DNA from: an uncultured Lentisphaerota bacterium
GTDB lineage: Bacteria; Verrucomicrobiota; Kiritimatiellia; RFP12; UBA1067
Assembly (NCBI GenBank): GCA_946413265.1
Contig: CAMKJU010000015.1
Span: 1-56,067 of the forward strand
DNA: 56,067 bases
Direction: 5' to 3'
The stretch's first letter is position 1. Every line of letters begins with the position of its first letter. The notes beneath the pieces are model-generated. The model was not told the DNA's origin and searched no databases. It saw nothing but the letters and a program-made list of their open reading frames with translations. The translations under genes and the position numbers were made by a program. Shown piece after piece: positions 1 to 56,067 of this stretch.

Positions 1-39
1 ACGTTGGCCGATTCGATACAGAGGCCTACTGTGGCGCAG
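1..39 (-). repeat. 39-bp cassette site, copy A
   Basis: Exact 39-bp sequence that recurs at 4556-4594 (opposite orientation) and 7259-7297 (same orientation). Read on the minus strand it starts CTGCGCCACAGTAGG and ends CGGCCAACGT, and would encode the start of the mature 'CIESANV' surface domain, running off the left edge. Similarity to the other copies stops abruptly at the CTGCGCC end. It contains a near-palindrome, ACAGTAGGCCTCTGT. Likely a recombination or gene-conversion boundary. Confidence 0.8.
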
Positions 40-85
40 GGAGAGTGGCGCGAAAATGAGCGAGGGATGCCTATGCTTGCGGGTG

Positions 86-1684
86 TTAGACACCCATCTT
101 GCGGCGAGTCTTTGCAGAGAGACTGCTTATCGGCTTGGCGTGGTTCATCTCGCGCACTTCGTGTTTTGCGGCTTTACGAGCTGCTCGACCCTTTTTGTAG
201 GACTCACCCCATGCGATAACAGCCTCCGCCGAGTGATCCAAAACCATCGCAAGCGTGTTCTTGGGCTTTTTCAGAATACGGTAAAGTGTGACAGCAGGAA
301 TGCCTGTCAGCTCCGCTGCCTTTGTCACCTCTACTGCATACGTATCGTGCTTGCACCCTTTGCGAACCTTCTTCGGATCGGGCTTGACCTTTTCCATTTC
401 GCACTCAAGAGCGTACAAATCATCCGAAAGCCGATTCAACGCTTCTTTTATGGGGGTCATTATGTCTTGTACCCTCGTCATGTATTCCCTGCGCGTACAT
501 TTCGGCATCTGCTGAAACGCCGCTTGGAACACGCGAATCCCATCGTGGATCGACCTTGTGTCTCGTGCGATATCGCGGGTGTCGAAGTTGGGGAATACTT
601 TGCACAACTCATCAAGCGTCTGATTGAAGAGACCGAATCCCAACATCATGTATGCGTAGTGGTTGCATTGAGGGGTGAAGTATTCCCTCGGCGCAAAGAG
701 CAGAAGTTTCTCCATGAACCACGGCAGATGGATTCCGTCGTATGGATTCTTGATCGAGGCGGACAGCGCGGGCGGTCCAAATCGTTTGATTGCCGAGGAG
801 CCTGTGACAATGCCGAGTTTCCCCTCGCGGTAATCAGATACCGCTCTGCTGATATTGCACGTCAGATGAAACAACTCATCATAGAACGGGTACATGACCC
901 AGCGCGGCATCTGAACGCGAATCTTATTTGAGACTTCCGTTCCACCGACAAGGCGACTCGACTTACCCCAGAGGCGTGACACCAAGTCCTTCATGAACAC
1001 ATGGCCAACCTCGTTCTCCGTATGGGCAACGATTCTCGTCACATCCATCGGCCAGTTGAGCCACGCCAACTCGTCATTGAGCCGCTCTCTTGGCGATGGG
1101 AGCGGTCCCGTCAGCTCGCTTTCGCACGGGTCCGGCCATGTCATCGGTTCATCGCTGTCGAATGAGGGTAGCTCCATCGTCTTGCCAACAAAGTCATCCC
1201 GATAGACATCATCAGCCAATGCGGTATTGGCACCGATAAAATGGCAAATGGCGTTGTAGAGTTCTCGTGCGTCATTTACGTCGCCGGAAGTGTACACGCC
1301 TTCAACCAGAGAAAATAACGTCTCTCTTGATTCAGCAACGGTGTCAAATGTCTCTATGCTATCGACGTAATGAATGTAATACTCCTGAAAACTGCGGACA
1401 TCAAATTTGAGCAGAGCGAGTTCGCGGGAAAACGCATCTGCGGCAGTCGGGTCATCGTGGAGTGCTGTGAGGATAGACTTGAAATCCGGCGACTTGGCGA
1501 CATTCAAAACATCTGCCATGACGGCGAGAAAAACGTTTCGGGAGATGAACTCGGCTGGCTTGATCGTTTTTGCGTAAACCTTATCCGTCAACTCAACTTC
1601 CAGTTCAGCGGCATTCCATGCGCAGTCAATAGTTCCTCTGACGGCCTTGATGCGCGACAAGACCTTTTGCGTCGCCTCATTCAT
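86..1684 (-). CDS. Putative DNA-binding protein, 532 aa, unknown function
   Basis: The family is not recognised. The long N-terminal part (about residues 1-430) is predicted alpha-helical and has no motif I can name. The last 90 residues (from 'VRKGCKHD' onward) resemble the C-terminus of the protein encoded at 8420-9184. Both have a K/R-rich 'RKGCK.D' start, a helix-turn-helix-like segment (here 'TGIPAVTLYRILKKPK') and a conserved 'EVREMN' end, so a DNA-binding role is inferred. I chose the ATG at 1684 because it lies 7 nt after the preceding stop with AGGTG upstream; the longer frame to 2059 is low-complexity antisense-type sequence. It is the last gene of the leftward operon 4441-86. Confidence 0.6.
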   Translation of the reverse strand: MNEATQKVLSRIKAVRGTIDCAWNAAELEVELTDKVYAKTIKPAEFISRNVFLAVMADVLNVAKSPDFKSILTALHDDPTAADAFSRELALLKFDVRSFQEYYIHYVDSIETFDTVAESRETLFSLVEGVYTSGDVNDARELYNAICHFIGANTALADDVYRDDFVGKTMELPSFDSDEPMTWPDPCESELTGPLPSPRERLNDELAWLNWPMDVTRIVAHTENEVGHVFMKDLVSRLWGKSSRLVGGTEVSNKIRVQMPRWVMYPFYDELFHLTCNISRAVSDYREGKLGIVTGSSAIKRFGPPALSASIKNPYDGIHLPWFMEKLLLFAPREYFTPQCNHYAYMMLGFGLFNQTLDELCKVFPNFDTRDIARDTRSIHDGIRVFQAAFQQMPKCTRREYMTRVQDIMTPIKEALNRLSDDLYALECEMEKVKPDPKKVRKGCKHDTYAVEVTKAAELTGIPAVTLYRILKKPKNTLAMVLDHSAEAVIAWGESYKKGRAARKAAKHEVREMNHAKPISSLSAKTRRKMGV

Positions 1685-1691
1685 ACCACAC

Positions 1692-2552
1692 CTATTCTTC
1701 GTCGATGTCCAGCGTCGCCTCGTAGCCGCGCAGGGCGTCCGGGAGCGGGAGCGGGTAGATGCCCATCGACTGTAACTGCGCGTTGGCCTTGAGCCAATAG
1801 CCGTATGCTTCCGACTTGTCGGACTTTTTGCCGGATGCGGGGGCGCAGAGTCGGGCAAGGTGCTTCTCCGCTTTCTCGCGGTAGGCGACTTCGAGTTTCT
1901 GCCGCTTCGCGAGCTCTTCAAGATAGCCGTCGATGTCGCCGCCGTCAGCAAGGTAGGCGCGGAGGTCGCTTTTGATCTTGGCGACGATTCGCTTGAGGTC
2001 TGCCGTCTCGGTGAAGTCCGTCTCCGCGATGCGGATTGGTTCGCGCAGGGAGGCCTCAAATTCGGCGTCTGTGGGGCGTGTGGTGGCGAGCGCGGGCACA
2101 GGCCGCCCCGGCTCGGCGAACGCCGCCATGAGCCGTTCTGCGGCGTTTGTGAACGACTTGGCGGCGGCCTCGATGCGCTGGCGGTCGCCGTTTATCGCCT
2201 GACGCGCCAGCGGTTTGGCGTTGCGGTAGGCGACGGGGGGCGTGGGGGCGACCGTCGGGGGCGACGCGATGGGGGCATCGCGCTCTACCGGCGGCGGTCG
2301 CGGGGCGACTCGCCCTACCAGATAAACGGCGAGTCCGGCGGCGAGCGCGGCAGCGACAATCGATGCCGCCACGACGCGCTTGCGAACGCCGCGAATCTCG
2401 CCGTTCGCCTTTGACCCGTCGGCGGCGACCACCTTGATCGCCTTGATGCCCTGTGCGCGAAGAGTCTCAAACACCTCTTCTCTCGAAGAGGCGTTCATGG
2501 AATCCTCGTGGCGGACTCCGTCCGGGGTCTTATAGGCGTAGGTGTATTTCAC
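1692..2552 (-). CDS. Membrane-anchored protein with GspF-like N-terminal domain, 286 aa
   Basis: Residues 1-45 form a small alpha/beta module ('YKTPDGVRHEDSM' then 'EEVFETLRAQGIKAIKV') that resembles the N-terminal domain of type II secretion GspF proteins. One membrane segment follows at about residues 58-82, then a proline-rich stretch (about 84-110) and a helical region to the C-terminus. The GTG start at 2552 directly abuts the stop of the upstream gene, so translation is probably coupled. The same N-terminal module starts the protein at 3428-4441 and appears near the C-terminus of the Cas12a-like protein at 53524. The proline-rich stretch is encoded by a dispersed palindromic repeat (GGTCGCGGGGCGAC). 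Function unknown. Confidence 0.6.
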   Translation of the reverse strand: MKYTYAYKTPDGVRHEDSMNASSREEVFETLRAQGIKAIKVVAADGSKANGEIRGVRKRVVAASIVAAALAAGLAVYLVGRVAPRPPPVERDAPIASPPTVAPTPPVAYRNAKPLARQAINGDRQRIEAAAKSFTNAAERLMAAFAEPGRPVPALATTRPTDAEFEASLREPIRIAETDFTETADLKRIVAKIKSDLRAYLADGGDIDGYLEELAKRQKLEVAYREKAEKHLARLCAPASGKKSDKSEAYGYWLKANAQLQSMGIYPLPLPDALRGYEATLDIDEE

Positions 2553-3428
2553 TTACTTCTTCTTCGGCGAAGGGATCGGCAGGGCGTTTGCGGGACCACG
2601 CTCCTTGGTGGCGTTGATGTCTTCCCAGATAGCCTTCTGCACATCATTCGTCGGCGCGGGAGCCCAGCCCTCGCGGCAGGCCTTGCGGTAGGTCGATTCG
2701 ATGTAGGGGATCACGCCAAGCTGCTTGAGGTAGGGCGAGCAGCGGTTGATCACGTCAATCGGAAGCTCCGCGACGGGCGAATCATCGAGCTGCGCGGGGT
2801 TGCCGATGAAGCCGGTGAGCGGGTTGTTGTACTCGCTGCCGATGCCGCCGCAGAGGTAGCAGAACGCACGGAGCAGCTCCATCTGGGTGCGGCTCTTCAC
2901 GTTCTTGTCCTTGAACTTGCCGATGTTCACCTTCGCCCACTTGTCCTCCGGCGCGACGAGGATCGCCGGATCGGTCGCGTTGTCAACCACGATCACGACG
3001 GCCTTCGCGTCGTTGCCGAGAAGGTACTTGTTCACGTCCGCTACGTCCTCCGCCTTCGCGTCGAGCGTGTCGATCCTCACGCGCAGGTACTTGCCGAGCA
3101 CGTTCATCGTCTTGGCGATGTCCTTTGTCTCGACCGTCTGCTGGAGGTTCGCATACACCACGCGCCCCTTGCCCTCGGTCTTGCGGACGATGCCGCCCGC
3201 GTAGGCGATACGAGCCGCCCGCTGCTTCTCGCGGTATGCCTCGCGCTGGGCCGGGGGCAGGGCCTCGATGGCGGCCTTGCGCTTGGCGTAGAACTCCTTA
3301 AGCTCGTCCTTGGACATCTGGTTCATGGGCTTTTCCATGACCGGGATCGTGGGGAACTCCGGGTCTGGGGCTCCGAACGTCATTGCCGCGCACAGGGCTG
3401 CGGCTGCGATGAAGAGTATTTTTTTCAT
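2553..3428 (-). CDS. Secreted protein of unknown function, 291 aa
   Basis: The N-terminus 'MKKILFIAAAALCAAMTFGA' is a clear Sec signal peptide with cleavage expected near residue 20. The mature protein is charged and mostly helical, with a beta-rich middle ('KAVVIVVDNATDPAILV' around residues 143-159) and two cysteines near residues 194-197. I recognise no enzyme motif. It overlaps the upstream gene by one base and abuts the downstream gene, so it belongs to the 4441-86 operon with two membrane-anchored proteins; a shared envelope role is likely but not shown. Confidence 0.6.
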   Translation of the reverse strand: MKKILFIAAAALCAAMTFGAPDPEFPTIPVMEKPMNQMSKDELKEFYAKRKAAIEALPPAQREAYREKQRAARIAYAGGIVRKTEGKGRVVYANLQQTVETKDIAKTMNVLGKYLRVRIDTLDAKAEDVADVNKYLLGNDAKAVVIVVDNATDPAILVAPEDKWAKVNIGKFKDKNVKSRTQMELLRAFCYLCGGIGSEYNNPLTGFIGNPAQLDDSPVAELPIDVINRCSPYLKQLGVIPYIESTYRKACREGWAPAPTNDVQKAIWEDINATKERGPANALPIPSPKKK

Positions 3429-4441
3429 TAGTTGTTACCTCCGTTAGATTGTTCGCCGTTGGCGGTGCCGTTCTGCTCGGCCTCCTTGGCCTCGCGCATC
3501 TTGCGGTAGCGTTCGAGCTGGTAGTACGTGGCCCTCGGAACCTTGAGCGGCGAGCAGCCCTTGGCTTCAAGCATCTTGTTCGACGCTTCGATGAACTTGT
3601 CGTATTCCTCTGCGGTGAACTCGCCGCTCTTGCGGATCTGGCGCAGCTCCTGTTCGAGGTCGCGCTTGTACTGCCCCATCTCGATCAACTGGTCGAACTG
3701 CTCCTGCATGACCTGTCCGAAGGTCTTGTTCTCCTCGCGCATGACCTTCTGAATCTCCTTCTTGATCTCGCGCACCTGCTCCCGGAGCTGACGGTTGTAC
3801 TCGTTGTCCTGACCCTCCGCGAGCGCAACATCCTCCGTGAGCGACTTCTCGAAGTCTCGTCCGATCTTGTCGAAGCGCAGACCGCCCTCCATTTGAGTGC
3901 CGGGGACGATTTCAAGAAAGCCGCCGATCAGATCGTCGCTGTCGTACTTGAACTTCTGCGGGGGCTCCGGCTTGCGCGGAATGACGCGGCGCGGATACTT
4001 CTTCGCCGTGGAGGGTGCCTTGCGCGGATTCGGCTGGGGGGCTTCCGGCTCGACCTTGGTCTCGACTGGCGTGGGCGCGGGCTTCTCCACCTTGTTGGTT
4101 TCGGCGACGGGCTTGACGGCCTTCGGCTTGACGGGCTTGACCTCTTTGATCTTCTTCGGCTTTTGCTCTACGCCGTCCTTTGGCGCGGGCTTGCCGTCCA
4201 TGAAGAAGAACCATGCGCCAATCGCCAGCGCAACCACGACAACGCCCGCGACAATGCCACGTACAGCCGAAGGACTCCTGCCGCCCGACGGCTTGCGCTC
4301 CTTAACCGCGCCCTCGCGCACGGAGAGGGCGGAAATGCCGCGCTTCTTCAGCTCCGGCCACAAGGCGGCCCTGTTAGGAACGTCAAGCACGAGCGACTTT
4401 GTATCGCCCGACTTGTCCCTGTATTTGACTGTAAAATTCAT
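3428..4441 (-). CDS. Membrane-anchored protein with GspF-like N-terminal domain and coiled coil, 337 aa
   Basis: Residues 1-45 ('MNFTVKYRDKSGDTKSL' to 'LWPELKKRGISALSV') form the same small module as the protein at 1692-2552. One membrane helix follows at about residues 62-80 ('GIVAGVVVVALAIGAWFFF'), then a Lys/Pro/Val-rich linker typical of periplasm-spanning proteins (about 83-165), and a long charged coiled coil (about 195-320). First gene of the leftward operon: SD-like GGAGAAAAGAAG precedes the ATG and an extended -10 promoter lies at 4473-4481. The architecture suggests an envelope-spanning scaffold. The family is unknown to me. Confidence 0.6.
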   Translation of the reverse strand: MNFTVKYRDKSGDTKSLVLDVPNRAALWPELKKRGISALSVREGAVKERKPSGGRSPSAVRGIVAGVVVVALAIGAWFFFMDGKPAPKDGVEQKPKKIKEVKPVKPKAVKPVAETNKVEKPAPTPVETKVEPEAPQPNPRKAPSTAKKYPRRVIPRKPEPPQKFKYDSDDLIGGFLEIVPGTQMEGGLRFDKIGRDFEKSLTEDVALAEGQDNEYNRQLREQVREIKKEIQKVMREENKTFGQVMQEQFDQLIEMGQYKRDLEQELRQIRKSGEFTAEEYDKFIEASNKMLEAKGCSPLKVPRATYYQLERYRKMREAKEAEQNGTANGEQSNGGNN

Positions 4442-4472
4442 CTTCTTTTCTCCGCTCGAAAAAACAACCTCT

Positions 4473-4501
4473 ATTATACCATTTTTCGCCCCGTTTCGGT
4501 A
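4473..4501 (-). promoter_or_regulatory. Extended -10 promoter of the leftward operon
   Basis: On the minus strand the sequence TGGTATAAT forms an extended -10 (TATAAT at 4478-4473) about 30 bases upstream of the 4441 start. The -35 position 17 bp upstream (TACCGA) is weak, which an extended -10 can offset. The same TGnTATAAT form recurs at 9252 and 53398. Confidence 0.55.
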
Positions 4502-4555
4502 GGGGGTAATTTTGCCATAAATTCAATTCCACCCTTATTTTCTAACGTCATCCTT

Positions 4556-4594
4556 CTGCGCCACAGTAGGCCTCTGTATCGAATCGGCCAACGT
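4556..4594 (+). repeat. 39-bp cassette site, copy B
   Basis: Exact copy of the 39-bp site, oriented rightward. It sits at the broken 5' end of the cassette gene that follows and encodes 'CATVGLCIESANV' in the frame of that gene. Downstream of the site the two cassettes differ at many synonymous positions, while the site itself is identical, which points to selection or recent exchange at the site. Confidence 0.85.
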
Positions 4595-5270
4595 GGTTGG
4601 CTACCAAAACAAGGCGGTTCGCAAGAACCTCTCACAGCAGGTTTGTACGTTCGATCAGATCGGCGTTGCCGATGGTGCGCTCGACATCCAGAACCTTCTG
4701 CCCGTCGATGGCGAGGGCGAGGCTGTTGGTGATGGCGAGGCTACGATTCAGTTCATCACGGATCGCGGCAAACTGACCACCCAGTATTCCTACTACCTTG
4801 CAAAGGAGCTGAGTCAGGCGCAGACCGAACCCGGCTGGTATGACGATGACGAAGAAGAGGCTGATTACTCTTTTGCGTCTGGCGAGGCGTTTCAGGTGTA
4901 CGCTGCCTCGGCAATCAACTTTGTGTATTCTGGTGAAGTCAACATGGCCGAGACAGATGTCCCGTTCCGCAAGAACCTTTCATTTGCGGCGAACATCCGT
5001 CCCACGGTTGTAGACATTCAGGACATCATTCCAGTTGATGGCGAAGGCGAGGCAATCGGTGACGGCGATATCACGATTCAGATTTTCTCTGATCGCGGCA
5101 AGATCCAAACGCAGTACAGCTACTATCTCGCTAAAGAGTTGAGCCAGACGCAGACGGAGCCGGGTTGGTATGATGATGACGAGGAATATGCCGATAAGGA
5201 ATTTACGGCAGGCGAAGGCTTCAAGCTCTATGCGGCATCCGCTGGCTACCTTCGGTTCCCCGAACTCTAA
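4557..5270 (+). CDS. Headless surface-protein cassette gene with two tandem domains
   Basis: The frame opens inside the 39-bp site and has no ATG or signal peptide; a TAA closes it upstream at 4518. The first usable alternative start is GTG 4593. The product begins 'CIESANVVGYQNKAVRK' and contains two about 100-aa repeats (around residues 15-125 and 126-237), each with 'D.QN/D.(L/I)PVDGEGEA.GDG' and an acidic 'EPGWYDDDEE' motif. Such 'ESANVVGYQ' proteins are usually secreted in Verrucomicrobiota-like bacteria and here lack exactly the leader. Either a silent cassette waiting to be joined to an expressed leader, or a pseudogene. It is followed by a PEP-CTERM gene with its own ribosome binding site. 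Confidence 0.65.
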   Translation, partial: CATVGLCIESANVVGYQNKAVRKNLSQQVCTFDQIGVADGALDIQNLLPVDGEGEAVGDGEATIQFITDRGKLTTQYSYYLAKELSQAQTEPGWYDDDEEEADYSFASGEAFQVYAASAINFVYSGEVNMAETDVPFRKNLSFAANIRPTVVDIQDIIPVDGEGEAIGDGDITIQIFSDRGKIQTQYSYYLAKELSQTQTEPGWYDDDEEYADKEFTAGEGFKLYAASAGYLRFPEL

Positions 5271-5332
5271 AACGATTTTGTGCGGTGCGTAGTGTGCCGT
5301 GCAGAAACTGAAAACGAAAAAGGAAAACAAAA

Positions 5333-5893
5333 ATGAAGAAACTAATGTTGATGCTTGCGGCGGTCGCTATTGCGGCTTGCACACAGGCGGCATCCGTCAA
5401 CTGGACTTGCTCGGATGTCTATGCTGGCAACACGTCAGATACCGTGTCTGGCGTGGCCTACTTCCTGACCACGGATATGCTCTCCTACAGCGACGCCCAG
5501 GCGCTTGCTGGCAAGGGTGCTGATGCCATCACCACGGCACTCGGCTCGGCATATTCGTATTCGGGTTCTGCTGGCAAGTTCACGGTCAAGGCTGCGAACG
5601 CCGTTGATAACGCGACGCTTGGTCTTCAGGACGGCAAGGATTATTCCGCCTATCTGATGATCTTCGACACGGCAACGATCACTGACGCATCCAATTTCTA
5701 CTTGACCGAAACGAAGTCCTTGAGCACTTTGTCCGGTGCGGACGATTCGGCCAAGGTTTCGTGGGGCAGCCAGTACAGCAACACGACCGCTGCTGGCGGT
5801 TGGTCTTCTGCCTCTGCTGTTCCGGAACCGACGAGCGGGCTTCTGCTCCTCATGGGCATGGCCGGTCTTGCGCTCCGCCGCAAGCGCGCCTAA
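5333..5893 (+). CDS. PEP-CTERM sorted surface protein, 186 aa
   Basis: It has an N-terminal signal peptide ('MKKLMLMLAAVAIAACTQA') and ends with a full PEP-CTERM signal: VPEP at about residue 164, a hydrophobic helix and a terminal RRKR. PEP-CTERM proteins are exported and processed by an exosortase, typically into the envelope or extracellular matrix. The body is a small beta-rich Ala/Ser/Thr domain. The leader before the ATG (GTGCCGTGCAGAAACTGA..AAAAAGGAAAA) is nearly identical to that of the paralogue at 5971-6513, so both were copied together with their 5' region. Confidence 0.85.
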   Translation: MKKLMLMLAAVAIAACTQAASVNWTCSDVYAGNTSDTVSGVAYFLTTDMLSYSDAQALAGKGADAITTALGSAYSYSGSAGKFTVKAANAVDNATLGLQDGKDYSAYLMIFDTATITDASNFYLTETKSLSTLSGADDSAKVSWGSQYSNTTAAGGWSSASAVPEPTSGLLLLMGMAGLALRRKRA

Positions 5894-5915
5894 TGCGTAG
5901 CAACGCATGAACGCA

Positions 5916-5953
5916 AAGAAGCCGTCCTCTTTCGAGGGCGGCTTCTTCGTCTT
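5916..5953. terminator. Bidirectional terminator between convergent cassettes
   Basis: A 14-bp stem (AAGAAGCCGTCCTC with GAGGGCGGCTTCTT, one wobble) and a TTTC loop, followed by CGTCTTT. It lies between the convergent PEP-CTERM genes and can serve both. Confidence 0.8.
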
Positions 5954-5970
5954 TATCTGATCGTGTCAGA

Positions 5971-6513
5971 TTACGCACGACGGCGGCGCAGGGCGAGGCC
6001 CGCGAGGCCGACGAGCATTAGCAGACCAGAGGTCGGCTCCGGGACAGGGCTGACGCTTGTCCATGCGCCAGCGGCCTGCGAAGCCGTGGACTGCGAACCC
6101 CATTTGATCTGGGCCGTCTCGGTACCCGAATAGGTTGTGACAGATTTCACCTCGGTCATGTAGTAGTGCGACGCATCCGTGATCGTCGAGGTGTCGAATA
6201 CCACGAGGTATGCTTGCTGCGCTGTCGCATCTGCAAGCCCCAGCGTGGCGTTATCGACTGCGGCGGATGTGTACTTACCGGCAGTTTCAGGAGACCAGCT
6301 GTACGCACCGCTCAACGCGGTTGTCCATTCGGATGCCTTGGTGAACGCCTTTGCGTCGCTCTGCGAGAGCGTTGCGGCATTCACGAAGTAGGCAATACCA
6401 TCAATGGCGTTACCACTTCCATCCTTGACATTGGTGCAAGTCCATGACACCGATGCCGCCTGTGTGCAAGCCGCAACAGCGACCGCCGCAAGCATAAACA
6501 TTAGTTTCTTCAT
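5971..6513 (-). CDS. PEP-CTERM sorted surface protein, 180 aa
   Basis: Paralogue of the protein at 5333-5893, with the same signal peptide ('MKKLMFMLAAVAVAACTQA') and a C-terminal VPEP, hydrophobic helix and RRRR. I chose the ATG at 6513 because the signal peptide begins there and AAAAAGGAAAA lies upstream; the frame extends to 6567 through the conserved leader. The body differs from its paralogue in the first 60 residues but keeps the spacing of 'DNATLGL', 'F(D)TATITDAS' and 'WGSQ' motifs, so the two are divergent alleles or cassette variants. Confidence 0.85.
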   Translation of the reverse strand: MKKLMFMLAAVAVAACTQAASVSWTCTNVKDGSGNAIDGIAYFVNAATLSQSDAKAFTKASEWTTALSGAYSWSPETAGKYTSAAVDNATLGLADATAQQAYLVVFDTSTITDASHYYMTEVKSVTTYSGTETAQIKWGSQSTASQAAGAWTSVSPVPEPTSGLLMLVGLAGLALRRRRA

Positions 6514-6576
6514 TTTCGTTTTTCCTTTTTCTTGTTCAGTTTCTGCACGGCACACTATGCACCGCACAAAATTGTT

Positions 6577-7296
6577 TTACATCTCCGGGAAGCGAAGGTA
6601 TCCGGCTTGCGCCGCATTAATCTTAAAGCCTTCACCGGCACCGAATGTGTAGTCAGCCAACTCGTCCTCCATTTCGTCGTACCACCCGGCAGGGGTGTCA
6701 TCATCGTACTCGTCTTTGCCATAGTAGGCATATGAGAACTGAAGGACACCGAGCGGAGAAGAGAATTGAATGTTAATATCACCGTCGCCGATGTATTCCG
6801 CATTTTCATCGTTGCTATCAACAGGAATGATGTCCTGAATGTCAACGGCAGTAGGACGGATGTTGCCCTGCATGGAGAGATACTGACGGAACGGGACGTC
6901 AGTCTCGGCCATGTTCACCTCGCCAGAATACAGGAAGTTACAGGCAGTTCCCGCGTTCACTTGGAAGCCCTCGCCGGGATTGAAAGTGAAGTCGGAAATG
7001 AGTTCATCCTCCATTTCGTCATACCAACCAGCCGGCGTATCGTCATCGTACTCATCCTTGCCGTAATAGGCGTAGCTTGTCTGAAGGGCTCCCAGCGGGC
7101 TCTTGAACTGGATATTGATTTCGCCATCACCGATATACTCGCCCTCGCCATCGATGGGGATGAGTTTGGCAAGTTCCAAACCGCCGCCACCGACTGCATC
7201 GAAGGTGCAGACCTGCTGCGACAGGAACTGACGCACTGCCTTATTCTGGTAGCCGACTACGTTGGCCGATTCGATACAGAGGCCTACTGTGGCGCA
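6577..7296 (-). CDS. Headless surface-protein cassette gene, second copy
   Basis: Mirror-image counterpart of 4557-5270. The frame opens in the 39-bp site at 7297, with a TGA just upstream and no ATG; GTG 7236 is the nearest alternative start. The product reads 'CIESANVVGYQNKAVRQ', then two about 100-aa repeats with 'IPVDGEGEYIGDG'-type and 'TPAGWYDEMEDEL' motifs. Sequence differs from the first cassette at many synonymous and some amino-acid positions, so the copies are not a recent inverted duplication. Likely a silent cassette or a pseudogene; the PEP-CTERM gene at 6513-5971 follows it. Confidence 0.65.
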   Translation of the reverse strand, partial: CATVGLCIESANVVGYQNKAVRQFLSQQVCTFDAVGGGGLELAKLIPIDGEGEYIGDGEINIQFKSPLGALQTSYAYYGKDEYDDDTPAGWYDEMEDELISDFTFNPGEGFQVNAGTACNFLYSGEVNMAETDVPFRQYLSMQGNIRPTAVDIQDIIPVDSNDENAEYIGDGDINIQFSSPLGVLQFSYAYYGKDEYDDDTPAGWYDEMEDELADYTFGAGEGFKINAAQAGYLRFPEM

Positions 7297-7297
7297 G
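7259..7297 (-). repeat. 39-bp cassette site, copy C
   Basis: Exact copy of the 39-bp site, oriented leftward and inverted relative to copy B, so that 4556-7297 is flanked by inverted sites. It lies only about 50 bp from the end of the tyrosine recombinase gene. Confidence 0.85.
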
Positions 7298-7302
7298 AGT
7301 GG

Positions 7303-7337
7303 TCAGGAGCGGTCGCGCAGGGCGCGACCGCTCCTGA
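7303..7337 (-). terminator. Strong hairpin after the recombinase gene
   Basis: A perfect 16-bp stem (TCAGGAGCGGTCGCGC with its complement) and a 3-base loop lie just past the recombinase stop. There is no long U-tract. The stem resembles the dispersed GGTCGCGGGGCGACC palindrome family found elsewhere in the window, so it may be a repeat doing double duty. Confidence 0.6.
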
Positions 7338-7344
7338 AAGGGGT

Positions 7345-8211
7345 TTACAGCAGGTCGATGACGCGGACGGTGCCGATGTTGGGCTGGGCGGGGTCGGCGT
7401 AGTAGCGGGTGATGGTCTTGATGTCATCGCCGGAGAGCGAGACTGCCATCTCCGCGCCGTACTTCTGGTACACGTGGTCGATGCAGATCTTCCGCAGCTC
7501 GTAGGATGCCTTGCTGCCGCGAAAGCCGAGCGAGCGGAGGTCGTGGTTCATCTCGTCGAACGTCTCGTCCGTCACGTCGAGGCTTGTTAGTCCGCCGTAG
7601 TCCTCGAACGTCGCCCAGATCGAATCGTGGATCGGCCAGCAGACGTGCCGCCCGGATGAGAGTTCCGTCTTGTGCGGCGTGTAGTTGAGGTAGTGCCGTC
7701 CGTTCTTCTCGACGAAGTTCTCGTCCTTGAGCCGGAGGACGTCGCCGTTGCGCATGGCGAACTCAAGCATCATCGTGGCGGCGAACCAGTGCTCGCCGGT
7801 CTGCCGTCCGTACCACGCCTTGACGCGCTGGAGCGTCTCGGCGCAGGGGCGCACGTAGCGCGGTGCCTTCGCCCGGAACGCCGGAAGGTCGAGCGGCGGA
7901 ATCTCCCAGCCAGCGTCCTCGTAGTATGGCTTGCACCATTTGGCGAACACGCCGCGCAGCTGGCACACGTAGCTCCACGCGGAGAGGCGCGTGAGCCCTC
8001 GCCCCATGAACGAGGCGAGGGCGAGGTCGATCTTCTTGCGCGTGAGCGCGGTCACGGGCGCGGTGAGTTCGATCCCGGCGGAACGGCACACGTTGGCCGT
8101 TCCGCGCAGGGCGTTGGCGACGGTCTCCGCCCCTGGGCGGCCCGTCTTCATGCGTTCGGTCTGCGCCACCACTCGGTAGCACTTCATCACTTGTTCGATA
8201 GTAGGTATCAT
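7345..8211 (-). CDS. Tyrosine recombinase / integrase family protein, 288 aa
   Basis: Cuts and rejoins DNA at specific sites. An N-terminal SAM-like core-binding domain (about residues 15-105) is followed by a catalytic domain with the box I arginine ('FAMRNGDVLRLKDENF', about residue 157), a lysine in the beta-hairpin ('YLNYTPHKTE'), the second arginine ('SYELRKICIDH', about 242) and the nucleophile in 'TITRYYADP' (about 270). The usual histidine before the second arginine is replaced by Tyr or Ser and 'LGH' is replaced by 'LSGDD', so it is a divergent member. SD GAAAGGA precedes ATG 8211. Its position next to the 39-bp site suggests it may act on those sites, or it may be the prophage integrase. 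Confidence 0.75.
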   Translation of the reverse strand: MIPTIEQVMKCYRVVAQTERMKTGRPGAETVANALRGTANVCRSAGIELTAPVTALTRKKIDLALASFMGRGLTRLSAWSYVCQLRGVFAKWCKPYYEDAGWEIPPLDLPAFRAKAPRYVRPCAETLQRVKAWYGRQTGEHWFAATMMLEFAMRNGDVLRLKDENFVEKNGRHYLNYTPHKTELSSGRHVCWPIHDSIWATFEDYGGLTSLDVTDETFDEMNHDLRSLGFRGSKASYELRKICIDHVYQKYGAEMAVSLSGDDIKTITRYYADPAQPNIGTVRVIDLL

Positions 8212-8250
8212 TATGCGTTCCTTTCATCTTTAGAGGGAACGCATATTGGA

Positions 8251-8378
8251 GAGTGTAAAGTGTAAAATGTAAAGTGTAAAATTGGGGACGGGGAGAGGGG
8301 GACGGGGAAGAGAGTGTAAAGTGTAAAATGTAAAGTGTAAAATTGGGGAACGGGGAACGGGGAATGGGGAATGGTTAG
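8251..8378. repeat. Duplicated AT-rich unit with G-rich tract
   Basis: A 38-bp unit starting GAGTGTAAAGTGTAAAATG occurs at 8251-8288 and 8312-8349. Each copy is followed by a GGGGAACGGGGAA-type tract of the kind inserted in several genes of this window. Only two copies and no spacer logic, so it is not CRISPR. It fills the region upstream of the recombinase gene. Confidence 0.7.
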
Positions 8379-8419
8379 GTGAGGCCGAATTTACGCTTGA
8401 CGATGGCGACCGGGGTGAG

Positions 8420-9184
8420 TTAGTTTTCCTCTTCGGAATCGTCTTTGGAATCGCCGATGTTATCGAGATCGCGGTAGCGTCCTGCGCGATTCATTGCGCG
8501 AACTTCGCGCTTGGCGGCAACTAATCCGCGATACTGCCTGCCCCACTCTTCAAAAAGTGCCTTGCGAGCTTCGGGAGTGCCTGGAACATTCAACGGCGGG
8601 CGCGGTAGGCCCTTCTTGGGTCTTTTCCAATACCTACGGATTGTTGGTTCGCTAACGCCAGACCATAGTGCTGCTTGCCAAACGGGAGTCGCAAAGTTTG
8701 GATCGCGCTTGCAGCCCTTGCGGGAGCGTTTGGCGGCGGATTCGGCGTTTTCGCCCATCTGCTCGGAGAGCGCGGTGAGGGCGGCTGTGAGCGCGGCGTA
8801 CTCGGTGCGCCCGTCGCCGTTGCCGGTGCCGTTCTTGAGGATGTCGATGAAGCGACTGTGTGCGGCTTTTTGCGCGGCACGGGCGGCCTTGATCTGCGGC
8901 TCGAGCTGTTTGTCGGTCTTGCGGACGGCATCGAAGAGGCGCGACCATTCAACGGCGTATTCTTCGATGAGCATTTCGATGCTGCGCCGCATGGGGATGA
9001 CCATCGGCTTCTCAACCAGCACCTCGCGATAGGCCGTGAGGGCGTTGCGAAGTCCGTCGCGGTAGTCCGGCAAAAGCAGCTGGTTGCGGTCTGGATTGGC
9101 AGCGTCCAACATCCCGACCGCCGCGAGTTTGAGTTCGGGCGTCGAGTGTTTCAGGAGCTTGACTATGTGTTGGCTTGGAAGCAT
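8420..9184 (-). CDS. Putative DNA-binding protein, 254 aa
   Basis: Unknown family. The N-terminal half is helical. The C-terminus ('SRKGCKRDPNF' and helix-turn-helix-like 'SGVSEPTIRRYWKRPKKG', then 'AKREVRAMN') resembles the end of the protein at 86-1684, so both probably share a DNA-binding domain with different N-terminal partners. ATG 9184 is preferred over the GTG at 9190. An extended -10 (TGTTATAAT on the minus strand, TATAAT at 9199-9194) lies immediately upstream, divergent from the ABC-3C promoter, so the transcript would have almost no leader. A regulatory role for the neighbouring recombinase or defence genes is possible. Confidence 0.6.
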   Translation of the reverse strand: MLPSQHIVKLLKHSTPELKLAAVGMLDAANPDRNQLLLPDYRDGLRNALTAYREVLVEKPMVIPMRRSIEMLIEEYAVEWSRLFDAVRKTDKQLEPQIKAARAAQKAAHSRFIDILKNGTGNGDGRTEYAALTAALTALSEQMGENAESAAKRSRKGCKRDPNFATPVWQAALWSGVSEPTIRRYWKRPKKGLPRPPLNVPGTPEARKALFEEWGRQYRGLVAAKREVRAMNRAGRYRDLDNIGDSKDDSEEEN

Positions 9185-9231
9185 AAGCACAATATTATAA
9201 CATAATTTTGCGAATTACAGAGGTCGTGGAT

Positions 9232-9260
9232 TTGTTTCGCATCGGCAGATTTGGTATAAT
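9232..9260 (+). promoter_or_regulatory. Promoter of the ABC-3C-type operon
   Basis: TTGTTT, 17 bp, then TATAAT with a TGG extension (TGGTATAAT at 9252-9260). The start point would fall near 9267, which favours ATG 9284 over ATG 9266 for the first gene. Confidence 0.7.
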
Positions 9261-9283
9261 ATGCGGTGATTTCTGGACTCATT

Positions 9284-9802
9284 ATGCCACTTTTTTCTGA
9301 TGAAGATAATGAGGCCCTGCATAGAGAGGGCATGGCTTATCCGGATGGGCTCAAGACGCGCATCCCGGATGAGTTGGTCAATATTGACTTCGAGGTGCTG
9401 GAGGAGGCGGTCAAAAGCCTGCGCCTTCCCGACAACGTAGAAGCCGTGGATGACCTCAAGCGGATAAACGTCGATGAGAAGATGGCACTCAACGACATAC
9501 GGACGGACGGCAACAAGAAGATCATCGACGCATCGGTCTGCTACTCCGAGGAGGTCGGCAAGTTCATCACGCGCAAGGCCGTGAACGACAACGACGAGAA
9601 GTTCCCCTACCGGCTCAAGACGTTTTTCAAGGGAATATACGCGGAGTTCTACCACAACGGCATTCGCGGCGACGAGTTGTTCGACAGGCTTGCGAGCGAG
9701 ATCATCGGCATGATCCCGAAACCGGCGGCGCATCCGGCGGCGTATGCGATCCTCGTCCACCTCTTTGAAATCTGCGACATCTTCGAGAAGCCACAGCAAT
9801 GA
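9284..9802 (+). CDS. ABC-3C-type C-terminal-domain protein, 172 aa
   Basis: First gene of a three-gene cluster. The end of the protein ('AILVHLFEICDIFEKPQQ') and its helical make-up match my memory of the C-terminal domain of ABC-three-component (ABC-3C) systems, a set of predicted anti-invader systems in which this domain is normally fused to an effector. Here no effector domain precedes it: the protein is nearly all CTD. ATG 9284 is chosen because ATG 9266 would sit at the predicted transcription start. It overlaps the next gene by 4 bp (ATGA). Confidence 0.55.
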   Translation: MPLFSDEDNEALHREGMAYPDGLKTRIPDELVNIDFEVLEEAVKSLRLPDNVEAVDDLKRINVDEKMALNDIRTDGNKKIIDASVCYSEEVGKFITRKAVNDNDEKFPYRLKTFFKGIYAEFYHNGIRGDELFDRLASEIIGMIPKPAAHPAAYAILVHLFEICDIFEKPQQ

Positions 9803-10029
9803 TACTGCCGACGAAATACATACCGCTTCAGGACTCCTTTCTGGGGGTCGGGGCGATCATACTCAAAAACCTCAAGGCACCGCGAACGGTCGGCGAACTC
9901 TGGAGAGCCGTGCATCGCGAGTCTGCCGTGTCGAATCCAGACAGGTTCTACCTCGTCCTGGACTTTCTTTTCACCATCAAAGTCATCGCCTTCCGCAAGG
10001 GCGTCCTCTACAGGAGAAACGAATCATGA
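9799..10029 (+). CDS. ABC-3C middle component (MC6-like), 76 aa
   Basis: A small protein starting 'MILPTKYIPLQDSFLGVGAI', with 'TVGELWRAV' and 'FYLVLDFLFTIKVIAF' in the middle. This pattern matches the small MC6-type middle component that pairs with DUF2326-like ABC ATPases. It is translationally coupled to both neighbours by ATGA overlaps. The winged-helix-like fold expected for the family suggests it bridges ATPase and effector; that is inference. Confidence 0.6.
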   Translation: MILPTKYIPLQDSFLGVGAIILKNLKAPRTVGELWRAVHRESAVSNPDRFYLVLDFLFTIKVIAFRKGVLYRRNES

Positions 10030-11879
10030 TTCACTCCGTGACTGCAAACAAGGATTCTTTCAAGACCGTGACGTTCACCGAGGGCCTGAACCTCATCGTC
10101 GCCGACAGGTCGCAGAATGCCGGCACGACGGATTCTCGCAACGGCCTCGGCAAGTCCACGCTCTTCTACATCATCGACTTCTGCCTCGGCGCGGACGCAA
10201 CCAGAAACTCCATCCTGCCGCAGGAATATCTCCCGGATTGGGAGTTCACCATCGACATCGACCTCCGCAACCGTCGCGTGAAGGTGACGCGGGCGGTGGA
10301 TGACAGCGACGTCATTCGCGTAGAGGGGAACATCGAAGGCCTGCCCATACCGCCCGATTCGCAGACTGACGATGCCGCCATCTATTCGGTCGAAACATGG
10401 CGAGCCCTGCTTGGATGGGTTTTCTTTGACATACCTCTGCCCGGCGACGAGGCGGCGGTCAGCATGATGCCGACGTTCCGCAGGCTCATCGCCTACTTCA
10501 TCAGAAAGACATACGACGATCCACTGCTGCCGATCAAGGTGCCGAGCGTGGACGAGCTGGCCATCGCCTATCTGCTCGGGCTGAACTGGGAATACCTCTC
10601 GCAGCTCGATCCGCTCAACAAGAGCGCGAAGGAGGCGCAGACAATACGGACGGCGGCGAAAATTGATCTGAAGAAGTGGGATAAGTCGGAGGCGTCGCTG
10701 CGGTCGGAGTGCAGGGCTCTTGAAACCGACTTGGAACGCATCCGCACGGCACTCGAGCATTTCGACGTCATCCCCGGATACGAGGAGATCGAAAAGAGCG
10801 TCAATGAAATGACGAAGAAGCTGCACTGGCTGCGCAATCAGATCATCAACAGTCAAAGCCGCCTCGACACGACAACGCGGCAGCTCAACCATGCACGTGC
10901 CGCGCTTCTTCCCGTCGAGGAACTGTATGCCGAATGCGGATTGGTGTTCCCAGATGCCGTAAAAGAGACACTTGAGAACGTCAAGCGTTTTCACGAGGAG
11001 GTCACCGGCAGCAGGCGCGTCATTCTTGAGCGCGAGGTCAGATACCTCACCCAGGCGCTGTCGGAACTGAAGGCACGGGCGTTAAAGCTCTCCCAGGAGA
11101 GGGCGGAGGCGATGAAGGCCCTTGAGTCGGGTCATGCGCTTGGAGAATACACCGTGCTGAACCAACGCTACGCGGAAAAGGAAAAAGAACTCCAGATGAA
11201 GAAGGTTTGTCTTGCGCACCTTGCCGAGGCGAAGCAGCAACTCGAGCACGTGAAGGAGTCGAAGTCCGAGGTCGGCGATGCGGCCAAAGATGAGTTCGAG
11301 AGCCTGCGCCACGTCTGGAATGAAAGCGAAACGTTTTTCAGGACGCTTACGGGCAAATTCTACCGCACTCCCGGTTCGCTCAACATCCAGCTTCTGGCTG
11401 ACCCCAGGAAGTATGGCTTCAAGTTCGATCCACGGGTGGAGAGCGACTTGAGCGAGGGCATCAAGAAGATCAAGGTATTTGCCTTCGACTTGACGCTGTT
11501 CCACCAGCAGCGCGTGTGCGAACACCCGATTGACTTCCTTATCCACGACTCGAAGATATACGATTCGACCGATCCGCGACAGGTCGCAAACGCGCTCATC
11601 GAGGCAGACCGCATCAGCCGGGAACTTGGCGGGCAGTACATCTGCGCAATCAACTCCGACAAACTCAACGAGGAGGAGTTCAAGGCGATCCTTCCGCCGG
11701 AGCGAAGCGAGGGATTCATCAAGCTGCGGCTCTCCGACGAATCGGATGCGACGAAACTTTTAGGCATATCCTTCGGGAGAGAGACGGAGGTGCCGGTCGC
11801 CGTGCCGCCGCCAGCGGAGGGGGCGGATGCCGAGACAGCAAGCGGACAACAACAAGATTCGGTCACGCGGGACGCGTGA
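10026..11879 (+). CDS. DUF2326/YydD-like SMC-type ABC ATPase (ABC-3C), 617 aa
   Basis: An SMC/Rad50-like ATPase. The Walker A region is 'NGLGKSTLFYIIDFCLGAD' (about residues 40-58), long coiled-coil arms run from about 210 to 430, and the C-terminal half carries the DUF2326-like region with 'FDLTLF' and 'HPIDFLIHDSKIYDSTD' (about 495-520), where the Walker B acid is expected. Such ATPases are proposed to sense invading DNA and trigger a partner. It overlaps the middle component by 4 bp. The last residues ('ETASGQQQDSVTRDA') derive from a dispersed repeat that has replaced the native stop region. Confidence 0.7.
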   Translation: MIHSVTANKDSFKTVTFTEGLNLIVADRSQNAGTTDSRNGLGKSTLFYIIDFCLGADATRNSILPQEYLPDWEFTIDIDLRNRRVKVTRAVDDSDVIRVEGNIEGLPIPPDSQTDDAAIYSVETWRALLGWVFFDIPLPGDEAAVSMMPTFRRLIAYFIRKTYDDPLLPIKVPSVDELAIAYLLGLNWEYLSQLDPLNKSAKEAQTIRTAAKIDLKKWDKSEASLRSECRALETDLERIRTALEHFDVIPGYEEIEKSVNEMTKKLHWLRNQIINSQSRLDTTTRQLNHARAALLPVEELYAECGLVFPDAVKETLENVKRFHEEVTGSRRVILEREVRYLTQALSELKARALKLSQERAEAMKALESGHALGEYTVLNQRYAEKEKELQMKKVCLAHLAEAKQQLEHVKESKSEVGDAAKDEFESLRHVWNESETFFRTLTGKFYRTPGSLNIQLLADPRKYGFKFDPRVESDLSEGIKKIKVFAFDLTLFHQQRVCEHPIDFLIHDSKIYDSTDPRQVANALIEADRISRELGGQYICAINSDKLNEEEFKAILPPERSEGFIKLRLSDESDATKLLGISFGRETEVPVAVPPPAEGADAETASGQQQDSVTRDA

Positions 11880-11945
11880 CCCTACCGGCGGTCGCGGGGC
11901 GACCGCCCTACCGATGCGGCGCGATGGGGTCATCGCGCCCTACCA
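11841..11945. repeat. Cluster of dispersed repeats
   Basis: Contains GACAGCAAGCGGACAACAAC (a variant of the 22-mer also at 12948, 13822, 14281 and 17730), then two palindromes each followed by CCCTACC (CGGTCGCGGGGCGACCG and CGATGGGGTCATCGCG). The same palindromes, in reversed order, lie inside the gene at 1692-2552 (2262-2322). The repeat supplies the stop codon of the upstream ATPase gene. Confidence 0.7.
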
Positions 11946-11950
11946 TGCGG

Positions 11951-11983
11951 CCCGGTCGAGTTTTCGGCCGGGTTTGATTTTTT
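11951..11983 (+). terminator. Terminator after the defence operon
   Basis: A 9-bp stem CCCGGTCGA/TCGGCCGGG with a GTTT loop, followed by TTTGATTTTTT. Confidence 0.75.
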
Positions 11984-11984
11984 C

Positions 11985-12037
11985 CGAAAAAAGTCTGAAC
12001 AATCTTGCAGTCGTTTTACGAACAAGAGGGTGAGGCG
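11985..12037 (+). promoter_or_regulatory. Duplicated upstream element, copy 1
   Basis: The 26-bp sequence starting CGAAAAAAGTCTGAACAATC is identical at 24409-24434 and is followed in both places by a near-identical TTTACGAACAAGAGnGTGAGG. Each copy lies 40-90 bp upstream of a gene (12073 and 24477). Probably a shared regulatory or promoter element. No standard -35/-10 pair is obvious. Confidence 0.5.
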
Positions 12038-12072
12038 AGGATGTCCCCCGCCCTCAAAAAAGGAAAACGACA

Positions 12073-12909
12073 ATGCAGAAATACCCATTCATCGTCGACA
12101 TCGATGCCGACGAATACCACGAAGCCGCACGTCGCGGCGATTTTCTATCCAGCCACCTGTTAGGTGACTTCCGGGCCTGCCCGCGCCTCTACAAGAAGAA
12201 GATGTCGGGCGAGATCGAACCGGTCGACACGACCGCGTACCAGATCGGACGCGCCCTGCACACCCTCATACTTGAGGGGCGGTCAAAGTTCGATGCAGAG
12301 TACCTCATCAGTTCCGGTCCCACAAACCCGAAGACCGGCGAGGCGTATGGCAAGACCACCAAGGCATACCGCGAGTGGCTGGCGGCGCAGAAGCGTCCAG
12401 TCGTGTCGAGCGAGGACTTCGGCTGGATGCTCAAACTACAGCAGAGCGTCGCCCTGCATCCCGTCGCCAGCGCGCTCCTTGAACACGGACGCGCCGAGGG
12501 AACGGTGCGCATCGCCCTCGACGGCGAACCCTGCCAAATAAGGATGGATTGGTTCAATCCCGACTTCGAGGGCAAGCCGGTGATCGTCGATTTGAAGACG
12601 GTCGCGGATTTCCCGTTCTTCGAGAAAGATGCGCGGAAGTACGGCTACCCCGAGCAGCTCGCGTTTTACAGGGAAGTGTTCAAGGAGGCGAACGCTGGCG
12701 TGAACGCCAGCGCACCGGACGTGCCCGACGTGTACATCATCGCAATCGAAAAGCGCGAGCCGTTCAGATGCGGCGTGTGGAAACTCGCCGACGAGCTGCT
12801 TGAACAGGCCGCCGCCGCGAACAAGATGGCGATGTCGCTCTTGAAGGAGTGCCGGAGGCGCGGCGAGTGGCCGACCGGGTACGAGGAGCTGCGGGTGATG
12901 GGGGTGTGA
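12073..12909 (+). CDS. PD-(D/E)XK exonuclease, RecE/DUF3799-like, 278 aa
   Basis: Phage recombination exonuclease. 'GRALHTLILEG' (about residues 57-67), an acidic active-site pair around 'MDWFNP...PVIVDLKTVAD' (about 158-178, giving D...DxK) and 'YPEQLAFYREVF' (about 193-204, QxxxY motif) form the RecB-type nuclease core seen in RecE/YqaJ-type enzymes. It probably resects double-strand ends to feed the Sak4-like ATPase encoded next. An in-frame palindromic insert (GCTGGCGTGAACGCCAGC, 12696-12713) encodes 'AGVNAS'. ATG 12073 has AAAGGAAAACGAC upstream. Confidence 0.75.
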   Translation: MQKYPFIVDIDADEYHEAARRGDFLSSHLLGDFRACPRLYKKKMSGEIEPVDTTAYQIGRALHTLILEGRSKFDAEYLISSGPTNPKTGEAYGKTTKAYREWLAAQKRPVVSSEDFGWMLKLQQSVALHPVASALLEHGRAEGTVRIALDGEPCQIRMDWFNPDFEGKPVIVDLKTVADFPFFEKDARKYGYPEQLAFYREVFKEANAGVNASAPDVPDVYIIAIEKREPFRCGVWKLADELLEQAAAANKMAMSLLKECRRRGEWPTGYEELRVMGV

Positions 12910-12966
12910 TTACGCCGGGCAGAGCCGGCGAATCAGGACAAACGACAGCAAGCGTACAACAACAAG
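12905..12966. repeat. Dispersed repeat ending in the ASVQQQ-type 22-mer
   Basis: Starts TTACGCCGGGCAGAGCCGGC and ends GACAGCAAGCGTACAACAAC. A near copy (17693-17753) is embedded in frame in the primase-helicase gene, where it encodes 'VTPGGAGESGQGTASVQQQ'. Here it overlaps the stop codon of the exonuclease gene. Confidence 0.75.
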
Positions 12967-12977
12967 AATTTCGGAAG

Positions 12978-13010
12978 ACCCATCGGTTAAACGCCGGTGG
13001 GTTTTCTTTT
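12978..13010 (+). terminator. Terminator after the exonuclease gene
   Basis: ACCCATCGG/CCGGTGGGT stem with a 7-base loop and a TTTCTTTT tract. A GC-rich dispersed palindrome (GCCGCCGGGGACGGCGG) follows at 13028-13044 before the next ribosome binding site. Confidence 0.7.
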
Positions 13011-13073
13011 ACACAAACCAAACAACAGCCGCCGGGGACGGCGGCTCTCCATAACAAACCGAAAGGAAAAGCA

Positions 13074-13814
13074 ATGGCATTACTGCAAAATGTCATCAAG
13101 GGCAAGTTGCCCGTACCTCCACGCCTCATGGTCTATGGATCGGAAGGCGTTGGAAAATCGACCTTCGCGGCGAACGCGCCGAAGGCGATATTCATACAGA
13201 CCGAGGACGGTCTCTCGGAGATCGACTGCGCGAGGCTTCCGCTCGTCGGCTCGTTCGACGAACTGCTCACGCAGCTCAAGGCGATCCGCGACGAGGAACA
13301 CGACTACCAGACGCTGTGCCTCGACTCGCTCGACTGGACGGAGCGTCTCGTGTGGGACCGCGTGTGCGCGGACTACGGCGTGAAGTGCATCGAGAAAGCC
13401 GACGGCGGCTACGGCAAGGGGTACACCCACGCCCTCACCTACTGGCGGCAGATCATCGCCCTCCTGAACGAGATCCGCGCCAAGCGGAACATGGCAGTCG
13501 TTCTCATCGCGCACTCCAAGGTGGAGCGCTTCGAGGACCCGGAACACGCCTCCTACGACCGCTACACGCCGCGTCTGCACAAGGCCGCGTGTTCGCTCGT
13601 CTGCGAGTGGGTGGACGCCGTCCTCTTCGCCTCGCGCCGGATGCGCGTGGATTCCACGACCGGCAAGGCTGCGCCCGTGGGCGCGGACGGCGGCGAACGC
13701 ATCCTCCGCACAAACGGCTCTCCGGCCTGCATAGCGAAGAACCGCTACGGGCTTCCGACGGAACTTGCACTCTCGTGGACGGCGTTCATGGAGTGCCTCG
13801 GCGGAAAGAAGTAA
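13074..13814 (+). CDS. Sak4-like RecA-fold ATPase, 246 aa
   Basis: Single-strand annealing or recombination ATPase. Walker A is 'GSEGVGKSTFAANAP' (about residues 22-36), Walker B is 'YQTLCLDSLDW' (about 78-88) and 'NMAVVLIAHSKVERFE' (about 139-154) matches the core of AAA_24/Sak4 proteins. It sits between a RecE-like exonuclease and a DUF669 protein, a standard phage recombination order. ATG 13074 follows GAAAGGAAAAGCA; the frame stays open upstream through repeat DNA, which I exclude. Confidence 0.8.
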   Translation: MALLQNVIKGKLPVPPRLMVYGSEGVGKSTFAANAPKAIFIQTEDGLSEIDCARLPLVGSFDELLTQLKAIRDEEHDYQTLCLDSLDWTERLVWDRVCADYGVKCIEKADGGYGKGYTHALTYWRQIIALLNEIRAKRNMAVVLIAHSKVERFEDPEHASYDRYTPRLHKAACSLVCEWVDAVLFASRRMRVDSTTGKAAPVGADGGERILRTNGSPACIAKNRYGLPTELALSWTAFMECLGGKK

Positions 13815-13858
13815 TCAACAACAAGCGTACAACAGCAAGTTAGAAAGGTAAATCAGAA

Positions 13859-14356
13859 ATGGCAACAATCTCATTCAATGCGGCTGAAGTTCAGCCATCA
13901 TCGTTCGACGCGCTTCCGGCGGGAACATACGAAGCGGTCATTGCAAACTCCGAGGCGAAGCCGATGAAGTCCGGCAACGGCATGGGCTTCAACTTCGAGT
14001 TCGAGATCATCTCCGGCGACTGCAAGGGGCGCAAGGTGTTCTCGTGGATCACGTTTGAGCATCGCACCAGCCCGGACGCGCAGCGCATCGGGCGCGAGCA
14101 GCTTTCGGCGATCTGCCGGGCTGTGGGCGTGACGCAGCTCAACGACACCGCGCAGCTCCACAACCTGCCGATGATGATCACCGTCGCCATCGACAAGAAC
14201 GATCCCACGCGCAACGTCATCAAGGCGTACAAGGCGAAGCGGGGAACGGGGAATGGGGAACGGGGAACGGGAACCGGGACAACAAGCGTACAACAGCAAG
14301 GGGCGGGCGCACCACAGGGCGCGGGCGCAACGCAGGGTGCGCCGTGGGCGAGGTGA
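13859..14356 (+). CDS. DUF669 family phage protein, 165 aa
   Basis: Residues 1-125 match the DUF669 pattern: 'FDALPAGTYEAVI', 'GFNFEFEIISGDCKGRKVF', then 'RIGREQLSAICRAVGV'. These proteins accompany phage ssDNA recombination genes and are thought to bind ssDNA. The C-terminal 40 residues are made of two dispersed repeats read in frame ('RGTGNGERGTGTG' and 'TTSVQQQ') plus an Ala/Gly/Gln tail. It overlaps rusA by 13 bp. Confidence 0.75.
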   Translation: MATISFNAAEVQPSSFDALPAGTYEAVIANSEAKPMKSGNGMGFNFEFEIISGDCKGRKVFSWITFEHRTSPDAQRIGREQLSAICRAVGVTQLNDTAQLHNLPMMITVAIDKNDPTRNVIKAYKAKRGTGNGERGTGTGTTSVQQQGAGAPQGAGATQGAPWAR

Positions 14357-14709
14357 ACTTCGAGATCCCCTGGCCTCCGAGCGTAAACCGGTACTACAGG
14401 CACGTCGGCCCTCGCGTCTTGATCAGCCGCGAGGGCCGGCGTTTTCGGAGGATGTGCGTATCTCGCCTCGCGGGACGGTTCCGAAAGCTCGCCGGGAAAG
14501 TGAAGTTCACCGCCGAGTTCTATCCGCCCGACTCGCGCAGGCGCGATCTCGACAACGTACTCAAATGCACACTCGACGCGCTCGTACACGCCGGACTCAT
14601 GGAGGACGATTCGCAGATCAAGCACATCGACGTGCGGATGGGCGAACCGGTGCCGCCGGAGGGACTTGTGTACATACGCCTTGAAGAAATCGAAGAAACG
14701 AAGAAATGA
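14344..14709 (+). CDS. rusA: RusA-family Holliday junction resolvase, 121 aa
   Basis: Cuts Holliday junctions made during phage recombination. The starting motif 'IPWPPSVNRYYRH' and the catalytic region 'PPDSRRRDLDNVLKCTLDAL' followed by 'LMEDDSQI' carry the conserved aspartates of RusA (about residues 63-95). Length is normal for the family. The start overlaps the DUF669 gene, and the helicase gene follows 13 nt later. Confidence 0.88.
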   Translation: MGEVNFEIPWPPSVNRYYRHVGPRVLISREGRRFRRMCVSRLAGRFRKLAGKVKFTAEFYPPDSRRRDLDNVLKCTLDALVHAGLMEDDSQIKHIDVRMGEPVPPEGLVYIRLEEIEETKK

Positions 14710-14722
14710 ACGGAAAACAAGT

Positions 14723-16486
14723 ATGGTTGAATTGAGAGACTACCAGTCGGACGCGAAAGCCGCGCTGTACGACTACCTCCGCAAGAAGGACGGCAACCCG
14801 TGCGTCGTCATCCCCACGGCGGGCGGGAAGTCGATCTGCATCGCGTCCGTCGCTGCGGACGCGGTGAACCTCTGGCACGGGCGTGTGCTTATCCTCGCGC
14901 ACGTGAAGGAGCTGGTGGACCAGAACAGCAAGGAGCTCAAAGGGCTTTGTCCCGACCTGCCCGTCGGCGTGTATTCCGCCGGACTTGACAGGCGCGACAC
15001 CAAGGAGCCTGTCATCGTGGCCGGCATCCAGTCAATCTACAACAAGATCGACCTCTTTGAGCCTTTCGATCTCGTCATGGTGGACGAGGTTCACATGGTG
15101 CCGCCGGACGGCGAGGGACGCTACCAGACGTTCCTGAACGCGGCGAAGGCGAAGAACCCCAACATCCGCATGGTCGGGTGGACGGCGACGCCGTTTCGGA
15201 CGCAGGGAGGGGTCATCTGTCGCCCAGAGAATCTTTTTAACGACGTATGTTTCGAGGCGAACGTCAAGGACTTGATCGACGCGGGGTGGCTGTCGAAGAT
15301 CACGGCGAAGGCGGGAACCGCCAACGCCGACCTCGAACACCTGCACATCCGCGCCGGGGAGTTCGTGGCGGAGGAGGTGGAAAAGGCGATGGGCGAAGAC
15401 CGCCTCGTCGCGTCCGCCTGCCGCGAGATCGTGGAGAAGACGAAAGACCGCAAGGCGTGTCTCATCTTCTGCACGTCGGTGGAGCATTGCAACAAGGTGG
15501 CGAAGCTCATCGCCGCGTACTCCGGCGAGGAGTGCGCCGTCGTGACGGGCGACACGCCCTCCGATAAGCGCGACGAGATCATCCGCCGTCTCAAGGGCGA
15601 GGAGATCGAGGTCGATCTCTTCGGCGGAAAGCTGCCGCCCTTGAAATACTGCTGCAACGTGTCGGTGATGACAACCGGCACAAACATCCGCCGCCTCGAC
15701 ACCATCGCGCTTCTGCGCCCCACGGCGAGCGCGGGGCTGTTCATCCAGATGGTCGGGCGGGGCTTCCGTCTCTCGCCGGAAACGGGCAAGACGGAGTGCC
15801 TTGTGCTCGACTACGGGAAGAACGTGGAGCGGTTCGGACCCATCGACGCGATCAGGGTCGGGGAACGGGGAACGGGCAATGGGGAACGCGGGCCGCTCGT
15901 GAAGATGTGTCCGCAATGCCGGACGCTCGTTCCGCTCTCGGTCATGCTGTGCAAGGAGTGCGGATTCGAGTTCCCGCGCAGCGAGCGCGAGAGGCGGACG
16001 CACGAGGCACACGCGGACAACGCGGCGATCCTCTCCGGCGAGGTGACGATTGAGACACACGACGTGACGGACACGCTCTTTCAGGTGTGGACAAAGCGAG
16101 ACGCGCCGGAGGGTGCGCCGCAGACGGTGCGCGTGACCTATCGGTGCGAGGCTGCGCCCGGTGCGCTCTACGACGCATACAGCTGCAACTTCTCGGAGTG
16201 GGTCTGCCCGGAACACAACGGCTACGCGAGGGCGAAATTCGAGAAGTGGTGGACGGCGCGGGCGGCGTCCGATTTCCCGATGCCCGACAAGGCCGAGGAC
16301 GTGTGCGAGGCGGACTTCATGGGAATGCTGCGCACGGTCAAGCGCATCACGGTGAGGCGCGTCGCCGGAAAACAGTACCCGGAGATCGTCGGATACGAGT
16401 TCGGCGACTTCCCGGAGAACAGTCCGGTCAACGGACAGAATGACAACGCGGAGGAGTACGAGGACATCGACGATCTTCCGTTTTAG
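14723..16486 (+). CDS. SF2 (DEAD/DEAH-like) helicase with zinc finger, 587 aa
   Basis: ATP-dependent helicase. Q-motif-like 'LRDYQSDA' (about residue 4), motif I 'PTAGGKS' (about 30), motif II 'VDEVH' (about 117), motif III 'GWTATPF' (about 152) and motif VI 'QMVGRGFRLS' (about 346) are all visible. A four-cysteine zinc finger 'CPQC..CKEC' follows (about 399-419). An in-frame dispersed repeat encodes 'GERGTGNGERG' between the helicase core and the zinc finger. Probably opens DNA for phage replication or recombination. ATG 14723 is used because it starts the conserved Q-motif region. Confidence 0.85.
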   Translation: MVELRDYQSDAKAALYDYLRKKDGNPCVVIPTAGGKSICIASVAADAVNLWHGRVLILAHVKELVDQNSKELKGLCPDLPVGVYSAGLDRRDTKEPVIVAGIQSIYNKIDLFEPFDLVMVDEVHMVPPDGEGRYQTFLNAAKAKNPNIRMVGWTATPFRTQGGVICRPENLFNDVCFEANVKDLIDAGWLSKITAKAGTANADLEHLHIRAGEFVAEEVEKAMGEDRLVASACREIVEKTKDRKACLIFCTSVEHCNKVAKLIAAYSGEECAVVTGDTPSDKRDEIIRRLKGEEIEVDLFGGKLPPLKYCCNVSVMTTGTNIRRLDTIALLRPTASAGLFIQMVGRGFRLSPETGKTECLVLDYGKNVERFGPIDAIRVGERGTGNGERGPLVKMCPQCRTLVPLSVMLCKECGFEFPRSERERRTHEAHADNAAILSGEVTIETHDVTDTLFQVWTKRDAPEGAPQTVRVTYRCEAAPGALYDAYSCNFSEWVCPEHNGYARAKFEKWWTARAASDFPMPDKAEDVCEADFMGMLRTVKRITVRRVAGKQYPEIVGYEFGDFPENSPVNGQNDNAEEYEDIDDLPF

Positions 16487-16501
16487 AAAGGAAAACCTAT
16501 C

Positions 16502-16693
16502 ATGGACGAGTGGGAGAGACTGGAGCGGCGGTGGAAGATCATCAGCCGCATTGTCGTTGGGCTGATCTGCACGGCGATCTTGTTTCTGCTGCTTATGTTC
16601 GTGGCGCGGCATTCTGGCGGGAAGGCGCAGGATCAGTTCACACTCATCTGCGAGCGGGCGATCCGTGAGGCCAGACAGAGGGAGGCGAAATGA
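16502..16693 (+). CDS. Small single-pass membrane protein, 63 aa
   Basis: One membrane helix ('IVVGLICTAILFLLLMFVA', about residues 17-35) is flanked by basic and acidic ends. It has a good ribosome binding site (GAAAGGAAAACC) and overlaps the next gene by 4 bp (ATGA). No family recognised. Its place between helicase and primase genes is odd for a membrane protein. Confidence 0.6.
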   Translation: MDEWERLERRWKIISRIVVGLICTAILFLLLMFVARHSGGKAQDQFTLICERAIREARQREAK

Positions 16694-18831
16694 TCACGGT
16701 CGAGACGGCTATGGCGTACCTCGCCGCCGGGTTGAGCGTCCTGCCCGCGATCAAGGCGGAGAAGCGTCCGGCGGTGGGCGCGTGGAAGACCTGGGCGGCG
16801 CGGCTGCCGAGCGAGTACGAGGTCAAGGCGTGGTTCGGAAACCACCCGGACGGCGTGTGCATCGTAAGCGGTGTTGTGTCAGGGAGTCTTGAGTGCATGG
16901 ACTTCGACAACCACGGCGAACTCTTCGACAAGTGGAAGAATCGCGTGGATTCCGCGCTTTTCTCGCGTCTTGTGGTGGAGCGGACTCCTTCCGGCGGGTA
17001 CCATGTTGTATATCGCGTCACAGGTGTGGTGGCTGGGAACACTAAACTCGCCAGAGGTGAAAGAGCCGCAAAACTCGCAACTTTGATCGAAACTCGCGGA
17101 GAAGGCGGAATTTTCCTTTGTGCGCCCACACCAGGATATAGCGTCGTACAGGGCGAGTTTGCACACGTTCCGACGCTATCGGTCGACGAGCACGCCCAAC
17201 TCCTCGCGGCGGCGCGTGAACTCAACGAGGCGCAGGAAGCCCCCAAATCCGCCGCGTGTGGCGTTCTGGGCGGCGGGGCGGGCAACCAGCCGTCCTCGTC
17301 CAATGGAGGGCACACAGGGGCGGTGTCGGGCGACTGTGGCGATTCTGGCGATTTCGCGGTGCGTCCGGGGGACGATTTCTGCGCGAGAGGAGATATACGC
17401 CCTATACTCGTGTCGCACGGCTGGCAACTTCTGGGCAGCAGGCCGGACGGCAACGAGCTGTGGAGGCGTCCCGGAAAGGAGATCGGCGGACATTCGGCGA
17501 CGTTTGACGGCAATGTGTTTTATGTGTTTTCGTCGAACGCTTCGCCCTTCGAGAGCGAGCGGGGGTACAGCCGGTTTCAGGTGTACGCGACACTGGAATG
17601 TGGCGGAGATTACACACGGGCGGCGCGTGAACTGCTGGGCAAGGGCTATGGGCAGGTGGCGGAGGAGAAGAGCGTCGATTTCAGCGGGTTGGTTACGCCA
17701 GGCGGAGCCGGCGAATCAGGACAAGGGACAGCAAGCGTACAACAACAAGGTGGCGCGGCGGCTGGGGACAGCCGCCCTCCCAATTTTCTGCCCTTGGGCG
17801 AACTGGTGGAGAAGTACCCGAAGATGAAGCCCGTGCTGATACACGGCTTTCTGCGCAGGGGCGAGACGATGAACATCATCGCGCCGCCCAAGACAGGCAA
17901 GTCGTGGCTTGTCACCGACCTCGCGCTCTCGGTAGCGACCGGGACGCCCTGGTTCGGTTTCCCGTGCGAGAAAGGGAAAGTCCTCATCATCGACAATGAG
18001 CTGCACCCAGAAACCTCGGCGAACCGAATCCCGAAGGTCGTGACGGCGCGTGGGTTCGACCTCAAGAAGGTGCAGAACGACATCTATGTCGATAACCAGC
18101 GCGGGAGGCTCGGCAACATCGAGGACTTGGCGAACCAGATCGAGACGCTCAAGCCCTACGGGTTCAAATTGATCATCATCGACGCCTTCTACCGGGCTAT
18201 GCCCAAGGGGACGGACGAGAACGACAACGGGACAGTGGCGGGAATCTACAACCTCATCGACAAGTACGCCGCAGCCCTCGACTGCGCCTTCGTGTTGATT
18301 CACCACACGAGCAAGGGGAACCAGTCGCTCAAGTCCATCACGGACGTCGGCGCGGGAGCGGGTTCGCAGAGCCGTGCGTCCGACACGCACGTGATCCTGC
18401 GCCGTCACAAGGAGGAGGGATGCGTTGTCATGGAATCGGTGGTACGCTCGTTCCCGTCCGTCGGGGCGGTGTGCCTCCGCTGGGACTGGCCGCTGTGGCA
18501 CAGGGATGATTCACTCAACCCGGAAGACCTCGACGGCAAGAAGGAGGAGCGTCCTACAAGCGCGGGCGATCCCGACCCCTCGGCGATAGCCTCGCGGCTT
18601 GCGGAAGTTGTGCAGGACGATCCGCCGATGGTCAAGGGCGTGTTCATCGAGGCGGTCAAGACATTCTACGGCATCACGCTCAAGACGGCGCGTCTCGCGG
18701 TCGAAAGCGCGATAGCCGGAGGGTACATCAAGTGCGAGCGGCTGGCGCATCCGCCGGACGGCCAGCACGCGGCAAAATTCATCGTGAAAGGAGACGTTCG
18801 GATGGACAGTTTGAACGACGATTCTGATTGA
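16690..18831 (+). CDS. Primase-polymerase / RepA-like helicase, 713 aa
   Basis: Phage replication protein. The N-terminal region (about 1-180) matches the bifunctional primase-polymerase (Prim-Pol) domain: 'LPAIKAEKRPAVGAWK', 'MDFDNHG' with metal-binding acids, and 'ERTPSGGYHVVYR'. The C-terminal half (about 375-600) is a RecA-type AAA_25 helicase with Walker A 'APPKTGKSW' and Walker B 'LIIIDAFY', as in RepA hexameric helicases. The linker between them includes a dispersed repeat read in frame ('TPGGAGESGQGTASVQQQ', then 'AAAGDSRPP' from a palindrome), so the linker tolerates insertion. Confidence 0.8.
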   Translation: MITVETAMAYLAAGLSVLPAIKAEKRPAVGAWKTWAARLPSEYEVKAWFGNHPDGVCIVSGVVSGSLECMDFDNHGELFDKWKNRVDSALFSRLVVERTPSGGYHVVYRVTGVVAGNTKLARGERAAKLATLIETRGEGGIFLCAPTPGYSVVQGEFAHVPTLSVDEHAQLLAAARELNEAQEAPKSAACGVLGGGAGNQPSSSNGGHTGAVSGDCGDSGDFAVRPGDDFCARGDIRPILVSHGWQLLGSRPDGNELWRRPGKEIGGHSATFDGNVFYVFSSNASPFESERGYSRFQVYATLECGGDYTRAARELLGKGYGQVAEEKSVDFSGLVTPGGAGESGQGTASVQQQGGAAAGDSRPPNFLPLGELVEKYPKMKPVLIHGFLRRGETMNIIAPPKTGKSWLVTDLALSVATGTPWFGFPCEKGKVLIIDNELHPETSANRIPKVVTARGFDLKKVQNDIYVDNQRGRLGNIEDLANQIETLKPYGFKLIIIDAFYRAMPKGTDENDNGTVAGIYNLIDKYAAALDCAFVLIHHTSKGNQSLKSITDVGAGAGSQSRASDTHVILRRHKEEGCVVMESVVRSFPSVGAVCLRWDWPLWHRDDSLNPEDLDGKKEERPTSAGDPDPSAIASRLAEVVQDDPPMVKGVFIEAVKTFYGITLKTARLAVESAIAGGYIKCERLAHPPDGQHAAKFIVKGDVRMDSLNDDSD

Positions 18832-18873
18832 TTTTCTGATTAAAAACAAATCAAACAAATCAGAAATCGCCAA

Positions 18874-18953
18874 GGGCGTTCCGATCCGATTCTGATTTGA
18901 TTTTTTCGCCCCCCTTTAGGGGCGATAAAAAAATCAAATCAGACGGAACGCCC
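18874..18953 (+). terminator. Long compound hairpin
   Basis: Outer arms GGGCGTTCCG and CGGAACGCCC enclose a long inner stem (CTGATTTGATTTTTTCGCCCC with GGGGCGATAAAAAAATCAAATCAG, nearly perfect) and a CCTTTA loop. Very AT-rich short repeats of AAATCA/TGATTT flank it on the left (18826-18866). It could be a terminator after the primase gene, but size and repeats also fit a replication origin. Confidence 0.6.
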
Positions 18954-19081
18954 CGGTCGGCGAAAATCGGGCACGGTTCCTCCCCTGCCCCCTCGAAAGG
19001 TCAGGGCGCGGGAAGGAGCAGGGCTTTTAACCACACTTGTTTTCACCGGGGAAAATCCCCGCCAACGGAGAAATCGGCAAA

Positions 19082-20329
19082 ATGAAGCCAAAAATCATAG
19101 AGGCCAAGATCGCGGACTTGAAGCCCTACCCAAACAATCCGCGAATCAACGACGAGGCTGTTCCGACAATCGTCGATTCGATCAACGAGTTCGGATTCGT
19201 CGGCGCGATCATCATCAACCGCGAGAACGTGATCATCAACGGCCACACGCGGGTCAAGGCGATGCAGCAGCTCGGGCGCGAGACGATCCCCGCCATCGTG
19301 GTGGACCACCTCACGAAGGAGCAGGAGGACGCGCTCCGCATCGCGGACAACAAGACGGGCGAGATCGCCAAGTGGAACATGGAACTGCTCAAGGGCGAAC
19401 TCAAGGCGCTGAAGGACGCGGGGTTCGACCTCGGCGTTCTGGCGTTCAGCCACGACGAGATCGACGACATCCTCAATGGCGACGGCAACGTCGAGCGGAC
19501 GGGTCAGACCGACCCCAACGACGCGCCGGACGTGCCGGAAACGCCTGTGTCGAGCGCGGGCGAAATCTACCGCCTTGGGGACCACCTCCTCATGTGCGGG
19601 GACTCGACAAGCCCGACCGACGTTTCGCGGCTCGTCGGCATTGCGGAGGCGGACTTGTGGCTGACCGACCCGCCCTACAACGTCGCCTACGAGGGATCGA
19701 ACGGTCTGACGATTCGGAACGACTCGATGGAGGACACGAAGTTCCGCGAGTTCCTGCGTTCGGCGTTCGGCATGGCGGAGAAGGCGTTGAAGCCCGGCGG
19801 GGCGTTCTACATCTTCCACGCCGACTCGGAGGGGTACAACTTCCGGGGGGCCTGCCACGACGTCGGCCTCAAGGTGCGCGAGTGCCTCGTGTGGAAGAAG
19901 AACGCGCTCGTCCTCGGACGGCAGGACTACCAGTGGATTCACGAGCCGTGTCTCTACGGGTGGAAGGACGGCGAAGCACACAGGTGGTACGGCGACCGGG
20001 CGCAGACCACGGTGATGGAGTACAACAAGCCAAAGAAGAACGACGTTCATCCGACGATGAAGCCGACGGAGATGCTCTGCTACCTCCTCAAGAACTCGTC
20101 GAAGAAAGGCGACGTTGTCCTCGACACGTTCGGCGGCAGCGGCTCGACGCTCATCGCCTGTGAACAGCTCGGACGCAAGTGCCGCACGATGGAGCTTGAC
20201 CCGAAATACTGCGACGTGATTCGCCGCCGCTGGGCCGAGCACAAGTTCGGCGAGGGCTGCGACTGGCAGGCGAAGACGCCCGTCGTGGGGGACGGGGAAC
20301 AGGGAACTGACGGAAACGAACAGGAGTGA
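19082..20329 (+). CDS. ParB-domain / DNA adenine methyltransferase fusion, 415 aa
   Basis: Modifies DNA using SAM. Residues 1-110 are a ParB/Srx-like domain ('NPRINDEAVPTIVDSINEFG', 'INGHTRVKAM', 'ADNKTGEIAKWN'), common at the front of phage methyltransferases. Residues about 165-400 are a beta-class amino-methyltransferase with motif IV 'LTDPPYNVAY' and motif I 'LDTFGGSGSTLIACEQLGR', which predicts N6-adenine or N4-cytosine methylation. The DPPY form favours adenine. The SAM synthetase gene follows immediately. The C-terminus ends in a 'GDGEQGTDGNEQE' repeat-like tail. Confidence 0.88.
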   Translation: MKPKIIEAKIADLKPYPNNPRINDEAVPTIVDSINEFGFVGAIIINRENVIINGHTRVKAMQQLGRETIPAIVVDHLTKEQEDALRIADNKTGEIAKWNMELLKGELKALKDAGFDLGVLAFSHDEIDDILNGDGNVERTGQTDPNDAPDVPETPVSSAGEIYRLGDHLLMCGDSTSPTDVSRLVGIAEADLWLTDPPYNVAYEGSNGLTIRNDSMEDTKFREFLRSAFGMAEKALKPGGAFYIFHADSEGYNFRGACHDVGLKVRECLVWKKNALVLGRQDYQWIHEPCLYGWKDGEAHRWYGDRAQTTVMEYNKPKKNDVHPTMKPTEMLCYLLKNSSKKGDVVLDTFGGSGSTLIACEQLGRKCRTMELDPKYCDVIRRRWAEHKFGEGCDWQAKTPVVGDGEQGTDGNEQE

Positions 20330-20334
20330 AAACC

Positions 20335-21363
20335 ATGAAAGTACAGACATCGGAATACTGTGCGGTCGGACATCCCGACCGCACGTGCGACTTCATCGTC
20401 GCATACATCCTCGACCGCTACCTTGAGCGAGACAGAAACGCGAGGGTTGCGCTCGAGGCGCAGCTCAAGGACTGCTTCTGCACACTCTCCGGCGAGGTGA
20501 CTACGACCTACCGTTTCACGAACGCGGAGCTGGCGGAGTTCTGCCGCGAGGCGATAAGGCGCGTCGGCTACACCGACGCATACGTCGCCAAGTGGGGCGA
20601 GGGCAACGCCATCAGCGGAAGCGGCGTGGAGGTGACTGTCCATGTGTCGCAGCAGTCGGCGGACATCGCGCAGGGCGTGAACCGCGACGGATGGGGCGAC
20701 CAGGGGATCTTCTGGGGCATGGCGGTGAACGACCCGAGGCGCGGGTATATGCCCAAGGACTACTGGCTCGCCCGCGAGGTCGCGCAGAGCCTCGTGAAGC
20801 GCGGGTTCGGCGGACTGGACGTGAAGACGCAGGTGACGGTGATCGACGGGCTGCCCACCGAGTGCGTGGTGGCGATCCCGATCCTGCCGGAGAGCGAGGA
20901 GGCGGCGGTCGGGACGATCCGGAACTACGTGCAGTCGATCCTCGGAAGCGACTGCAAGGTGACGGTGAACGGCACGGGGCGTTACGTGACGCACGGATCA
21001 ATCGGCGACTGCGGCACGACGGGCCGGAAGCTCGTCGCCGACTTCTACGGCGGCAACGCGAAGATCGGAGGCGGCTCGCCCTGGGGCAAGGACCCGACGA
21101 AGGCGGACGTTACGCTGAACATCCTCGCCCGCGACCGTGCGCTCACGTATCTGCGCGAACACAACCTCGACGAGGTGCATTGCGCGATCTCGTGCTGCAT
21201 CGGGCGGAGCGAAATCCGTGTCACGTTCTTCAACGGGCTGGGAGAATGCCTCGAAAGCCGCGTGGAGAACGACCCTCCGTCCCACATCATCGACCGCCTC
21301 GGACTCCGCGAGCCGGGGTACGCGGGGGCGTGTGAAGAGGGACTGTTCGGTTACGAAAAATAG
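20335..21363 (+). CDS. metK: Phage-encoded S-adenosylmethionine synthetase, 342 aa
   Basis: Makes SAM from ATP and methionine. The ATP-binding 'GHPDR' (residues 12-16), 'GDQGIFWGMAVN' (about 122), 'GSIGDCGTTGRKLVADFYGG' (about 219-238) and the P-loop-like 'GGGSPWGKDPTKAD' (about 243-256) match MetK. It is about 40 residues shorter than usual bacterial enzymes and the GHPDK lysine is arginine. CAGGAG lies 8 nt before ATG 20335; a GTG 9 nt upstream overlaps the methyltransferase stop. Its place right after a methyltransferase suggests it raises SAM supply for DNA methylation or alters the host SAM pool. Confidence 0.88.
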   Translation: MKVQTSEYCAVGHPDRTCDFIVAYILDRYLERDRNARVALEAQLKDCFCTLSGEVTTTYRFTNAELAEFCREAIRRVGYTDAYVAKWGEGNAISGSGVEVTVHVSQQSADIAQGVNRDGWGDQGIFWGMAVNDPRRGYMPKDYWLAREVAQSLVKRGFGGLDVKTQVTVIDGLPTECVVAIPILPESEEAAVGTIRNYVQSILGSDCKVTVNGTGRYVTHGSIGDCGTTGRKLVADFYGGNAKIGGGSPWGKDPTKADVTLNILARDRALTYLREHNLDEVHCAISCCIGRSEIRVTFFNGLGECLESRVENDPPSHIIDRLGLREPGYAGACEEGLFGYEK

Positions 21364-21384
21364 CCGCGCCATGAATGGCGCGGC
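21363..21384 (+). terminator. Hairpin after metK
   Basis: Perfect 8-bp stem GCCGCGCC/GGCGCGGC with an ATGAAT loop, starting at the stop codon. There is no U-tract; the convergent gene at 21423-21812 ends 39 bp away. Confidence 0.6.
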
Positions 21385-21422
21385 ATGGGACAGGCGCGGG
21401 GCGACCTCGCGAAAAGGAAGGT

Positions 21423-21812
21423 TCAGACGCGGGCCTTGAAGTGTCCGCGAGCGTCCTTCTCGAACCGCGAAGCGTCGCCCTTGTCCCTGATCTCGCGCAT
21501 GATCGCGGAGTAGAGGGTCTGCTCCGGGGTCTTGCCCGATCCGGGCGTCCAGAGTCCGCGATCCTTCGCCGCCGTCACCATCTGGCGGGTGGTGAGGGAT
21601 TCGTCGCCGGACTTCAGCACCGCGAGCGCGGCGTTGAGAAGCGAGAGCTTCTTTTCCGGCGCGGCGGGCGCGGTGGTTTCGGCGGGCGCGGCAGGTGCGG
21701 CGGTCGCGGGGCGACGCGCCCTGCCGGTGGTCTGGGCCTTGGCGGTCGCCTTGGCCTTGGTGTTCGCCTTGGCCTTTGCGGTCTTCGGCGCGGCTTTCTT
21801 TTTCGTGCTCAT
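21423..21812 (-). CDS. Histone-tail-like protein with HARE-HTH domain, 129 aa
   Basis: The first 55 residues are a Lys/Ala/Thr/Pro-rich tail like those of histone H1 or bacterial nucleoid proteins. The rest ('LSLLNAALAVLKSGDESLTT' to 'ASRFEKDARGHFKARV') matches the HARE-HTH winged-helix fold, which binds DNA and often appears with modification or restriction enzymes. ATG 21812 is chosen; upstream frame is intergenic. It is the only minus-strand gene within the phage module and could be a nucleoid-associated regulator. The tail contains one dispersed palindrome (GGTCGCGGGGCGACGCGCC). Confidence 0.7.
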   Translation of the reverse strand: MSTKKKAAPKTAKAKANTKAKATAKAQTTGRARRPATAAPAAPAETTAPAAPEKKLSLLNAALAVLKSGDESLTTRQMVTAAKDRGLWTPGSGKTPEQTLYSAIMREIRDKGDASRFEKDARGHFKARV

Positions 21813-21911
21813 GTTCGGTTTTCTCCTATTGGGTGTTTGAACTGCGGACATGATGCCGTAAACGCGGTGGAATATCAACCGGCTATTTGAAACTTTTTTC
21901 AGGAGGCAAAA

Positions 21912-22103
21912 ATGGAACTCAACGTGCCGCAGATGGGCAAGGCGGACTTCATCCAGGTGCTTCGTCACTACGGCTGCCGGACGATCACGCCGGAGAAGCT
22001 CGACGAGCAGATCGCGGCTGGTGCGCCGGTGAACGAGAACGGGACGATCAACATCGTGAACTACACAGCATGGGTCTTGAAGGAGCTTTGCCATGCCGAA
22101 TAA
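21912..22103 (+). CDS. Small protein before terminase, 63 aa
   Basis: No family recognised with confidence. It starts after a strong AGGAGG, contains 'FIQVLRHYGCRTITPEKLDE' and 'TINIVNYTAWVLKEL', and overlaps the terminase gene by 11 bp. The terminase N-terminus repeats the motif pattern 'CINLGKYCAWLIDQL', so this may be a small-terminase-like DNA-recognition helix module. That is inference from position and likeness. Confidence 0.6.
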   Translation: MELNVPQMGKADFIQVLRHYGCRTITPEKLDEQIAAGAPVNENGTINIVNYTAWVLKELCHAE

Positions 22104-24390
22104 CAGATCTTTGACGCTGTCGAAACTCAAGCCGACCGACGTGGTCAAGGCGGTGAACTCAACGCCGCTCGGAACCGTCATCGGCACGTCGCAGGTGTAC
22201 CGCCACTTCGAGATGGGCGGCTTCCGCATCGCCAGCAACGAGGACGAGCGATGCATCAACCTCGGCAAATACTGCGCGTGGCTGATCGATCAGCTCGACG
22301 CGGCGTCCGCCGAGCAGGGAGGGATGCGCAGCTACGCCGAAAGGCGCGAGGCGGCGCGGCAGGCTTTGATGGAGCAGTCGCTCGCGGGGCGCGACATCGG
22401 CGAGCTGCCGGAGGTCGAGAACCCCGAGCGCAAGGAGTCGTGCCGCACGGACTTCCGCAAGTTCTGCGAGACGTACTTCCCGGAGGTGTACGTGCTTGCG
22501 TGGTCGGAAGACCACCTTCGGGCAATCGCCAAGATCGAGAAGGCCGTCCTCAAGGGCGGACTCTTCGCGCTTGCGATGTCTCGTGGCAGCGGAAAGTCCT
22601 CGCTCACCGAGACGGCGGCGATCTGGGCGATGCTGTACGGGCACCGCGAGTTCGTGGTGGTCGTGGGCGCGTCGGAATCCGCCGCGCTGGAAATCCTCGA
22701 CTCGATCAAGACGGAGCTTGAGGTGAACGAGCATCTCGCCGCCGACTTCCCAGAGGTGGCGTTCCCGATCCGCTGCCTCGACGGAATCGCCAACCGGTGC
22801 GCGGGGCAGCTGTACAAGGGTGAGCGGACGCGCATCACGTGGACTTCAAACGAGATCGTGCTGCCGACCATCGCGGGTGCGAAGTCCTCCGGGGTGCTTG
22901 TGCGCGTCGCCGGTATCACGGGGCGCATTCGCGGCATGAAGTACAAGAAGCCGGACGGGAGGACGATCCGTCCGGAGTTCGTCATCATCGACGATCCGCA
23001 GACGAGCGAGTCCGCCGGATCGGTGGAGCAGACGCGCAAGCGTGTGCGTGTGCTGGCGGGCGACATCCTCGGCCTTGCGGGACCGGGACGGAAGATATCG
23101 GGCATCATGCCCTGCACGGTCATCCGTCCCGGCGACATGGCCGAGCAGATACTCGACAAGTCGAAGCATCCCGAATGGAACGGCGAACGGTGCAAGATGC
23201 TGTACCAGTTCCCGAAGAACGAGGAGCTGTGGAACAAGTACGCCGACCTCCGCGCCGACGAGCTGCGCGAGCGCGGCACGTTCGAGGAGGCGACGGCGTT
23301 CTACGCCGCGCACCGCGAGGAGATGGACGAGGGCGCGGTCGTGTCGTGGCCAGCGCGTCACAACTACGACGAGATCTCGGCGGTGCAACACGCGATGAAC
23401 CTCAAACTCCAGGACGAGGCGGCGTTCTGGGCGGAGTACCAGAACGACCCGCTGCCGGAGGACTTGGGGACGGAGGAGCAGCTCACGGTCGATGGCATCG
23501 CCAACAAGCTGAACGGACACTCCCAGCGGGGCGTTCCGGTCTCGGCGAACCACATCACGATGTTCATCGACATCCAGAAGACGCTCCTCTTCTACGTCGT
23601 GTGCGCGTGGGACGATGACTTCACCGGCTACGTGATCGACTACGGGACGTGGCCCGACCAGAGGCGGCGGTTCTTCACGCTCGACGATGCAAACCCAACG
23701 TTGCAGCAGAAGTTTCCACACGCGGGGATGGAGGGATGCGTCTATGGCGGCCTGAAGAAACTCACGGAGGACTACCTTTCGCGGGAGTTCATCCGCGATG
23801 ACGGCGCGGCGATGAGGATCGAGAGGTGCATCATCGACGCGAACTGGGGTCAATCGACGGAAGTCGTGTACCAGTTCTGCCGCGAGGCGCAGTTCGCAAA
23901 CGTGATCCTGCCGAGCCACGGCAAGTACATCGGTGCGAGCTCCAAGCCGATGAGCGACTACAAGAAGGCCGTCGGCGACCGGGTTGGCCACAACTGGCGC
24001 ATCCCCAACATACGCGGCAAGCGGGCCGTGAGGCACGTCATCTACGACACGAACTACTGGAAGTCGTTTATCGCGAGCCGAATCCTCACCTCGATGGGTG
24101 ACCGGGGATGCCTCTCCCTGTGGGGGCGCGAGACGGAGAGGCACATCCTCTTCGCCGAGCATCTCACGGCGGAGTACCGGGTCAAGACGGAGGGCAGAGG
24201 CCGTTGTGTGGACGAGTGGAAAATGCGCCCGGAAGCACACGACAACCACTGGTTCGACGGCATCGTCGGATGCGCCGTCGCCGCGTCAATGTGCGGCTGT
24301 GTCCTCGCCGGGACCGACAAAGACACACGAAACAATAAGCCGCGTGTGAAAGTGAAGCTCTCGGAACTGCGCAAGTCGAAGGCGCTTTGA
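22093..24390 (+). CDS. terL: Terminase large subunit (GpA-like), 765 aa
   Basis: DNA packaging motor and nuclease. An N-terminal region with small HTH-like sequence precedes the ATPase, with Walker A 'AMSRGSGKSSLTETAAIWAM' (about residues 160-180) and Walker B 'FVIIDDPQTS' (about 296). The nuclease half carries acids in 'FIDIQKTLLFYVVCAWDDD' (about 495) and 'CIIDANWGQSTEVVYQF' (about 580), and 'HDNHWFDGIVGCAVAASM' near the end, as in phage GpA-type terminases. Followed by portal and capsid genes in lambda order. Length is near the top of the family range because of the N-terminal extension. Confidence 0.85.
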   Translation: MPNNRSLTLSKLKPTDVVKAVNSTPLGTVIGTSQVYRHFEMGGFRIASNEDERCINLGKYCAWLIDQLDAASAEQGGMRSYAERREAARQALMEQSLAGRDIGELPEVENPERKESCRTDFRKFCETYFPEVYVLAWSEDHLRAIAKIEKAVLKGGLFALAMSRGSGKSSLTETAAIWAMLYGHREFVVVVGASESAALEILDSIKTELEVNEHLAADFPEVAFPIRCLDGIANRCAGQLYKGERTRITWTSNEIVLPTIAGAKSSGVLVRVAGITGRIRGMKYKKPDGRTIRPEFVIIDDPQTSESAGSVEQTRKRVRVLAGDILGLAGPGRKISGIMPCTVIRPGDMAEQILDKSKHPEWNGERCKMLYQFPKNEELWNKYADLRADELRERGTFEEATAFYAAHREEMDEGAVVSWPARHNYDEISAVQHAMNLKLQDEAAFWAEYQNDPLPEDLGTEEQLTVDGIANKLNGHSQRGVPVSANHITMFIDIQKTLLFYVVCAWDDDFTGYVIDYGTWPDQRRRFFTLDDANPTLQQKFPHAGMEGCVYGGLKKLTEDYLSREFIRDDGAAMRIERCIIDANWGQSTEVVYQFCREAQFANVILPSHGKYIGASSKPMSDYKKAVGDRVGHNWRIPNIRGKRAVRHVIYDTNYWKSFIASRILTSMGDRGCLSLWGRETERHILFAEHLTAEYRVKTEGRGRCVDEWKMRPEAHDNHWFDGIVGCAVAASMCGCVLAGTDKDTRNNKPRVKVKLSELRKSKAL

Positions 24391-24408
24391 GGAGGCGGAA
24401 TAAAAAAA

Positions 24409-24461
24409 CGAAAAAAGTCTGAACAATCTTGCAGACAGTTTACGAACAAGAGTGTGAGGAG
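24409..24461 (+). promoter_or_regulatory. Duplicated upstream element, copy 2
   Basis: Second copy of the element at 11985-12037; the first 26 bp are identical. It lies between the terminase stop and the cytosine methyltransferase gene. Confidence 0.5.
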
Positions 24462-24476
24462 AAAGGAGAATTGGCC

Positions 24477-26129
24477 ATGCGATACGGCAGCGTATGCAGC
24501 GGCATCGAAGCCGCGTCGGTGGCGTGGAGACCGCTTGGATGGGAGTGCGCGTTCGTTTCGGAGATCGAGAAGTTCCCGTCCGCGATCCTCGCCGAGAGGT
24601 TCCCGGAGGTTCCGAACCTCGGCGACTTCACGAAGATACAGCCCGGCGACTACAAGGGCGAAATCGACCTGCTGGTGGGCGGAACGCCATGCCAGGCGTT
24701 CAGCATCGCCGGGCTGCGGAAAGGACTGAAAGATGAAAGAGGAAACCTCGCGCTTGAGTTTGCAAGGCTGGCTTTTCGCACACACGCCCGCTGGGTGGTC
24801 TGGGAAAACGTCCCCGGAGTACTGTCGAGCGGGAAAGGAGGCGATTTTGCCTCCTTCCTATCGCTGCTCGTCGGATGGGAAGTCCCCGTCCCCAAGCGGA
24901 AGTGGAAGAAAGCCGGAATCGTCACGGGGGCTCCCGGATGTTTCAGCGTGGGTTGGAGAGTGCTTGACGCTCAATATACCCGAGTTCAACAATTTCCGAG
25001 GGCGATCCCGCAGCGAAGGCGTCGTGTCCTCCTTGTCGGAAGTCTTGGTACGTGGGCCGATTGCGCCAAGGTACTTTTTGACGGCGAAATGTGCGGCGGG
25101 GATGTACCGCCGAGTCGAGAAGCGGGGCAAGACGCTGCCGCCGATCCTGGACGGGGCGTTGAAGGCACTTCTGGCGGCATCACGTGGTGGGACGGCGGCA
25201 ACGCCGCCGGAACGCTGACCACGCGGTCGCACGACCAGAAGATGCCCGACAAGGACCAGCTCCCGTGCGTGGTCGATACGCGCTTTCAGGAGGTGTTCGG
25301 CGGGAACGTCGCGCCATCCTTGCTCGCCACGGACTACAAGGAGCCCAAGGCGATCATCGGGGAGGTCTGCCCGACGCTGGACGCGTCCTATCCGGGCAAG
25401 CGCAACAACCAGGACATCTCGAAGCTGATCTTCTACGAGAACCATCTCCAAGACGGACGGGTGCGCGAGATGTCCGGTGCCGCGCCGACGATCTCGTCGT
25501 ACCTCGGCACGGGCGGCAACAACCTGCCGCTCGTGCAGAAGGTCTTTGTGCTCGACTCGATGGGGTCGAACGCGATGAAGTCGAAGAACCCGCACAGCGG
25601 ATGCCGCGAGACGAAAGTCGCGCAGACGCTCGACACGACGGTTCCCGAGCCCTCCAAGCGGCAGGGCGGGATGGCAATCGTGGAGGCGGTTGCAATCGCG
25701 GAGAACATCATCGGGCGGAGCGACAACGCGGGCGGCAACGGAGTGGGGGCGAAGGAGGGAGTGTGCTACACGCTCGACACGGCCGGCGTACACGGCGTGT
25801 GCTATCCGGTCGATCTCACGAATGTCGATGGCCGCGAGAAGCACCTGCCGGGCAAGGCATACGACGAGGCGGACACGGCGGCGTACTCGCTCACGAAGCG
25901 ACGCGCCAGCGGGGTCTGCACACCGGGGATCATCCGGCGGCTTCTGCCGGTCGAGTGCGAGCGGCTGATGGGATTTCCCGACGGCTGGACGCTCATACCG
26001 TGGCGCGGCAAGCCCGCCGAGCAATGCCCGGACGGGCCGAGGTACAAGGCGTTGGGCAATTCGATGTGTACAAACGTGATGGCGTGGATCGGCGAGCGGA
26101 TTCAGGCGGCGGAGGACAGAAATGGATGA
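24477..26129 (+). CDS. DNA (cytosine-5-) methyltransferase, 550 aa
   Basis: C5-cytosine methyltransferase. Motif I 'GSVCSGIEAASVAW' (residues 4-17), motif IV 'GGTPCQAFS' with catalytic Cys (about 75), motif VI 'WENVPGVLSS' (about 111), motif VIII 'QRRRRVLLVGS' (about 185) and motif X 'YKALGNSMCTNVM' near the end are present. The region between VIII and IX is unusually long (about 200-480) and holds 'APTISSYLGTGG'-type segments common in phage enzymes. It interrupts the packaging gene order between terminase and head-joining genes, which suggests acquisition as a single unit with its own upstream element. Confidence 0.9.
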   Translation: MRYGSVCSGIEAASVAWRPLGWECAFVSEIEKFPSAILAERFPEVPNLGDFTKIQPGDYKGEIDLLVGGTPCQAFSIAGLRKGLKDERGNLALEFARLAFRTHARWVVWENVPGVLSSGKGGDFASFLSLLVGWEVPVPKRKWKKAGIVTGAPGCFSVGWRVLDAQYTRVQQFPRAIPQRRRRVLLVGSLGTWADCAKVLFDGEMCGGDVPPSREAGQDAAADPGRGVEGTSGGITWWDGGNAAGTLTTRSHDQKMPDKDQLPCVVDTRFQEVFGGNVAPSLLATDYKEPKAIIGEVCPTLDASYPGKRNNQDISKLIFYENHLQDGRVREMSGAAPTISSYLGTGGNNLPLVQKVFVLDSMGSNAMKSKNPHSGCRETKVAQTLDTTVPEPSKRQGGMAIVEAVAIAENIIGRSDNAGGNGVGAKEGVCYTLDTAGVHGVCYPVDLTNVDGREKHLPGKAYDEADTAAYSLTKRRASGVCTPGIIRRLLPVECERLMGFPDGWTLIPWRGKPAEQCPDGPRYKALGNSMCTNVMAWIGERIQAAEDRNG

Positions 26130-26325
26130 CAAGAAACTTGAAGAACTGACGGAGAAGATGCTCGCCCAGCCGAAGGTCGTGGAGGTTGACGGACAGCGGG
26201 TGGAGAACCAGTCGGTCGGCGATCTCCTCAAGGTGGCGAGCTACTTCGCCTCCAAGCGGGCGACGAACGGCAGCCGTTGTCCCCTGCGCATCACCAAGAT
26301 GAAGCCCGGAGGTGCGATTGTATGA
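26122..26325 (+). CDS. gpW-like head-tail joining protein, 67 aa
   Basis: Small helical protein with a beta hairpin ('KVVEVDGQRVENQSVGDLLK'), the size and pattern of lambda gpW, which plugs the filled head for tail joining. Its place directly before the lambda-type portal supports this. It overlaps both neighbours by a few bases. Confidence 0.65.
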   Translation: MDDKKLEELTEKMLAQPKVVEVDGQRVENQSVGDLLKVASYFASKRATNGSRCPLRITKMKPGGAIV

Positions 26326-27743
26326 GGCTGTTCGGGAGAAAGAAGGGAACGGGGAATGGGGAACGGGTAAAGGCGCGATTCTCCCTGCCGCGATGGATCA
26401 TGGCCCGGTTCGATGCTGCGCAGACCACCAAGGACAACGCCCGCCACTGGGCGGCGGCGGAGTTTCTTTCAGCGGACGCAGAGGCAGATCCGGCGGTACG
26501 CAAGACGCTCCGCACACGGGCGCGGTACGAAGTGCAGAACAACTCGTATGCGCGAGGGATCGTCTCGACCTTGGCAAACGACACGGTCGGGACGGGTCCG
26601 CGGCTACAGATGCTTTTCGACAAGGAGGACTTGAACCATGAGATAGAACACGATTTTGCGGTATGGGCGAAGCGGGTGCGCCTCGCGTCAAAGCTCCGCA
26701 CCATGAGGATGGCGCGGTGTCAGGACGGAGAGGCGTTCATCATCCTCGCGCAGAACCCGGACTTGAGGTCGGACGTGAAGCTCGACATCCAGCTCGTCGA
26801 AGCCGACAGGGTGACTGACGATGAACTGCAAAGCGACGGCAGCTCGGTGGATGGCATCACGTTCGACCGTTTCGGCAACCCCAAGACGTACAAGGTGCTG
26901 AAGAACCATCCGGGCGGGACGCAGAGCTTCGGGACGGACTCGATCATCGTAAAGGCCGAGAACATGATCCATTGTTTCCGGCAGGATCGTCCCGAGCAGC
27001 ACAGAGGGATTCCAGAGATAACGTCTGCATTGCCGCTCTTCGCCCACTTGCGACGGTTCACGTTGGCTGTCGTGAGCGCGGCGGAGGCGGCAGCGGATTT
27101 CGCAGGCGTACTCTACACGGACGCACCGGCGAACGGCGAGGCGGAGGCGGTCGAGGCGATGGACTCCATCCAACTCGAGCGCAATATGCTCCTCACCATG
27201 CCGGGCGGCTGGAAGATGGCGCAGGTCGATCCCAAGCAGCCCGTCACGACCTACGGCGAGTTCAAGCACGAGATCCTCAACGAGATCGCACGGTGCCTGA
27301 ACCTTCCGTTCAACATCGCGGCGGGGAACTCGTCGGGGTACAACTACGCAAGCGGACGGCTCGACCACCAGACGTACTACAAGTCGCTGAAGGTTGACCG
27401 CTCGTTCATCGAGGAGACGGTTCTCGACCGCATCCTCGACGCATGGCTCGCCGAATGGCGGCTTGTGCGGCGCAGGGACGTGGAGTCGTGCGACTGCCGC
27501 CACGTGTGGTTCTGGGACGGACAGGAACACGTCGATCCGCAGAAGGAGGCGAACGCACAGGCGGTGCGCCTCCAGAGTCGCACGACATCCCTTGCCGCCG
27601 AGTACGCGAGGCAGGGCAAGGACTGGGAAACGGAACTTCAGCAGATCGCAAAGGAGCAGAAACTCATGAAGCAGCTCGGCATCGCGCCGGAGGAGGCGCA
27701 GCCGAAAAGCGGGAAAGACGGAAAGGACGAAGATGAAGACTGA
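26322..27743 (+). CDS. Lambda-family portal protein, 473 aa
   Basis: Dodecameric head vertex through which DNA is packaged. 'NNSYARGIVSTLANDTVGTG' (about residues 68-88), 'EADRVTDDEL', 'NMIHCFRQDRPEQHRGIPEI' and 'YNYASGRLDHQTYYKSL' follow the lambda gpB/portal pattern. ATG 26322 overlaps the gpW-like gene. The N-terminal 'KKGTGNGERVK' is encoded by a dispersed G-rich repeat inserted just after the start. The C-terminal tail is charged and overlaps the next gene by 11 bp. Confidence 0.88.
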   Translation: MRLFGRKKGTGNGERVKARFSLPRWIMARFDAAQTTKDNARHWAAAEFLSADAEADPAVRKTLRTRARYEVQNNSYARGIVSTLANDTVGTGPRLQMLFDKEDLNHEIEHDFAVWAKRVRLASKLRTMRMARCQDGEAFIILAQNPDLRSDVKLDIQLVEADRVTDDELQSDGSSVDGITFDRFGNPKTYKVLKNHPGGTQSFGTDSIIVKAENMIHCFRQDRPEQHRGIPEITSALPLFAHLRRFTLAVVSAAEAAADFAGVLYTDAPANGEAEAVEAMDSIQLERNMLLTMPGGWKMAQVDPKQPVTTYGEFKHEILNEIARCLNLPFNIAAGNSSGYNYASGRLDHQTYYKSLKVDRSFIEETVLDRILDAWLAEWRLVRRRDVESCDCRHVWFWDGQEHVDPQKEANAQAVRLQSRTTSLAAEYARQGKDWETELQQIAKEQKLMKQLGIAPEEAQPKSGKDGKDEDED

Positions 27744-29712
27744 ATACCTTGAAATCACGGCTTCGGCCGAGGGGCGCAAGCCGTCCGTGAGGGGCATGGC
27801 CTACTCCGGCGGCAAGATGCGCCTCTTCGGATGGTCGAAGCCGGTGGTGGTCGATATGGCGGGGATGGCGGTTCCGGAGTCGGTGCCGCTGCTCGCCAAC
27901 CACGAGAACCACACGCTCGGGCGCGTGGGGCTCGTCGCGGCGAAGGTCGTTGACGGGCATCTTGAGATATCCGGCGAGATCGTCGGGACGGGCGAGCTCT
28001 CCGAGGCGATTGTCGCGCAGGGCAAGGCGGGCGCGGACTGGCAGCTCTCAATCGGAGCGGAGGTCGAGGCCGCCGAGCTTGTGCAGGAAGGCAAGCGCAC
28101 GATCAACGGCGTTGAACACGACGCGCCGTTCTACCATGTCACGAAATCAACCCTCCGCGAGGTGTCCGTGGTCGCGGTGGGAGCCGACAAGGCAACTCAC
28201 ATGAAGGTCACGGCATCACTCAAACTGAAAGGCAACTCCATAATGGAACCTGAAATCAATGGAACGGGCAATGGGGAACAGGGAACGGGAAAGACCGTGA
28301 CCGCCCAGAAGCCGACAACTGAAAAGCCGACGCCCACGGGTGTCGAGGCAGCCGCAGCCATCGAAACGGCTGTGGACGTAGAGGCCGTCGCACAGGCGGC
28401 GGTCAAGGCCGAGCGCGAGCGCGTCGGCATGGTGAAGTCCGTATGCGGGGGCGAGTTCCCGGAGATCGAGGCGAAGGCAATCGCCGAGGGGTGGAACCGA
28501 GAGCAGGTCAGCGAGGCGGTGCTTGCCGCCTACCGCGAGAAGCAGCCCAAGACGGACGTGAACATCACGATCAAAAAGGAGAACGCGATGACGGCGAAGC
28601 ATCTTGAAGCCGCGCTTTCGCTCCGCGCAGGAATCGACGGCGACACGCTCGTCAAGTCGATGGGCGAGGAGACGGTCGAGGCCGCGATGAAGGACATGGA
28701 TATGCCCCTCCGCGTTGTCCTCGGCGAGTGCATGAGGATCGAGGGCATGAACGTCCCGCGCTCGTTCGACAACGACGCGATCAAGGCGGCGTTCTCGACG
28801 GTCTCGCTGCCCGGCATCCTCTCGAACGTGGCGAACAAGAAGCTCCTCCAGGCGTACAACGCCCAGCCGATCATCGCCACGCGCCTCTGCACGACCGGCG
28901 ACCTCACGGACTTCAAGGAGAACCAGCGGTTCCGCCTCACGGACGTTGGCGACCTCCAGCCCGTCGGCGCGGACGGCGAGATCAAGGATTCCGCGCTCAC
29001 CGAGGAGGCGGCGAAGAACCAGCTCGACACCTACGCCAAGAAGTTCTGCCTCACGCGCAAGATGATCATCAACGACGATCTCGGCGCGTTCCTCAAGGTG
29101 CCGACCGCGATGGGCAACCGTGCGGCGCGTCTTGTGGATCAGCTCTTCTTCAAGCGGCTCATGTCGAACCCGACGTGCGTCGACGGCAAGCCCCTCTTCG
29201 GGCGCGACCACAAGAACCTCCTCTCCGGCGCGAACTCCGCTCTCTCTGCGGACTCGCTCAAGAAGGCGATTCAGGTGTTCATCGACCAGACGGACGCGGA
29301 CGGACAGCCGATCTCGGTGGAGCCGAGCATCCTGCTCGTGCCGACTGCGCTGAAGCACCTCGCCATCGAACTGACGAGGGGCGCGACGCTGATGATGAGC
29401 GGCGGCGCGGACAACACGATCCGCCCGGCGATCAACGTCCTCGCGGACGAGAACCTCGCCATCGTCTCGTCGCCGTATCTCGGCAACCGCAACTACCCCA
29501 ACTACTCGGAGGCGTCTTGGTACCTCTTCGGAAAGCCGGGTACGGTCGATACGTTCGAGATTGGCTACCTCAAGGGCAAGCGCACACCGACGGTGGAGCG
29601 CGGCGACCTGGACTTCAACGTCCTCGGCGTGTGGTTCCGCGTGTACTTCGACATCGGAATCCGCGAGCAGGATCATCGCGGCATGGTCAAGGCGACCGGC
29701 ACCGCGTCGTAA
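27733..29712 (+). CDS. Fused prohead protease and major capsid protein, 659 aa
   Basis: Residues 1-160 look like an HK97/S78-type prohead protease: 'PLLANHENHTLGRVG' gives the catalytic His and 'WQLSIGAEV' the Ser. Residues about 165-285 are a low-complexity, helical scaffold-like linker that includes an in-frame 'NGTGNGEQGTGK' repeat. Residues about 290-659 are a Mu-like major capsid domain ('LEAALSLRAGIDG', 'FGRDHKNLLSG', 'TPTVERGDLDFNVLGVWF'). Fusion of protease, scaffold and capsid implies self-maturation by internal cleavage. No separate capsid or scaffold gene is present nearby. Confidence 0.85.
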   Translation: MKTEYLEITASAEGRKPSVRGMAYSGGKMRLFGWSKPVVVDMAGMAVPESVPLLANHENHTLGRVGLVAAKVVDGHLEISGEIVGTGELSEAIVAQGKAGADWQLSIGAEVEAAELVQEGKRTINGVEHDAPFYHVTKSTLREVSVVAVGADKATHMKVTASLKLKGNSIMEPEINGTGNGEQGTGKTVTAQKPTTEKPTPTGVEAAAAIETAVDVEAVAQAAVKAERERVGMVKSVCGGEFPEIEAKAIAEGWNREQVSEAVLAAYREKQPKTDVNITIKKENAMTAKHLEAALSLRAGIDGDTLVKSMGEETVEAAMKDMDMPLRVVLGECMRIEGMNVPRSFDNDAIKAAFSTVSLPGILSNVANKKLLQAYNAQPIIATRLCTTGDLTDFKENQRFRLTDVGDLQPVGADGEIKDSALTEEAAKNQLDTYAKKFCLTRKMIINDDLGAFLKVPTAMGNRAARLVDQLFFKRLMSNPTCVDGKPLFGRDHKNLLSGANSALSADSLKKAIQVFIDQTDADGQPISVEPSILLVPTALKHLAIELTRGATLMMSGGADNTIRPAINVLADENLAIVSSPYLGNRNYPNYSEASWYLFGKPGTVDTFEIGYLKGKRTPTVERGDLDFNVLGVWFRVYFDIGIREQDHRGMVKATGTAS

Positions 29713-29718
29713 TTCTTC

Positions 29719-29773
29719 GGCGGGGCGGACGGGGTTCTTTTTACTTGTTTTTCCTTACCCGTCCGTCCCCGCC
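29719..29773 (+). terminator. Hairpin after the capsid gene
   Basis: GGCGGGGCGGACGGG pairs with CCCGTCCGTCCCCGCC (one bulge) around a T-rich loop. It may attenuate or process the late transcript after the capsid gene. Confidence 0.55.
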
Positions 29774-29805
29774 TTCACAACTTCAACCAGAAAGGCACAT
29801 ACATC

Positions 29806-30141
29806 ATGAAAGCCCGTTATGTACAGAGGGGTGAGTCCATCGACTACATCCCGGAAGCCGACGTCGCCGCTGGCGACATCGTGAAGATCGGAAGCCTCGT
29901 CGGAGTGGCGAAGCTCGACATCAAGGCCGGGGAGCTCGGAGCCCTCGCGGTCGTTGGCGTTTACGAAATCGCCACGGGAGGCGCGGCTGTCGCCGTGGGC
30001 GACGTCGTTTCCGTCGATCCCGCGACCGGCAAGGTGGCGGCAGCCGGCGCGTCCGGCGCGGTCAAGTTCGGCCACGCGGTCACGGCGGCGACCGCGACGG
30101 ACGCGACCGTGAACGTCCGGCTCGCGCAGGGTCTCGGCTGA
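29806..30141 (+). CDS. DUF2190-like capsid decoration protein, 111 aa
   Basis: A small, beta-rich, Ala/Val/Gly-rich protein ('DVAAGDIVKIGSLVGVAKLD', 'VAVGDVVSVDPATGKV') typical of DUF2190 head-decoration proteins that follow the capsid gene. Ends in ATGA overlap with the next gene. Confidence 0.75.
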   Translation: MKARYVQRGESIDYIPEADVAAGDIVKIGSLVGVAKLDIKAGELGALAVVGVYEIATGGAAVAVGDVVSVDPATGKVAAAGASGAVKFGHAVTAATATDATVNVRLAQGLG

Positions 30142-30482
30142 TGATCGAGACTGGGATGGAAGCTCTCCGCGCAGCGCAGATCGACGCGCTCGCCACCGAC
30201 GCGGTGTACAGGCGCGGCGCGGACGAGCGGAGCGTCAAGGCCGTTCTCGGACGGACGGTGTTCCGTTCGCAGAACGACTACGGCGCGTGGGTGCGCACCG
30301 AGTCGCGAGATTTCATCGTCACGGCCGAGCAGCTCGACATCGAGCCGCAGGCCGGCGACGAGATCGTGTACCAGGGCGACGTGTACGAAGTCCTCGCGCC
30401 CAACGGCGAACCCGTCTGGCGGTGGAGCGATCCGCAGCAGACGGCGTTGAGGATTCACACGAAGAACACGGGAGGATCGTAA
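30141..30482 (+). CDS. Head-tail connector/stopper-like protein, 113 aa
   Basis: Small protein with an N-terminal helix and a beta barrel-like C-terminus ('FIVTAEQLDIEPQAGDEIVY', 'GDVYEVLAP'). Size, fold pattern and place after the decoration gene fit a lambda gpFII-type stopper. No specific motif confirms this. Confidence 0.55.
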   Translation: MIETGMEALRAAQIDALATDAVYRRGADERSVKAVLGRTVFRSQNDYGAWVRTESRDFIVTAEQLDIEPQAGDEIVYQGDVYEVLAPNGEPVWRWSDPQQTALRIHTKNTGGS

Positions 30483-30742
30483 TGGCAGACCAGCAGAAGC
30501 AGGATATGCCGCCGGGTTTCCCCGAGCTGTGGGAAAGCGTGACGCGGGCGAGGATGGACATCGCCGAGCTGAAAGGCATGGTGAAGATGCACTTCGCGGA
30601 CAAGGCGCACCACACGCCGCCCTGCGCCACGGCGACGGGTTTGCAGAAGACCCTCCATGCGGCGATGGGCGCGGCGATCATCTCGCTGCTCTCGGCGGTA
30701 GGCACTCTCATCTTCGAGCTCGTGAGGTACGCGCATGGCTGA
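30482..30742 (+). CDS. Small membrane protein, 86 aa
   Basis: One predicted membrane helix near the C-terminus ('AAMGAAIISLLSAVGTLIFE', about residues 60-79) after a soluble, His/Cys-containing region. Overlaps the previous stop (TAATG). The single helix and place among head-tail genes would allow a holin-like or injection role, but nothing proves it. Confidence 0.6.
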   Translation: MADQQKQDMPPGFPELWESVTRARMDIAELKGMVKMHFADKAHHTPPCATATGLQKTLHAAMGAAIISLLSAVGTLIFELVRYAHG

Positions 30743-31136
30743 CATCATCGAGCTTGCGGAGGGAGTGGCCGAGGAGATCGGCGACGGCGCGGAACTCATG
30801 TTCGCGCCAGAGTTCGACCTCAAGGGCATCAAGGAGAAGCGCATCGTCGTGGTCCCCGCAGGGATCGAGACGAAGCCCAACGCCCGCGACTACCTCGAAG
30901 ACCGCCTCAAGGTGCAGGTGGGACTGCTCAAGAAATGCACGGAGGATGACGTTCCCGCGCTCGTGCGCGAGGTCGTTTCCATCGGGCGGCGGTTCCTGCA
31001 CAAGTGGGTGGCGCAGGTGCGGTGCGTCAAGGCGGAGTGCAATCCGCTCTACTCGCCCGAGCATCTGCGCGAACGGCGACAGTTCACCGGCGTGGTCGAA
31101 CTGACGTTCCTCTCGGTACACCGCAATGAGGAGTGA
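30735..31136 (+). CDS. Tail terminator-like protein, 133 aa
   Basis: No clear family. It is a mixed alpha/beta protein ('KRIVVVPAGIETKPNARDYL', 'REVVSIGRRFLHKWV', ending 'FTGVVELTFLSV'). The beta-strand end and place between stopper and tail completion genes resemble minor tail/terminator proteins of siphoviruses. Overlaps both neighbours. Confidence 0.5.
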   Translation: MADIIELAEGVAEEIGDGAELMFAPEFDLKGIKEKRIVVVPAGIETKPNARDYLEDRLKVQVGLLKKCTEDDVPALVREVVSIGRRFLHKWVAQVRCVKAECNPLYSPEHLRERRQFTGVVELTFLSVHRNEE

Positions 31137-31509
31137 GATCGAGTTCGACAAGGACGGACTCGTCGCCCGCGTCGCAAAGGCGTCGGTCGAGATACTCCGT
31201 CGCATGGGCGCATACGTGCGCACGGCGGCGCGGCGCAAGGTGAAGACGTCCGAGAGGCCGTCCGCCGCCGGAACGCCGCCGCACAGCCGCACGGGTGCGC
31301 TCAAGCGCGGCATCCTCTTCGGAGTCGAGAAGCGGCGGCAGAGCGTCGTGATCGGGCCGTCGGAGAGATTCGTCGGCACGTCGATGTCCGCACACGAGTT
31401 CGGCGGCGCGTACAAGCGCGAACGCTACCCGAAACGGCCTCTCATGGGGCCGTCGTTGAAAGAATCCGCACCGCGCCTCGCCCGGCTGTGGCAGGACGCG
31501 GTGAAATGA
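31126..31509 (+). CDS. HK97 gp10-like neck/tail completion protein, 127 aa
   Basis: The basic N-terminal helix, 'RRMGAYVRTAARRKVKTSER', the segment 'GTPPHSRTGALKRGILFGVE' and the end 'RPLMGPSLKESAPRLARLW' follow the HK97-gp10 family, which joins head and tail. Order fits. Confidence 0.75.
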   Translation: MRSEIEFDKDGLVARVAKASVEILRRMGAYVRTAARRKVKTSERPSAAGTPPHSRTGALKRGILFGVEKRRQSVVIGPSERFVGTSMSAHEFGGAYKRERYPKRPLMGPSLKESAPRLARLWQDAVK

Positions 31510-31532
31510 ACATCACAGAAAGGTAAATCGAA

Positions 31533-31958
31533 ATGGCATACAAACTTGGTCTTGACGCAAAGATCTTTCACGGTGCCGCCGGATCGAAGGCGACAAGCGA
31601 AATGTCGAACGTCACGGACGTGACGCTGAACCTGGAGACGGGCGAGGCGGACATCACCACACGCGCCGCCGACGGCTGGCGCATCACAGCGGCGACCTTG
31701 AAGGAGGCCTCCGTCGAGTTCGAGATGATCTGGGACACGGCGGACAGCGGCTTCACCGCGATCCAGCAGGCGTACTTCAACAACTCCGCGCTGTCGCTGT
31801 TCGTCTCGGACGGTGACGGAAACGGCCTCGACGCGGACTTCGTGGTCACGTCGTTCTCGCGTTCGGAACCGCTGGAGGAGGCTTTGAAGGTATCGGTGAC
31901 GTGCAAGCCGACCCTTGTCTCGCGCGCTCCCGCGTGGGTCAGCGGGGGCGGACACTAA
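31533..31958 (+). CDS. Major tail tube protein, 141 aa
   Basis: Beta-rich small protein starting 'MAYKLGLDAKIFHG' with 'NVTDVTLNLETGEADITTRA' and 'VSVTCKPTL', as in siphovirus tail tube proteins that stack as hexamers. A GAAAGGTAAATCGA ribosome binding site suits high expression. It is followed by tail assembly chaperones and tape measure, the expected order. Confidence 0.75.
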   Translation: MAYKLGLDAKIFHGAAGSKATSEMSNVTDVTLNLETGEADITTRAADGWRITAATLKEASVEFEMIWDTADSGFTAIQQAYFNNSALSLFVSDGDGNGLDADFVVTSFSRSEPLEEALKVSVTCKPTLVSRAPAWVSGGGH

Positions 31959-31973
31959 CGGAGGGCTCGGAGA

Positions 31974-32453
31974 ATGAGAACGTTCAAGGACAACGCGGGG
32001 AGGACGTGGAGCGTGACGCTCAACGTCCTCCAGATGAAGCGAATCCGGGCGCACCTCGGAATCGACCTCGTGAACGTCATCACGCTCGACGCGGGCGGCA
32101 AGGTGAAGGTCGATCTCGTCGACCGCATCGCCAACGACCCCTGCCTCCTCGTGGACATCCTCTGGGTGTGCGTCGAGGACGAGGCGAAGGCGGCGGGCGT
32201 GACGGACGAGGAGTTCGGCCGGTCGCTTGCGGGCGAATCCATCGAGGAGGCGACGAGGGCGTTCCTCGATGAGCTCGTCGATTTTTTCCCCGGAGCGAAA
32301 CGCCTCTTCCTAAAAAAGGCGGTGGAGCTGTCGAGGAAGTTCGGCGGGGAGATGACGGAAGCGCTCGGAAAGGCGTTGGAGGACCCGGAGCTCGAGCGGC
32401 GCGTCGAGGAGTCGATGCGCTCGTCAGCGAGTTCGCCGGCATCCTCGGAGTGA
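31974..32453 (+). CDS. Tail assembly chaperone, 159 aa
   Basis: Helical protein starting with a short beta hairpin ('MRTFKDNAGRTWSVTLNV'), typical of gpG-type tail chaperones. The last residues in this frame are low-complexity ('RSSASSPASSE'), while the -1 frame over the same bases reads 'DALVSEFAGILGVNPDP' and flows into the next gene. This suggests a programmed -1 frameshift producing a longer fusion, as in lambda G/GT. Confidence 0.7.
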   Translation: MRTFKDNAGRTWSVTLNVLQMKRIRAHLGIDLVNVITLDAGGKVKVDLVDRIANDPCLLVDILWVCVEDEAKAAGVTDEEFGRSLAGESIEEATRAFLDELVDFFPGAKRLFLKKAVELSRKFGGEMTEALGKALEDPELERRVEESMRSSASSPASSE

Positions 32454-32698
32454 ACCCCGATCCCTTCACCCTGCGCGAACTCGTGTGGATGGTGGAGGGA
32501 CGCGGCAAGTTCGAGTGGAACCAGACCGCGTCGCTGATGGCCTTGGCCGTCAATCTAATGCGGGACCCGAAGAAAGGCAAGGCGGCAAGCCCAGCGGACT
32601 TCAATCCGTTTGCGCCCAGGCCGCCCGTGCCGGTTCTCAAGGGAAAGGAAATGCTCGCGGCTCTCAAGGCCGCGTTCATCAAGGAGAGGAAGAGGTAA
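32450..32698 (+). CDS. Tail assembly chaperone, frameshift partner, 82 aa
   Basis: Annotated from GTG 32450, which overlaps the previous stop (GTGA). The conserved coding signal begins before this GTG, in the -1 frame of gene 31974-32453 ('FAGILGVNPDPFTLRELVWM'), so the natural product is probably a frameshift fusion rather than a separately started protein. A classic slippery heptamer is not obvious. The tape measure gene follows directly. Confidence 0.65.
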   Translation: MNPDPFTLRELVWMVEGRGKFEWNQTASLMALAVNLMRDPKKGKAASPADFNPFAPRPPVPVLKGKEMLAALKAAFIKERKR

Positions 32699-35600
32699 AT
32701 GTCTGCCAATGCCAACATACGCGCCGGACGCGCCTACGTGGAGGTGACCGCCGAGACATCGAAACTCAACAAGAGCCTCGATGCCGCGCAGTCGCAGCTA
32801 AAGGCGTTCGGGAAGTCCTGCCAGGGGCTGGGTCGCGACATGATGGCGTTGGGCGGGGCGTTGTCGCTTCCGTTCGCGCTGGCCGAGAAGTCCTTTGCCG
32901 GATTCGATGACAAGATGCGCCTCGTGCAGGCGGTCACGTCCTCGGCGGGCGATGCCTTCGAGAGTTTGACGCGGACGGCGCAGAGGCTGGGGCGGGAGAC
33001 GTCCTTCACCGCGCAGCAAGTTGCTGACGCGATGATCGCGCTCGGGCGGATGGGTTTCGACCCGTCCGAGATTGAAGCCTCGATCTCGTCCGTTCTGAAC
33101 CTCTCCCGCGCCACGGGGACGGAGCTTGCGGAATCGGCAGACATCGCGGCGAACTCCCTGCGGGTGTTCGGACTCGAGGCGGGGAAGATGACACACGTCG
33201 CGGACATCCTCACGGCGACGGCGAACGGCTCGGCGCAGACCTTGACCGACCTCTTCGAGGGGTTGAAGATGGCCGGGCCGCAAGCCGCAGCCGCCGGTGA
33301 GAACATCGGCGAGCTGTGCGCATCCCTCGGCATCATGGCGAACATGGGCATCAAAGGGTCGCTCGCGGGGACGGCACTTCGCAAGGCATACGTGCAGTTC
33401 GCCGACGTGAAGGTGCAGAACGTCTTGCGGGACGTTGGCGTGGAGGCCGTGGACGCGAACGGCAACCTCCGCAAGATGGCGGAGATCATGCGCGACGTGG
33501 CGGCGGCGACGAAGAAGATGCCGACGGCGGAGCGTCTCTCGTTCATGAAGGACGTGTTCGACGTGCGCGGCATGATGTCCGGCCTATCCCTCGCGGGGAA
33601 CATCGAGGAACTCGACAAGTTCCTCGCCAAGCTCCGCGACGTGTCCGGCCAGGCCGACGAGACGGCGCGGGCGATGGATCGCGGCATCGGCGGCTCGTTC
33701 CGGCTCTTCCAGAGCGCGGTCGAGGGGACGATGAACGCGGTCGGCGAGGCTTTGTCCTCGACGTTGCAGCCGATGGTCGCCCGTATCACGGCGGCGATAA
33801 ACACGTTCACGAAGTGGGTGGAGGCGAACAAGGGTCTCGTCACCTCGATTGCGGCGACGGTCGCCAGCATCGGCGTGTTCGGAGCCGCGATGTTCACCGT
33901 AGGAACCGCCAGCCGTGTGCTTTCGGCGGGTGTGGGCGTCGTATCTACGGCGATCTACGGGATCTCCGGTGCGTTCGCCGCGCTGTGTTCAAAGGGAATC
34001 CTCGTCTCGAACTCGTTTTCGCTCATCACACAGGCGTTCTCGAACTACAGGAACGCCGCGATGCCGGCGATGGTGGGAACGTCCAAGCTCCTCGCCGCCC
34101 TGAACCTACCGATTGACTCGCGGGCAAAGCAGATTGCGGCAAGTCTGGTGCTGATGTCGAACGCGGAGACGGCGGCTGTCGCCAAGTCCGCGATTGCGGC
34201 CAAGTTCTCCGCGATGGCGGCGGCACTCAAGGGGCTGAACACGGCCACAATCGCCGCCACGGTGAGCGCGAAAGCCCATGCCGCAGCCGAGACCCTCGCC
34301 GGAATCGCCACAAAGGCCGCCACGGCGGCCCACACGGCGTTCGCGGCGGTCAGCGGGATGCTCACCGCCTCCCACGCCAAGGCCGCGCTGACGGCGGGCG
34401 TGGCGGCTACGGCGAACCTCGCCCTCGCCGCGACCACGAAGGTGGTGGCGGCGGGCTACCTCGCGGCATCGGCGGCGGCGACGGCGTTCTGCGCGATCCC
34501 GATCACGTGGGTGCTGATCGCCATCGTGGGTGCGCTCGTCGGACTGTGCGCGTACATGGCATCGGCCACGAAGCACACGGCGCAACTCTCCGACGAAATG
34601 ACGAAGCTCCGCGACAAGGGCGACCAGCTGCGGGCGACGGATCAGCTGCGGATGGAGCGTTTGCAGCAGCTCGCGGAGAAGGAGAAGCTCTCCAACGCCG
34701 AAATGGAGGAGGCGGAGCGGCTCACGAACCAGTTGCAGGGACGCTACGGCAACCTCGGCGTAGCCATCGACCGCACGACGAACTCCATATCGCTCGCCGC
34801 CGATGCGCAAGAACGGTTCAACGAGGCGATGAAGGCGCAGGCGATCCATCAGATCGAAGCGGAGATCGCCGAAATGCGGAAGAACATCCGCGAACTCGAC
34901 GAGGAGAACGAGTCACTCTGCGGGTTCTGGGTGAACGCCTGGAACACGATAACCTTCCGCATGGGAAAGTCGGCGCGGGACATCGAGGCGAACGGAGAGA
35001 AAGTGTCCGAGACGATGAAGAAAATCGCCGAGGCGCGTGAACGGCTCAACGCCATCAAGGGCGGCGACAAGGACGCATTGACCGGCGGCAAGACGGAAAA
35101 GGAGAAGCTCGAGGAGAAAGTGACGCAGGGACGCGAGGAGAAAGGCGCGTCCCGGAGCGAGGCGGAGTCCGCCGCGAAGAAGGTTGCGGAGATCGAGAAG
35201 AAGCTCACGCGAGAACAGCGCACCGAGCTTGAGAACGAGATCAGCGACATCCGAGAACTGCGCGACGAGTACAAGCGTCTCCTTGAGACTGTCCTTTCCT
35301 ACGAGAAGTCGAAGAAGCAGAAGGACGCGGAGAAGATCGCCGACCTTGAGGGACGGCTCGCCGAGGCGGACGCGGCGGCGGAGAAGCGCATCGCCATCGC
35401 GGAGGCGAAGGCGAAAAAGAAGTTCGACGACGAGGTGAAGGAGCTTCAGGAGGGATTCGACGAGACGGCGGCGGACATCGCCCGCAATCGCTCCGAGGGC
35501 GAGACCGACCGCAAGGTCGAGGCGACCTTGAAGGATGACGCGGCGGCGGGAATGAAGCTCCTCGCCGACCTCGTGAACCAGTCGAAGATCGCGGCGGCGC

Positions 35601-35947
35601 AGGCCAAGGCCGAGTTCGACAAGGCGATGGCGGAGGCCACGGCGGACGGGGACGTTTCCGACGAGGAGAAAGACCGAATCCGCAAGGCGCAGGACGCTTA
35701 TTCACTTGCCGAAAGACTGGTGGACAAATACGCCGCGAAGCTCCGCTCCGCGCAGGACGAGACGCAGAAGCGGGCGGGGGCGACGAAGCCGCAGGGCGCG
35801 TTCTACGCGAGGGCGGCGTCCGCCCTCCGGGGCAACCAGATGGAGCAGCGGATGCTCACCGCCACGCAGGAGATCGAGAAGCACACCAAGAAGGCCGCCG
35901 AACTGCTCAAGGGCATGGACGGCGGCGGTTCAATGACGTTCCAGTGA
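32699..35947 (+). CDS. Tail tape measure protein, 1082 aa
   Basis: Sets tail length. The N-terminal 300 residues match the tape-measure core ('TAQRLGRETSFTAQQVADAM', 'MGFDPSEIEASISSVLNLSR', 'GLKMAGPQAAAAGENIGELC', 'DVRGMMSGL'). Hydrophobic segments at about 385-430 and 575-625 fit membrane insertion on DNA entry. The rest is charged coiled coil (about 650-1080). By the usual 1.5 angstroms per residue rule this implies a tail of roughly 160 nm, which fits a siphovirus. Confidence 0.92.
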   Translation: MSANANIRAGRAYVEVTAETSKLNKSLDAAQSQLKAFGKSCQGLGRDMMALGGALSLPFALAEKSFAGFDDKMRLVQAVTSSAGDAFESLTRTAQRLGRETSFTAQQVADAMIALGRMGFDPSEIEASISSVLNLSRATGTELAESADIAANSLRVFGLEAGKMTHVADILTATANGSAQTLTDLFEGLKMAGPQAAAAGENIGELCASLGIMANMGIKGSLAGTALRKAYVQFADVKVQNVLRDVGVEAVDANGNLRKMAEIMRDVAAATKKMPTAERLSFMKDVFDVRGMMSGLSLAGNIEELDKFLAKLRDVSGQADETARAMDRGIGGSFRLFQSAVEGTMNAVGEALSSTLQPMVARITAAINTFTKWVEANKGLVTSIAATVASIGVFGAAMFTVGTASRVLSAGVGVVSTAIYGISGAFAALCSKGILVSNSFSLITQAFSNYRNAAMPAMVGTSKLLAALNLPIDSRAKQIAASLVLMSNAETAAVAKSAIAAKFSAMAAALKGLNTATIAATVSAKAHAAAETLAGIATKAATAAHTAFAAVSGMLTASHAKAALTAGVAATANLALAATTKVVAAGYLAASAAATAFCAIPITWVLIAIVGALVGLCAYMASATKHTAQLSDEMTKLRDKGDQLRATDQLRMERLQQLAEKEKLSNAEMEEAERLTNQLQGRYGNLGVAIDRTTNSISLAADAQERFNEAMKAQAIHQIEAEIAEMRKNIRELDEENESLCGFWVNAWNTITFRMGKSARDIEANGEKVSETMKKIAEARERLNAIKGGDKDALTGGKTEKEKLEEKVTQGREEKGASRSEAESAAKKVAEIEKKLTREQRTELENEISDIRELRDEYKRLLETVLSYEKSKKQKDAEKIADLEGRLAEADAAAEKRIAIAEAKAKKKFDDEVKELQEGFDETAADIARNRSEGETDRKVEATLKDDAAAGMKLLADLVNQSKIAAAQAKAEFDKAMAEATADGDVSDEEKDRIRKAQDAYSLAERLVDKYAAKLRSAQDETQKRAGATKPQGAFYARAASALRGNQMEQRMLTATQEIEKHTKKAAELLKGMDGGGSMTFQ

Positions 35948-35956
35948 GGTTGAAAC

Positions 35957-36796
35957 ATGGCTGCAACAAGAGTTGAGGAGGCGTATTCCGAACGCGACCA
36001 GACGGTCAACGCCAAGGGCGAGGTGACGGAGATCGAGATTCCGTACCTCGTGTTCGGCGCGGAGAACGAGGACGATGCGCTCTCGGCGGCACGGTCGAAG
36101 GCCGCGTCGCACACGGTGTCCGGCATGGTCTTGGACAGCCTTGAAGTGACGGAGCGCATCAACGACGATACGTGGAAGGTCAAGGCGGTCTATGAGGCCG
36201 AGGACGGCGAAACGCCCGACAACCCAGACGCGGACGAGGAGACATCCTCGTTCGCGTTCGATACGGGCGGCGGGACGATGCACCGCAACCAGTCGATCAA
36301 GACCGTCTCGAAGGTTCCGAACGACGCGCCCGACTTCAATGGCGCAATCGAGGTGGACAACGAGGGGAACGTCAACGGCGTGGACGTGACGATGCCCGTC
36401 CTCAACTTCACCGAGACGCACACGATGGCGGGATCAAGGGTCTCGACGTCGTACAAAAAGAGCGTCGCCGCGCTGACGGGGACGGTGAACCGCTCGTCGT
36501 TCAGAGGCTTTGCGGCGGGGGAGGTTCTCTTTCTCGGCGCGTCCGGGCAGAAGCGGTCGAAGAAGGCATCCGCGCCGTGGGAGATAACCTTCCGGTTCGC
36601 GGTTTCGCCCAACCAGTCGAGCCTGTCGGTCGGAAAGCTGAAGGTCTCGAACAAGAAAGGCTGGGACTACCTCTGGGTTCGCTACGCCGATAAGGTGACG
36701 GAGAACAAGAAGAACGTCATCAAGGAGCCGGTCGCCGCCTACGTCGAGCAGGTTTACCCGGAGGGCGACTTCGGGAACCTCGGACTTGGAATGTAG
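35957..36796 (+). CDS. Distal tail protein candidate, 279 aa
   Basis: Not recognised at family level. The protein is beta-rich, with 'SFAFDTGGGTMHRNQSIKTV' (about 99-118) and 'TGTVNRSSFRGFAAGEVLFL' (about 174-193), and ends in a region rich in aromatic residues ('KKGWDYLWVRYADKV'). First gene after the tape measure, where the distal tail protein usually lies, which is the main basis for the call. Confidence 0.5.
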   Translation: MAATRVEEAYSERDQTVNAKGEVTEIEIPYLVFGAENEDDALSAARSKAASHTVSGMVLDSLEVTERINDDTWKVKAVYEAEDGETPDNPDADEETSSFAFDTGGGTMHRNQSIKTVSKVPNDAPDFNGAIEVDNEGNVNGVDVTMPVLNFTETHTMAGSRVSTSYKKSVAALTGTVNRSSFRGFAAGEVLFLGASGQKRSKKASAPWEITFRFAVSPNQSSLSVGKLKVSNKKGWDYLWVRYADKVTENKKNVIKEPVAAYVEQVYPEGDFGNLGLGM

Positions 36797-36813
36797 ACGA
36801 AAGGAAGCACACG

Positions 36814-37569
36814 ATGGAGAAGGTTCGCAGCGGCGAGACCGTGACGATAAGGGCGGCGACCTGGAACGCCTTTATCGACGCGGCGAACTACGTGAAGGAG
36901 GCGCGGCAGAACCAACGCGGCAAGGGGCTCAAGTCGGGAATCCAGACGGGCATCATCCTCGTGAAGAACGCTGAAAGCGAACTGCGCGAGAGGTTCACCG
37001 CCCTCGTCCTCTGCGACATCGCCGTGCCGCCCAACGTGAACGAGGCGGAGTTCACGAGCTGCCCGCCCGTGTTCATCGGGCAGAAGATGACGGAGGAGCG
37101 CGAAGGCAAGCCTTACGCGATCCTCCTTGAGCCGCTTGCACACGATCAGATCGGTCGGGCGATGGTTCTCGGCATCGTCCCCGCGAAGGTGACGATCCAG
37201 GACGCGGACGACCAGTACGCCGTTCCGACGCCCGGCTCGACAACGGGCGCGCTCCAGTCGGACTCGACGGGAGTTGCGCGGATTCTGTGGAAAGCGGGCG
37301 GCGCGGGTTCTCAATGGTGTCTCCTCCAGCTCGGCGGCGCGGGATCAGGCGCGGGCGGGGAGAAGGCGTATATGTGCAAGGTGGGCGGCGGCTCTGCCAA
37401 GGCGGGATATCAGGTTACTGTTTATCTCAACGGTCGGGACGATTCGGGTTCGACCGAGTCGGGGACGCTGTACGTTCCCGACCTCGCGCTCGACGCGGAT
37501 CTGCCGTCCGGCGCGTGGATCATCGGACACAAGTGCGCACTCAAGGCGACGGGAGGGAACGACACATGA
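36814..37569 (+). CDS. Tail-associated protein, 251 aa
   Basis: Unknown family. An N-terminal helix ('TWNAFIDAANYVKEARQNQR') is followed by beta-rich sequence; the middle ('EFTSCPPVFIGQKMTEER', 'GVARILWKAGGAGSQWCLL') resembles hub or fibre-network proteins found in other phages of uncultured gut bacteria. A Gly-rich loop links a C-terminal jelly-roll-like domain. Overlaps the next gene by ATGA. Confidence 0.5.
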   Translation: MEKVRSGETVTIRAATWNAFIDAANYVKEARQNQRGKGLKSGIQTGIILVKNAESELRERFTALVLCDIAVPPNVNEAEFTSCPPVFIGQKMTEEREGKPYAILLEPLAHDQIGRAMVLGIVPAKVTIQDADDQYAVPTPGSTTGALQSDSTGVARILWKAGGAGSQWCLLQLGGAGSGAGGEKAYMCKVGGGSAKAGYQVTVYLNGRDDSGSTESGTLYVPDLALDADLPSGAWIIGHKCALKATGGNDT

Positions 37570-38417
37570 GTTTTCAACTTGTGCCATCGCTCTTCCGCAT
37601 ACCGTCCGTGCCAAGCGTCACGCCGCCTGGCGTGATCTGGCGCGGCAAGGGATCGGACGAGGGGTACTTCGCGTTCAACGCGGGGTACTCGTGGGGCGGA
37701 CACGTCATCGTGCGCGACGGCAACTTCTGCCCGTGCCTTCAGATCGACGGGCAGAAGCTCACGCCGGTGTACACGGACATCAACGGCTACGTGTACTGGC
37801 AAGGGAGCGGGTACGTGTACTACACCAAGACATACGGCTGGGTGTACATGAGCGGGATGTTTCCCGGCTACGAGCCGGTGGAGGACTACAAGTTCGAGGA
37901 CGGCGAGTACGTGTGGCAGGGAGACGAGTTCTACACGTTCGGATCTCCGCCGTATTCGCCGGAGAGCGAGGTCGAGATGCGGCCGAGGGGATCGATCTCG
38001 GAGAGCGGGAGCGCGAAGACGCTCAAGGCGATGTGGCCGCGCTGGGCGGCGAAGAGCGGCGAGTTCGGCGAGTACGAGGGCAAGGACGGCGAAAGCGGGC
38101 AGAAGGTCAAGGGTCTGCCGCAGTTCAAGGGCGCGGGCGAGACGTTTCTTCGCTCGCTCAACAAGGACAAAGGCCACTACACGTATGGGCGCATCCACTA
38201 CGCCAGCGGCAAGTGGGTTATTGGCGAAGTCGGTTCGGCGGGAGGATGGCACGAGGGTTCGGAACCGAAGGCGGACGGCGGTGCGGTCACGTTCAAGTTC
38301 ACGAAGCCGGAGGGATCGGACGCGCAGGGTTCCGACATATCCGTGTCGTTCGACAAGTACGTGTGCGGCGACGAGACGGACACGGCGTATCTTGGGAGCG
38401 TGGCAATATGGAGGTGA
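37566..38417 (+). CDS. Tail tip/fibre protein, aromatic-rich, 283 aa
   Basis: No family named. Very rich in Tyr/Trp/Gly in the first 140 residues ('YFAFNAGYSWGGHVIVRDGN', 'GYVYWQGSGYVYYTKTYGWV'), a composition typical of beta-structured binding proteins. ATG 37566 overlaps the previous stop. It overlaps the next gene by 10 bp, so it is part of a tight late operon. Confidence 0.5.
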   Translation: MSFQLVPSLFRIPSVPSVTPPGVIWRGKGSDEGYFAFNAGYSWGGHVIVRDGNFCPCLQIDGQKLTPVYTDINGYVYWQGSGYVYYTKTYGWVYMSGMFPGYEPVEDYKFEDGEYVWQGDEFYTFGSPPYSPESEVEMRPRGSISESGSAKTLKAMWPRWAAKSGEFGEYEGKDGESGQKVKGLPQFKGAGETFLRSLNKDKGHYTYGRIHYASGKWVIGEVGSAGGWHEGSEPKADGGAVTFKFTKPEGSDAQGSDISVSFDKYVCGDETDTAYLGSVAIWR

Positions 38418-39466
38418 TCGAATACGAGGCCCCGGAGTCGTGGGAGGACAAGGGGATGAACTGGAACACGCCCGACCCCGCGAACGCCGACTACGTGATG
38501 GCGATACGCCAGGCAATCATGGAGAGGTGCGCCGCCCTGCACACGAGCGTGGACAGCCGCGTCCTCAAGATATCGCCGTGGAAGACGATCTCGCGCACGG
38601 CGGTCGCCGGAATCGTGGACACGATATCCCGCCTTGCGCGGAACTTCGTGAACCTCGACTGGGAGGAGTTCGAGGAGGACTACTCCGACTTCCCGAAGAT
38701 GTGGACATACGGCGACCTCATACAGGAGCGTAACTGCCGCCTGTACGAATGGGCGGCGTATGGATCGCTCCGCGAGAACGGCGGATCGTGGCTCAAACAG
38801 ATTCGGAACGCCATCGACCGCCTTACGGTCATCCGTGCAAACGACGTACACGGCAAGGCGTACACGCGTTCCGGGTCGAAGCACGACCCGCCGTTCGACG
38901 AGTCGATAGGGACGGCGATGCAGGAGGCGATGGAGAACGGGAAGGAGAGCGTCCTGCATGGATCGTTTCCATCGTCGGTCTATGCGTGGAGCGGCAACAC
39001 GCACTGGTGCTGTCCGAGACCGGACTACGAGGGCGACCCGGAGTACAACAGGGACGGCTACTGCGGCTATGCGCAGAGCCAGGCCTACCTCGTCACAGCG
39101 GCGAGGAACTGGCTCGCGGGGGCGCAGTTCGACATCTTCGCCGCCGTTCTGACGGAAAGGCCGACCGGCCCCGTGCCGTATTCGCAGCAGCTCGACACGT
39201 CCATCTTCGACAGCGGATCGTCCGGCTACCGCGAGGGGTTCAACTGGACGGAGCGCGTTCACGTGAAGAGCGACAAGGCGTTCGAGCTACCGCTTGGCGA
39301 CCCGGACACGATCCCGAAAAACGGGACCGTGCCGACGAGCGAGTTCGACAGCGACGGAAACGCGGTCAGGCGGCACAGCGCGAAGATCGGATGGACGGGC
39401 AGGGTTTGGGGATTCCTCGACTACGGTGTCGAGGGCGGATTCAAGTTCAGATCGAAGGAGAGCTGA
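38408..39466 (+). CDS. Tail tip protein of unknown family, 352 aa
   Basis: Unrecognised. It is mixed alpha/beta with many Trp and Tyr ('WEEFEEDYSDFPKMWTYGDL', 'VYAWSGNTHWCCPRPDYEGD'). The cysteine pair in the latter may bind metal or form a disulfide. The abutting ATG of the next gene suggests co-translation. Its place between tail tip and fibre genes is the only functional clue. Confidence 0.5.
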   Translation: MEVIEYEAPESWEDKGMNWNTPDPANADYVMAIRQAIMERCAALHTSVDSRVLKISPWKTISRTAVAGIVDTISRLARNFVNLDWEEFEEDYSDFPKMWTYGDLIQERNCRLYEWAAYGSLRENGGSWLKQIRNAIDRLTVIRANDVHGKAYTRSGSKHDPPFDESIGTAMQEAMENGKESVLHGSFPSSVYAWSGNTHWCCPRPDYEGDPEYNRDGYCGYAQSQAYLVTAARNWLAGAQFDIFAAVLTERPTGPVPYSQQLDTSIFDSGSSGYREGFNWTERVHVKSDKAFELPLGDPDTIPKNGTVPTSEFDSDGNAVRRHSAKIGWTGRVWGFLDYGVEGGFKFRSKES

Positions 39467-40882
39467 ATGCAGACGGTAACAATGTACCTGCGGGCGACGA
39501 GCGTCAAGGCGACGCTCGTGGACGAGTGGAACCAGACGGTCTCCACCCTGCCCGCGCTGACGAGGGGGCTACGCGCCGAGCTGGTGCTGAAGCTCCTCGA
39601 CGAGAACGGGGAGCGGTTCGGCCCGGAGCGGCTGGACTACGCCTCGTGGGACTTCGCGGTCGCCAACGACTGGGACACGGCGACAACGCCGCAGCTCCGC
39701 GTGAGCGACGGGATCGAGGTCGTGGACGGCGACATACGCATCCCGCTCACCGAGACGAACACGGAGGAACTCGTCACCGCTCTCGGCAAGAGCGAACAGG
39801 CGACGTTCGGATGCGAGCTCGCCGGCTTCACGGCGGGCGAGACAAACCCGGAGTTCCTGATCCAGTTCGACATCATCGTCCGGAACCGCCGCGCCGACGC
39901 AGGGACGGGGCGGCCCGAGCCTGTGGGCGACGGCAGCTACACGGCTGCGCAGATACGCGCCCTGTTCGCCGCGAAGATGGCGGTGCAGCTTTCGGATGAC
40001 GGAGAGACTTGGCGCGACGCGGACCCGGACGGCGGCGAGGACGATACGGCGAGGTGGTACAGGTTCCGGAACACGCTCGTCGGCTACGAATGGAGCGACG
40101 CGATCCCGCTTGTGCCGGGTCCGCGTGGACTGCGTTCCACCATCGAGGTGGGCGAGGTCGGGACGCTCCCTGCGGGGAGCGCGGCGACAGTCGAGAACGT
40201 CGGCGACGAAAACGACGCCGTGTTCAAGTTCGGGATTCCGCAGGGGCGGACGGGGACGGCGGCGACCGTGGAGGTCGGATCGGTCGAGATGGTCGCGTCC
40301 GACAGGCCGGCGGAAGTACACAACTCCGGCACGTCTTCGGCGGCGGTTCTCGACTTCAAGATTCCGAAGGGGCCGACGGGCGAGACCGGCCACGAGGCGT
40401 ACCTCTACGTCGCATACGCGGAGAACACGGATGGGCGAGGATTCTCGCTCACGCCGGCCGCGAGCCGGAAGTACCGCGCCGAGATACAGTCTGACGCGCC
40501 CATCGACAACCCGACGCTTTCGGACTTCGCGGGCGCGACGTGGGTCAAATACCTCGGCGATGACGAGACCGTGTACGGCGATGTGCTTGTGGCGGACGCG
40601 GACACGTCCGTCGCGCAGGTCTCGCGGATCGTGTTCGAGAACGCGCACATCCGGCGAGGGATCGCAGGAGAGGTGATCGTAAATTTTAAGGAGGCCGGGG
40701 TCACGAACGAGGAGATGGATCGCTACGCGGTCATCAACGGACGGACGCGCCTTTCGTCCTGGACGAACGGCGGCGGCGGTCAGTCGGCGACGCCCGGCCT
40801 CACGGTCGAGACACACGCGGCGATGTCCGCGCTCGGCGAAATCGAAAACTATTCAACCTTCATCGGACAAGGAGAGACATGA
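39467..40882 (+). CDS. Tail fibre with BppU-like N-terminus and collagen-like stretch, 471 aa
   Basis: The first 130 residues are a beta-sandwich-like baseplate-attachment region resembling BppU N-terminal domains ('ELVLKLLDENGERF', 'GDIRIPLTETNTEEL'). After a helical linker come short 'GPRGLR', 'GIPQGRTGT' and 'KGPTGETG' collagen-like pieces alternating with small beta modules (about 215-315). The C-terminus overlaps the tail spike gene. Probably attaches the receptor-binding spike to the tail. Confidence 0.65.
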   Translation: MQTVTMYLRATSVKATLVDEWNQTVSTLPALTRGLRAELVLKLLDENGERFGPERLDYASWDFAVANDWDTATTPQLRVSDGIEVVDGDIRIPLTETNTEELVTALGKSEQATFGCELAGFTAGETNPEFLIQFDIIVRNRRADAGTGRPEPVGDGSYTAAQIRALFAAKMAVQLSDDGETWRDADPDGGEDDTARWYRFRNTLVGYEWSDAIPLVPGPRGLRSTIEVGEVGTLPAGSAATVENVGDENDAVFKFGIPQGRTGTAATVEVGSVEMVASDRPAEVHNSGTSSAAVLDFKIPKGPTGETGHEAYLYVAYAENTDGRGFSLTPAASRKYRAEIQSDAPIDNPTLSDFAGATWVKYLGDDETVYGDVLVADADTSVAQVSRIVFENAHIRRGIAGEVIVNFKEAGVTNEEMDRYAVINGRTRLSSWTNGGGGQSATPGLTVETHAAMSALGEIENYSTFIGQGET

Positions 40883-42948
40883 GACTTTCTAACGTGGAAT
40901 ACGCGGTCGTGTACGTCGACCCGTCGAAAAGCTCGTCGGGAGACGGAACCACGCCAGCGAAGGCACTCAAGTCCCTGCCGGCCTCGGCTGCGGACTTCCA
41001 GAACAACACGTGCTACCTTATCCGCCGGACGGCGGAGACTGCGGCCTGCACGATACCCAACGGGACCAACTACGACATCGAGAACCTCGCCATCATGGGA
41101 ATGCCCCTCGCGTCCGACGCGATGTGGGAACTCGTCCCTGCGGCGGCGCGGACGGCTTGGGGCGGCGACTCGGCGCAGTACGCGAACGTGCAGTCGACCG
41201 TGGCGAGCGGATCGTTCCAGCTTCCGTATGCGCAGCAGTTCCTGCTGCACCGCGTGTACCTCTTCCGGGACAACATCAACGCCGACAACTACATCCTCAA
41301 GTTCAACAACTCGTCGGACTACATCGGGTGCTTCTCGTTCGCCCACTGCAAGTTCGGGTCCAAGGGGATAAATCTCGACTCGGCCTCCTACACGGGCGAA
41401 CTGACGGCGAGCCGGTGCAAGTCATACGTGTACATCTACTACGCGAGGATGGTGGACATCAGCGACTGCACGATCAACCACGCGGTGACAGGCAGCTCGT
41501 CGAACGCACACGGCATCTACGTGAACTGGTCGGACGTGATGAACGTGCAGGACGTGCGGGTGTACTCGGCGGCGTGGACGGACTACGGGCAGTACTATCC
41601 GCTCTACCTCGCCTATCAGTACGCGAAGGGAGTGGAGTGCAACATCACGAACGTGACGCAGACGGTACGCCTCAACGGATCGGCGAGCCACGTGCCGCTC
41701 CTCATGTACGCGCAGGGCTACATCTCGATGAAGATACGGAACGTGAAGATCGTGACGGGAACTCCGCTGTCCTCGACAAGACCCTCGTCGTACCAGATCG
41801 ACTACCCGGTCATCTACTTCGGGAACGTGTACGAGATGAACGCGGATGGCATCGACGTGACGCTCTCCGACTGCTGGAACTGCAAGGCGGCGGTCTTGAA
41901 CATGAACCGGTGCTACTCCGGCACCTACGTTCCGGGCGTGTCGAAGCCGATCAAGAACGTGTCGGTGAAGCTCGCGGAGACGGCGGGCATCGGAAGCCCG
42001 ATCACCTACGCGAACGCGGCGCAGACGGGAGAGAGCTACGCGGCGGTTGTGATGTCGTTCTCGAGCTACGACGCGTCGCTGTACGCGAAGGTGCCGTGTG
42101 TCGATTCGATCACGGTCAAGTGCTACCGTGGAAAGGCGTTCTACGGCGAGAACCTGCGCATCACGGACGCGACGTTCGAGGGGAATGTGGTTCTGCGCCA
42201 GTGCGTGGCGGACATCACGTCGATCAAGACGTGGTTCCCCGGCAAGGCGATCTTCGTCTCCGACGCGACACACGCCCGCGTGAGGCTGCTTGAGTGCAAC
42301 ACGGCGAACCCGACCTACCCGTACAACGAGGACCCGGCGGTCGCCTCGACCTACTCGGACAACGGGAGCGTCTTCGTGGACGAGTCGAACACGTCGCTCC
42401 ATCCGATGGCGGCGACATCCTCGCGGGCGAGCCACATCTACCAGGGGATCGGATGCAACAACGAGGGCGCGGACGGACACTTCGCATTCCGCTGCGCGAA
42501 CGGCATCTGCGACACGTGGAGCGTACACAGGACAGGTGGCGGCGCGTCCGCGCTGAAACTCTCGAACAACGTCTGCTCCGGAGCGGAGACGATGGTCTTG
42601 GGGCGGCGACCGTTCAACGGGATGCAGCTCCTTCCGACCTCGACGGGGCGGCACATCCTCAAGGCGTACATCGCGCTCAAGGGCTACGCGAAGCCGGCGG
42701 AACTGTACAGGCACTTCTTCATCTCCGCGCAGGTCGGCGAGCGGACGTACTACTCGACCCTGCACGGGCGGTGGGCGGATGACACGACAAGCACGTGGGT
42801 GAACGACAGCGACCTCGTGCAGAAGGTTCTGGAAATGCCCATCGACATCCCGGACACTTCGCCCGTGGACGTGCGCGTGTACTTCTCGTGGTATTCTGCG
42901 GGCGGTTTCGTGTATCTCGACCCGGACATCAAACTCATGGGGGCGTAA
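40879..42948 (+). CDS. Right-handed beta-helix tail spike, 689 aa
   Basis: Starts with 'VYVDPSKSSSGDGTTPAKAL', the usual opening of pectate-lyase-like beta-helix proteins, and continues as many about 20-25 residue rungs rich in Asn, Ser and Tyr (about 30-480). The C-terminal 150 residues are a jelly-roll-like carbohydrate-binding region ('KAYIALKGYAKPAELYRHFF', 'VDVRVYFSWYSAGG'). Likely receptor binding or glycan degrading; I see no certain catalytic residues. Confidence 0.75.
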   Translation: MRLSNVEYAVVYVDPSKSSSGDGTTPAKALKSLPASAADFQNNTCYLIRRTAETAACTIPNGTNYDIENLAIMGMPLASDAMWELVPAAARTAWGGDSAQYANVQSTVASGSFQLPYAQQFLLHRVYLFRDNINADNYILKFNNSSDYIGCFSFAHCKFGSKGINLDSASYTGELTASRCKSYVYIYYARMVDISDCTINHAVTGSSSNAHGIYVNWSDVMNVQDVRVYSAAWTDYGQYYPLYLAYQYAKGVECNITNVTQTVRLNGSASHVPLLMYAQGYISMKIRNVKIVTGTPLSSTRPSSYQIDYPVIYFGNVYEMNADGIDVTLSDCWNCKAAVLNMNRCYSGTYVPGVSKPIKNVSVKLAETAGIGSPITYANAAQTGESYAAVVMSFSSYDASLYAKVPCVDSITVKCYRGKAFYGENLRITDATFEGNVVLRQCVADITSIKTWFPGKAIFVSDATHARVRLLECNTANPTYPYNEDPAVASTYSDNGSVFVDESNTSLHPMAATSSRASHIYQGIGCNNEGADGHFAFRCANGICDTWSVHRTGGGASALKLSNNVCSGAETMVLGRRPFNGMQLLPTSTGRHILKAYIALKGYAKPAELYRHFFISAQVGERTYYSTLHGRWADDTTSTWVNDSDLVQKVLEMPIDIPDTSPVDVRVYFSWYSAGGFVYLDPDIKLMGA

Positions 42949-42950
42949 AG

Positions 42951-43979
42951 ATGACGGCGGCAAGATGTCAGATGATGGGATGCCGCCCGCGAGTGAACGA
43001 TACCGTGTTCGACTTTGTCATCGCGGACTACGAGATCGCGGGCGGCTACTGCCAGATTCAGATGCGGGCGACGCGGCGCGACGGGTGCGCGTCGTTCACC
43101 GTCGATTGGGGCGACGGCACGGTGGTGGAGCAGTCGGACTACGTGGTGTGGCACAACTACACCAGGCCCGGATGTTTCACGGTGAGGATCGGGAAGGACG
43201 TCAAGTGGTGGCGGCTCTGGGAGTGCTGCACGGTCACCTCCGACAACCGCATCCTCATATCGCGTCCGGCGATACACCCGAAGTGCTGGAGCGACTGGCT
43301 TGAGTCGTGCGAAGGGACGTACTGCGGCTGGAACAACTCCGATCACGGCGGTGTCCAGGGACGCATCATCCCGTGGGGGCGGTCGATCAGCAGCACGTTC
43401 TGCTGCTACCAGTGCTGCTTCAATGTCACGGGCGGATTTCCGACTTGGACACCGATGATAACCGATGCGACGGGGACGTTCGACCGCTGCACGGGACTTG
43501 CGGGGCGCGTTCCGAAGTGGGGCAGGAACATCACGAAGCTGGCGCAATGCTTCTGCGACTGCCCCGGTGCGCGTGGGAGGTTCCTGCCTTGGCCGGAGCG
43601 ATGCACTGACTTCGCGTCGTGCTTCAAGAACGCGACGGGGATGCGCGGCGAAATCCCCGCGTGGCCGGAGTGCGCAGAGTCGCTCGACTCCGCGTTCGAG
43701 GGATGCACCGGCGCGACGGGAATCATCCCGAAGTGGCCGGAGGCGGTCAAGTCGGTGAACTACTGCTACAAGGACTGCGCAGGGCTGACGGGCGCGTGGA
43801 CGGACGATCCCGCGCTCCTCATGCCGGAGGAGAAGCTCCGCAACTCGCCGACATCGGACTACTACCGCTGCTACGACGTGGTGACGGGGTGCGCGGACGC
43901 GGTGCGCGGCCTCTTCTGGGACAGGAACTGGGGCGGGACGATCCCGCGCCCTGAAACAGCATTGGAGATGAAAACATGA
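42951..43979 (+). CDS. Cys-rich adhesin with PKD-like and BspA-type repeats, 342 aa
   Basis: The N-terminal domain contains 'FTVDWGDGTVVEQ', a PKD-like signature (about residues 45-57). From about 150 to 290 there are five to six about 27-residue repeats with 'FDRCTGLAGRVPKWGRNITK'-type sequence, close to the BspA/DUF285 leucine-rich family of bacterial surface adhesins but with very many Cys and Trp. Such repeats on phage fibres bind host surfaces. It overlaps the next gene by ATGA. Confidence 0.7.
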   Translation: MTAARCQMMGCRPRVNDTVFDFVIADYEIAGGYCQIQMRATRRDGCASFTVDWGDGTVVEQSDYVVWHNYTRPGCFTVRIGKDVKWWRLWECCTVTSDNRILISRPAIHPKCWSDWLESCEGTYCGWNNSDHGGVQGRIIPWGRSISSTFCCYQCCFNVTGGFPTWTPMITDATGTFDRCTGLAGRVPKWGRNITKLAQCFCDCPGARGRFLPWPERCTDFASCFKNATGMRGEIPAWPECAESLDSAFEGCTGATGIIPKWPEAVKSVNYCYKDCAGLTGAWTDDPALLMPEEKLRNSPTSDYYRCYDVVTGCADAVRGLFWDRNWGGTIPRPETALEMKT

Positions 43980-44380
43980 AAGTGATCGTTTTCGATCAGT
44001 GGGACAAGCTCGTCTCACTGGTCAAGGGAATGGCGGCGGGCGCGGCTGCCGCCAAGACGCAGTACGGCATCGCCCGCACGGTTCCGAAGGACGGCATCGC
44101 CCGCCTCGTCGACAGGGCGGCGAACAACCTCGCCGTCGAGGGCGGCACGACAACGGTCGTGATGCCCGACATGGTGCCGGGCAAGGCGCGTGACTTTATG
44201 CTCCGAGTGACCGCCAGCGGAGACAACGAGATCGTGTTCAGCGGCGCGGAGGCGTTCGAGGGAGAGGAAGGGTCACTCGAACCTCCGGGCGACGGCGAGA
44301 CGGTCGTGTACTTCTTCACCGAGACTGCGGCCGACGTGCTGCTCGTCGCCCGCAAGGTCGTGGAGAGACTTGAAACCTAA
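43976..44380 (+). CDS. Small virion-associated protein, 134 aa
   Basis: Unrecognised. The segment 'DGIARLVDRAANNLAVEGGT' to 'DFMLRVTASGDNEIVFSGAE' has the same layout as the first domain of the protein at 44658-45680 ('DGVVTLTDRAVTKVDVAADG', 'DFFVRLVITADEIPEVTF'), so the two share a small beta-sandwich domain of about 100 residues. Probably a fibre accessory. Confidence 0.55.
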   Translation: MKVIVFDQWDKLVSLVKGMAAGAAAAKTQYGIARTVPKDGIARLVDRAANNLAVEGGTTTVVMPDMVPGKARDFMLRVTASGDNEIVFSGAEAFEGEEGSLEPPGDGETVVYFFTETAADVLLVARKVVERLET

Positions 44381-44392
44381 AGGAGAGAAACC

Positions 44393-44656
44393 ATGCAAAT
44401 AGACTGCTACGGATTCGAGGCGACGAGCCAGTTCTTCAAGCGAAAGGAGCTGGACGCACACCTCATGAAACGGATCGACGGCATCCTGTACGTCTGCTTC
44501 GGCAACGACGCGGAACGTCCGATCCACCGGCTCGACAAAGACGAGCACGGATGCGTCCGCCTCATGTGGGCGTATGGAAAGTGGGAGGATGCGGAATCGC
44601 TCCGCTACATCCCGATCAACGACACGATGGAAATCAAGGACCCGGAGGAGAAGTAA
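44393..44656 (+). CDS. Small hypothetical protein, 87 aa
   Basis: Unrecognised. Compact charged protein with 'ILYVCFGNDAERPIHRLD' and 'WAYGKWEDAESLRYIPIND'; no signal or membrane segment. A good ribosome binding site (AAAGGAGAGAAACC) and its setting in the fibre operon support it as real. Confidence 0.55.
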   Translation: MQIDCYGFEATSQFFKRKELDAHLMKRIDGILYVCFGNDAERPIHRLDKDEHGCVRLMWAYGKWEDAESLRYIPINDTMEIKDPEEK

Positions 44657-44657
44657 G

Positions 44658-45680
44658 ATGGACGTTCTGTACATTCCGCAGCTCGACGAAGCGGGCGCGG
44701 GCGGCGAGGGCGACGGCGGCGGCGTGGCCGCGAGGTATCGCATCCTCAAGCGAGTGCCGGAGGATGGCGTGGTGACGCTCACAGACCGCGCCGTGACGAA
44801 GGTGGACGTTGCGGCGGACGGCGGATCGCTGAAACTCGTCGTGCCGCCGGAGGCGAAAGGATCGGCGAGGGACTTCTTCGTGAGGCTTGTCATCACCGCC
44901 GACGAGATCCCGGAGGTGACGTTCGCCGCCCCGGCGGGCGAGACCATCTCCTTCGAGGACGTGGACGATGACGTGTTCAAGTGCGAGACCGGCGTGAACG
45001 TCTTTGCCTTCACCGAGCTCGACAACGGCATCTTCATCGTGAACCGCAAGATGGTGGACATCGACATCGAGGTTGAGTTCGACGCCTGCGGCGGGACGCT
45101 CGACAAGACGAAGTACACGTTCAAACTCGGCGCGGAGTATTCCACGCTCCCCAAGCCGACGATGGCGGGCTACTCGTTTCTGGGCTGGTTCACGGCTGCG
45201 GAGGATGGCGTGAAGGTCGAGGCGACAGACCGGTGCAAGACGGGCGTGACGAACCTCTACGCGCATTGGGAGGTGTACGTCGATCCGTTCATGGACGCGA
45301 TTTGCGCCGCGAAGAACCTCACGTTCTTCTCCGAGGGCGAAAGCCCGTGGTTCGTGGACGGCGACGGCTCAGCGCGTTCCGGCGCAATCGGCGATGGCGG
45401 CGCGACCACGCTCTCCACGACCGTGCAGGGCAAGGGAACGCTCGCGTTCCGCTGGCGCACGTCAAGCGAGTGGGACTACGACTGGCTGCGCATCCGCGTG
45501 GACGGGAACGAGGTCGCAAGCATCAGCGGAATCAGGGACTGGGAGAACTTCTCGCACACCATCGACACGCAAGGTTCGCACACGGTCGAGTGGCGATACG
45601 ACAAGGACGGCAGCGTGTCCGACGGCGATGACTGCGGCTGGATCGACGATGTCGTGTGGGCACCGGAAGGAGGCGCGTGA
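44658..45680 (+). CDS. Fibre/adhesin with InlB-type repeat, 340 aa
   Basis: The first 130 residues are a beta domain shared with the protein at 43976-44380. Residues about 135-205 match the InlB B-repeat (Flg_new) fold ('EVEFDACGGTLDKTKYTFKL', 'PTMAGYSFLGWFTAAEDG', 'VTNLYAHWE'). The C-terminal about 110 residues resemble a lectin-like/MAM-like jelly roll ('LAFRWRTSSEWDYDWLRIRV', 'DDCGWIDDVVW'). Such modules are typical of bacterial surface proteins and suggest host-cell or mucin binding. ATG 44658 follows TAAG after the previous stop. Confidence 0.7.
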   Translation: MDVLYIPQLDEAGAGGEGDGGGVAARYRILKRVPEDGVVTLTDRAVTKVDVAADGGSLKLVVPPEAKGSARDFFVRLVITADEIPEVTFAAPAGETISFEDVDDDVFKCETGVNVFAFTELDNGIFIVNRKMVDIDIEVEFDACGGTLDKTKYTFKLGAEYSTLPKPTMAGYSFLGWFTAAEDGVKVEATDRCKTGVTNLYAHWEVYVDPFMDAICAAKNLTFFSEGESPWFVDGDGSARSGAIGDGGATTLSTTVQGKGTLAFRWRTSSEWDYDWLRIRVDGNEVASISGIRDWENFSHTIDTQGSHTVEWRYDKDGSVSDGDDCGWIDDVVWAPEGGA

Positions 45681-46489
45681 TGCAGATCGCGTCAAGGCGG
45701 ATCGTTTGGAACGAGGGCGGACGCGGAACGGTGGTCGAGGTCGAAATGACCCCGGCCACCGGGCTGTACATCCGTTTTCTCGTGCGGACGGTGAATCAAG
45801 ACCCGTTCGCCGTGTCGTGGGGCGACGGCACAAGTGCCGACGTTGCGTACAGGACTGGCGACATCTACATCGACCACACGTTCGCCCGCCACGGGCGATA
45901 CAAGATTCGGTTCGATCATGTCAGTGGCATCGGCTTCCGTCCGCTCGACGGCATGGCGCAGTTCAGCTACGATGCCGCGCCGATCTCAATCGTGGACTAC
46001 TCAAACCTACTTGACGGAGTGCCGTCCGGCGCGTTCAAGCGGGCCGTGAACCTTGAGAGGTTCATCGCCCCCAACGCGAAGTGGATAGGGCAGAGGCCGT
46101 TCGCCTACTGTGCGAAACTCAAGGAGGTGAAACTCGGCGAGGTGGTGATCCACTACGACGGCTCGTTCCAATACTGCACGGAACTGGAGAAGTTCGAGAC
46201 CATATCGACCGGTCAATGCTGGAGCTACGTGTGGGAGGGATGCACCAAGCTGCGGGAACTGCGTCTCGGCTCGGTCTATCAGTTTGCGACGCGGGATTTC
46301 AGCAACACGCCGAATCTGATGGACATCTGGATCGGCGACAAGACGGTCGAGCAGATCAAGCAGGTTGCGCCGACCGGAAACATCGTCGCGGGCTACGGGG
46401 CGAAGTTCCCGTGGAACGCAAACGCATCGTGCCGCTTCCACGGCACAAACGGAATCGTCCTCGGAGACGGGACGGTCATTCACGAATAA
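45680..46489 (+). CDS. Adhesin with PKD-like and BspA-type leucine-rich domains, 269 aa
   Basis: Residues 1-80 contain 'FAVSWGDGTSADVAYRTGDI' and 'DHTFARHGRYKIRF', a PKD-like fold as in the protein at 42951. Residues about 115-220 have BspA/LRR_5 repeats ('NLERFIAPNAKWIGQRPFAY', 'CTKLRELRLGSVYQF'). The end ('FPWNANASCRFHGTNGIVLG') matches the tail of some such proteins. It starts one base into the previous stop (TGATG). Confidence 0.7.
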   Translation: MQIASRRIVWNEGGRGTVVEVEMTPATGLYIRFLVRTVNQDPFAVSWGDGTSADVAYRTGDIYIDHTFARHGRYKIRFDHVSGIGFRPLDGMAQFSYDAAPISIVDYSNLLDGVPSGAFKRAVNLERFIAPNAKWIGQRPFAYCAKLKEVKLGEVVIHYDGSFQYCTELEKFETISTGQCWSYVWEGCTKLRELRLGSVYQFATRDFSNTPNLMDIWIGDKTVEQIKQVAPTGNIVAGYGAKFPWNANASCRFHGTNGIVLGDGTVIHE

Positions 46490-46504
46490 ACAGAAAGGTC
46501 AGAA

Positions 46505-46987
46505 ATGAACACGAAGTACGGACGGCTGGTGAACGGCCGGATCGAGTACGCCCCCAACGCCCTGGAGACGGAGGACGGCGTGAAGATGAACCCCACCAAG
46601 GCGAGCTACCTCGCGGCGGGGTGGAAGAAGATCGTGGACGTGAAGCCCACTGTCGAGCCGGGATACCGCGTGGAGGTGTCCGGCTGGCTCGAGGGCGCGG
46701 ACACGCTCACGTGCGTGTACAAGGTCGTGGCGGGCGAAACGCCCACCGGCGGAGTGCGCGTCTTCTCGAAGCTGAAGCTCGTCGCCGCCTTGAAGGAGGC
46801 CGACAAGTGGGTGCTTGTGAAGACGTGGATCGAGGAGCGCGGATTCTACGACTTCTACGTCGCCGCGCAGAACTTCCGCGAGGACAACCCGCTCTTCACG
46901 GAGGCACTCGCCGCCATCAAGGGTTACGCCCGCATGACGGACGAGCAGGCCGAGGCGATACTCTCCAAGTGCATCTACGAGGAGTGA
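46505..46987 (+). CDS. Phage protein of unknown function, 160 aa
   Basis: Starts 'MNTKYGRLVNGRIEYAPNAL', a pattern often found in fibre-end or chaperone genes of gut phages ('KYG.l.dG.i.yAP..l'). The second half is helical ('LVAALKEADKWVLVKTWIEE', 'MTDEQAEAILSKC'). It lies right after the adhesin genes, so a tail fibre assembly role is plausible. Confidence 0.6.
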   Translation: MNTKYGRLVNGRIEYAPNALETEDGVKMNPTKASYLAAGWKKIVDVKPTVEPGYRVEVSGWLEGADTLTCVYKVVAGETPTGGVRVFSKLKLVAALKEADKWVLVKTWIEERGFYDFYVAAQNFREDNPLFTEALAAIKGYARMTDEQAEAILSKCIYEE

Positions 46988-46992
46988 CGGCG

Positions 46993-47418
46993 ATGGCGGA
47001 CATCGATGAGATCAATCGGCTCAAGCGTCTCTGCGAGGAGTACGGCCTTGAGGGACGCGAAATCCTCGCCAAGCACACGGACGAGGAGCTTGCGCGGCTG
47101 TTCAACGGCATCGGGCCGGAGGCGTTTCCCGGATGGCTTCGCGTCGTCCTGGATTCGCTCCACCCCTCGCTCGCGCCGGTCGCGTTCATCCACGACGTGG
47201 AGTGGAGCGAGTCGGACGGGACGCGGGAGACGTTCGCGGAGAGCAACGCCCGCTTCCGCCGGAACGGAATCAAGGTAGCCTGCGCCGCCTTCAAGTGGTG
47301 GAGGCCGCGTCGGTACAAGGTCATGTGGGATGCGGTGAAGTTCGCCCGCATCTGCCAGCGTTTCGGATGGGCGGCGTGGTACGCCCCGTTCGAGGCGAGG
47401 GAAGGAGGCACGGCATGA
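46993..47418 (+). CDS. Phage protein of unknown function, 141 aa
   Basis: A small mixed protein with a strongly patterned centre ('GPEAFPGWLRVVLDSLHPSL', then 'PVAFIHDVEWSESDG'), ending in a basic, Trp-rich helix. The His-Asp/Asp-Glu pairs in the centre could bind metal, so an enzyme (for instance lysis-related) is possible but unproven. ATGA overlap with the lipoprotein gene that follows. Confidence 0.6.
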   Translation: MADIDEINRLKRLCEEYGLEGREILAKHTDEELARLFNGIGPEAFPGWLRVVLDSLHPSLAPVAFIHDVEWSESDGTRETFAESNARFRRNGIKVACAAFKWWRPRRYKVMWDAVKFARICQRFGWAAWYAPFEAREGGTA

Positions 47419-47630
47419 GGTGGCTTGCCATTTGCGTCGGCGTTCTCGCCGCCGCCCTCTGCGGATGCGCGGCGCAACGGGTCGAGACGAGGGAGTGGTA
47501 CGAGCCCACGCCCACGACGATGCAGACGCGCAAGGACGGACAGCGCATCGGTGCGCTCAAGTCCGAGACAATCAAATCCGGCCAGCCCGACTGGTCGGGC
47601 AACAAGACATTCTCCCTCTTCTCATGGTGA
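47415..47630 (+). CDS. Small lipoprotein, 71 aa
   Basis: Signal peptide with a lipobox ('LAAALCGCAAQ', Cys at residue 18), then a short polar mature part. Its size and place at the end of the late operon resemble Rz1-type outer-membrane spanin lipoproteins, but no Rz partner is evident. Confidence 0.65.
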   Translation: MRWLAICVGVLAAALCGCAAQRVETREWYEPTPTTMQTRKDGQRIGALKSETIKSGQPDWSGNKTFSLFSW

Positions 47631-47664
47631 GGAGAGGGAATCATCAAAACGAAAGGACACACCA

Positions 47665-48105
47665 ATGAACGGAAAGGTCAACACGCCTCGCACCGTGTGC
47701 AAGGCAATCATCGCCGTGGCAATCGCGGCAATCGCAGTAGCGGCCATCATCGGCTGCTCGTCTCTCGGCGGAGGTTCGCGCAGGCAGAACATCGCCACGG
47801 TCATCCAGACCGCCTACGACCTCGGCGGACGCGAGGCGGTCTCAAACAAGATCGAGTCGCTTGTCGCGGAGGGAAAACTGACCCCCTCGCAGGCGGTTCG
47901 CCTCCACGCGCTCGCCCAGCTCGCCTACGAGGGAATCATGGACGATCTCGCCGGCGGAGGTGCGGCCACGAACGCGGTTCCTGCGTCCGCCTCCCAAGGT
48001 GGATGCACCGACTGCTCTCTCCCCGATGCCAGCGGCGGCTGCGGGAGCGACAGCAACGAGGATGCGAACTGCGGCACGTGCGATGCCTGCAAGGTCGCAA
48101 AATAA
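47665..48105 (+). CDS. Cys-rich lipoprotein, 146 aa
   Basis: An N-terminal hydrophobic helix ends in a lipobox ('AAIIGCSSL', Cys at about residue 31). A helical middle ('NIATVIQTAYDLGGREAVSN', 'LTPSQAVRLHALAQLAYEGI') is followed by a Cys/Gly/Ser-rich tail with 'GGCTDCSLP' and 'CGTCDACKVAK'. Last gene of the late operon, with a strong terminator after it. May act in lysis or as a surface-exclusion lipoprotein. Confidence 0.65.
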   Translation: MNGKVNTPRTVCKAIIAVAIAAIAVAAIIGCSSLGGGSRRQNIATVIQTAYDLGGREAVSNKIESLVAEGKLTPSQAVRLHALAQLAYEGIMDDLAGGGAATNAVPASASQGGCTDCSLPDASGGCGSDSNEDANCGTCDACKVAK

Positions 48106-48111
48106 CGAAAG

Positions 48112-48152
48112 GCGGTCACGTCGTTTCTTCGGAACGGCGTGACCGCTTTTTT
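48112..48152 (+). terminator. Terminator of the late operon
   Basis: GCGGTCACG/CGTGACCGC stem extended by imperfect inner pairing, followed by TTTTTTG. Confidence 0.85.
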
Positions 48153-48183
48153 GTTTTCGGCGGACATTTCCAAGACCTCGCGG

Positions 48184-48247
48184 GGCCGCGAATCGAGTCC
48201 CTATCCCATCGTCCGATAATATGCCGTAAATCTGCAACCGAAGTCAA
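48184..48247 (-). promoter_or_regulatory. Leftward promoter and conserved transcribed element, copy 1
   Basis: The 46 bp at 48184-48229 recur exactly, inverted, at 52943-52988 and nearly so at 49567-49610. On the minus strand TTGACT and CATATT (18-bp spacing) plus TTACGG just before the -10 match the promoter type used by the early genes. The conserved part then covers about the first 35 transcribed bases (ATCGGACGATGGGATAGGGA onward). There is no ORF, so it may start a small RNA ending at the terminator 48152-48112. Confidence 0.45.
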
Positions 48248-48291
48248 CGGGGATAAGTAATAATTTTGCATGAAAAAAATATGAAAAATTA

Positions 48292-48371
48292 TCAAAATAC
48301 CCACTGGCTATTCGTCACGGATTACGGCATCATATGGGCAGAAAAACAAAGCGGGGGTAGGCCTCGCAGAA
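48292..48371 (+). promoter_or_regulatory. Early-type promoter block 1
   Basis: TGGCTA (48305-48310), 17 bp ending TTACGG, then CATCAT (48328-48333), followed by the conserved leader ATGGGCAGAAAAACAA and a small hairpin (GCGGGG/CCTCGC). Blocks 2 and 3 at 49650 and 51297 are near identical over about 75 bp. Drives the unit starting at 48385. Confidence 0.65.
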
Positions 48372-48384
48372 AGGAAAAAAACAA

Positions 48385-48627
48385 ATGACGAAGACGATGA
48401 GAACGGTGAAGGTCAAGGCGGGGCAGGAAAAGCTCCGCGAGAGGATCAAGGATGCGCTCGCGCAGAAAGGCGCGAGGGCGCACATCCTCATCAACAAGCT
48501 CGCCGCCGACAACAAGGCGGTGGTTTGGAGGTACGCGGAACTCGACGCGATTGCGCTTGAGCTCCGGCACCTTGCCTTCCAGATTCGCGTCCTCAAGAAC
48601 GCAAAGACGGCAACCGAAGAAGCGTAA
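48385..48627 (+). CDS. Small basic protein, 80 aa
   Basis: Unrecognised. Helical and basic ('VKVKAGQEKLRERIKDALAQ', 'ALELRHLAFQIRVLKNA'), with no membrane segment. First gene after promoter block 1, with GAAAGGAAAAAAACAA upstream. Composition would suit nucleic-acid binding. Confidence 0.6.
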   Translation: MTKTMRTVKVKAGQEKLRERIKDALAQKGARAHILINKLAADNKAVVWRYAELDAIALELRHLAFQIRVLKNAKTATEEA

Positions 48628-48634
48628 CCCCAAC

Positions 48635-48660
48635 GCCCGCCCTCCGGGTGGAGGGCGGGC
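48635..48660 (+). terminator. Intergenic hairpin
   Basis: Perfect 11-bp stem GCCCGCCCTCC/GGAGGGCGGGC, GGGT loop, no U-tract. One of a series of hairpins separating each early gene. Confidence 0.65.
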
Positions 48661-48692
48661 ATTCTGAAAAACCCGAAAGAAAGGAAAAGAAG

Positions 48693-48911
48693 ATGAGCAA
48701 CGAGAAGAAACCGCTGACCGACGAGACGGTCGAGTTTGAACCGACCGGCCCCACAGGGAATGCCTATTGGATCTTGGGCATGACCACCCGCGCCCTCAAG
48801 CGGAGCGGCCACGCCGACCAGGTCGAAGAGTACAACCGCCGTGCCACCTCCGGCAACTACGACAATCTCCTCGCGGTGACGCGTGAGTACGTGAACCTCG
48901 TCGAGGTCTAA
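48693..48911 (+). CDS. Small hypothetical protein, 72 aa
   Basis: Unrecognised. The pattern 'TGPTGNAYWILGMTTRALKR' followed by 'NYDNLLAVTREYVNLVE' recalls small phage-encoded host-takeover proteins but gives no function. ATG 48693 follows AAAGAAAGGAAAAGAAG. Confidence 0.6.
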   Translation: MSNEKKPLTDETVEFEPTGPTGNAYWILGMTTRALKRSGHADQVEEYNRRATSGNYDNLLAVTREYVNLVEV

Positions 48912-48919
48912 CCCAACCC

Positions 48920-48951
48920 GCCTCGCCGCAGACGGTTTACTGCGGCGAGGC
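48920..48951 (+). terminator. Intergenic hairpin
   Basis: Perfect 12-bp stem GCCTCGCCGCAG/CTGCGGCGAGGC with an ACGGTTTA loop; no U-tract. Confidence 0.65.
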
Positions 48952-49003
48952 AAAGTGATAAACTATGCGGCTGGAGATTTCCGGCCGAGAAAGGAAAACG
49001 AAA

Positions 49004-49474
49004 ATGAAGGCAGACATCCAAACCCTCAAGATGGCGATCAAGCACCTTCCGCCGATTGCGCGGAAGCGGGCGGAGCGCGACCTCGGCATCGCGCAGCCGG
49101 AAAACGAATACCGCGTGTTCGTGTACGGAACGCTCCTCTCAAACGAATGCAACTGCGGACGGGCGCGTGGCGCGAGACGGATTCCCGCATGGACTACGGG
49201 AACCATCTACGACACGGGATTCGGATTCCCCGCGTTCGTCAAGGACGGCGAGACGCGCATCGAAGGTGAACTGCTCATCGTCAACAGCGAGGCGTTCTCG
49301 TCGATGGACAGGCTCGAGGGCTATCCGCGTTTCTATCGCCGCGAGGAGATCGACGTGTTCACCGCGCACGGACGTTCCCGCGCATGGGTGTACATCATGA
49401 ACCGACTCCCCGCCGAGGCGAAGGTCATTCACTCCGGCGACTGGCGGAAGTACCGCAGAGGCGGTCAAGCGTGA
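49004..49474 (+). CDS. Gamma-glutamylcyclotransferase-like (AIG2/GGCT) protein, 156 aa
   Basis: The GGCT fold is shown by 'YRVFVYGTLLSNECNCGRA' (about residues 36-54) and the later 'EGELLIVNSEAFSSMDRLEG' (about 86-105), where an acidic residue acts as the catalytic base in the family. Such enzymes cleave gamma-glutamyl amide bonds by cyclisation. A second GGCT (52353) sits beside an amidoligase, so both may trim or regulate gamma-glutamyl-type conjugates. An N-terminal helical extension of about 35 residues is unusual. ATG 49004 has AAAGGAAAACGAAA upstream. Confidence 0.8.
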   Translation: MKADIQTLKMAIKHLPPIARKRAERDLGIAQPENEYRVFVYGTLLSNECNCGRARGARRIPAWTTGTIYDTGFGFPAFVKDGETRIEGELLIVNSEAFSSMDRLEGYPRFYRREEIDVFTAHGRSRAWVYIMNRLPAEAKVIHSGDWRKYRRGGQA

Positions 49475-49508
49475 CGTGACGCGCTGAAACGCGCAGACGC
49501 GCCTCAAG

Positions 49509-49549
49509 AGGCATCGCTCCGATTCGACGGGGCGATGCCTTTTCTTTTC
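49509..49549 (+). terminator. Terminator
   Basis: AGGCATCGCTCC/GGGGCGATGCCT stem with an 8-base loop and TTTTCTTTTC after it. Confidence 0.8.
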
Positions 49550-49566
49550 GTCAGCACCTCATGGGG

Positions 49567-49610
49567 GCGCGAACTGAGTCCCTATCCCATCGTCCGATAG
49601 TATGCCGTAA
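49567..49610 (-). promoter_or_regulatory. Leftward conserved element, copy 2
   Basis: Near copy of 48184-48229 with four differences in about 44 bp. It has TTACGG then CATACT on the minus strand, with a weak -35, and would transcribe towards the terminator at 49549-49509. Confidence 0.4.
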
Positions 49611-49649
49611 TCATAGTTCATAAATCCAGTAGAAAAATAATAATTTATT

Positions 49650-49740
49650 TTCAAATACCCACTGGCTATTAGGCGCAGGTTACGGCATCATATGGGCAGA
49701 AAAAACAACGCGGGGATGGGCCTCGCGGAAACAACAGAAA
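49650..49740 (+). promoter_or_regulatory. Early-type promoter block 2
   Basis: TGGCTA (49663-49668), 17 bp ending TTACGG, CATCAT (49686-49691), then the conserved leader with GCGGGG/CCTCGC hairpin. Drives the four-gene unit 49751-51133. Confidence 0.65.
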
Positions 49741-49750
49741 GGAAACGAAA

Positions 49751-50164
49751 ATGACAGAAGAGCAGAAGAACGAATGGGCGGCGATGGAGGAGCGGCTGAT
49801 GCCTCCCTCCGGCAAGGCCGAGACGGTCGCGGGCGAGATCATCCGCGCCGTCGACCGCATCTGGTACCGCTGGTACAACGACGGCGACAAGATCAACGTC
49901 GGCTACGGAAAGGAAACCTGCAACGGCACGGCGAGGTTCCTTGAGAAGATTCGCGGTGAGGATTTCCCCGCCGAGGTCTGGAACGGATGCCTCGACGATG
50001 ACAGGTACACGGAGTTCGCCGACCGCCTCGTCGACGAGATGTACGCCTTCATCAAGGCGCATCCTGAACTGGAGACCACGCCGAACGCCGAGGACTCGCG
50101 GATGGACTTCATCGACGATGACCTCGACCGCGACGAGGACGAGGAAGAAGAGTGCGAGGACTGA
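49751..50164 (+). CDS. Acidic hypothetical protein, 137 aa
   Basis: Unrecognised. Helical N-terminal part ('VAGEIIRAVDRIWYRWYNDG') and a very acidic C-terminal tail ('DDDLDRDEDEEEECED'). Acidic early phage proteins often mimic DNA or bind host proteins, but nothing specific is seen here. First gene of its unit. Confidence 0.6.
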   Translation: MTEEQKNEWAAMEERLMPPSGKAETVAGEIIRAVDRIWYRWYNDGDKINVGYGKETCNGTARFLEKIRGEDFPAEVWNGCLDDDRYTEFADRLVDEMYAFIKAHPELETTPNAEDSRMDFIDDDLDRDEDEEEECED

Positions 50165-50172
50165 ACCTAAAC

Positions 50173-50202
50173 GCCCGCCCCGCCGGTCACGGCGAGGCGG
50201 GC
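50173..50202 (+). terminator. Intergenic hairpin
   Basis: GCCCGCCCCGCCG pairs with CGGCGAGGCGGGC (one mismatch), GTCA loop, no U-tract. Confidence 0.65.
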
Positions 50203-50222
50203 AAACCCGAAAGGAAACCAAG

Positions 50223-50435
50223 ATGGAAATCACGCAGAAAGAAATCAATGCCCTCGCCTACAAGGTCGGCAAGATCGCCGACCTCCTCCGCGAGATGAAC
50301 GACACGGCGTTCCGCCTTGCAAAGGATGGAAACCGCAACGGGGTGTTCCAGTTGCGCGGCGCGTTTTCGGGAACCCTTCAGGCCGCGCAGACGGCCGACG
50401 GATTCCTCTCCGGCCTCGTGTCGATCCTCGACTGA
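50223..50435 (+). CDS. Small helical protein, 70 aa
   Basis: Unrecognised. Predicted fully helical ('LAYKVGKIADLLREMNDTAF', 'GTLQAAQTADGFLSGLVSIL') and amphipathic. Own ribosome binding site (GAAAGGAAACCAAG). Confidence 0.6.
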   Translation: MEITQKEINALAYKVGKIADLLREMNDTAFRLAKDGNRNGVFQLRGAFSGTLQAAQTADGFLSGLVSILD

Positions 50436-50444
50436 CGAAACCCA

Positions 50445-50480
50445 GTCCCATGCCTCGGCATCCATTCCGGGGCATGGGAC
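50445..50480 (+). terminator. Intergenic hairpin
   Basis: GTCCCATGCC/GGCATGGGAC perfect 10-bp stem with a 16-base loop that itself can pair (CGG/CCG); no U-tract. Confidence 0.6.
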
Positions 50481-50501
50481 GCAACCGAAAGGAAAAAGAC
50501 A

Positions 50502-50777
50502 ATGCAAACCGAAAAGACAACGACACGCCGGAGGGCGAACGCAACGACCCTCACGGCAGACGAACGCCAGCACCTCGCCGACCTCTACGACGCGATCCTC
50601 GGAGCGGTCTGCGAGAACGGCGAGGACTTCTTCGACGGCTACCACAAGAGAGGCGGCAAGGGACTCATGAACGAGCTTGAGTCGATCTGCCGCAAGCTCG
50701 CCCCTGCCGAGTTCGCCAAGGTGGTCGCATCCTTTGACGAGGCCGCCGCCGCGATGGAAGGAGGTGCGGAATCATGA
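50502..50777 (+). CDS. Small hypothetical protein, 91 aa
   Basis: Unrecognised. A basic N-terminal tail ('TEKTTTRRRANATTL') is followed by a helical body ('HLADLYDAILGAVCENGEDF', 'FAKVVASFDEAAAAME'). Overlaps the DUF3846 gene by ATGA, so the two are co-translated. Confidence 0.6.
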   Translation: MQTEKTTTRRRANATTLTADERQHLADLYDAILGAVCENGEDFFDGYHKRGGKGLMNELESICRKLAPAEFAKVVASFDEAAAAMEGGAES

Positions 50778-51133
50778 AGGCGAAGGTTCTCAAAATCCCC
50801 GCGAGGGGCGAGTGGTCGTTCGTCGAGGTCGACGCGGATGCCGACGGCATCTTTCCGCTCGACGCCTTGCAGGATGCGGTCGGGGGATGGATCGAATGTT
50901 GGTGGCTCGGCGAGGCGGGATTCCCCGACCTCGATATGTTCATCAACGAGGAGGGAAAGCTCAACGGGCTGTCCTTCAACGTGGTGGCGACGCGGCTTTC
51001 GGGAGTCTTCGCCCGTGGCGACTGCATCGTCGGGGACGCGGTGGTCTGCCGCCACGGTGACGCAAACTCAATCGGGCTGACCGACAAGGACGAGCTTGAG
51101 CTTCGCCGCCGCCTCGCCGAGATCGGATTCTGA
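50774..51133 (+). CDS. DUF3846-family protein, 119 aa
   Basis: Matches the DUF3846 pattern: 'DALQDAVGGWIECWWL' (about residues 32-47), 'FINEEGKLNGLSFNVVAT' (about 56-73) and 'DCIVGDAVVC' (about 82-91). The family is common in phages and plasmids and its role is unknown. Followed by a terminator that ends unit 2. Confidence 0.75.
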   Translation: MKAKVLKIPARGEWSFVEVDADADGIFPLDALQDAVGGWIECWWLGEAGFPDLDMFINEEGKLNGLSFNVVATRLSGVFARGDCIVGDAVVCRHGDANSIGLTDKDELELRRRLAEIGF

Positions 51134-51167
51134 ACGGCAGCCACAACACCAATCCAAAAGCAATCCG

Positions 51168-51202
51168 AAACCCCCTCCGCGAACGGCGCGGAGGGGGTTT
51201 TC
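51168..51202 (+). terminator. Terminator
   Basis: AAACCCCCTCCGCG/CGCGGAGGGGGTTT perfect stem with a 5-base loop, ending in TTTT. Confidence 0.8.
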
Positions 51203-51296
51203 CGCCCATGCGGAAACCGCCGCGACCTCACCTTTCCGCCGACCGCCTTGCCGTATTATAAGCGATAATTTCGCCCTAAAAAATTATGAAAAAATA

Positions 51297-51390
51297 TCAA
51301 AATACCCACTGGCTATTGTCCGCAGGTTACGGCATCATATGGGCAGAAAAAACAACGCGGGGGTAGGCCTCGCGGAAACAAAAAAGAAGA
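51297..51390 (+). promoter_or_regulatory. Early-type promoter block 3
   Basis: TGGCTA (51310-51315), 17 bp ending TTACGG, CATCAT (51333-51338), conserved leader and GCGGGG/CCTCGC hairpin. Drives the amidoligase-GGCT unit. Confidence 0.65.
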
Positions 51391-51402
51391 AAGGAAAAAA
51401 CG

Positions 51403-52290
51403 ATGACGATAACAGAGGCAGAGATGATGAACCGCACCTTCGGGTGCGAGCTCGAGTACGAAGGGATCAGCCAGTCGACGGCGGCCCAGACGGTCGCCGA
51501 GGTGACCGGCGGAACCGCGAGGTACGTCGGCGGCTACTACGGAACTTGGGAGGTGAAGATGCCCGACGGACGGAAGTGGAAGGTGGTCAGCGACGGCAGC
51601 CTTGAGGGAACCTCCTCCGAGACGGTCACGCCGGTGATGAAGATCTGCGACCTGCCGACCCTTCAGAATGTGGTACGCGCCCTCCGGCGCAGGGGCGCGA
51701 GGGCGAACGTCCGCACGGGGCTTCACGTCCACGTCGGCGCGGCGGACTTCACAGCCGAGAACATCAAGAACCTCGTGCGCACCTTCTACAAGCAGGAGAC
51801 GCTGATCCTAAAGGCGGCGGGAACCCTGCCCTACCGCATCGCGGAGTACACGCAAACGACCGACCACACCTTCGTGGACAAGATTTGCAAAATGCGCTCC
51901 CCGACGATGGAGCGGATCAACGCCGCGTGGTTCGGAACCTACACGCCGCACCCCGACCACTACGACGACCACCGCTACCACGCGCTGAACCTCAACAACC
52001 TCTGGAACGAGAAGCGCACCATCGAGTACCGCTTCTTCAACGGCACGACCCACGCGGGCGAGGTCAAGACGGCGGTTCAGCTCGCGATCCTCATCGCCCT
52101 CCGCGCCAAGAACGCGAAGGCATCGAGCGCGAGGAACCCGCGCCCCTACAGCGCGGCGAGCGCGAAGTACGACTTCCGCGTTTTCCTCCTCCGCCTCGGC
52201 GCGAACGGCAACCTCTTCAAAACGATGAGGTTCCACCTTTGCAAGAACCTTCCGGGCTCGGCGGCTTGGAAAGACGGGCGGCACGACTGA
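51403..52290 (+). CDS. Amidoligase_2-like enzyme, 295 aa
   Basis: Predicted to form amide bonds using ATP (COOH-NH2 ligase related to glutamine synthetase). 'FGCELEYEG' (about residues 13-21) gives the metal-binding Glu residues, 'VRTGLHVHVGA' (about 102-112) the conserved His pair and 'KRTIEYRFFNGT' (about 204-215) the Glu/Arg of the active site, as in Amidoligase_2. It is encoded next to a GGCT gene, the classic partner in phage and plasmid amidoligase operons thought to add and remove peptide or amino-acid tags. The substrate is unknown. Confidence 0.8.
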   Translation: MTITEAEMMNRTFGCELEYEGISQSTAAQTVAEVTGGTARYVGGYYGTWEVKMPDGRKWKVVSDGSLEGTSSETVTPVMKICDLPTLQNVVRALRRRGARANVRTGLHVHVGAADFTAENIKNLVRTFYKQETLILKAAGTLPYRIAEYTQTTDHTFVDKICKMRSPTMERINAAWFGTYTPHPDHYDDHRYHALNLNNLWNEKRTIEYRFFNGTTHAGEVKTAVQLAILIALRAKNAKASSARNPRPYSAASAKYDFRVFLLRLGANGNLFKTMRFHLCKNLPGSAAWKDGRHD

Positions 52291-52298
52291 ACCGGAAC

Positions 52299-52326
52299 GC
52301 CCCGCCCCCCGCGAGGGGGACGGGGC
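52299..52326 (+). terminator. Intergenic hairpin
   Basis: GCCCCGCCCCC pairs with GGGGGACGGGGC (one bulged A); no U-tract. Separates amidoligase and GGCT genes. Confidence 0.6.
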
Positions 52327-52352
52327 AAACCCCGACGGAAAGGAAAAGAACG

Positions 52353-52913
52353 ATGAACAGATTTTACTTCGCCTACGGATCGAACATGAACCCCGAGCGC
52401 ATACGCGAGCGCATTCCGATGGCGCGGACGGTCGGCACCGCCCTCATCCTCGGCTGGCGGCTCAAGGAGCGGCTCTACGCCGACATCGAGCAGTCGAAGG
52501 GCGGGCGCGTGGACGGCGTCCTCTACCTCCTCACGCCGAGCGAAATCCACCGCCTCGACGCCTACGAGGGCTACCCGCACACCTACGGCTGCGTCGAGCT
52601 CGACGCAATCATCGACCCCTTGCACAAGGTCTCCGCGTTCACCTACGTCCTCACGGACGCGGCGAGGCGCGAGCGCGAGGGGAAGAAGTACCCGGAGGAC
52701 TACCGCCTCATCTGTTCGGACGGGGCGCAATGGCACGGCATCCGCGACGCCTTCCACCGCAAGGACGATCCGCCGTTCTCGCACATCCTCGCGAGGCGGA
52801 TGTGGTTCCCGCCCGTGCGGAAGGTTGCGACGTGGGCGGACGTTGCCGCCGCTGGCGCGAAGCGGGGCGCGGGCGTGGCGAAGAACGCGGCGAAAAAGCC
52901 GCTGAAAAAATAA
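52353..52913 (+). CDS. Gamma-glutamylcyclotransferase-like (GGCT) protein, 186 aa
   Basis: Opens with 'FYFAYGSNMNPERIRERIP' (residues 4-22), the substrate-loop signature of GGCT enzymes. 'GVLYLLTPSEIHRLDAYEGY' (about 55-74) contains the catalytic Glu region and 'YEGYPHTYGCVEL' continues the fold. Pairs with the upstream amidoligase. The C-terminal 30 residues are Ala/Lys-rich ('AAAGAKRGAGVAKNAAKKPL'), a basic tail that could bind nucleic acid. Confidence 0.85.
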   Translation: MNRFYFAYGSNMNPERIRERIPMARTVGTALILGWRLKERLYADIEQSKGGRVDGVLYLLTPSEIHRLDAYEGYPHTYGCVELDAIIDPLHKVSAFTYVLTDAARREREGKKYPEDYRLICSDGAQWHGIRDAFHRKDDPPFSHILARRMWFPPVRKVATWADVAAAGAKRGAGVAKNAAKKPLKK

Positions 52914-52925
52914 TGAAAAAGGCCG

Positions 52926-52988
52926 TTGCTATGTTTGACGAATTACGGCATATTATCGGACGATGGGATAGGGACTCGATTCGCGGCC
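52926..52988 (+). promoter_or_regulatory. Promoter and conserved transcribed element, copy 3
   Basis: TTGCTA, 17 bp ending TTACGG, then CATATT. The 46 bp from 52943 to 52988 are an exact inverted copy of 48184-48229. The conserved part covers the -10 and about 35 transcribed bases. It could start a short RNA or act as leader for the gene at 53084. Confidence 0.5.
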
Positions 52989-53023
52989 CCCGTGAGGCGC
53001 GTCAAAAAATCCGACAAGCCCGC

Positions 53024-53052
53024 TTGATTTTCGCCACCGGTTATGGCATCAT
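53024..53052 (+). promoter_or_regulatory. Early-type promoter, variant block
   Basis: TTGATT (53024-53029), 17 bp ending TTATGG, CATCAT (53047-53052). Same layout as blocks 1-3 but without their conserved leader. Upstream of the gene at 53084. Confidence 0.6.
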
Positions 53053-53083
53053 TTCAACTGCTACCTGTGAAAGGAGAAAGACC

Positions 53084-53236
53084 ATGAAAGACATCATAAG
53101 AAAGACAGCCGAGTTCAAGGCCCTCCGCGCCGAGGCGCGTGAGGCCATTGCCGCCTTCGCGGACGGAGCGGACTTCGAGTTCACGCTCTGTCGCCTTGCC
53201 GACATCGGCGAGCGCATGAACATCATGCTGGCGTAG
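53084..53236 (+). CDS. Small helical protein, 50 aa
   Basis: Unrecognised. Starts 'MKDIIRKTAEFKALRAEARE' and is predicted fully helical. GAAAGGAGAAAGACC lies directly before ATG 53084, one of the best ribosome binding sites here. Last small gene before the Cas12a-like locus. Confidence 0.6.
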   Translation: MKDIIRKTAEFKALRAEAREAIAAFADGADFEFTLCRLADIGERMNIMLA

Positions 53237-53334
53237 GCAGCCACCTTTCAAGGGCGGAGACAACCTACCTCCGCTCGCGGACGGCCCCCGTATTTTTCCG
53301 AGCGTCATATTCCTTTCGGCGCGAGGTTTTTCTA

Positions 53335-53366
53335 CGGACAAGGCCGTCCGCACTTTTTGTCTTTTT
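53335..53366 (+). terminator. Terminator ahead of the Cas12a-like locus
   Basis: Stem CGGAC/GTCCG with AAGGCC loop, followed by CACTTTTTGTCTTTTT. A longer alternative pairing exists (GCGGACGGCC at 53277-53286 with GGCCGTCCGC at 53342-53351). It would isolate the downstream promoter from upstream transcription. Confidence 0.6.
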
Positions 53367-53397
53367 ATCACAGCGCGTGTCGGGCGAGTCGGTTTTT

Positions 53398-53406
53398 TGA
53401 TATAAT
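53398..53406 (+). promoter_or_regulatory. Extended -10 promoter of the handle RNA and Cas12a-like gene
   Basis: TGATATAAT is a perfect extended -10. No good -35 lies 17 bp upstream (TGTCGG). The expected start, about 7 bases after the -10, is 53413, exactly the first base of the outer stem of the structured RNA. Confidence 0.75.
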
Positions 53407-53412
53407 ATATGG

Positions 53413-53468
53413 CGTTCGGCAGGGAAGGTAGTTTCTACTTTCGGTAGATCAAGTACCCCTGCCGGGCG
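53413..53468 (+). ncRNA. Structured RNA with a single Cas12a-type crRNA handle
   Basis: A 12-bp outer stem (CGTTCGGCAGGG at 53413-53424 with CCCTGCCGGGCG at 53457-53468, two wobbles) encloses TTTCTACTTTCGGTAGAT (53432-53449). The latter has the Cas12a direct-repeat handle: UCUAC/GUAGA stem, a UUUCG loop, leading UUU and trailing U. Only one copy exists in the window, so it is not an array. The bases where a spacer would begin (53450 on, CAAGTACCCCTGCC) are partly taken up by the outer stem. A competing hairpin (GTAG-TTT-CTAC, 53428-53438) is possible. It lies 56 nt before the Cas12a-like start codon, so it may be a free RNA or a 5' leader. Confidence 0.7.
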
Positions 53469-53523
53469 TTTCTCCTGTCGTTCCGAAAGGCGGGGCGCGT
53501 GGGGATAGCCGACAACAAAAGAC

Positions 53524-55452
53524 ATGACGCTGAATGAATCCATAGGACGTTTCAACGTCCGCAAGACCCTACGCTTCGAGATGAAGCCGCTCGGCAAGAC
53601 AGCCGAGAACCTCGACGCGTTCCTCGCAGAGGACGAGGAACGCGCATCTGACCTCCATACCATCAAGACGCTCATCGAGGCGGAGCATCTCGCGCTCGTG
53701 CGCAGGGTGTTCAACGCGCTCCCCGATCCGCTTCCGGGCTACAGCGAGATCAAGCACTCCTTCAAACGCGACCCCGCGTACCCGGTTCTCTCCGAGCGCG
53801 GGACTGCATCCGTGGTCAAGGCGATAATCGAACGGTGCAGCCAGACGCGGCTCAAGGTTCCGAAGCAGGTGCGCGACCTCGAACGTTGGCAGCCGCTCTT
53901 CATCAAATGGCACTGGCATTGCCTCTCGCTCTACACCGACAACGGCGAAAACTCCGTCGCCCGCGAATGGGCCGGCAGGCCGAAGGCGGACGTGGAGGCG
54001 ACGAGCCGTTTCCTGCGCGGGGCGCAGAAGGTCAAGCCGTCGCGCAACTACTGGTTCGACCGCGCACCGTTCCGCATGATGTTCGACAACCGCTCGTGCG
54101 GCATGGGCTGGCTGAAGGAGGATTTCAAGTATTCGCACACGTTCCTCATGAAGGACGACGACCGCGTCCTCATCGGCGTGACTCCGCGCACGTCAAAGGT
54201 CAATCCATTCACCATGCCCAATCCGCTGCCCGTCGAGGAGGCGTACCAGCTCTACGTCGAGACGGCGGACGAGAAGCCGCATTTTCGCGCCATCCCTCGC
54301 GCCCTCGTCGATGCGCCCGCGCACCACGGATCGCTGTTCCTCTTCGAGCTGTGCGGGCGCGGGTTGCGCAACAAGTCGAATCTCAACGCGATGTATCTCC
54401 GCGCCCTCCTCTCGGATGGCAACGTCGCCGACCGCGTGTTTCATCTCGACCGCGTGTGCGAGTTCTACGTGCGCAAGGGATCGGACATTCCGAAGGACGG
54501 CAAGCCGGAGCATTTTCGCCAGCGGTTCACGGAGTGCAAGTTCTTCGTCTCCCTGCACATCAGCTGCAACCCCGACCTCGTTCTTGCGGGGAACCGTCCG
54601 CAGGCGTTTGGCAACCTCGTCAAGTTCTACCAGAACGAGCCCTACGCAAAGTTCATCATCGTCGCATCCGCCAACGGCGGCTACACGATTGACGGCGAGT
54701 TCATGCCGACGGCGAAGGCGAACAGCGGCGGCATTGCCGGAACGCTGGCGCGGCTGGTCGTGGAGAAGAATGCCTACGTGCTGATCGACCCTGCCGTGCC
54801 GGAGGCGATCCGACGCGCCGTGAAGGATAAGTTCTCGTACATCGTCGTGCGCGGGCGCGATCCGTACACGGACGGCGGCATCATGCGCGGGTACCAGCTC
54901 GTGGACAGGGTTTTCGCCGGAAAGCCGGAGGACTTGCAGCTCGCCGCGCTGGGGCGGAGGAGCCAGGGCGCGGCGAAACGCGAAGCGGCAGAGAAGGCGG
55001 CGGCGGAGCGGGAGGCAAAGGCGGCGGCGAAAGCGGCGGAGAAAGCCGCGAAGCGGGCGTATGCCGAAGAGCAGGCGCGTAAGGCCGCCGAAAAGGAAGC
55101 CGCCCGCAAGAAGGTGATGGAGGAGGGTTCGACGGAAGTGTTCGACGCACCGATCTTCAAGACCGGGAAATTCGTGTTCAAGTTCGGGTACAAGACCTCC
55201 GACAACATCCGCCACGAGGCTTTCTGTCACGGTGACGCGAAGGAGGACGTGTACGCGAAACTGCGGACGGTCGGTGTGCGTCCGTACCGCGTGGAGTGCG
55301 ACGATCCGGAGTTTACGAACGCCGCGCCCGCTCCCGTGCAGCCACTCGGCATCGCCGACCGGCTCAAGCGGCTTAACGCACTAAAGGAGGAGGGGCTTCT
55401 CACAGAAGAGGAGTACGCCACGCAACGCGCAAAAATCATCGCGGAGCTGTAG
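53524..55452 (+). CDS. Truncated, nuclease-dead Cas12a-derived protein with C-terminal fusion, 642 aa
   Basis: Residues 8-26 ('RFNVRKTLRFEMKPLGKT') match the Cas12a WED-I start. Residues about 27-175 replace the about 500-aa REC lobe. Residues 180-222 ('FRMMFDNRSCGMGW', 'DDRVLIGVTP') match WED-II; the PI domain is absent. Residues 268-348 ('LFLFELCGRGLRNKSNLNAM', 'FYVRKGS', 'FRQRFTECKFFVSLHISCN') match WED-III. At 378-382 'IIVAS' replaces 'IIGID', losing the RuvC-I Asp; Asp422 replaces the RuvC-II Glu; 'RDPYTDGGIMRGYQL' (445-459) follows, then Cas12a likeness ends, so Nuc and RuvC-III are missing. An Ala/Lys/Glu helix (480-533), a GspF-N-like module (549-590) and a SHOCT domain (608-642) are added. 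No strong SD precedes ATG 53524; TAG 53506 closes the frame upstream. Confidence 0.85.
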   Translation: MTLNESIGRFNVRKTLRFEMKPLGKTAENLDAFLAEDEERASDLHTIKTLIEAEHLALVRRVFNALPDPLPGYSEIKHSFKRDPAYPVLSERGTASVVKAIIERCSQTRLKVPKQVRDLERWQPLFIKWHWHCLSLYTDNGENSVAREWAGRPKADVEATSRFLRGAQKVKPSRNYWFDRAPFRMMFDNRSCGMGWLKEDFKYSHTFLMKDDDRVLIGVTPRTSKVNPFTMPNPLPVEEAYQLYVETADEKPHFRAIPRALVDAPAHHGSLFLFELCGRGLRNKSNLNAMYLRALLSDGNVADRVFHLDRVCEFYVRKGSDIPKDGKPEHFRQRFTECKFFVSLHISCNPDLVLAGNRPQAFGNLVKFYQNEPYAKFIIVASANGGYTIDGEFMPTAKANSGGIAGTLARLVVEKNAYVLIDPAVPEAIRRAVKDKFSYIVVRGRDPYTDGGIMRGYQLVDRVFAGKPEDLQLAALGRRSQGAAKREAAEKAAAEREAKAAAKAAEKAAKRAYAEEQARKAAEKEAARKKVMEEGSTEVFDAPIFKTGKFVFKFGYKTSDNIRHEAFCHGDAKEDVYAKLRTVGVRPYRVECDDPEFTNAAPAPVQPLGIADRLKRLNALKEEGLLTEEEYATQRAKIIAEL

Positions 55453-55454
55453 TC

Positions 55455-56067
55455 ATGCCTGTAAAGCCGCCAAAGGTGAGAACGGACAAGTTTCTGGTGA
55501 TCCGTGACCCGGCGAAGTCCATCGGGTTGTGGTCGCATCGTGTGGAGTTCTCTTCGACCCTCCATCCCGTCGCTCCGACGCGGCTGACGCTCGGACGTTT
55601 CTTCAACGACGATCTCGTCCGCCACGAGACATACGCCGAGGCGGTGGAGATGATGCGGGCGAAGGGCTGGAAGAAGAGTTCGGCGCAGAAGCTGAAGGAG
55701 TATGCGGCGCAGTATCTCGGCGAGAGGTTCGACGAGACGGGCAAGGGCGAGTGGCCGCCTGTGCCGAGGTGGTTCAGGGCGTGGCACAATTTTTCGAGGT
55801 GGCTGGCGTATGCCAAGACCGAAAAGCCGCTCGGCGACGTCCGGCTGTCGTTCGGATACTCCGTCACAGGCTGTGACTGCGGCGATGCGAACCACCGCAC
55901 GTCACGTGTCATTTTCCTCAAGAAGAATGGTCGCAACTTCATCGCCGTCATGATGAAGGACGGCTGGTACGGATGGGACGTCATCGAGAAAACCGCCTAT
56001 CAGTCCGACCCGTATGAAAGGCTCATCCTCGCGGGGACTCGCGGCGTTGTCTGGCAGACGGTAGATG
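55455..56067 (+). CDS. Second gene of the Cas12a-like locus, partial, at least 204 aa
   Basis: Starts 2 nt after the Cas12a-like stop and stays open to the window edge, so it is co-transcribed and truncated here. The first 120 residues are basic and not recognised ('MPVKPPKVRTDKFLVIRDPA', later 'WPPVPRWFRAWHNFSRWLAY'). Residues about 128-195 ('VRLSFGYSVTGCDCGD', 'VIFLKKNGRNFIAVMMKDG', 'AYQSDPYERLIL') have the layout of the Cas12a WED-II region ('KFKLNF..GWD', 'K.G.YYLGIM', 'GYEKMVYKLL'). It could be a second Cas12a-derived subunit. The match is weaker than for the first gene. Confidence 0.5.
   Translation, partial: MPVKPPKVRTDKFLVIRDPAKSIGLWSHRVEFSSTLHPVAPTRLTLGRFFNDDLVRHETYAEAVEMMRAKGWKKSSAQKLKEYAAQYLGERFDETGKGEWPPVPRWFRAWHNFSRWLAYAKTEKPLGDVRLSFGYSVTGCDCGDANHRTSRVIFLKKNGRNFIAVMMKDGWYGWDVIEKTAYQSDPYERLILAGTRGVVWQTVD

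Follow-up and report, generated by a model that had tools for sequence, protein, structure and literature searches.

A miniaturised Cas12a derivative behind a handle-bearing hairpin in a prophage-like stretch of a bacterial genome, a candidate sink for Cas12a-type RNAs

What could a phage gain from a Cas12a protein that has been stripped of its parts for reading and cutting DNA? The question is raised by a gene in the stretch of DNA analysed here (56,067 nucleotides, hereafter the window), which lies in a prophage-like stretch of a bacterial genome and close to a contig end. An initial annotation had read it as a phage gene for a miniaturised, catalytically dead Cas12a derivative, and its open reading frame was borne out (642 amino acids, ATG at 53524, stop codon ending at 55452). 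That the product is a Cas12a derivative we regard as practically certain. The 642-aa protein matches the NCBIfam model cas_Cpf1 (TIGR04330) with E 1.1e-14 and 53 bits, which is below the model cut-off of 300 bits, and the PADLOC Cas12a models with a best E of 1.7e-19. In the PDB, the single sequence retrieves FnCas12a with E 8.6e-14 and a 30-sequence family profile does so with E 1.8e-25; of the 26 sequences listed for the profile search, 24 are named Cas12a or Cpf1, one ReChb and one nuclease, the last of which (entry 6iv6) is MbCas12a according to its title. The effector matches of the protein are to Cas12a, and the Pfam listing is free of any TnpB family.

Profile alignment with hhalign of the family against seven natural Cas12a proteins (from loci L005-L009 and L011 and from genome G131) covers 460 columns with probability 99.5, E 3.4e-22 and 24% identity, and spans residues 3-1007 of 1252 on the Cas12a side (L005). 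This agrees with the annotated kinship, as does the predicted structure, in which residues 1-466 superpose on FnCas12a; WED and RuvC folds of Cas12a type are present in both the predicted structure and the profile alignment. Within the BFVD structure library, the predicted fold had no match at E <=0.001. The collinear order of WED-I, WED-II, WED-III, RuvC-I and RuvC-II, given in the initial annotation, was confirmed by the profile alignment, in which similarity to Cas12a extends to about residue 466. The gene and the parts of its Cas12a-like core are:

53524..55452, plus strand: mini-Cas12a-like gene, start codon to stop codon
53524..53595, plus strand: WED-I-like part, residues 1-24 (PDB and hhalign alignments; 4 of 9 Cas12a-invariant positions kept)
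53596..54036, plus strand: REC remnant, residues 25-171 (family motif RC...W..L..KWHWxC; profile alignment)
54037..54189, plus strand: WED-II-like part, residues 172-222 (profile alignments)
54235..54579, plus strand: WED-III-like part, residues 238-352 (profile alignments; processing loop of 16 residues against 38 in FnCas12a)
54637..54918, plus strand: RuvC-I/II remnant, residues 372-465 (GGIMRGYQL near its end; profile alignment)
54664-54666, plus strand: A381 at the position of the RuvC-I Asp (profile alignment)
54787-54789, plus strand: D422 at the position of the RuvC-II Glu (profile alignment)

The PI, REC2 and REC1 parts of Cas12a serve PAM reading and the holding of the guide-target duplex. 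The hhalign alignment contains no counterpart of PI, REC2, most of REC1, the bridge helix, Nuc or RuvC-III, which confirms the annotated loss of PI, Nuc and RuvC-III, and the REC lobe, described as cut to about 150 residues, is indeed reduced to a remnant of about 147. At the positions that we take to hold the catalytic Asp-Glu-Asp of Cas12a, the protein has A381 and D422, and the third position is absent. The loss of the RuvC-I Asp had been placed one residue too far on: the Asp aligns with Ala381, not Ser382, and neither residue is acidic. D and E occupy this column in only 2 and 3 of 81 family members, respectively. Replacement of the RuvC-II Glu by Asp holds for Asp422 of this protein but not as a family rule; at this column, 59 of 81 members carry D, 14 carry A and a single one has E. 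Pre-crRNA processing by FnCas12a presumably involves H843, K852 and K869, the positions of which were checked by counting along the 8y0b sequence. The loop of H843 and K852, between two conserved arginines, has lost these two residues and is 16 residues long in 76 of 81 members, against 38 in FnCas12a by manual count, and K869 aligns with F331, a position with F in 77 of 81. R317 and R332 are present in all 81 members and N286 in 80, and the His of the Cas12a-invariant NLHT in WED has become Asn in 75 of 81 members.

Positions were called invariant if shared by all seven Cas12a references and kept if conserved in >=80% of the family; all positional counts refer to the 81 rows of alignment A2, 11 of which lack the N-terminus. 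By this measure, 17 of 38 WED positions are kept and 21 changed (WED-II 3/8 and WED-III 10/21, besides WED-I), compared with 6/12 in the REC remnant, 0/13 in RuvC-I and 7/24 in RuvC-II. As judged from sequence, this retention pattern fits a protein that no longer cuts DNA or processes RNA and has partly kept its RNA-holding side. The profile matches, the missing parts and the lack of the catalytic Asp support the reading as a miniaturised, nuclease-dead Cas12a derivative.

The protein is not alone. Among 5.8 billion proteins, we found 113 homologues with 40-99% identity and 434-817 aa, none of which carries a functional name (0/113); alignments A1 and A2 include 29 and 77 of them, respectively, and 32 columns are invariant across 81 sequences. 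Adjacent mini-Cas12a and partner genes occur in three phage records, and solo copies of either gene in Kiritimatiellae contigs. At E 1e-20, the gene is carried by 3 of 345 class genomes, which are equally 3 of the 114 family-level genomes, namely the host (G000), G107 and G108; in the latter two, the matches have the same coordinates as in two Kiritimatiellae MAG contigs, L003 from sheep rectum and L004 from water deer rectum, respectively. An evenly drawn sample of the phylum contains a single carrier in 387 genomes, the host itself. Two IMG/VR phage contigs encode a full-length relative with 27% identity. The family profile identified relatives in 2 of 18 viral stretches and the partner profile in 2 of 52, the two phages already found with the family profile, while 9 of 57 stretches on genome contigs were relatives, two of the mini-Cas12a family (L003, L004) and seven (L005-L011) ordinary Cas12a loci or parts thereof. 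The mini protein of L001 retrieved three homologues as a query. No relative was detected by tblastn of the 642-aa protein in INPHARED phages or PLSDB plasmids, with partner protein P0129 in phages, or in viral contigs with the window protein (6 stretches) or the partner fragment (4 stretches) as single queries. The solo copies of L003 and L004, from the same genus, and the partner copy of L083 lie head-to-head with one kind of secreted-protein-like gene.

The roughly 175 residues beyond the Cas12a-like part comprise a long helix followed by a small alpha/beta domain, with a SHOCT-like segment at the C-terminus, and the gene is followed by another that the initial annotation did not mention:

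54925..55119, plus strand: long predicted helix, residues 468-532, probably a coiled coil (structure prediction)
55168..55311, plus strand: small alpha/beta domain, residues 549-596 ('..YKTSDN.RHE..')
55357..55437, plus strand: SHOCT-like C-terminus, residues 612-638 (Pfam PF09851, 1.1e-05 and 25.5 bits, below the cut-off of 27 bits)
55455..56066, plus strand: start of the partner gene, 204 codons, ended by the contig end (similarity to L001:7118-9931)

Relatives of the alpha/beta domain are found in further proteins of the host and of related genomes. The partner gene, from 55455 onward, encodes a second Cas12a derivative. Its fragment is 35% identical to L001:7118-9931 (1e-31), and the profile match resumes at the beginning of C56, another contig of this genome. 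The partner family has two tandem Cas12a-like cores, of which the second is based on hhalign and HMM matches, the structural matches not extending to it, and its profile aligns with that of mini-Cas12a with E 2.8e-20. One of its 48 homologues (26 of them in alignment A3) is named, P0127, with an ill-fitting methyltransferase name.

Which RNA might such a protein hold? Four elements precede the gene:

53335..53350, plus strand: terminator-like hairpin with T-run, weak, which would split the cassette from the upstream genes (consensus scan)
53398..53406, plus strand: extended -10 promoter-like TGATATAAT (count of its motif in the window)
53414..53468, plus strand: hairpin RNA element of 55 nt, with a 10-bp outer stem (53415-53424 with 53457-53466) round a Cas12a-type handle (folding, shuffles, relative in G107)
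53432..53449, plus strand: Cas12a handle motif TTTCTAC-TTTCG-GTAGAT (pattern scan of the window)

The terminator candidate is weak because three were found in the region against 3.6 by chance. The promoter-like motif TGNTATAAT, for which 0.04 occurrences would be expected in the 56-kb window, is found there four times, once at 53398..53406. Four of ten family gene starts (those of the window gene and of the partner genes in L001, G110 and G083) have it in the preceding 700 bases; a sigma-70 scan, which needs a -35 box, did not list the site. The hairpin lies between TGATATAAT and the start codon on the same strand, 55 nt before the start of mini-Cas12a. The pattern TCTACN3-8GTAGA has one match in the window, where 0.02 would be expected. 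The natural Cas12a-type repeats of L006-L011 are built alike, and the handle motif is found <=700 bases upstream of 1 of 10 family gene starts, that of the window. The hairpin is clearly more stable than its shuffles (z -5.2, 0/200), with pair probabilities of 0.99-1.0 in the outer stem, except 0.4 at the innermost pair of that stem, and of 0.72-0.76 in the handle. A competing fold of equal energy (-28.5 vs -28.4 kcal/mol) pairs the same CUAC strand upstream. No free 3' guide was seen in this adjacent hairpin, as the bases that follow the handle are paired with those that precede it; with these bases locked in a stem, the RNA is not an ordinary crRNA.

The form TTTCTACN3-6GTAGAT has matches in 30 of 345 class genomes, and one of these, in G107 (L059), belongs to a relative of the hairpin that aligns with it over 55 nt without gaps, has 86% mean column identity and likewise follows TGATATAAT. 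All 15 of 15 pairs are kept between the two copies, with two double compensatory and four one-sided changes; in slid controls, 40-57% of cells can pair, compared with 100% in the true alignment. Shuffle control (a) on this two-sequence alignment (A5) was not significant (119/500), and the L059 hairpin is only moderately more stable than its own shuffles (z -2.3, 4/200). It is located on contig C76 and the gene on C105 of an assembly that is 63% complete; the T-run behind it was not called a terminator by the consensus scan. A covariance model (R1) built from these two sequences recovered only its two source copies in 114 family-level genomes. Hairpin and gene co-occur in 2 of 3 gene-carrying genomes, and the hairpin is found in none of the other 111 family-level genomes; this 2-of-2 co-occurrence of RNA and gene is suggestive but not independent, as R1 derives from two gene-carrying genomes only. 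The model had no match in L001-L004 and none at partner loci. Across the genomes and records searched, the hairpin is present in 2 of 5 and absent from G108 and the IMG/VR phages L001 and L002; it is no fixed companion of the gene. L061 was rejected as a third copy of the RNA (z -0.34, 69/200 shuffles, E 4.1).

Searches for the RNA elsewhere gave little. Rfam had nothing credible for the hairpin, and IMG/VR contains no copy of its exact core, GGTAGTTTCTACTTYCGGTAGAT. When the handle pattern was relaxed, 21 viral stretches matched; seven family or partner proteins had no hit below E 0.09 in any of these. The promoter-plus-handle pattern gave at least 120 viral stretches, and in the 80 loci examined of these, no gene for a family member, a partner or Cas12a was identified at E 1e-3 (0/80). 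These loci, with diverse loops and no such gene, we take as chance occurrences in AT-rich DNA. Among the 80 loci, 78 single-handle loci comprise 28 without outer pairing and 50 with some, including 19 with >=10 outer pairs, so that an outer stem by itself does not identify the window RNA.

In the host genome itself (4.7 Mb), neither a further Cas12a match nor a Cas12a-type array was found. Its handle motifs are the one beside the gene and one unrelated match elsewhere, and the pattern is not enriched (2 matches vs 32 for the reversed pattern). Cas12a above the cut-off is found in 1 of 345 class genomes, and in G077, another genome of the class, a contig ends in three array-like repeats. Seventeen 30-mers following Cas12a-type repeats in G131 and G077 were compared with nine phage and island sources; the longest ungapped match measured 14 nt, rising to 15 nt if a mismatch was allowed, lengths that point to chance.

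From its anatomy, the protein is predicted to grip a handle hairpin without a guide and without processing it, reading DNA or cutting. Binding of handle-type RNA, proposed in the initial annotation, we consider probable. If the protein folds as modelled and the gene's transcript carries the hairpin at its 5' end, the bound hairpin could feed back on expression or serve as a decoy, and the protein might sequester Cas12a-type RNAs, perhaps as an anti-CRISPR with a Cas12a system as its target. We favour such a sink, in which the leader hairpin would serve as a decoy or in feedback, because of the precedent of solitary repeat units (PMC10651486). Also in its favour are the collinear match to Cas12a and the predicted superposition, the kept WED and REC-remnant positions, the short processing loop, the handle hairpin between promoter-like motif and start codon with its relative in G107, and the pairing that leaves no free guide. 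The whole explanation, a guide-less, non-cutting, handle-binding Cas12a derivative that likely acts as a sink blocking type V-A CRISPR, has in our estimate a probability of roughly 40%. A main role against type V-A CRISPR is, taken by itself, a tentative proposal held at clearly less than even odds. It is similarly speculative, and a shade more so, that phages of Kiritimatiellae captured Cas12a, shed DNA reading and cutting, and now use single-core and double-core proteins together with the hairpin to soak up Cas12a-type RNAs. The host without other Cas12a and the rarity of Cas12a in the class count against a sink. Solo copies in Cas12a-free genomes are a poor fit to a pure anti-CRISPR. A two-gene, three-core cassette with C-terminal domains exceeds the needs of a simple sink. 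Further points against it are the patchy occurrence of the hairpin, which in G107 is not on the contig of the gene, the outer stems around handle matches taken for chance, the non-significant shuffle control (a), the moderate stability of the L059 hairpin, the competing fold, and altered WED positions such as the His of NLHT.

The main rival of the sink is expression control free of any CRISPR conflict, by which the protein would bind the hairpin leader of its own transcript in feedback, and similar hairpins in trans. The position of the hairpin, on the same strand between promoter-like motif and start codon, would suit such control, as would two equal-energy folds that share the CUAC strand, as in a switch, a host lacking another Cas12a match, and a G107 hairpin that stands alone behind its own promoter-like motif. 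However, the other nine of the ten gene starts lack the handle motif in the 700 bases upstream, L001-L004 gave no model match, and the switch is not common to both copies, since the alternative fold is 4 kcal/mol worse in L059. Feedback alone would also leave the purpose of the protein unexplained, and we judge this explanation unlikely, if worth serious attention. We give rather little credence to the proposal that the Cas12a core is a reused assembly scaffold, combined with coiled coil, SHOCT and a two-core partner, that binds no handle and stands beside the hairpin by coincidence. The 21 changed WED positions, the lack of the hairpin at other searched loci and the viral handle-like motifs with outer pairing, which is not rare, agree with a scaffold; it accounts poorly for the presence just upstream of a handle motif with an expectation of 0.02 in the whole window, for an RNA shared by 2 of 3 carriers and by none of the 111 other family-level genomes, and for WED positions that were retained where those of RuvC-I were not.

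Could the protein instead be an RNA-guided, nuclease-dead regulator that silences a host gene? A dead nuclease in a prophage recalls TldR (PMC13418256), and the solo copies of L003 and L004 and the partner copy of L083 face a secreted-protein-like gene of one kind; yet PI, REC2 and most of REC1 are gone, there is no array, and in the only RNA found the stretch after the handle is bound in a stem, which makes guided silencing improbable. A decaying Cas12a pseudogene or an assembly artefact might be suspected from the lost nuclease parts and the nearby contig end. That reading is contradicted by the existence of a family, with its many diverse homologues and invariant columns, and by three phage records in which a family gene and the partner gene are neighbours, and we attach next to no weight to it.

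If the sink reading is true, the protein would be an anti-CRISPR built from the very enzyme that it blocks and the first branch of Cas12a that uses RNA without RNA guidance, and a natural protein of about 466 residues would represent the RNA-holding core of Cas12a. It also raises the question of whether phages block type V-A immunity via competition for crRNA. In titles and abstract beginnings of the open-access literature (PMC, as distinct from subscription papers and preprints), no description of such a protein was found.

Among known systems, Cas12a of type V-A shares with mini-Cas12a the collinear series of WED-I, the start of REC1, WED-II, WED-III, RuvC-I and RuvC-II up to GG.LRGYQL and a superposable predicted fold. 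Unlike Cas12a, mini-Cas12a lacks PI, REC2, the bridge helix, Nuc and RuvC-III, has lost the catalytic Asp and the residues of the RNA-processing site by deletion or replacement, has neither array nor cas genes beside it and carries extra C-terminal domains. Cas12m, described as a natural non-cleaving Cas12 that binds target DNA as a CRISPR effector (PMC10442227, PMC11013384), is likewise a type V protein found in nature and, as predicted for mini-Cas12a, leaves DNA uncut; the latter differs from it in having neither target-reading parts nor an array. The window hairpin resembles the solitary repeat units (Racr) of phages, which are often found just behind a predicted promoter, have been reported beside acr genes, include type V-A examples with inhibitory action on the Moraxella bovoculi system, and match the CRISPR subtype of the host in 83% of published units (PMC10651486). 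It is, like these, a solitary unit similar to a Cas12a repeat, in a prophage and behind a promoter (here by motif only). It differs from Racr by the 10-bp outer stem that closes it and by a Cas12a-derived gene directly after it, and from most Racr by a host that has no matching subtype, that is, no other Cas12a. The nearest published idea is TldR, the phage-borne nuclease-dead TnpB proteins that act as RNA-guided repressors (PMC13418256), in which a dead protein of type V lineage was domesticated by prophages and has an RNA element beside it, as here. Unlike TldR, mini-Cas12a descends from Cas12a rather than TnpB, has lost the parts for reading a target and is accompanied by an RNA without visible guide; a dead and stripped Cas12a that kept its grip on the handle but not its guide-reading parts would, if true, have met a fate different from that of TldR.

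Three solo gene copies, two of the mini-Cas12a gene and one of its partner, lie head-to-head with a neighbour whose product starts like 'MKKLIFAAAAVAGMGAFALESANVVGYN':

L003, about 587 (-): mini-Cas12a gene, Kiritimatiellae MAG contig
L004, about 6081 (-): mini-Cas12a gene, Kiritimatiellae MAG contig
L083, about 411 (+): partner gene

The 199,404 bases of related loci scanned hold five 'MKKLIFAAAAVAGMGAFALESANVVGYN'-like motifs in total, those at these three loci and two in the window. The head-to-head arrangement may represent two events, as L003 and L004 come from the same genus, and it is possible that it pairs a regulator with its target.

Other features of the window and of other loci are as follows:

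Window 9194-9260: a divergent pair of TGNTATAAT motifs in the gap separating gene 8420-9190 (-) from the gene at 9744 (+)
Window 51403-52913: adjoining amidoligase and gamma-glutamyl-cyclotransferase-like genes, upstream of the mini-Cas12a/partner cassette
Window 1695-2552 (-): protein with a small '..YKTSDG.RHED..' domain
L079 9650-12454 (+): partner gene
L059 4230-4284 (-): solitary hairpin RNA, genome G107
L061 around 1763 (+): solitary handle motif AATTTCTACTCTTGTAGATAAAG downstream of TGATATAAT, genome G063
G271:C1:2912282-2913304: four copies of TTTCTACTTTGAGTAGAT at an exact 335-base spacing

The gene at 9744 encodes a DUF2326 protein (phrog_5467), and the divergent TGNTATAAT pair is possibly a prophage control region. 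By eye, the L079 partner gene has a recombinase-like gene upstream and adjoins a Fic-family-like gene, past which follow cell-wall-like and proline-biosynthesis-like genes. The TTTCTACTTTGAGTAGAT copies are probably a repeat within a gene.

The domain of the 1695-2552 protein is the same small domain that follows the mini-Cas12a core, and domains of this type recur at L004, L059, L079 and L083. The G107 hairpin RNA is flanked by a YRSSDGVRHTD-domain protein gene on one side and a stretch without mini-Cas12a on the other. A T-run lies 3' of its stem, where the terminator scan called no terminator; a recombinase-like ORF (by eye), without a Pfam match, is two genes away. The G063 handle motif has different flanks and folds no better than shuffled sequences, and a Cas12a search of that genome found none.

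Within the REC remnant of mini-Cas12a, the family carries this motif:

Residues 104-133 (window 53833-53922): RC...W..L..KWHWxC

Its C105 and C133 are near-invariant across the family, and the relative on the phage contig L001 has other residues at both positions.
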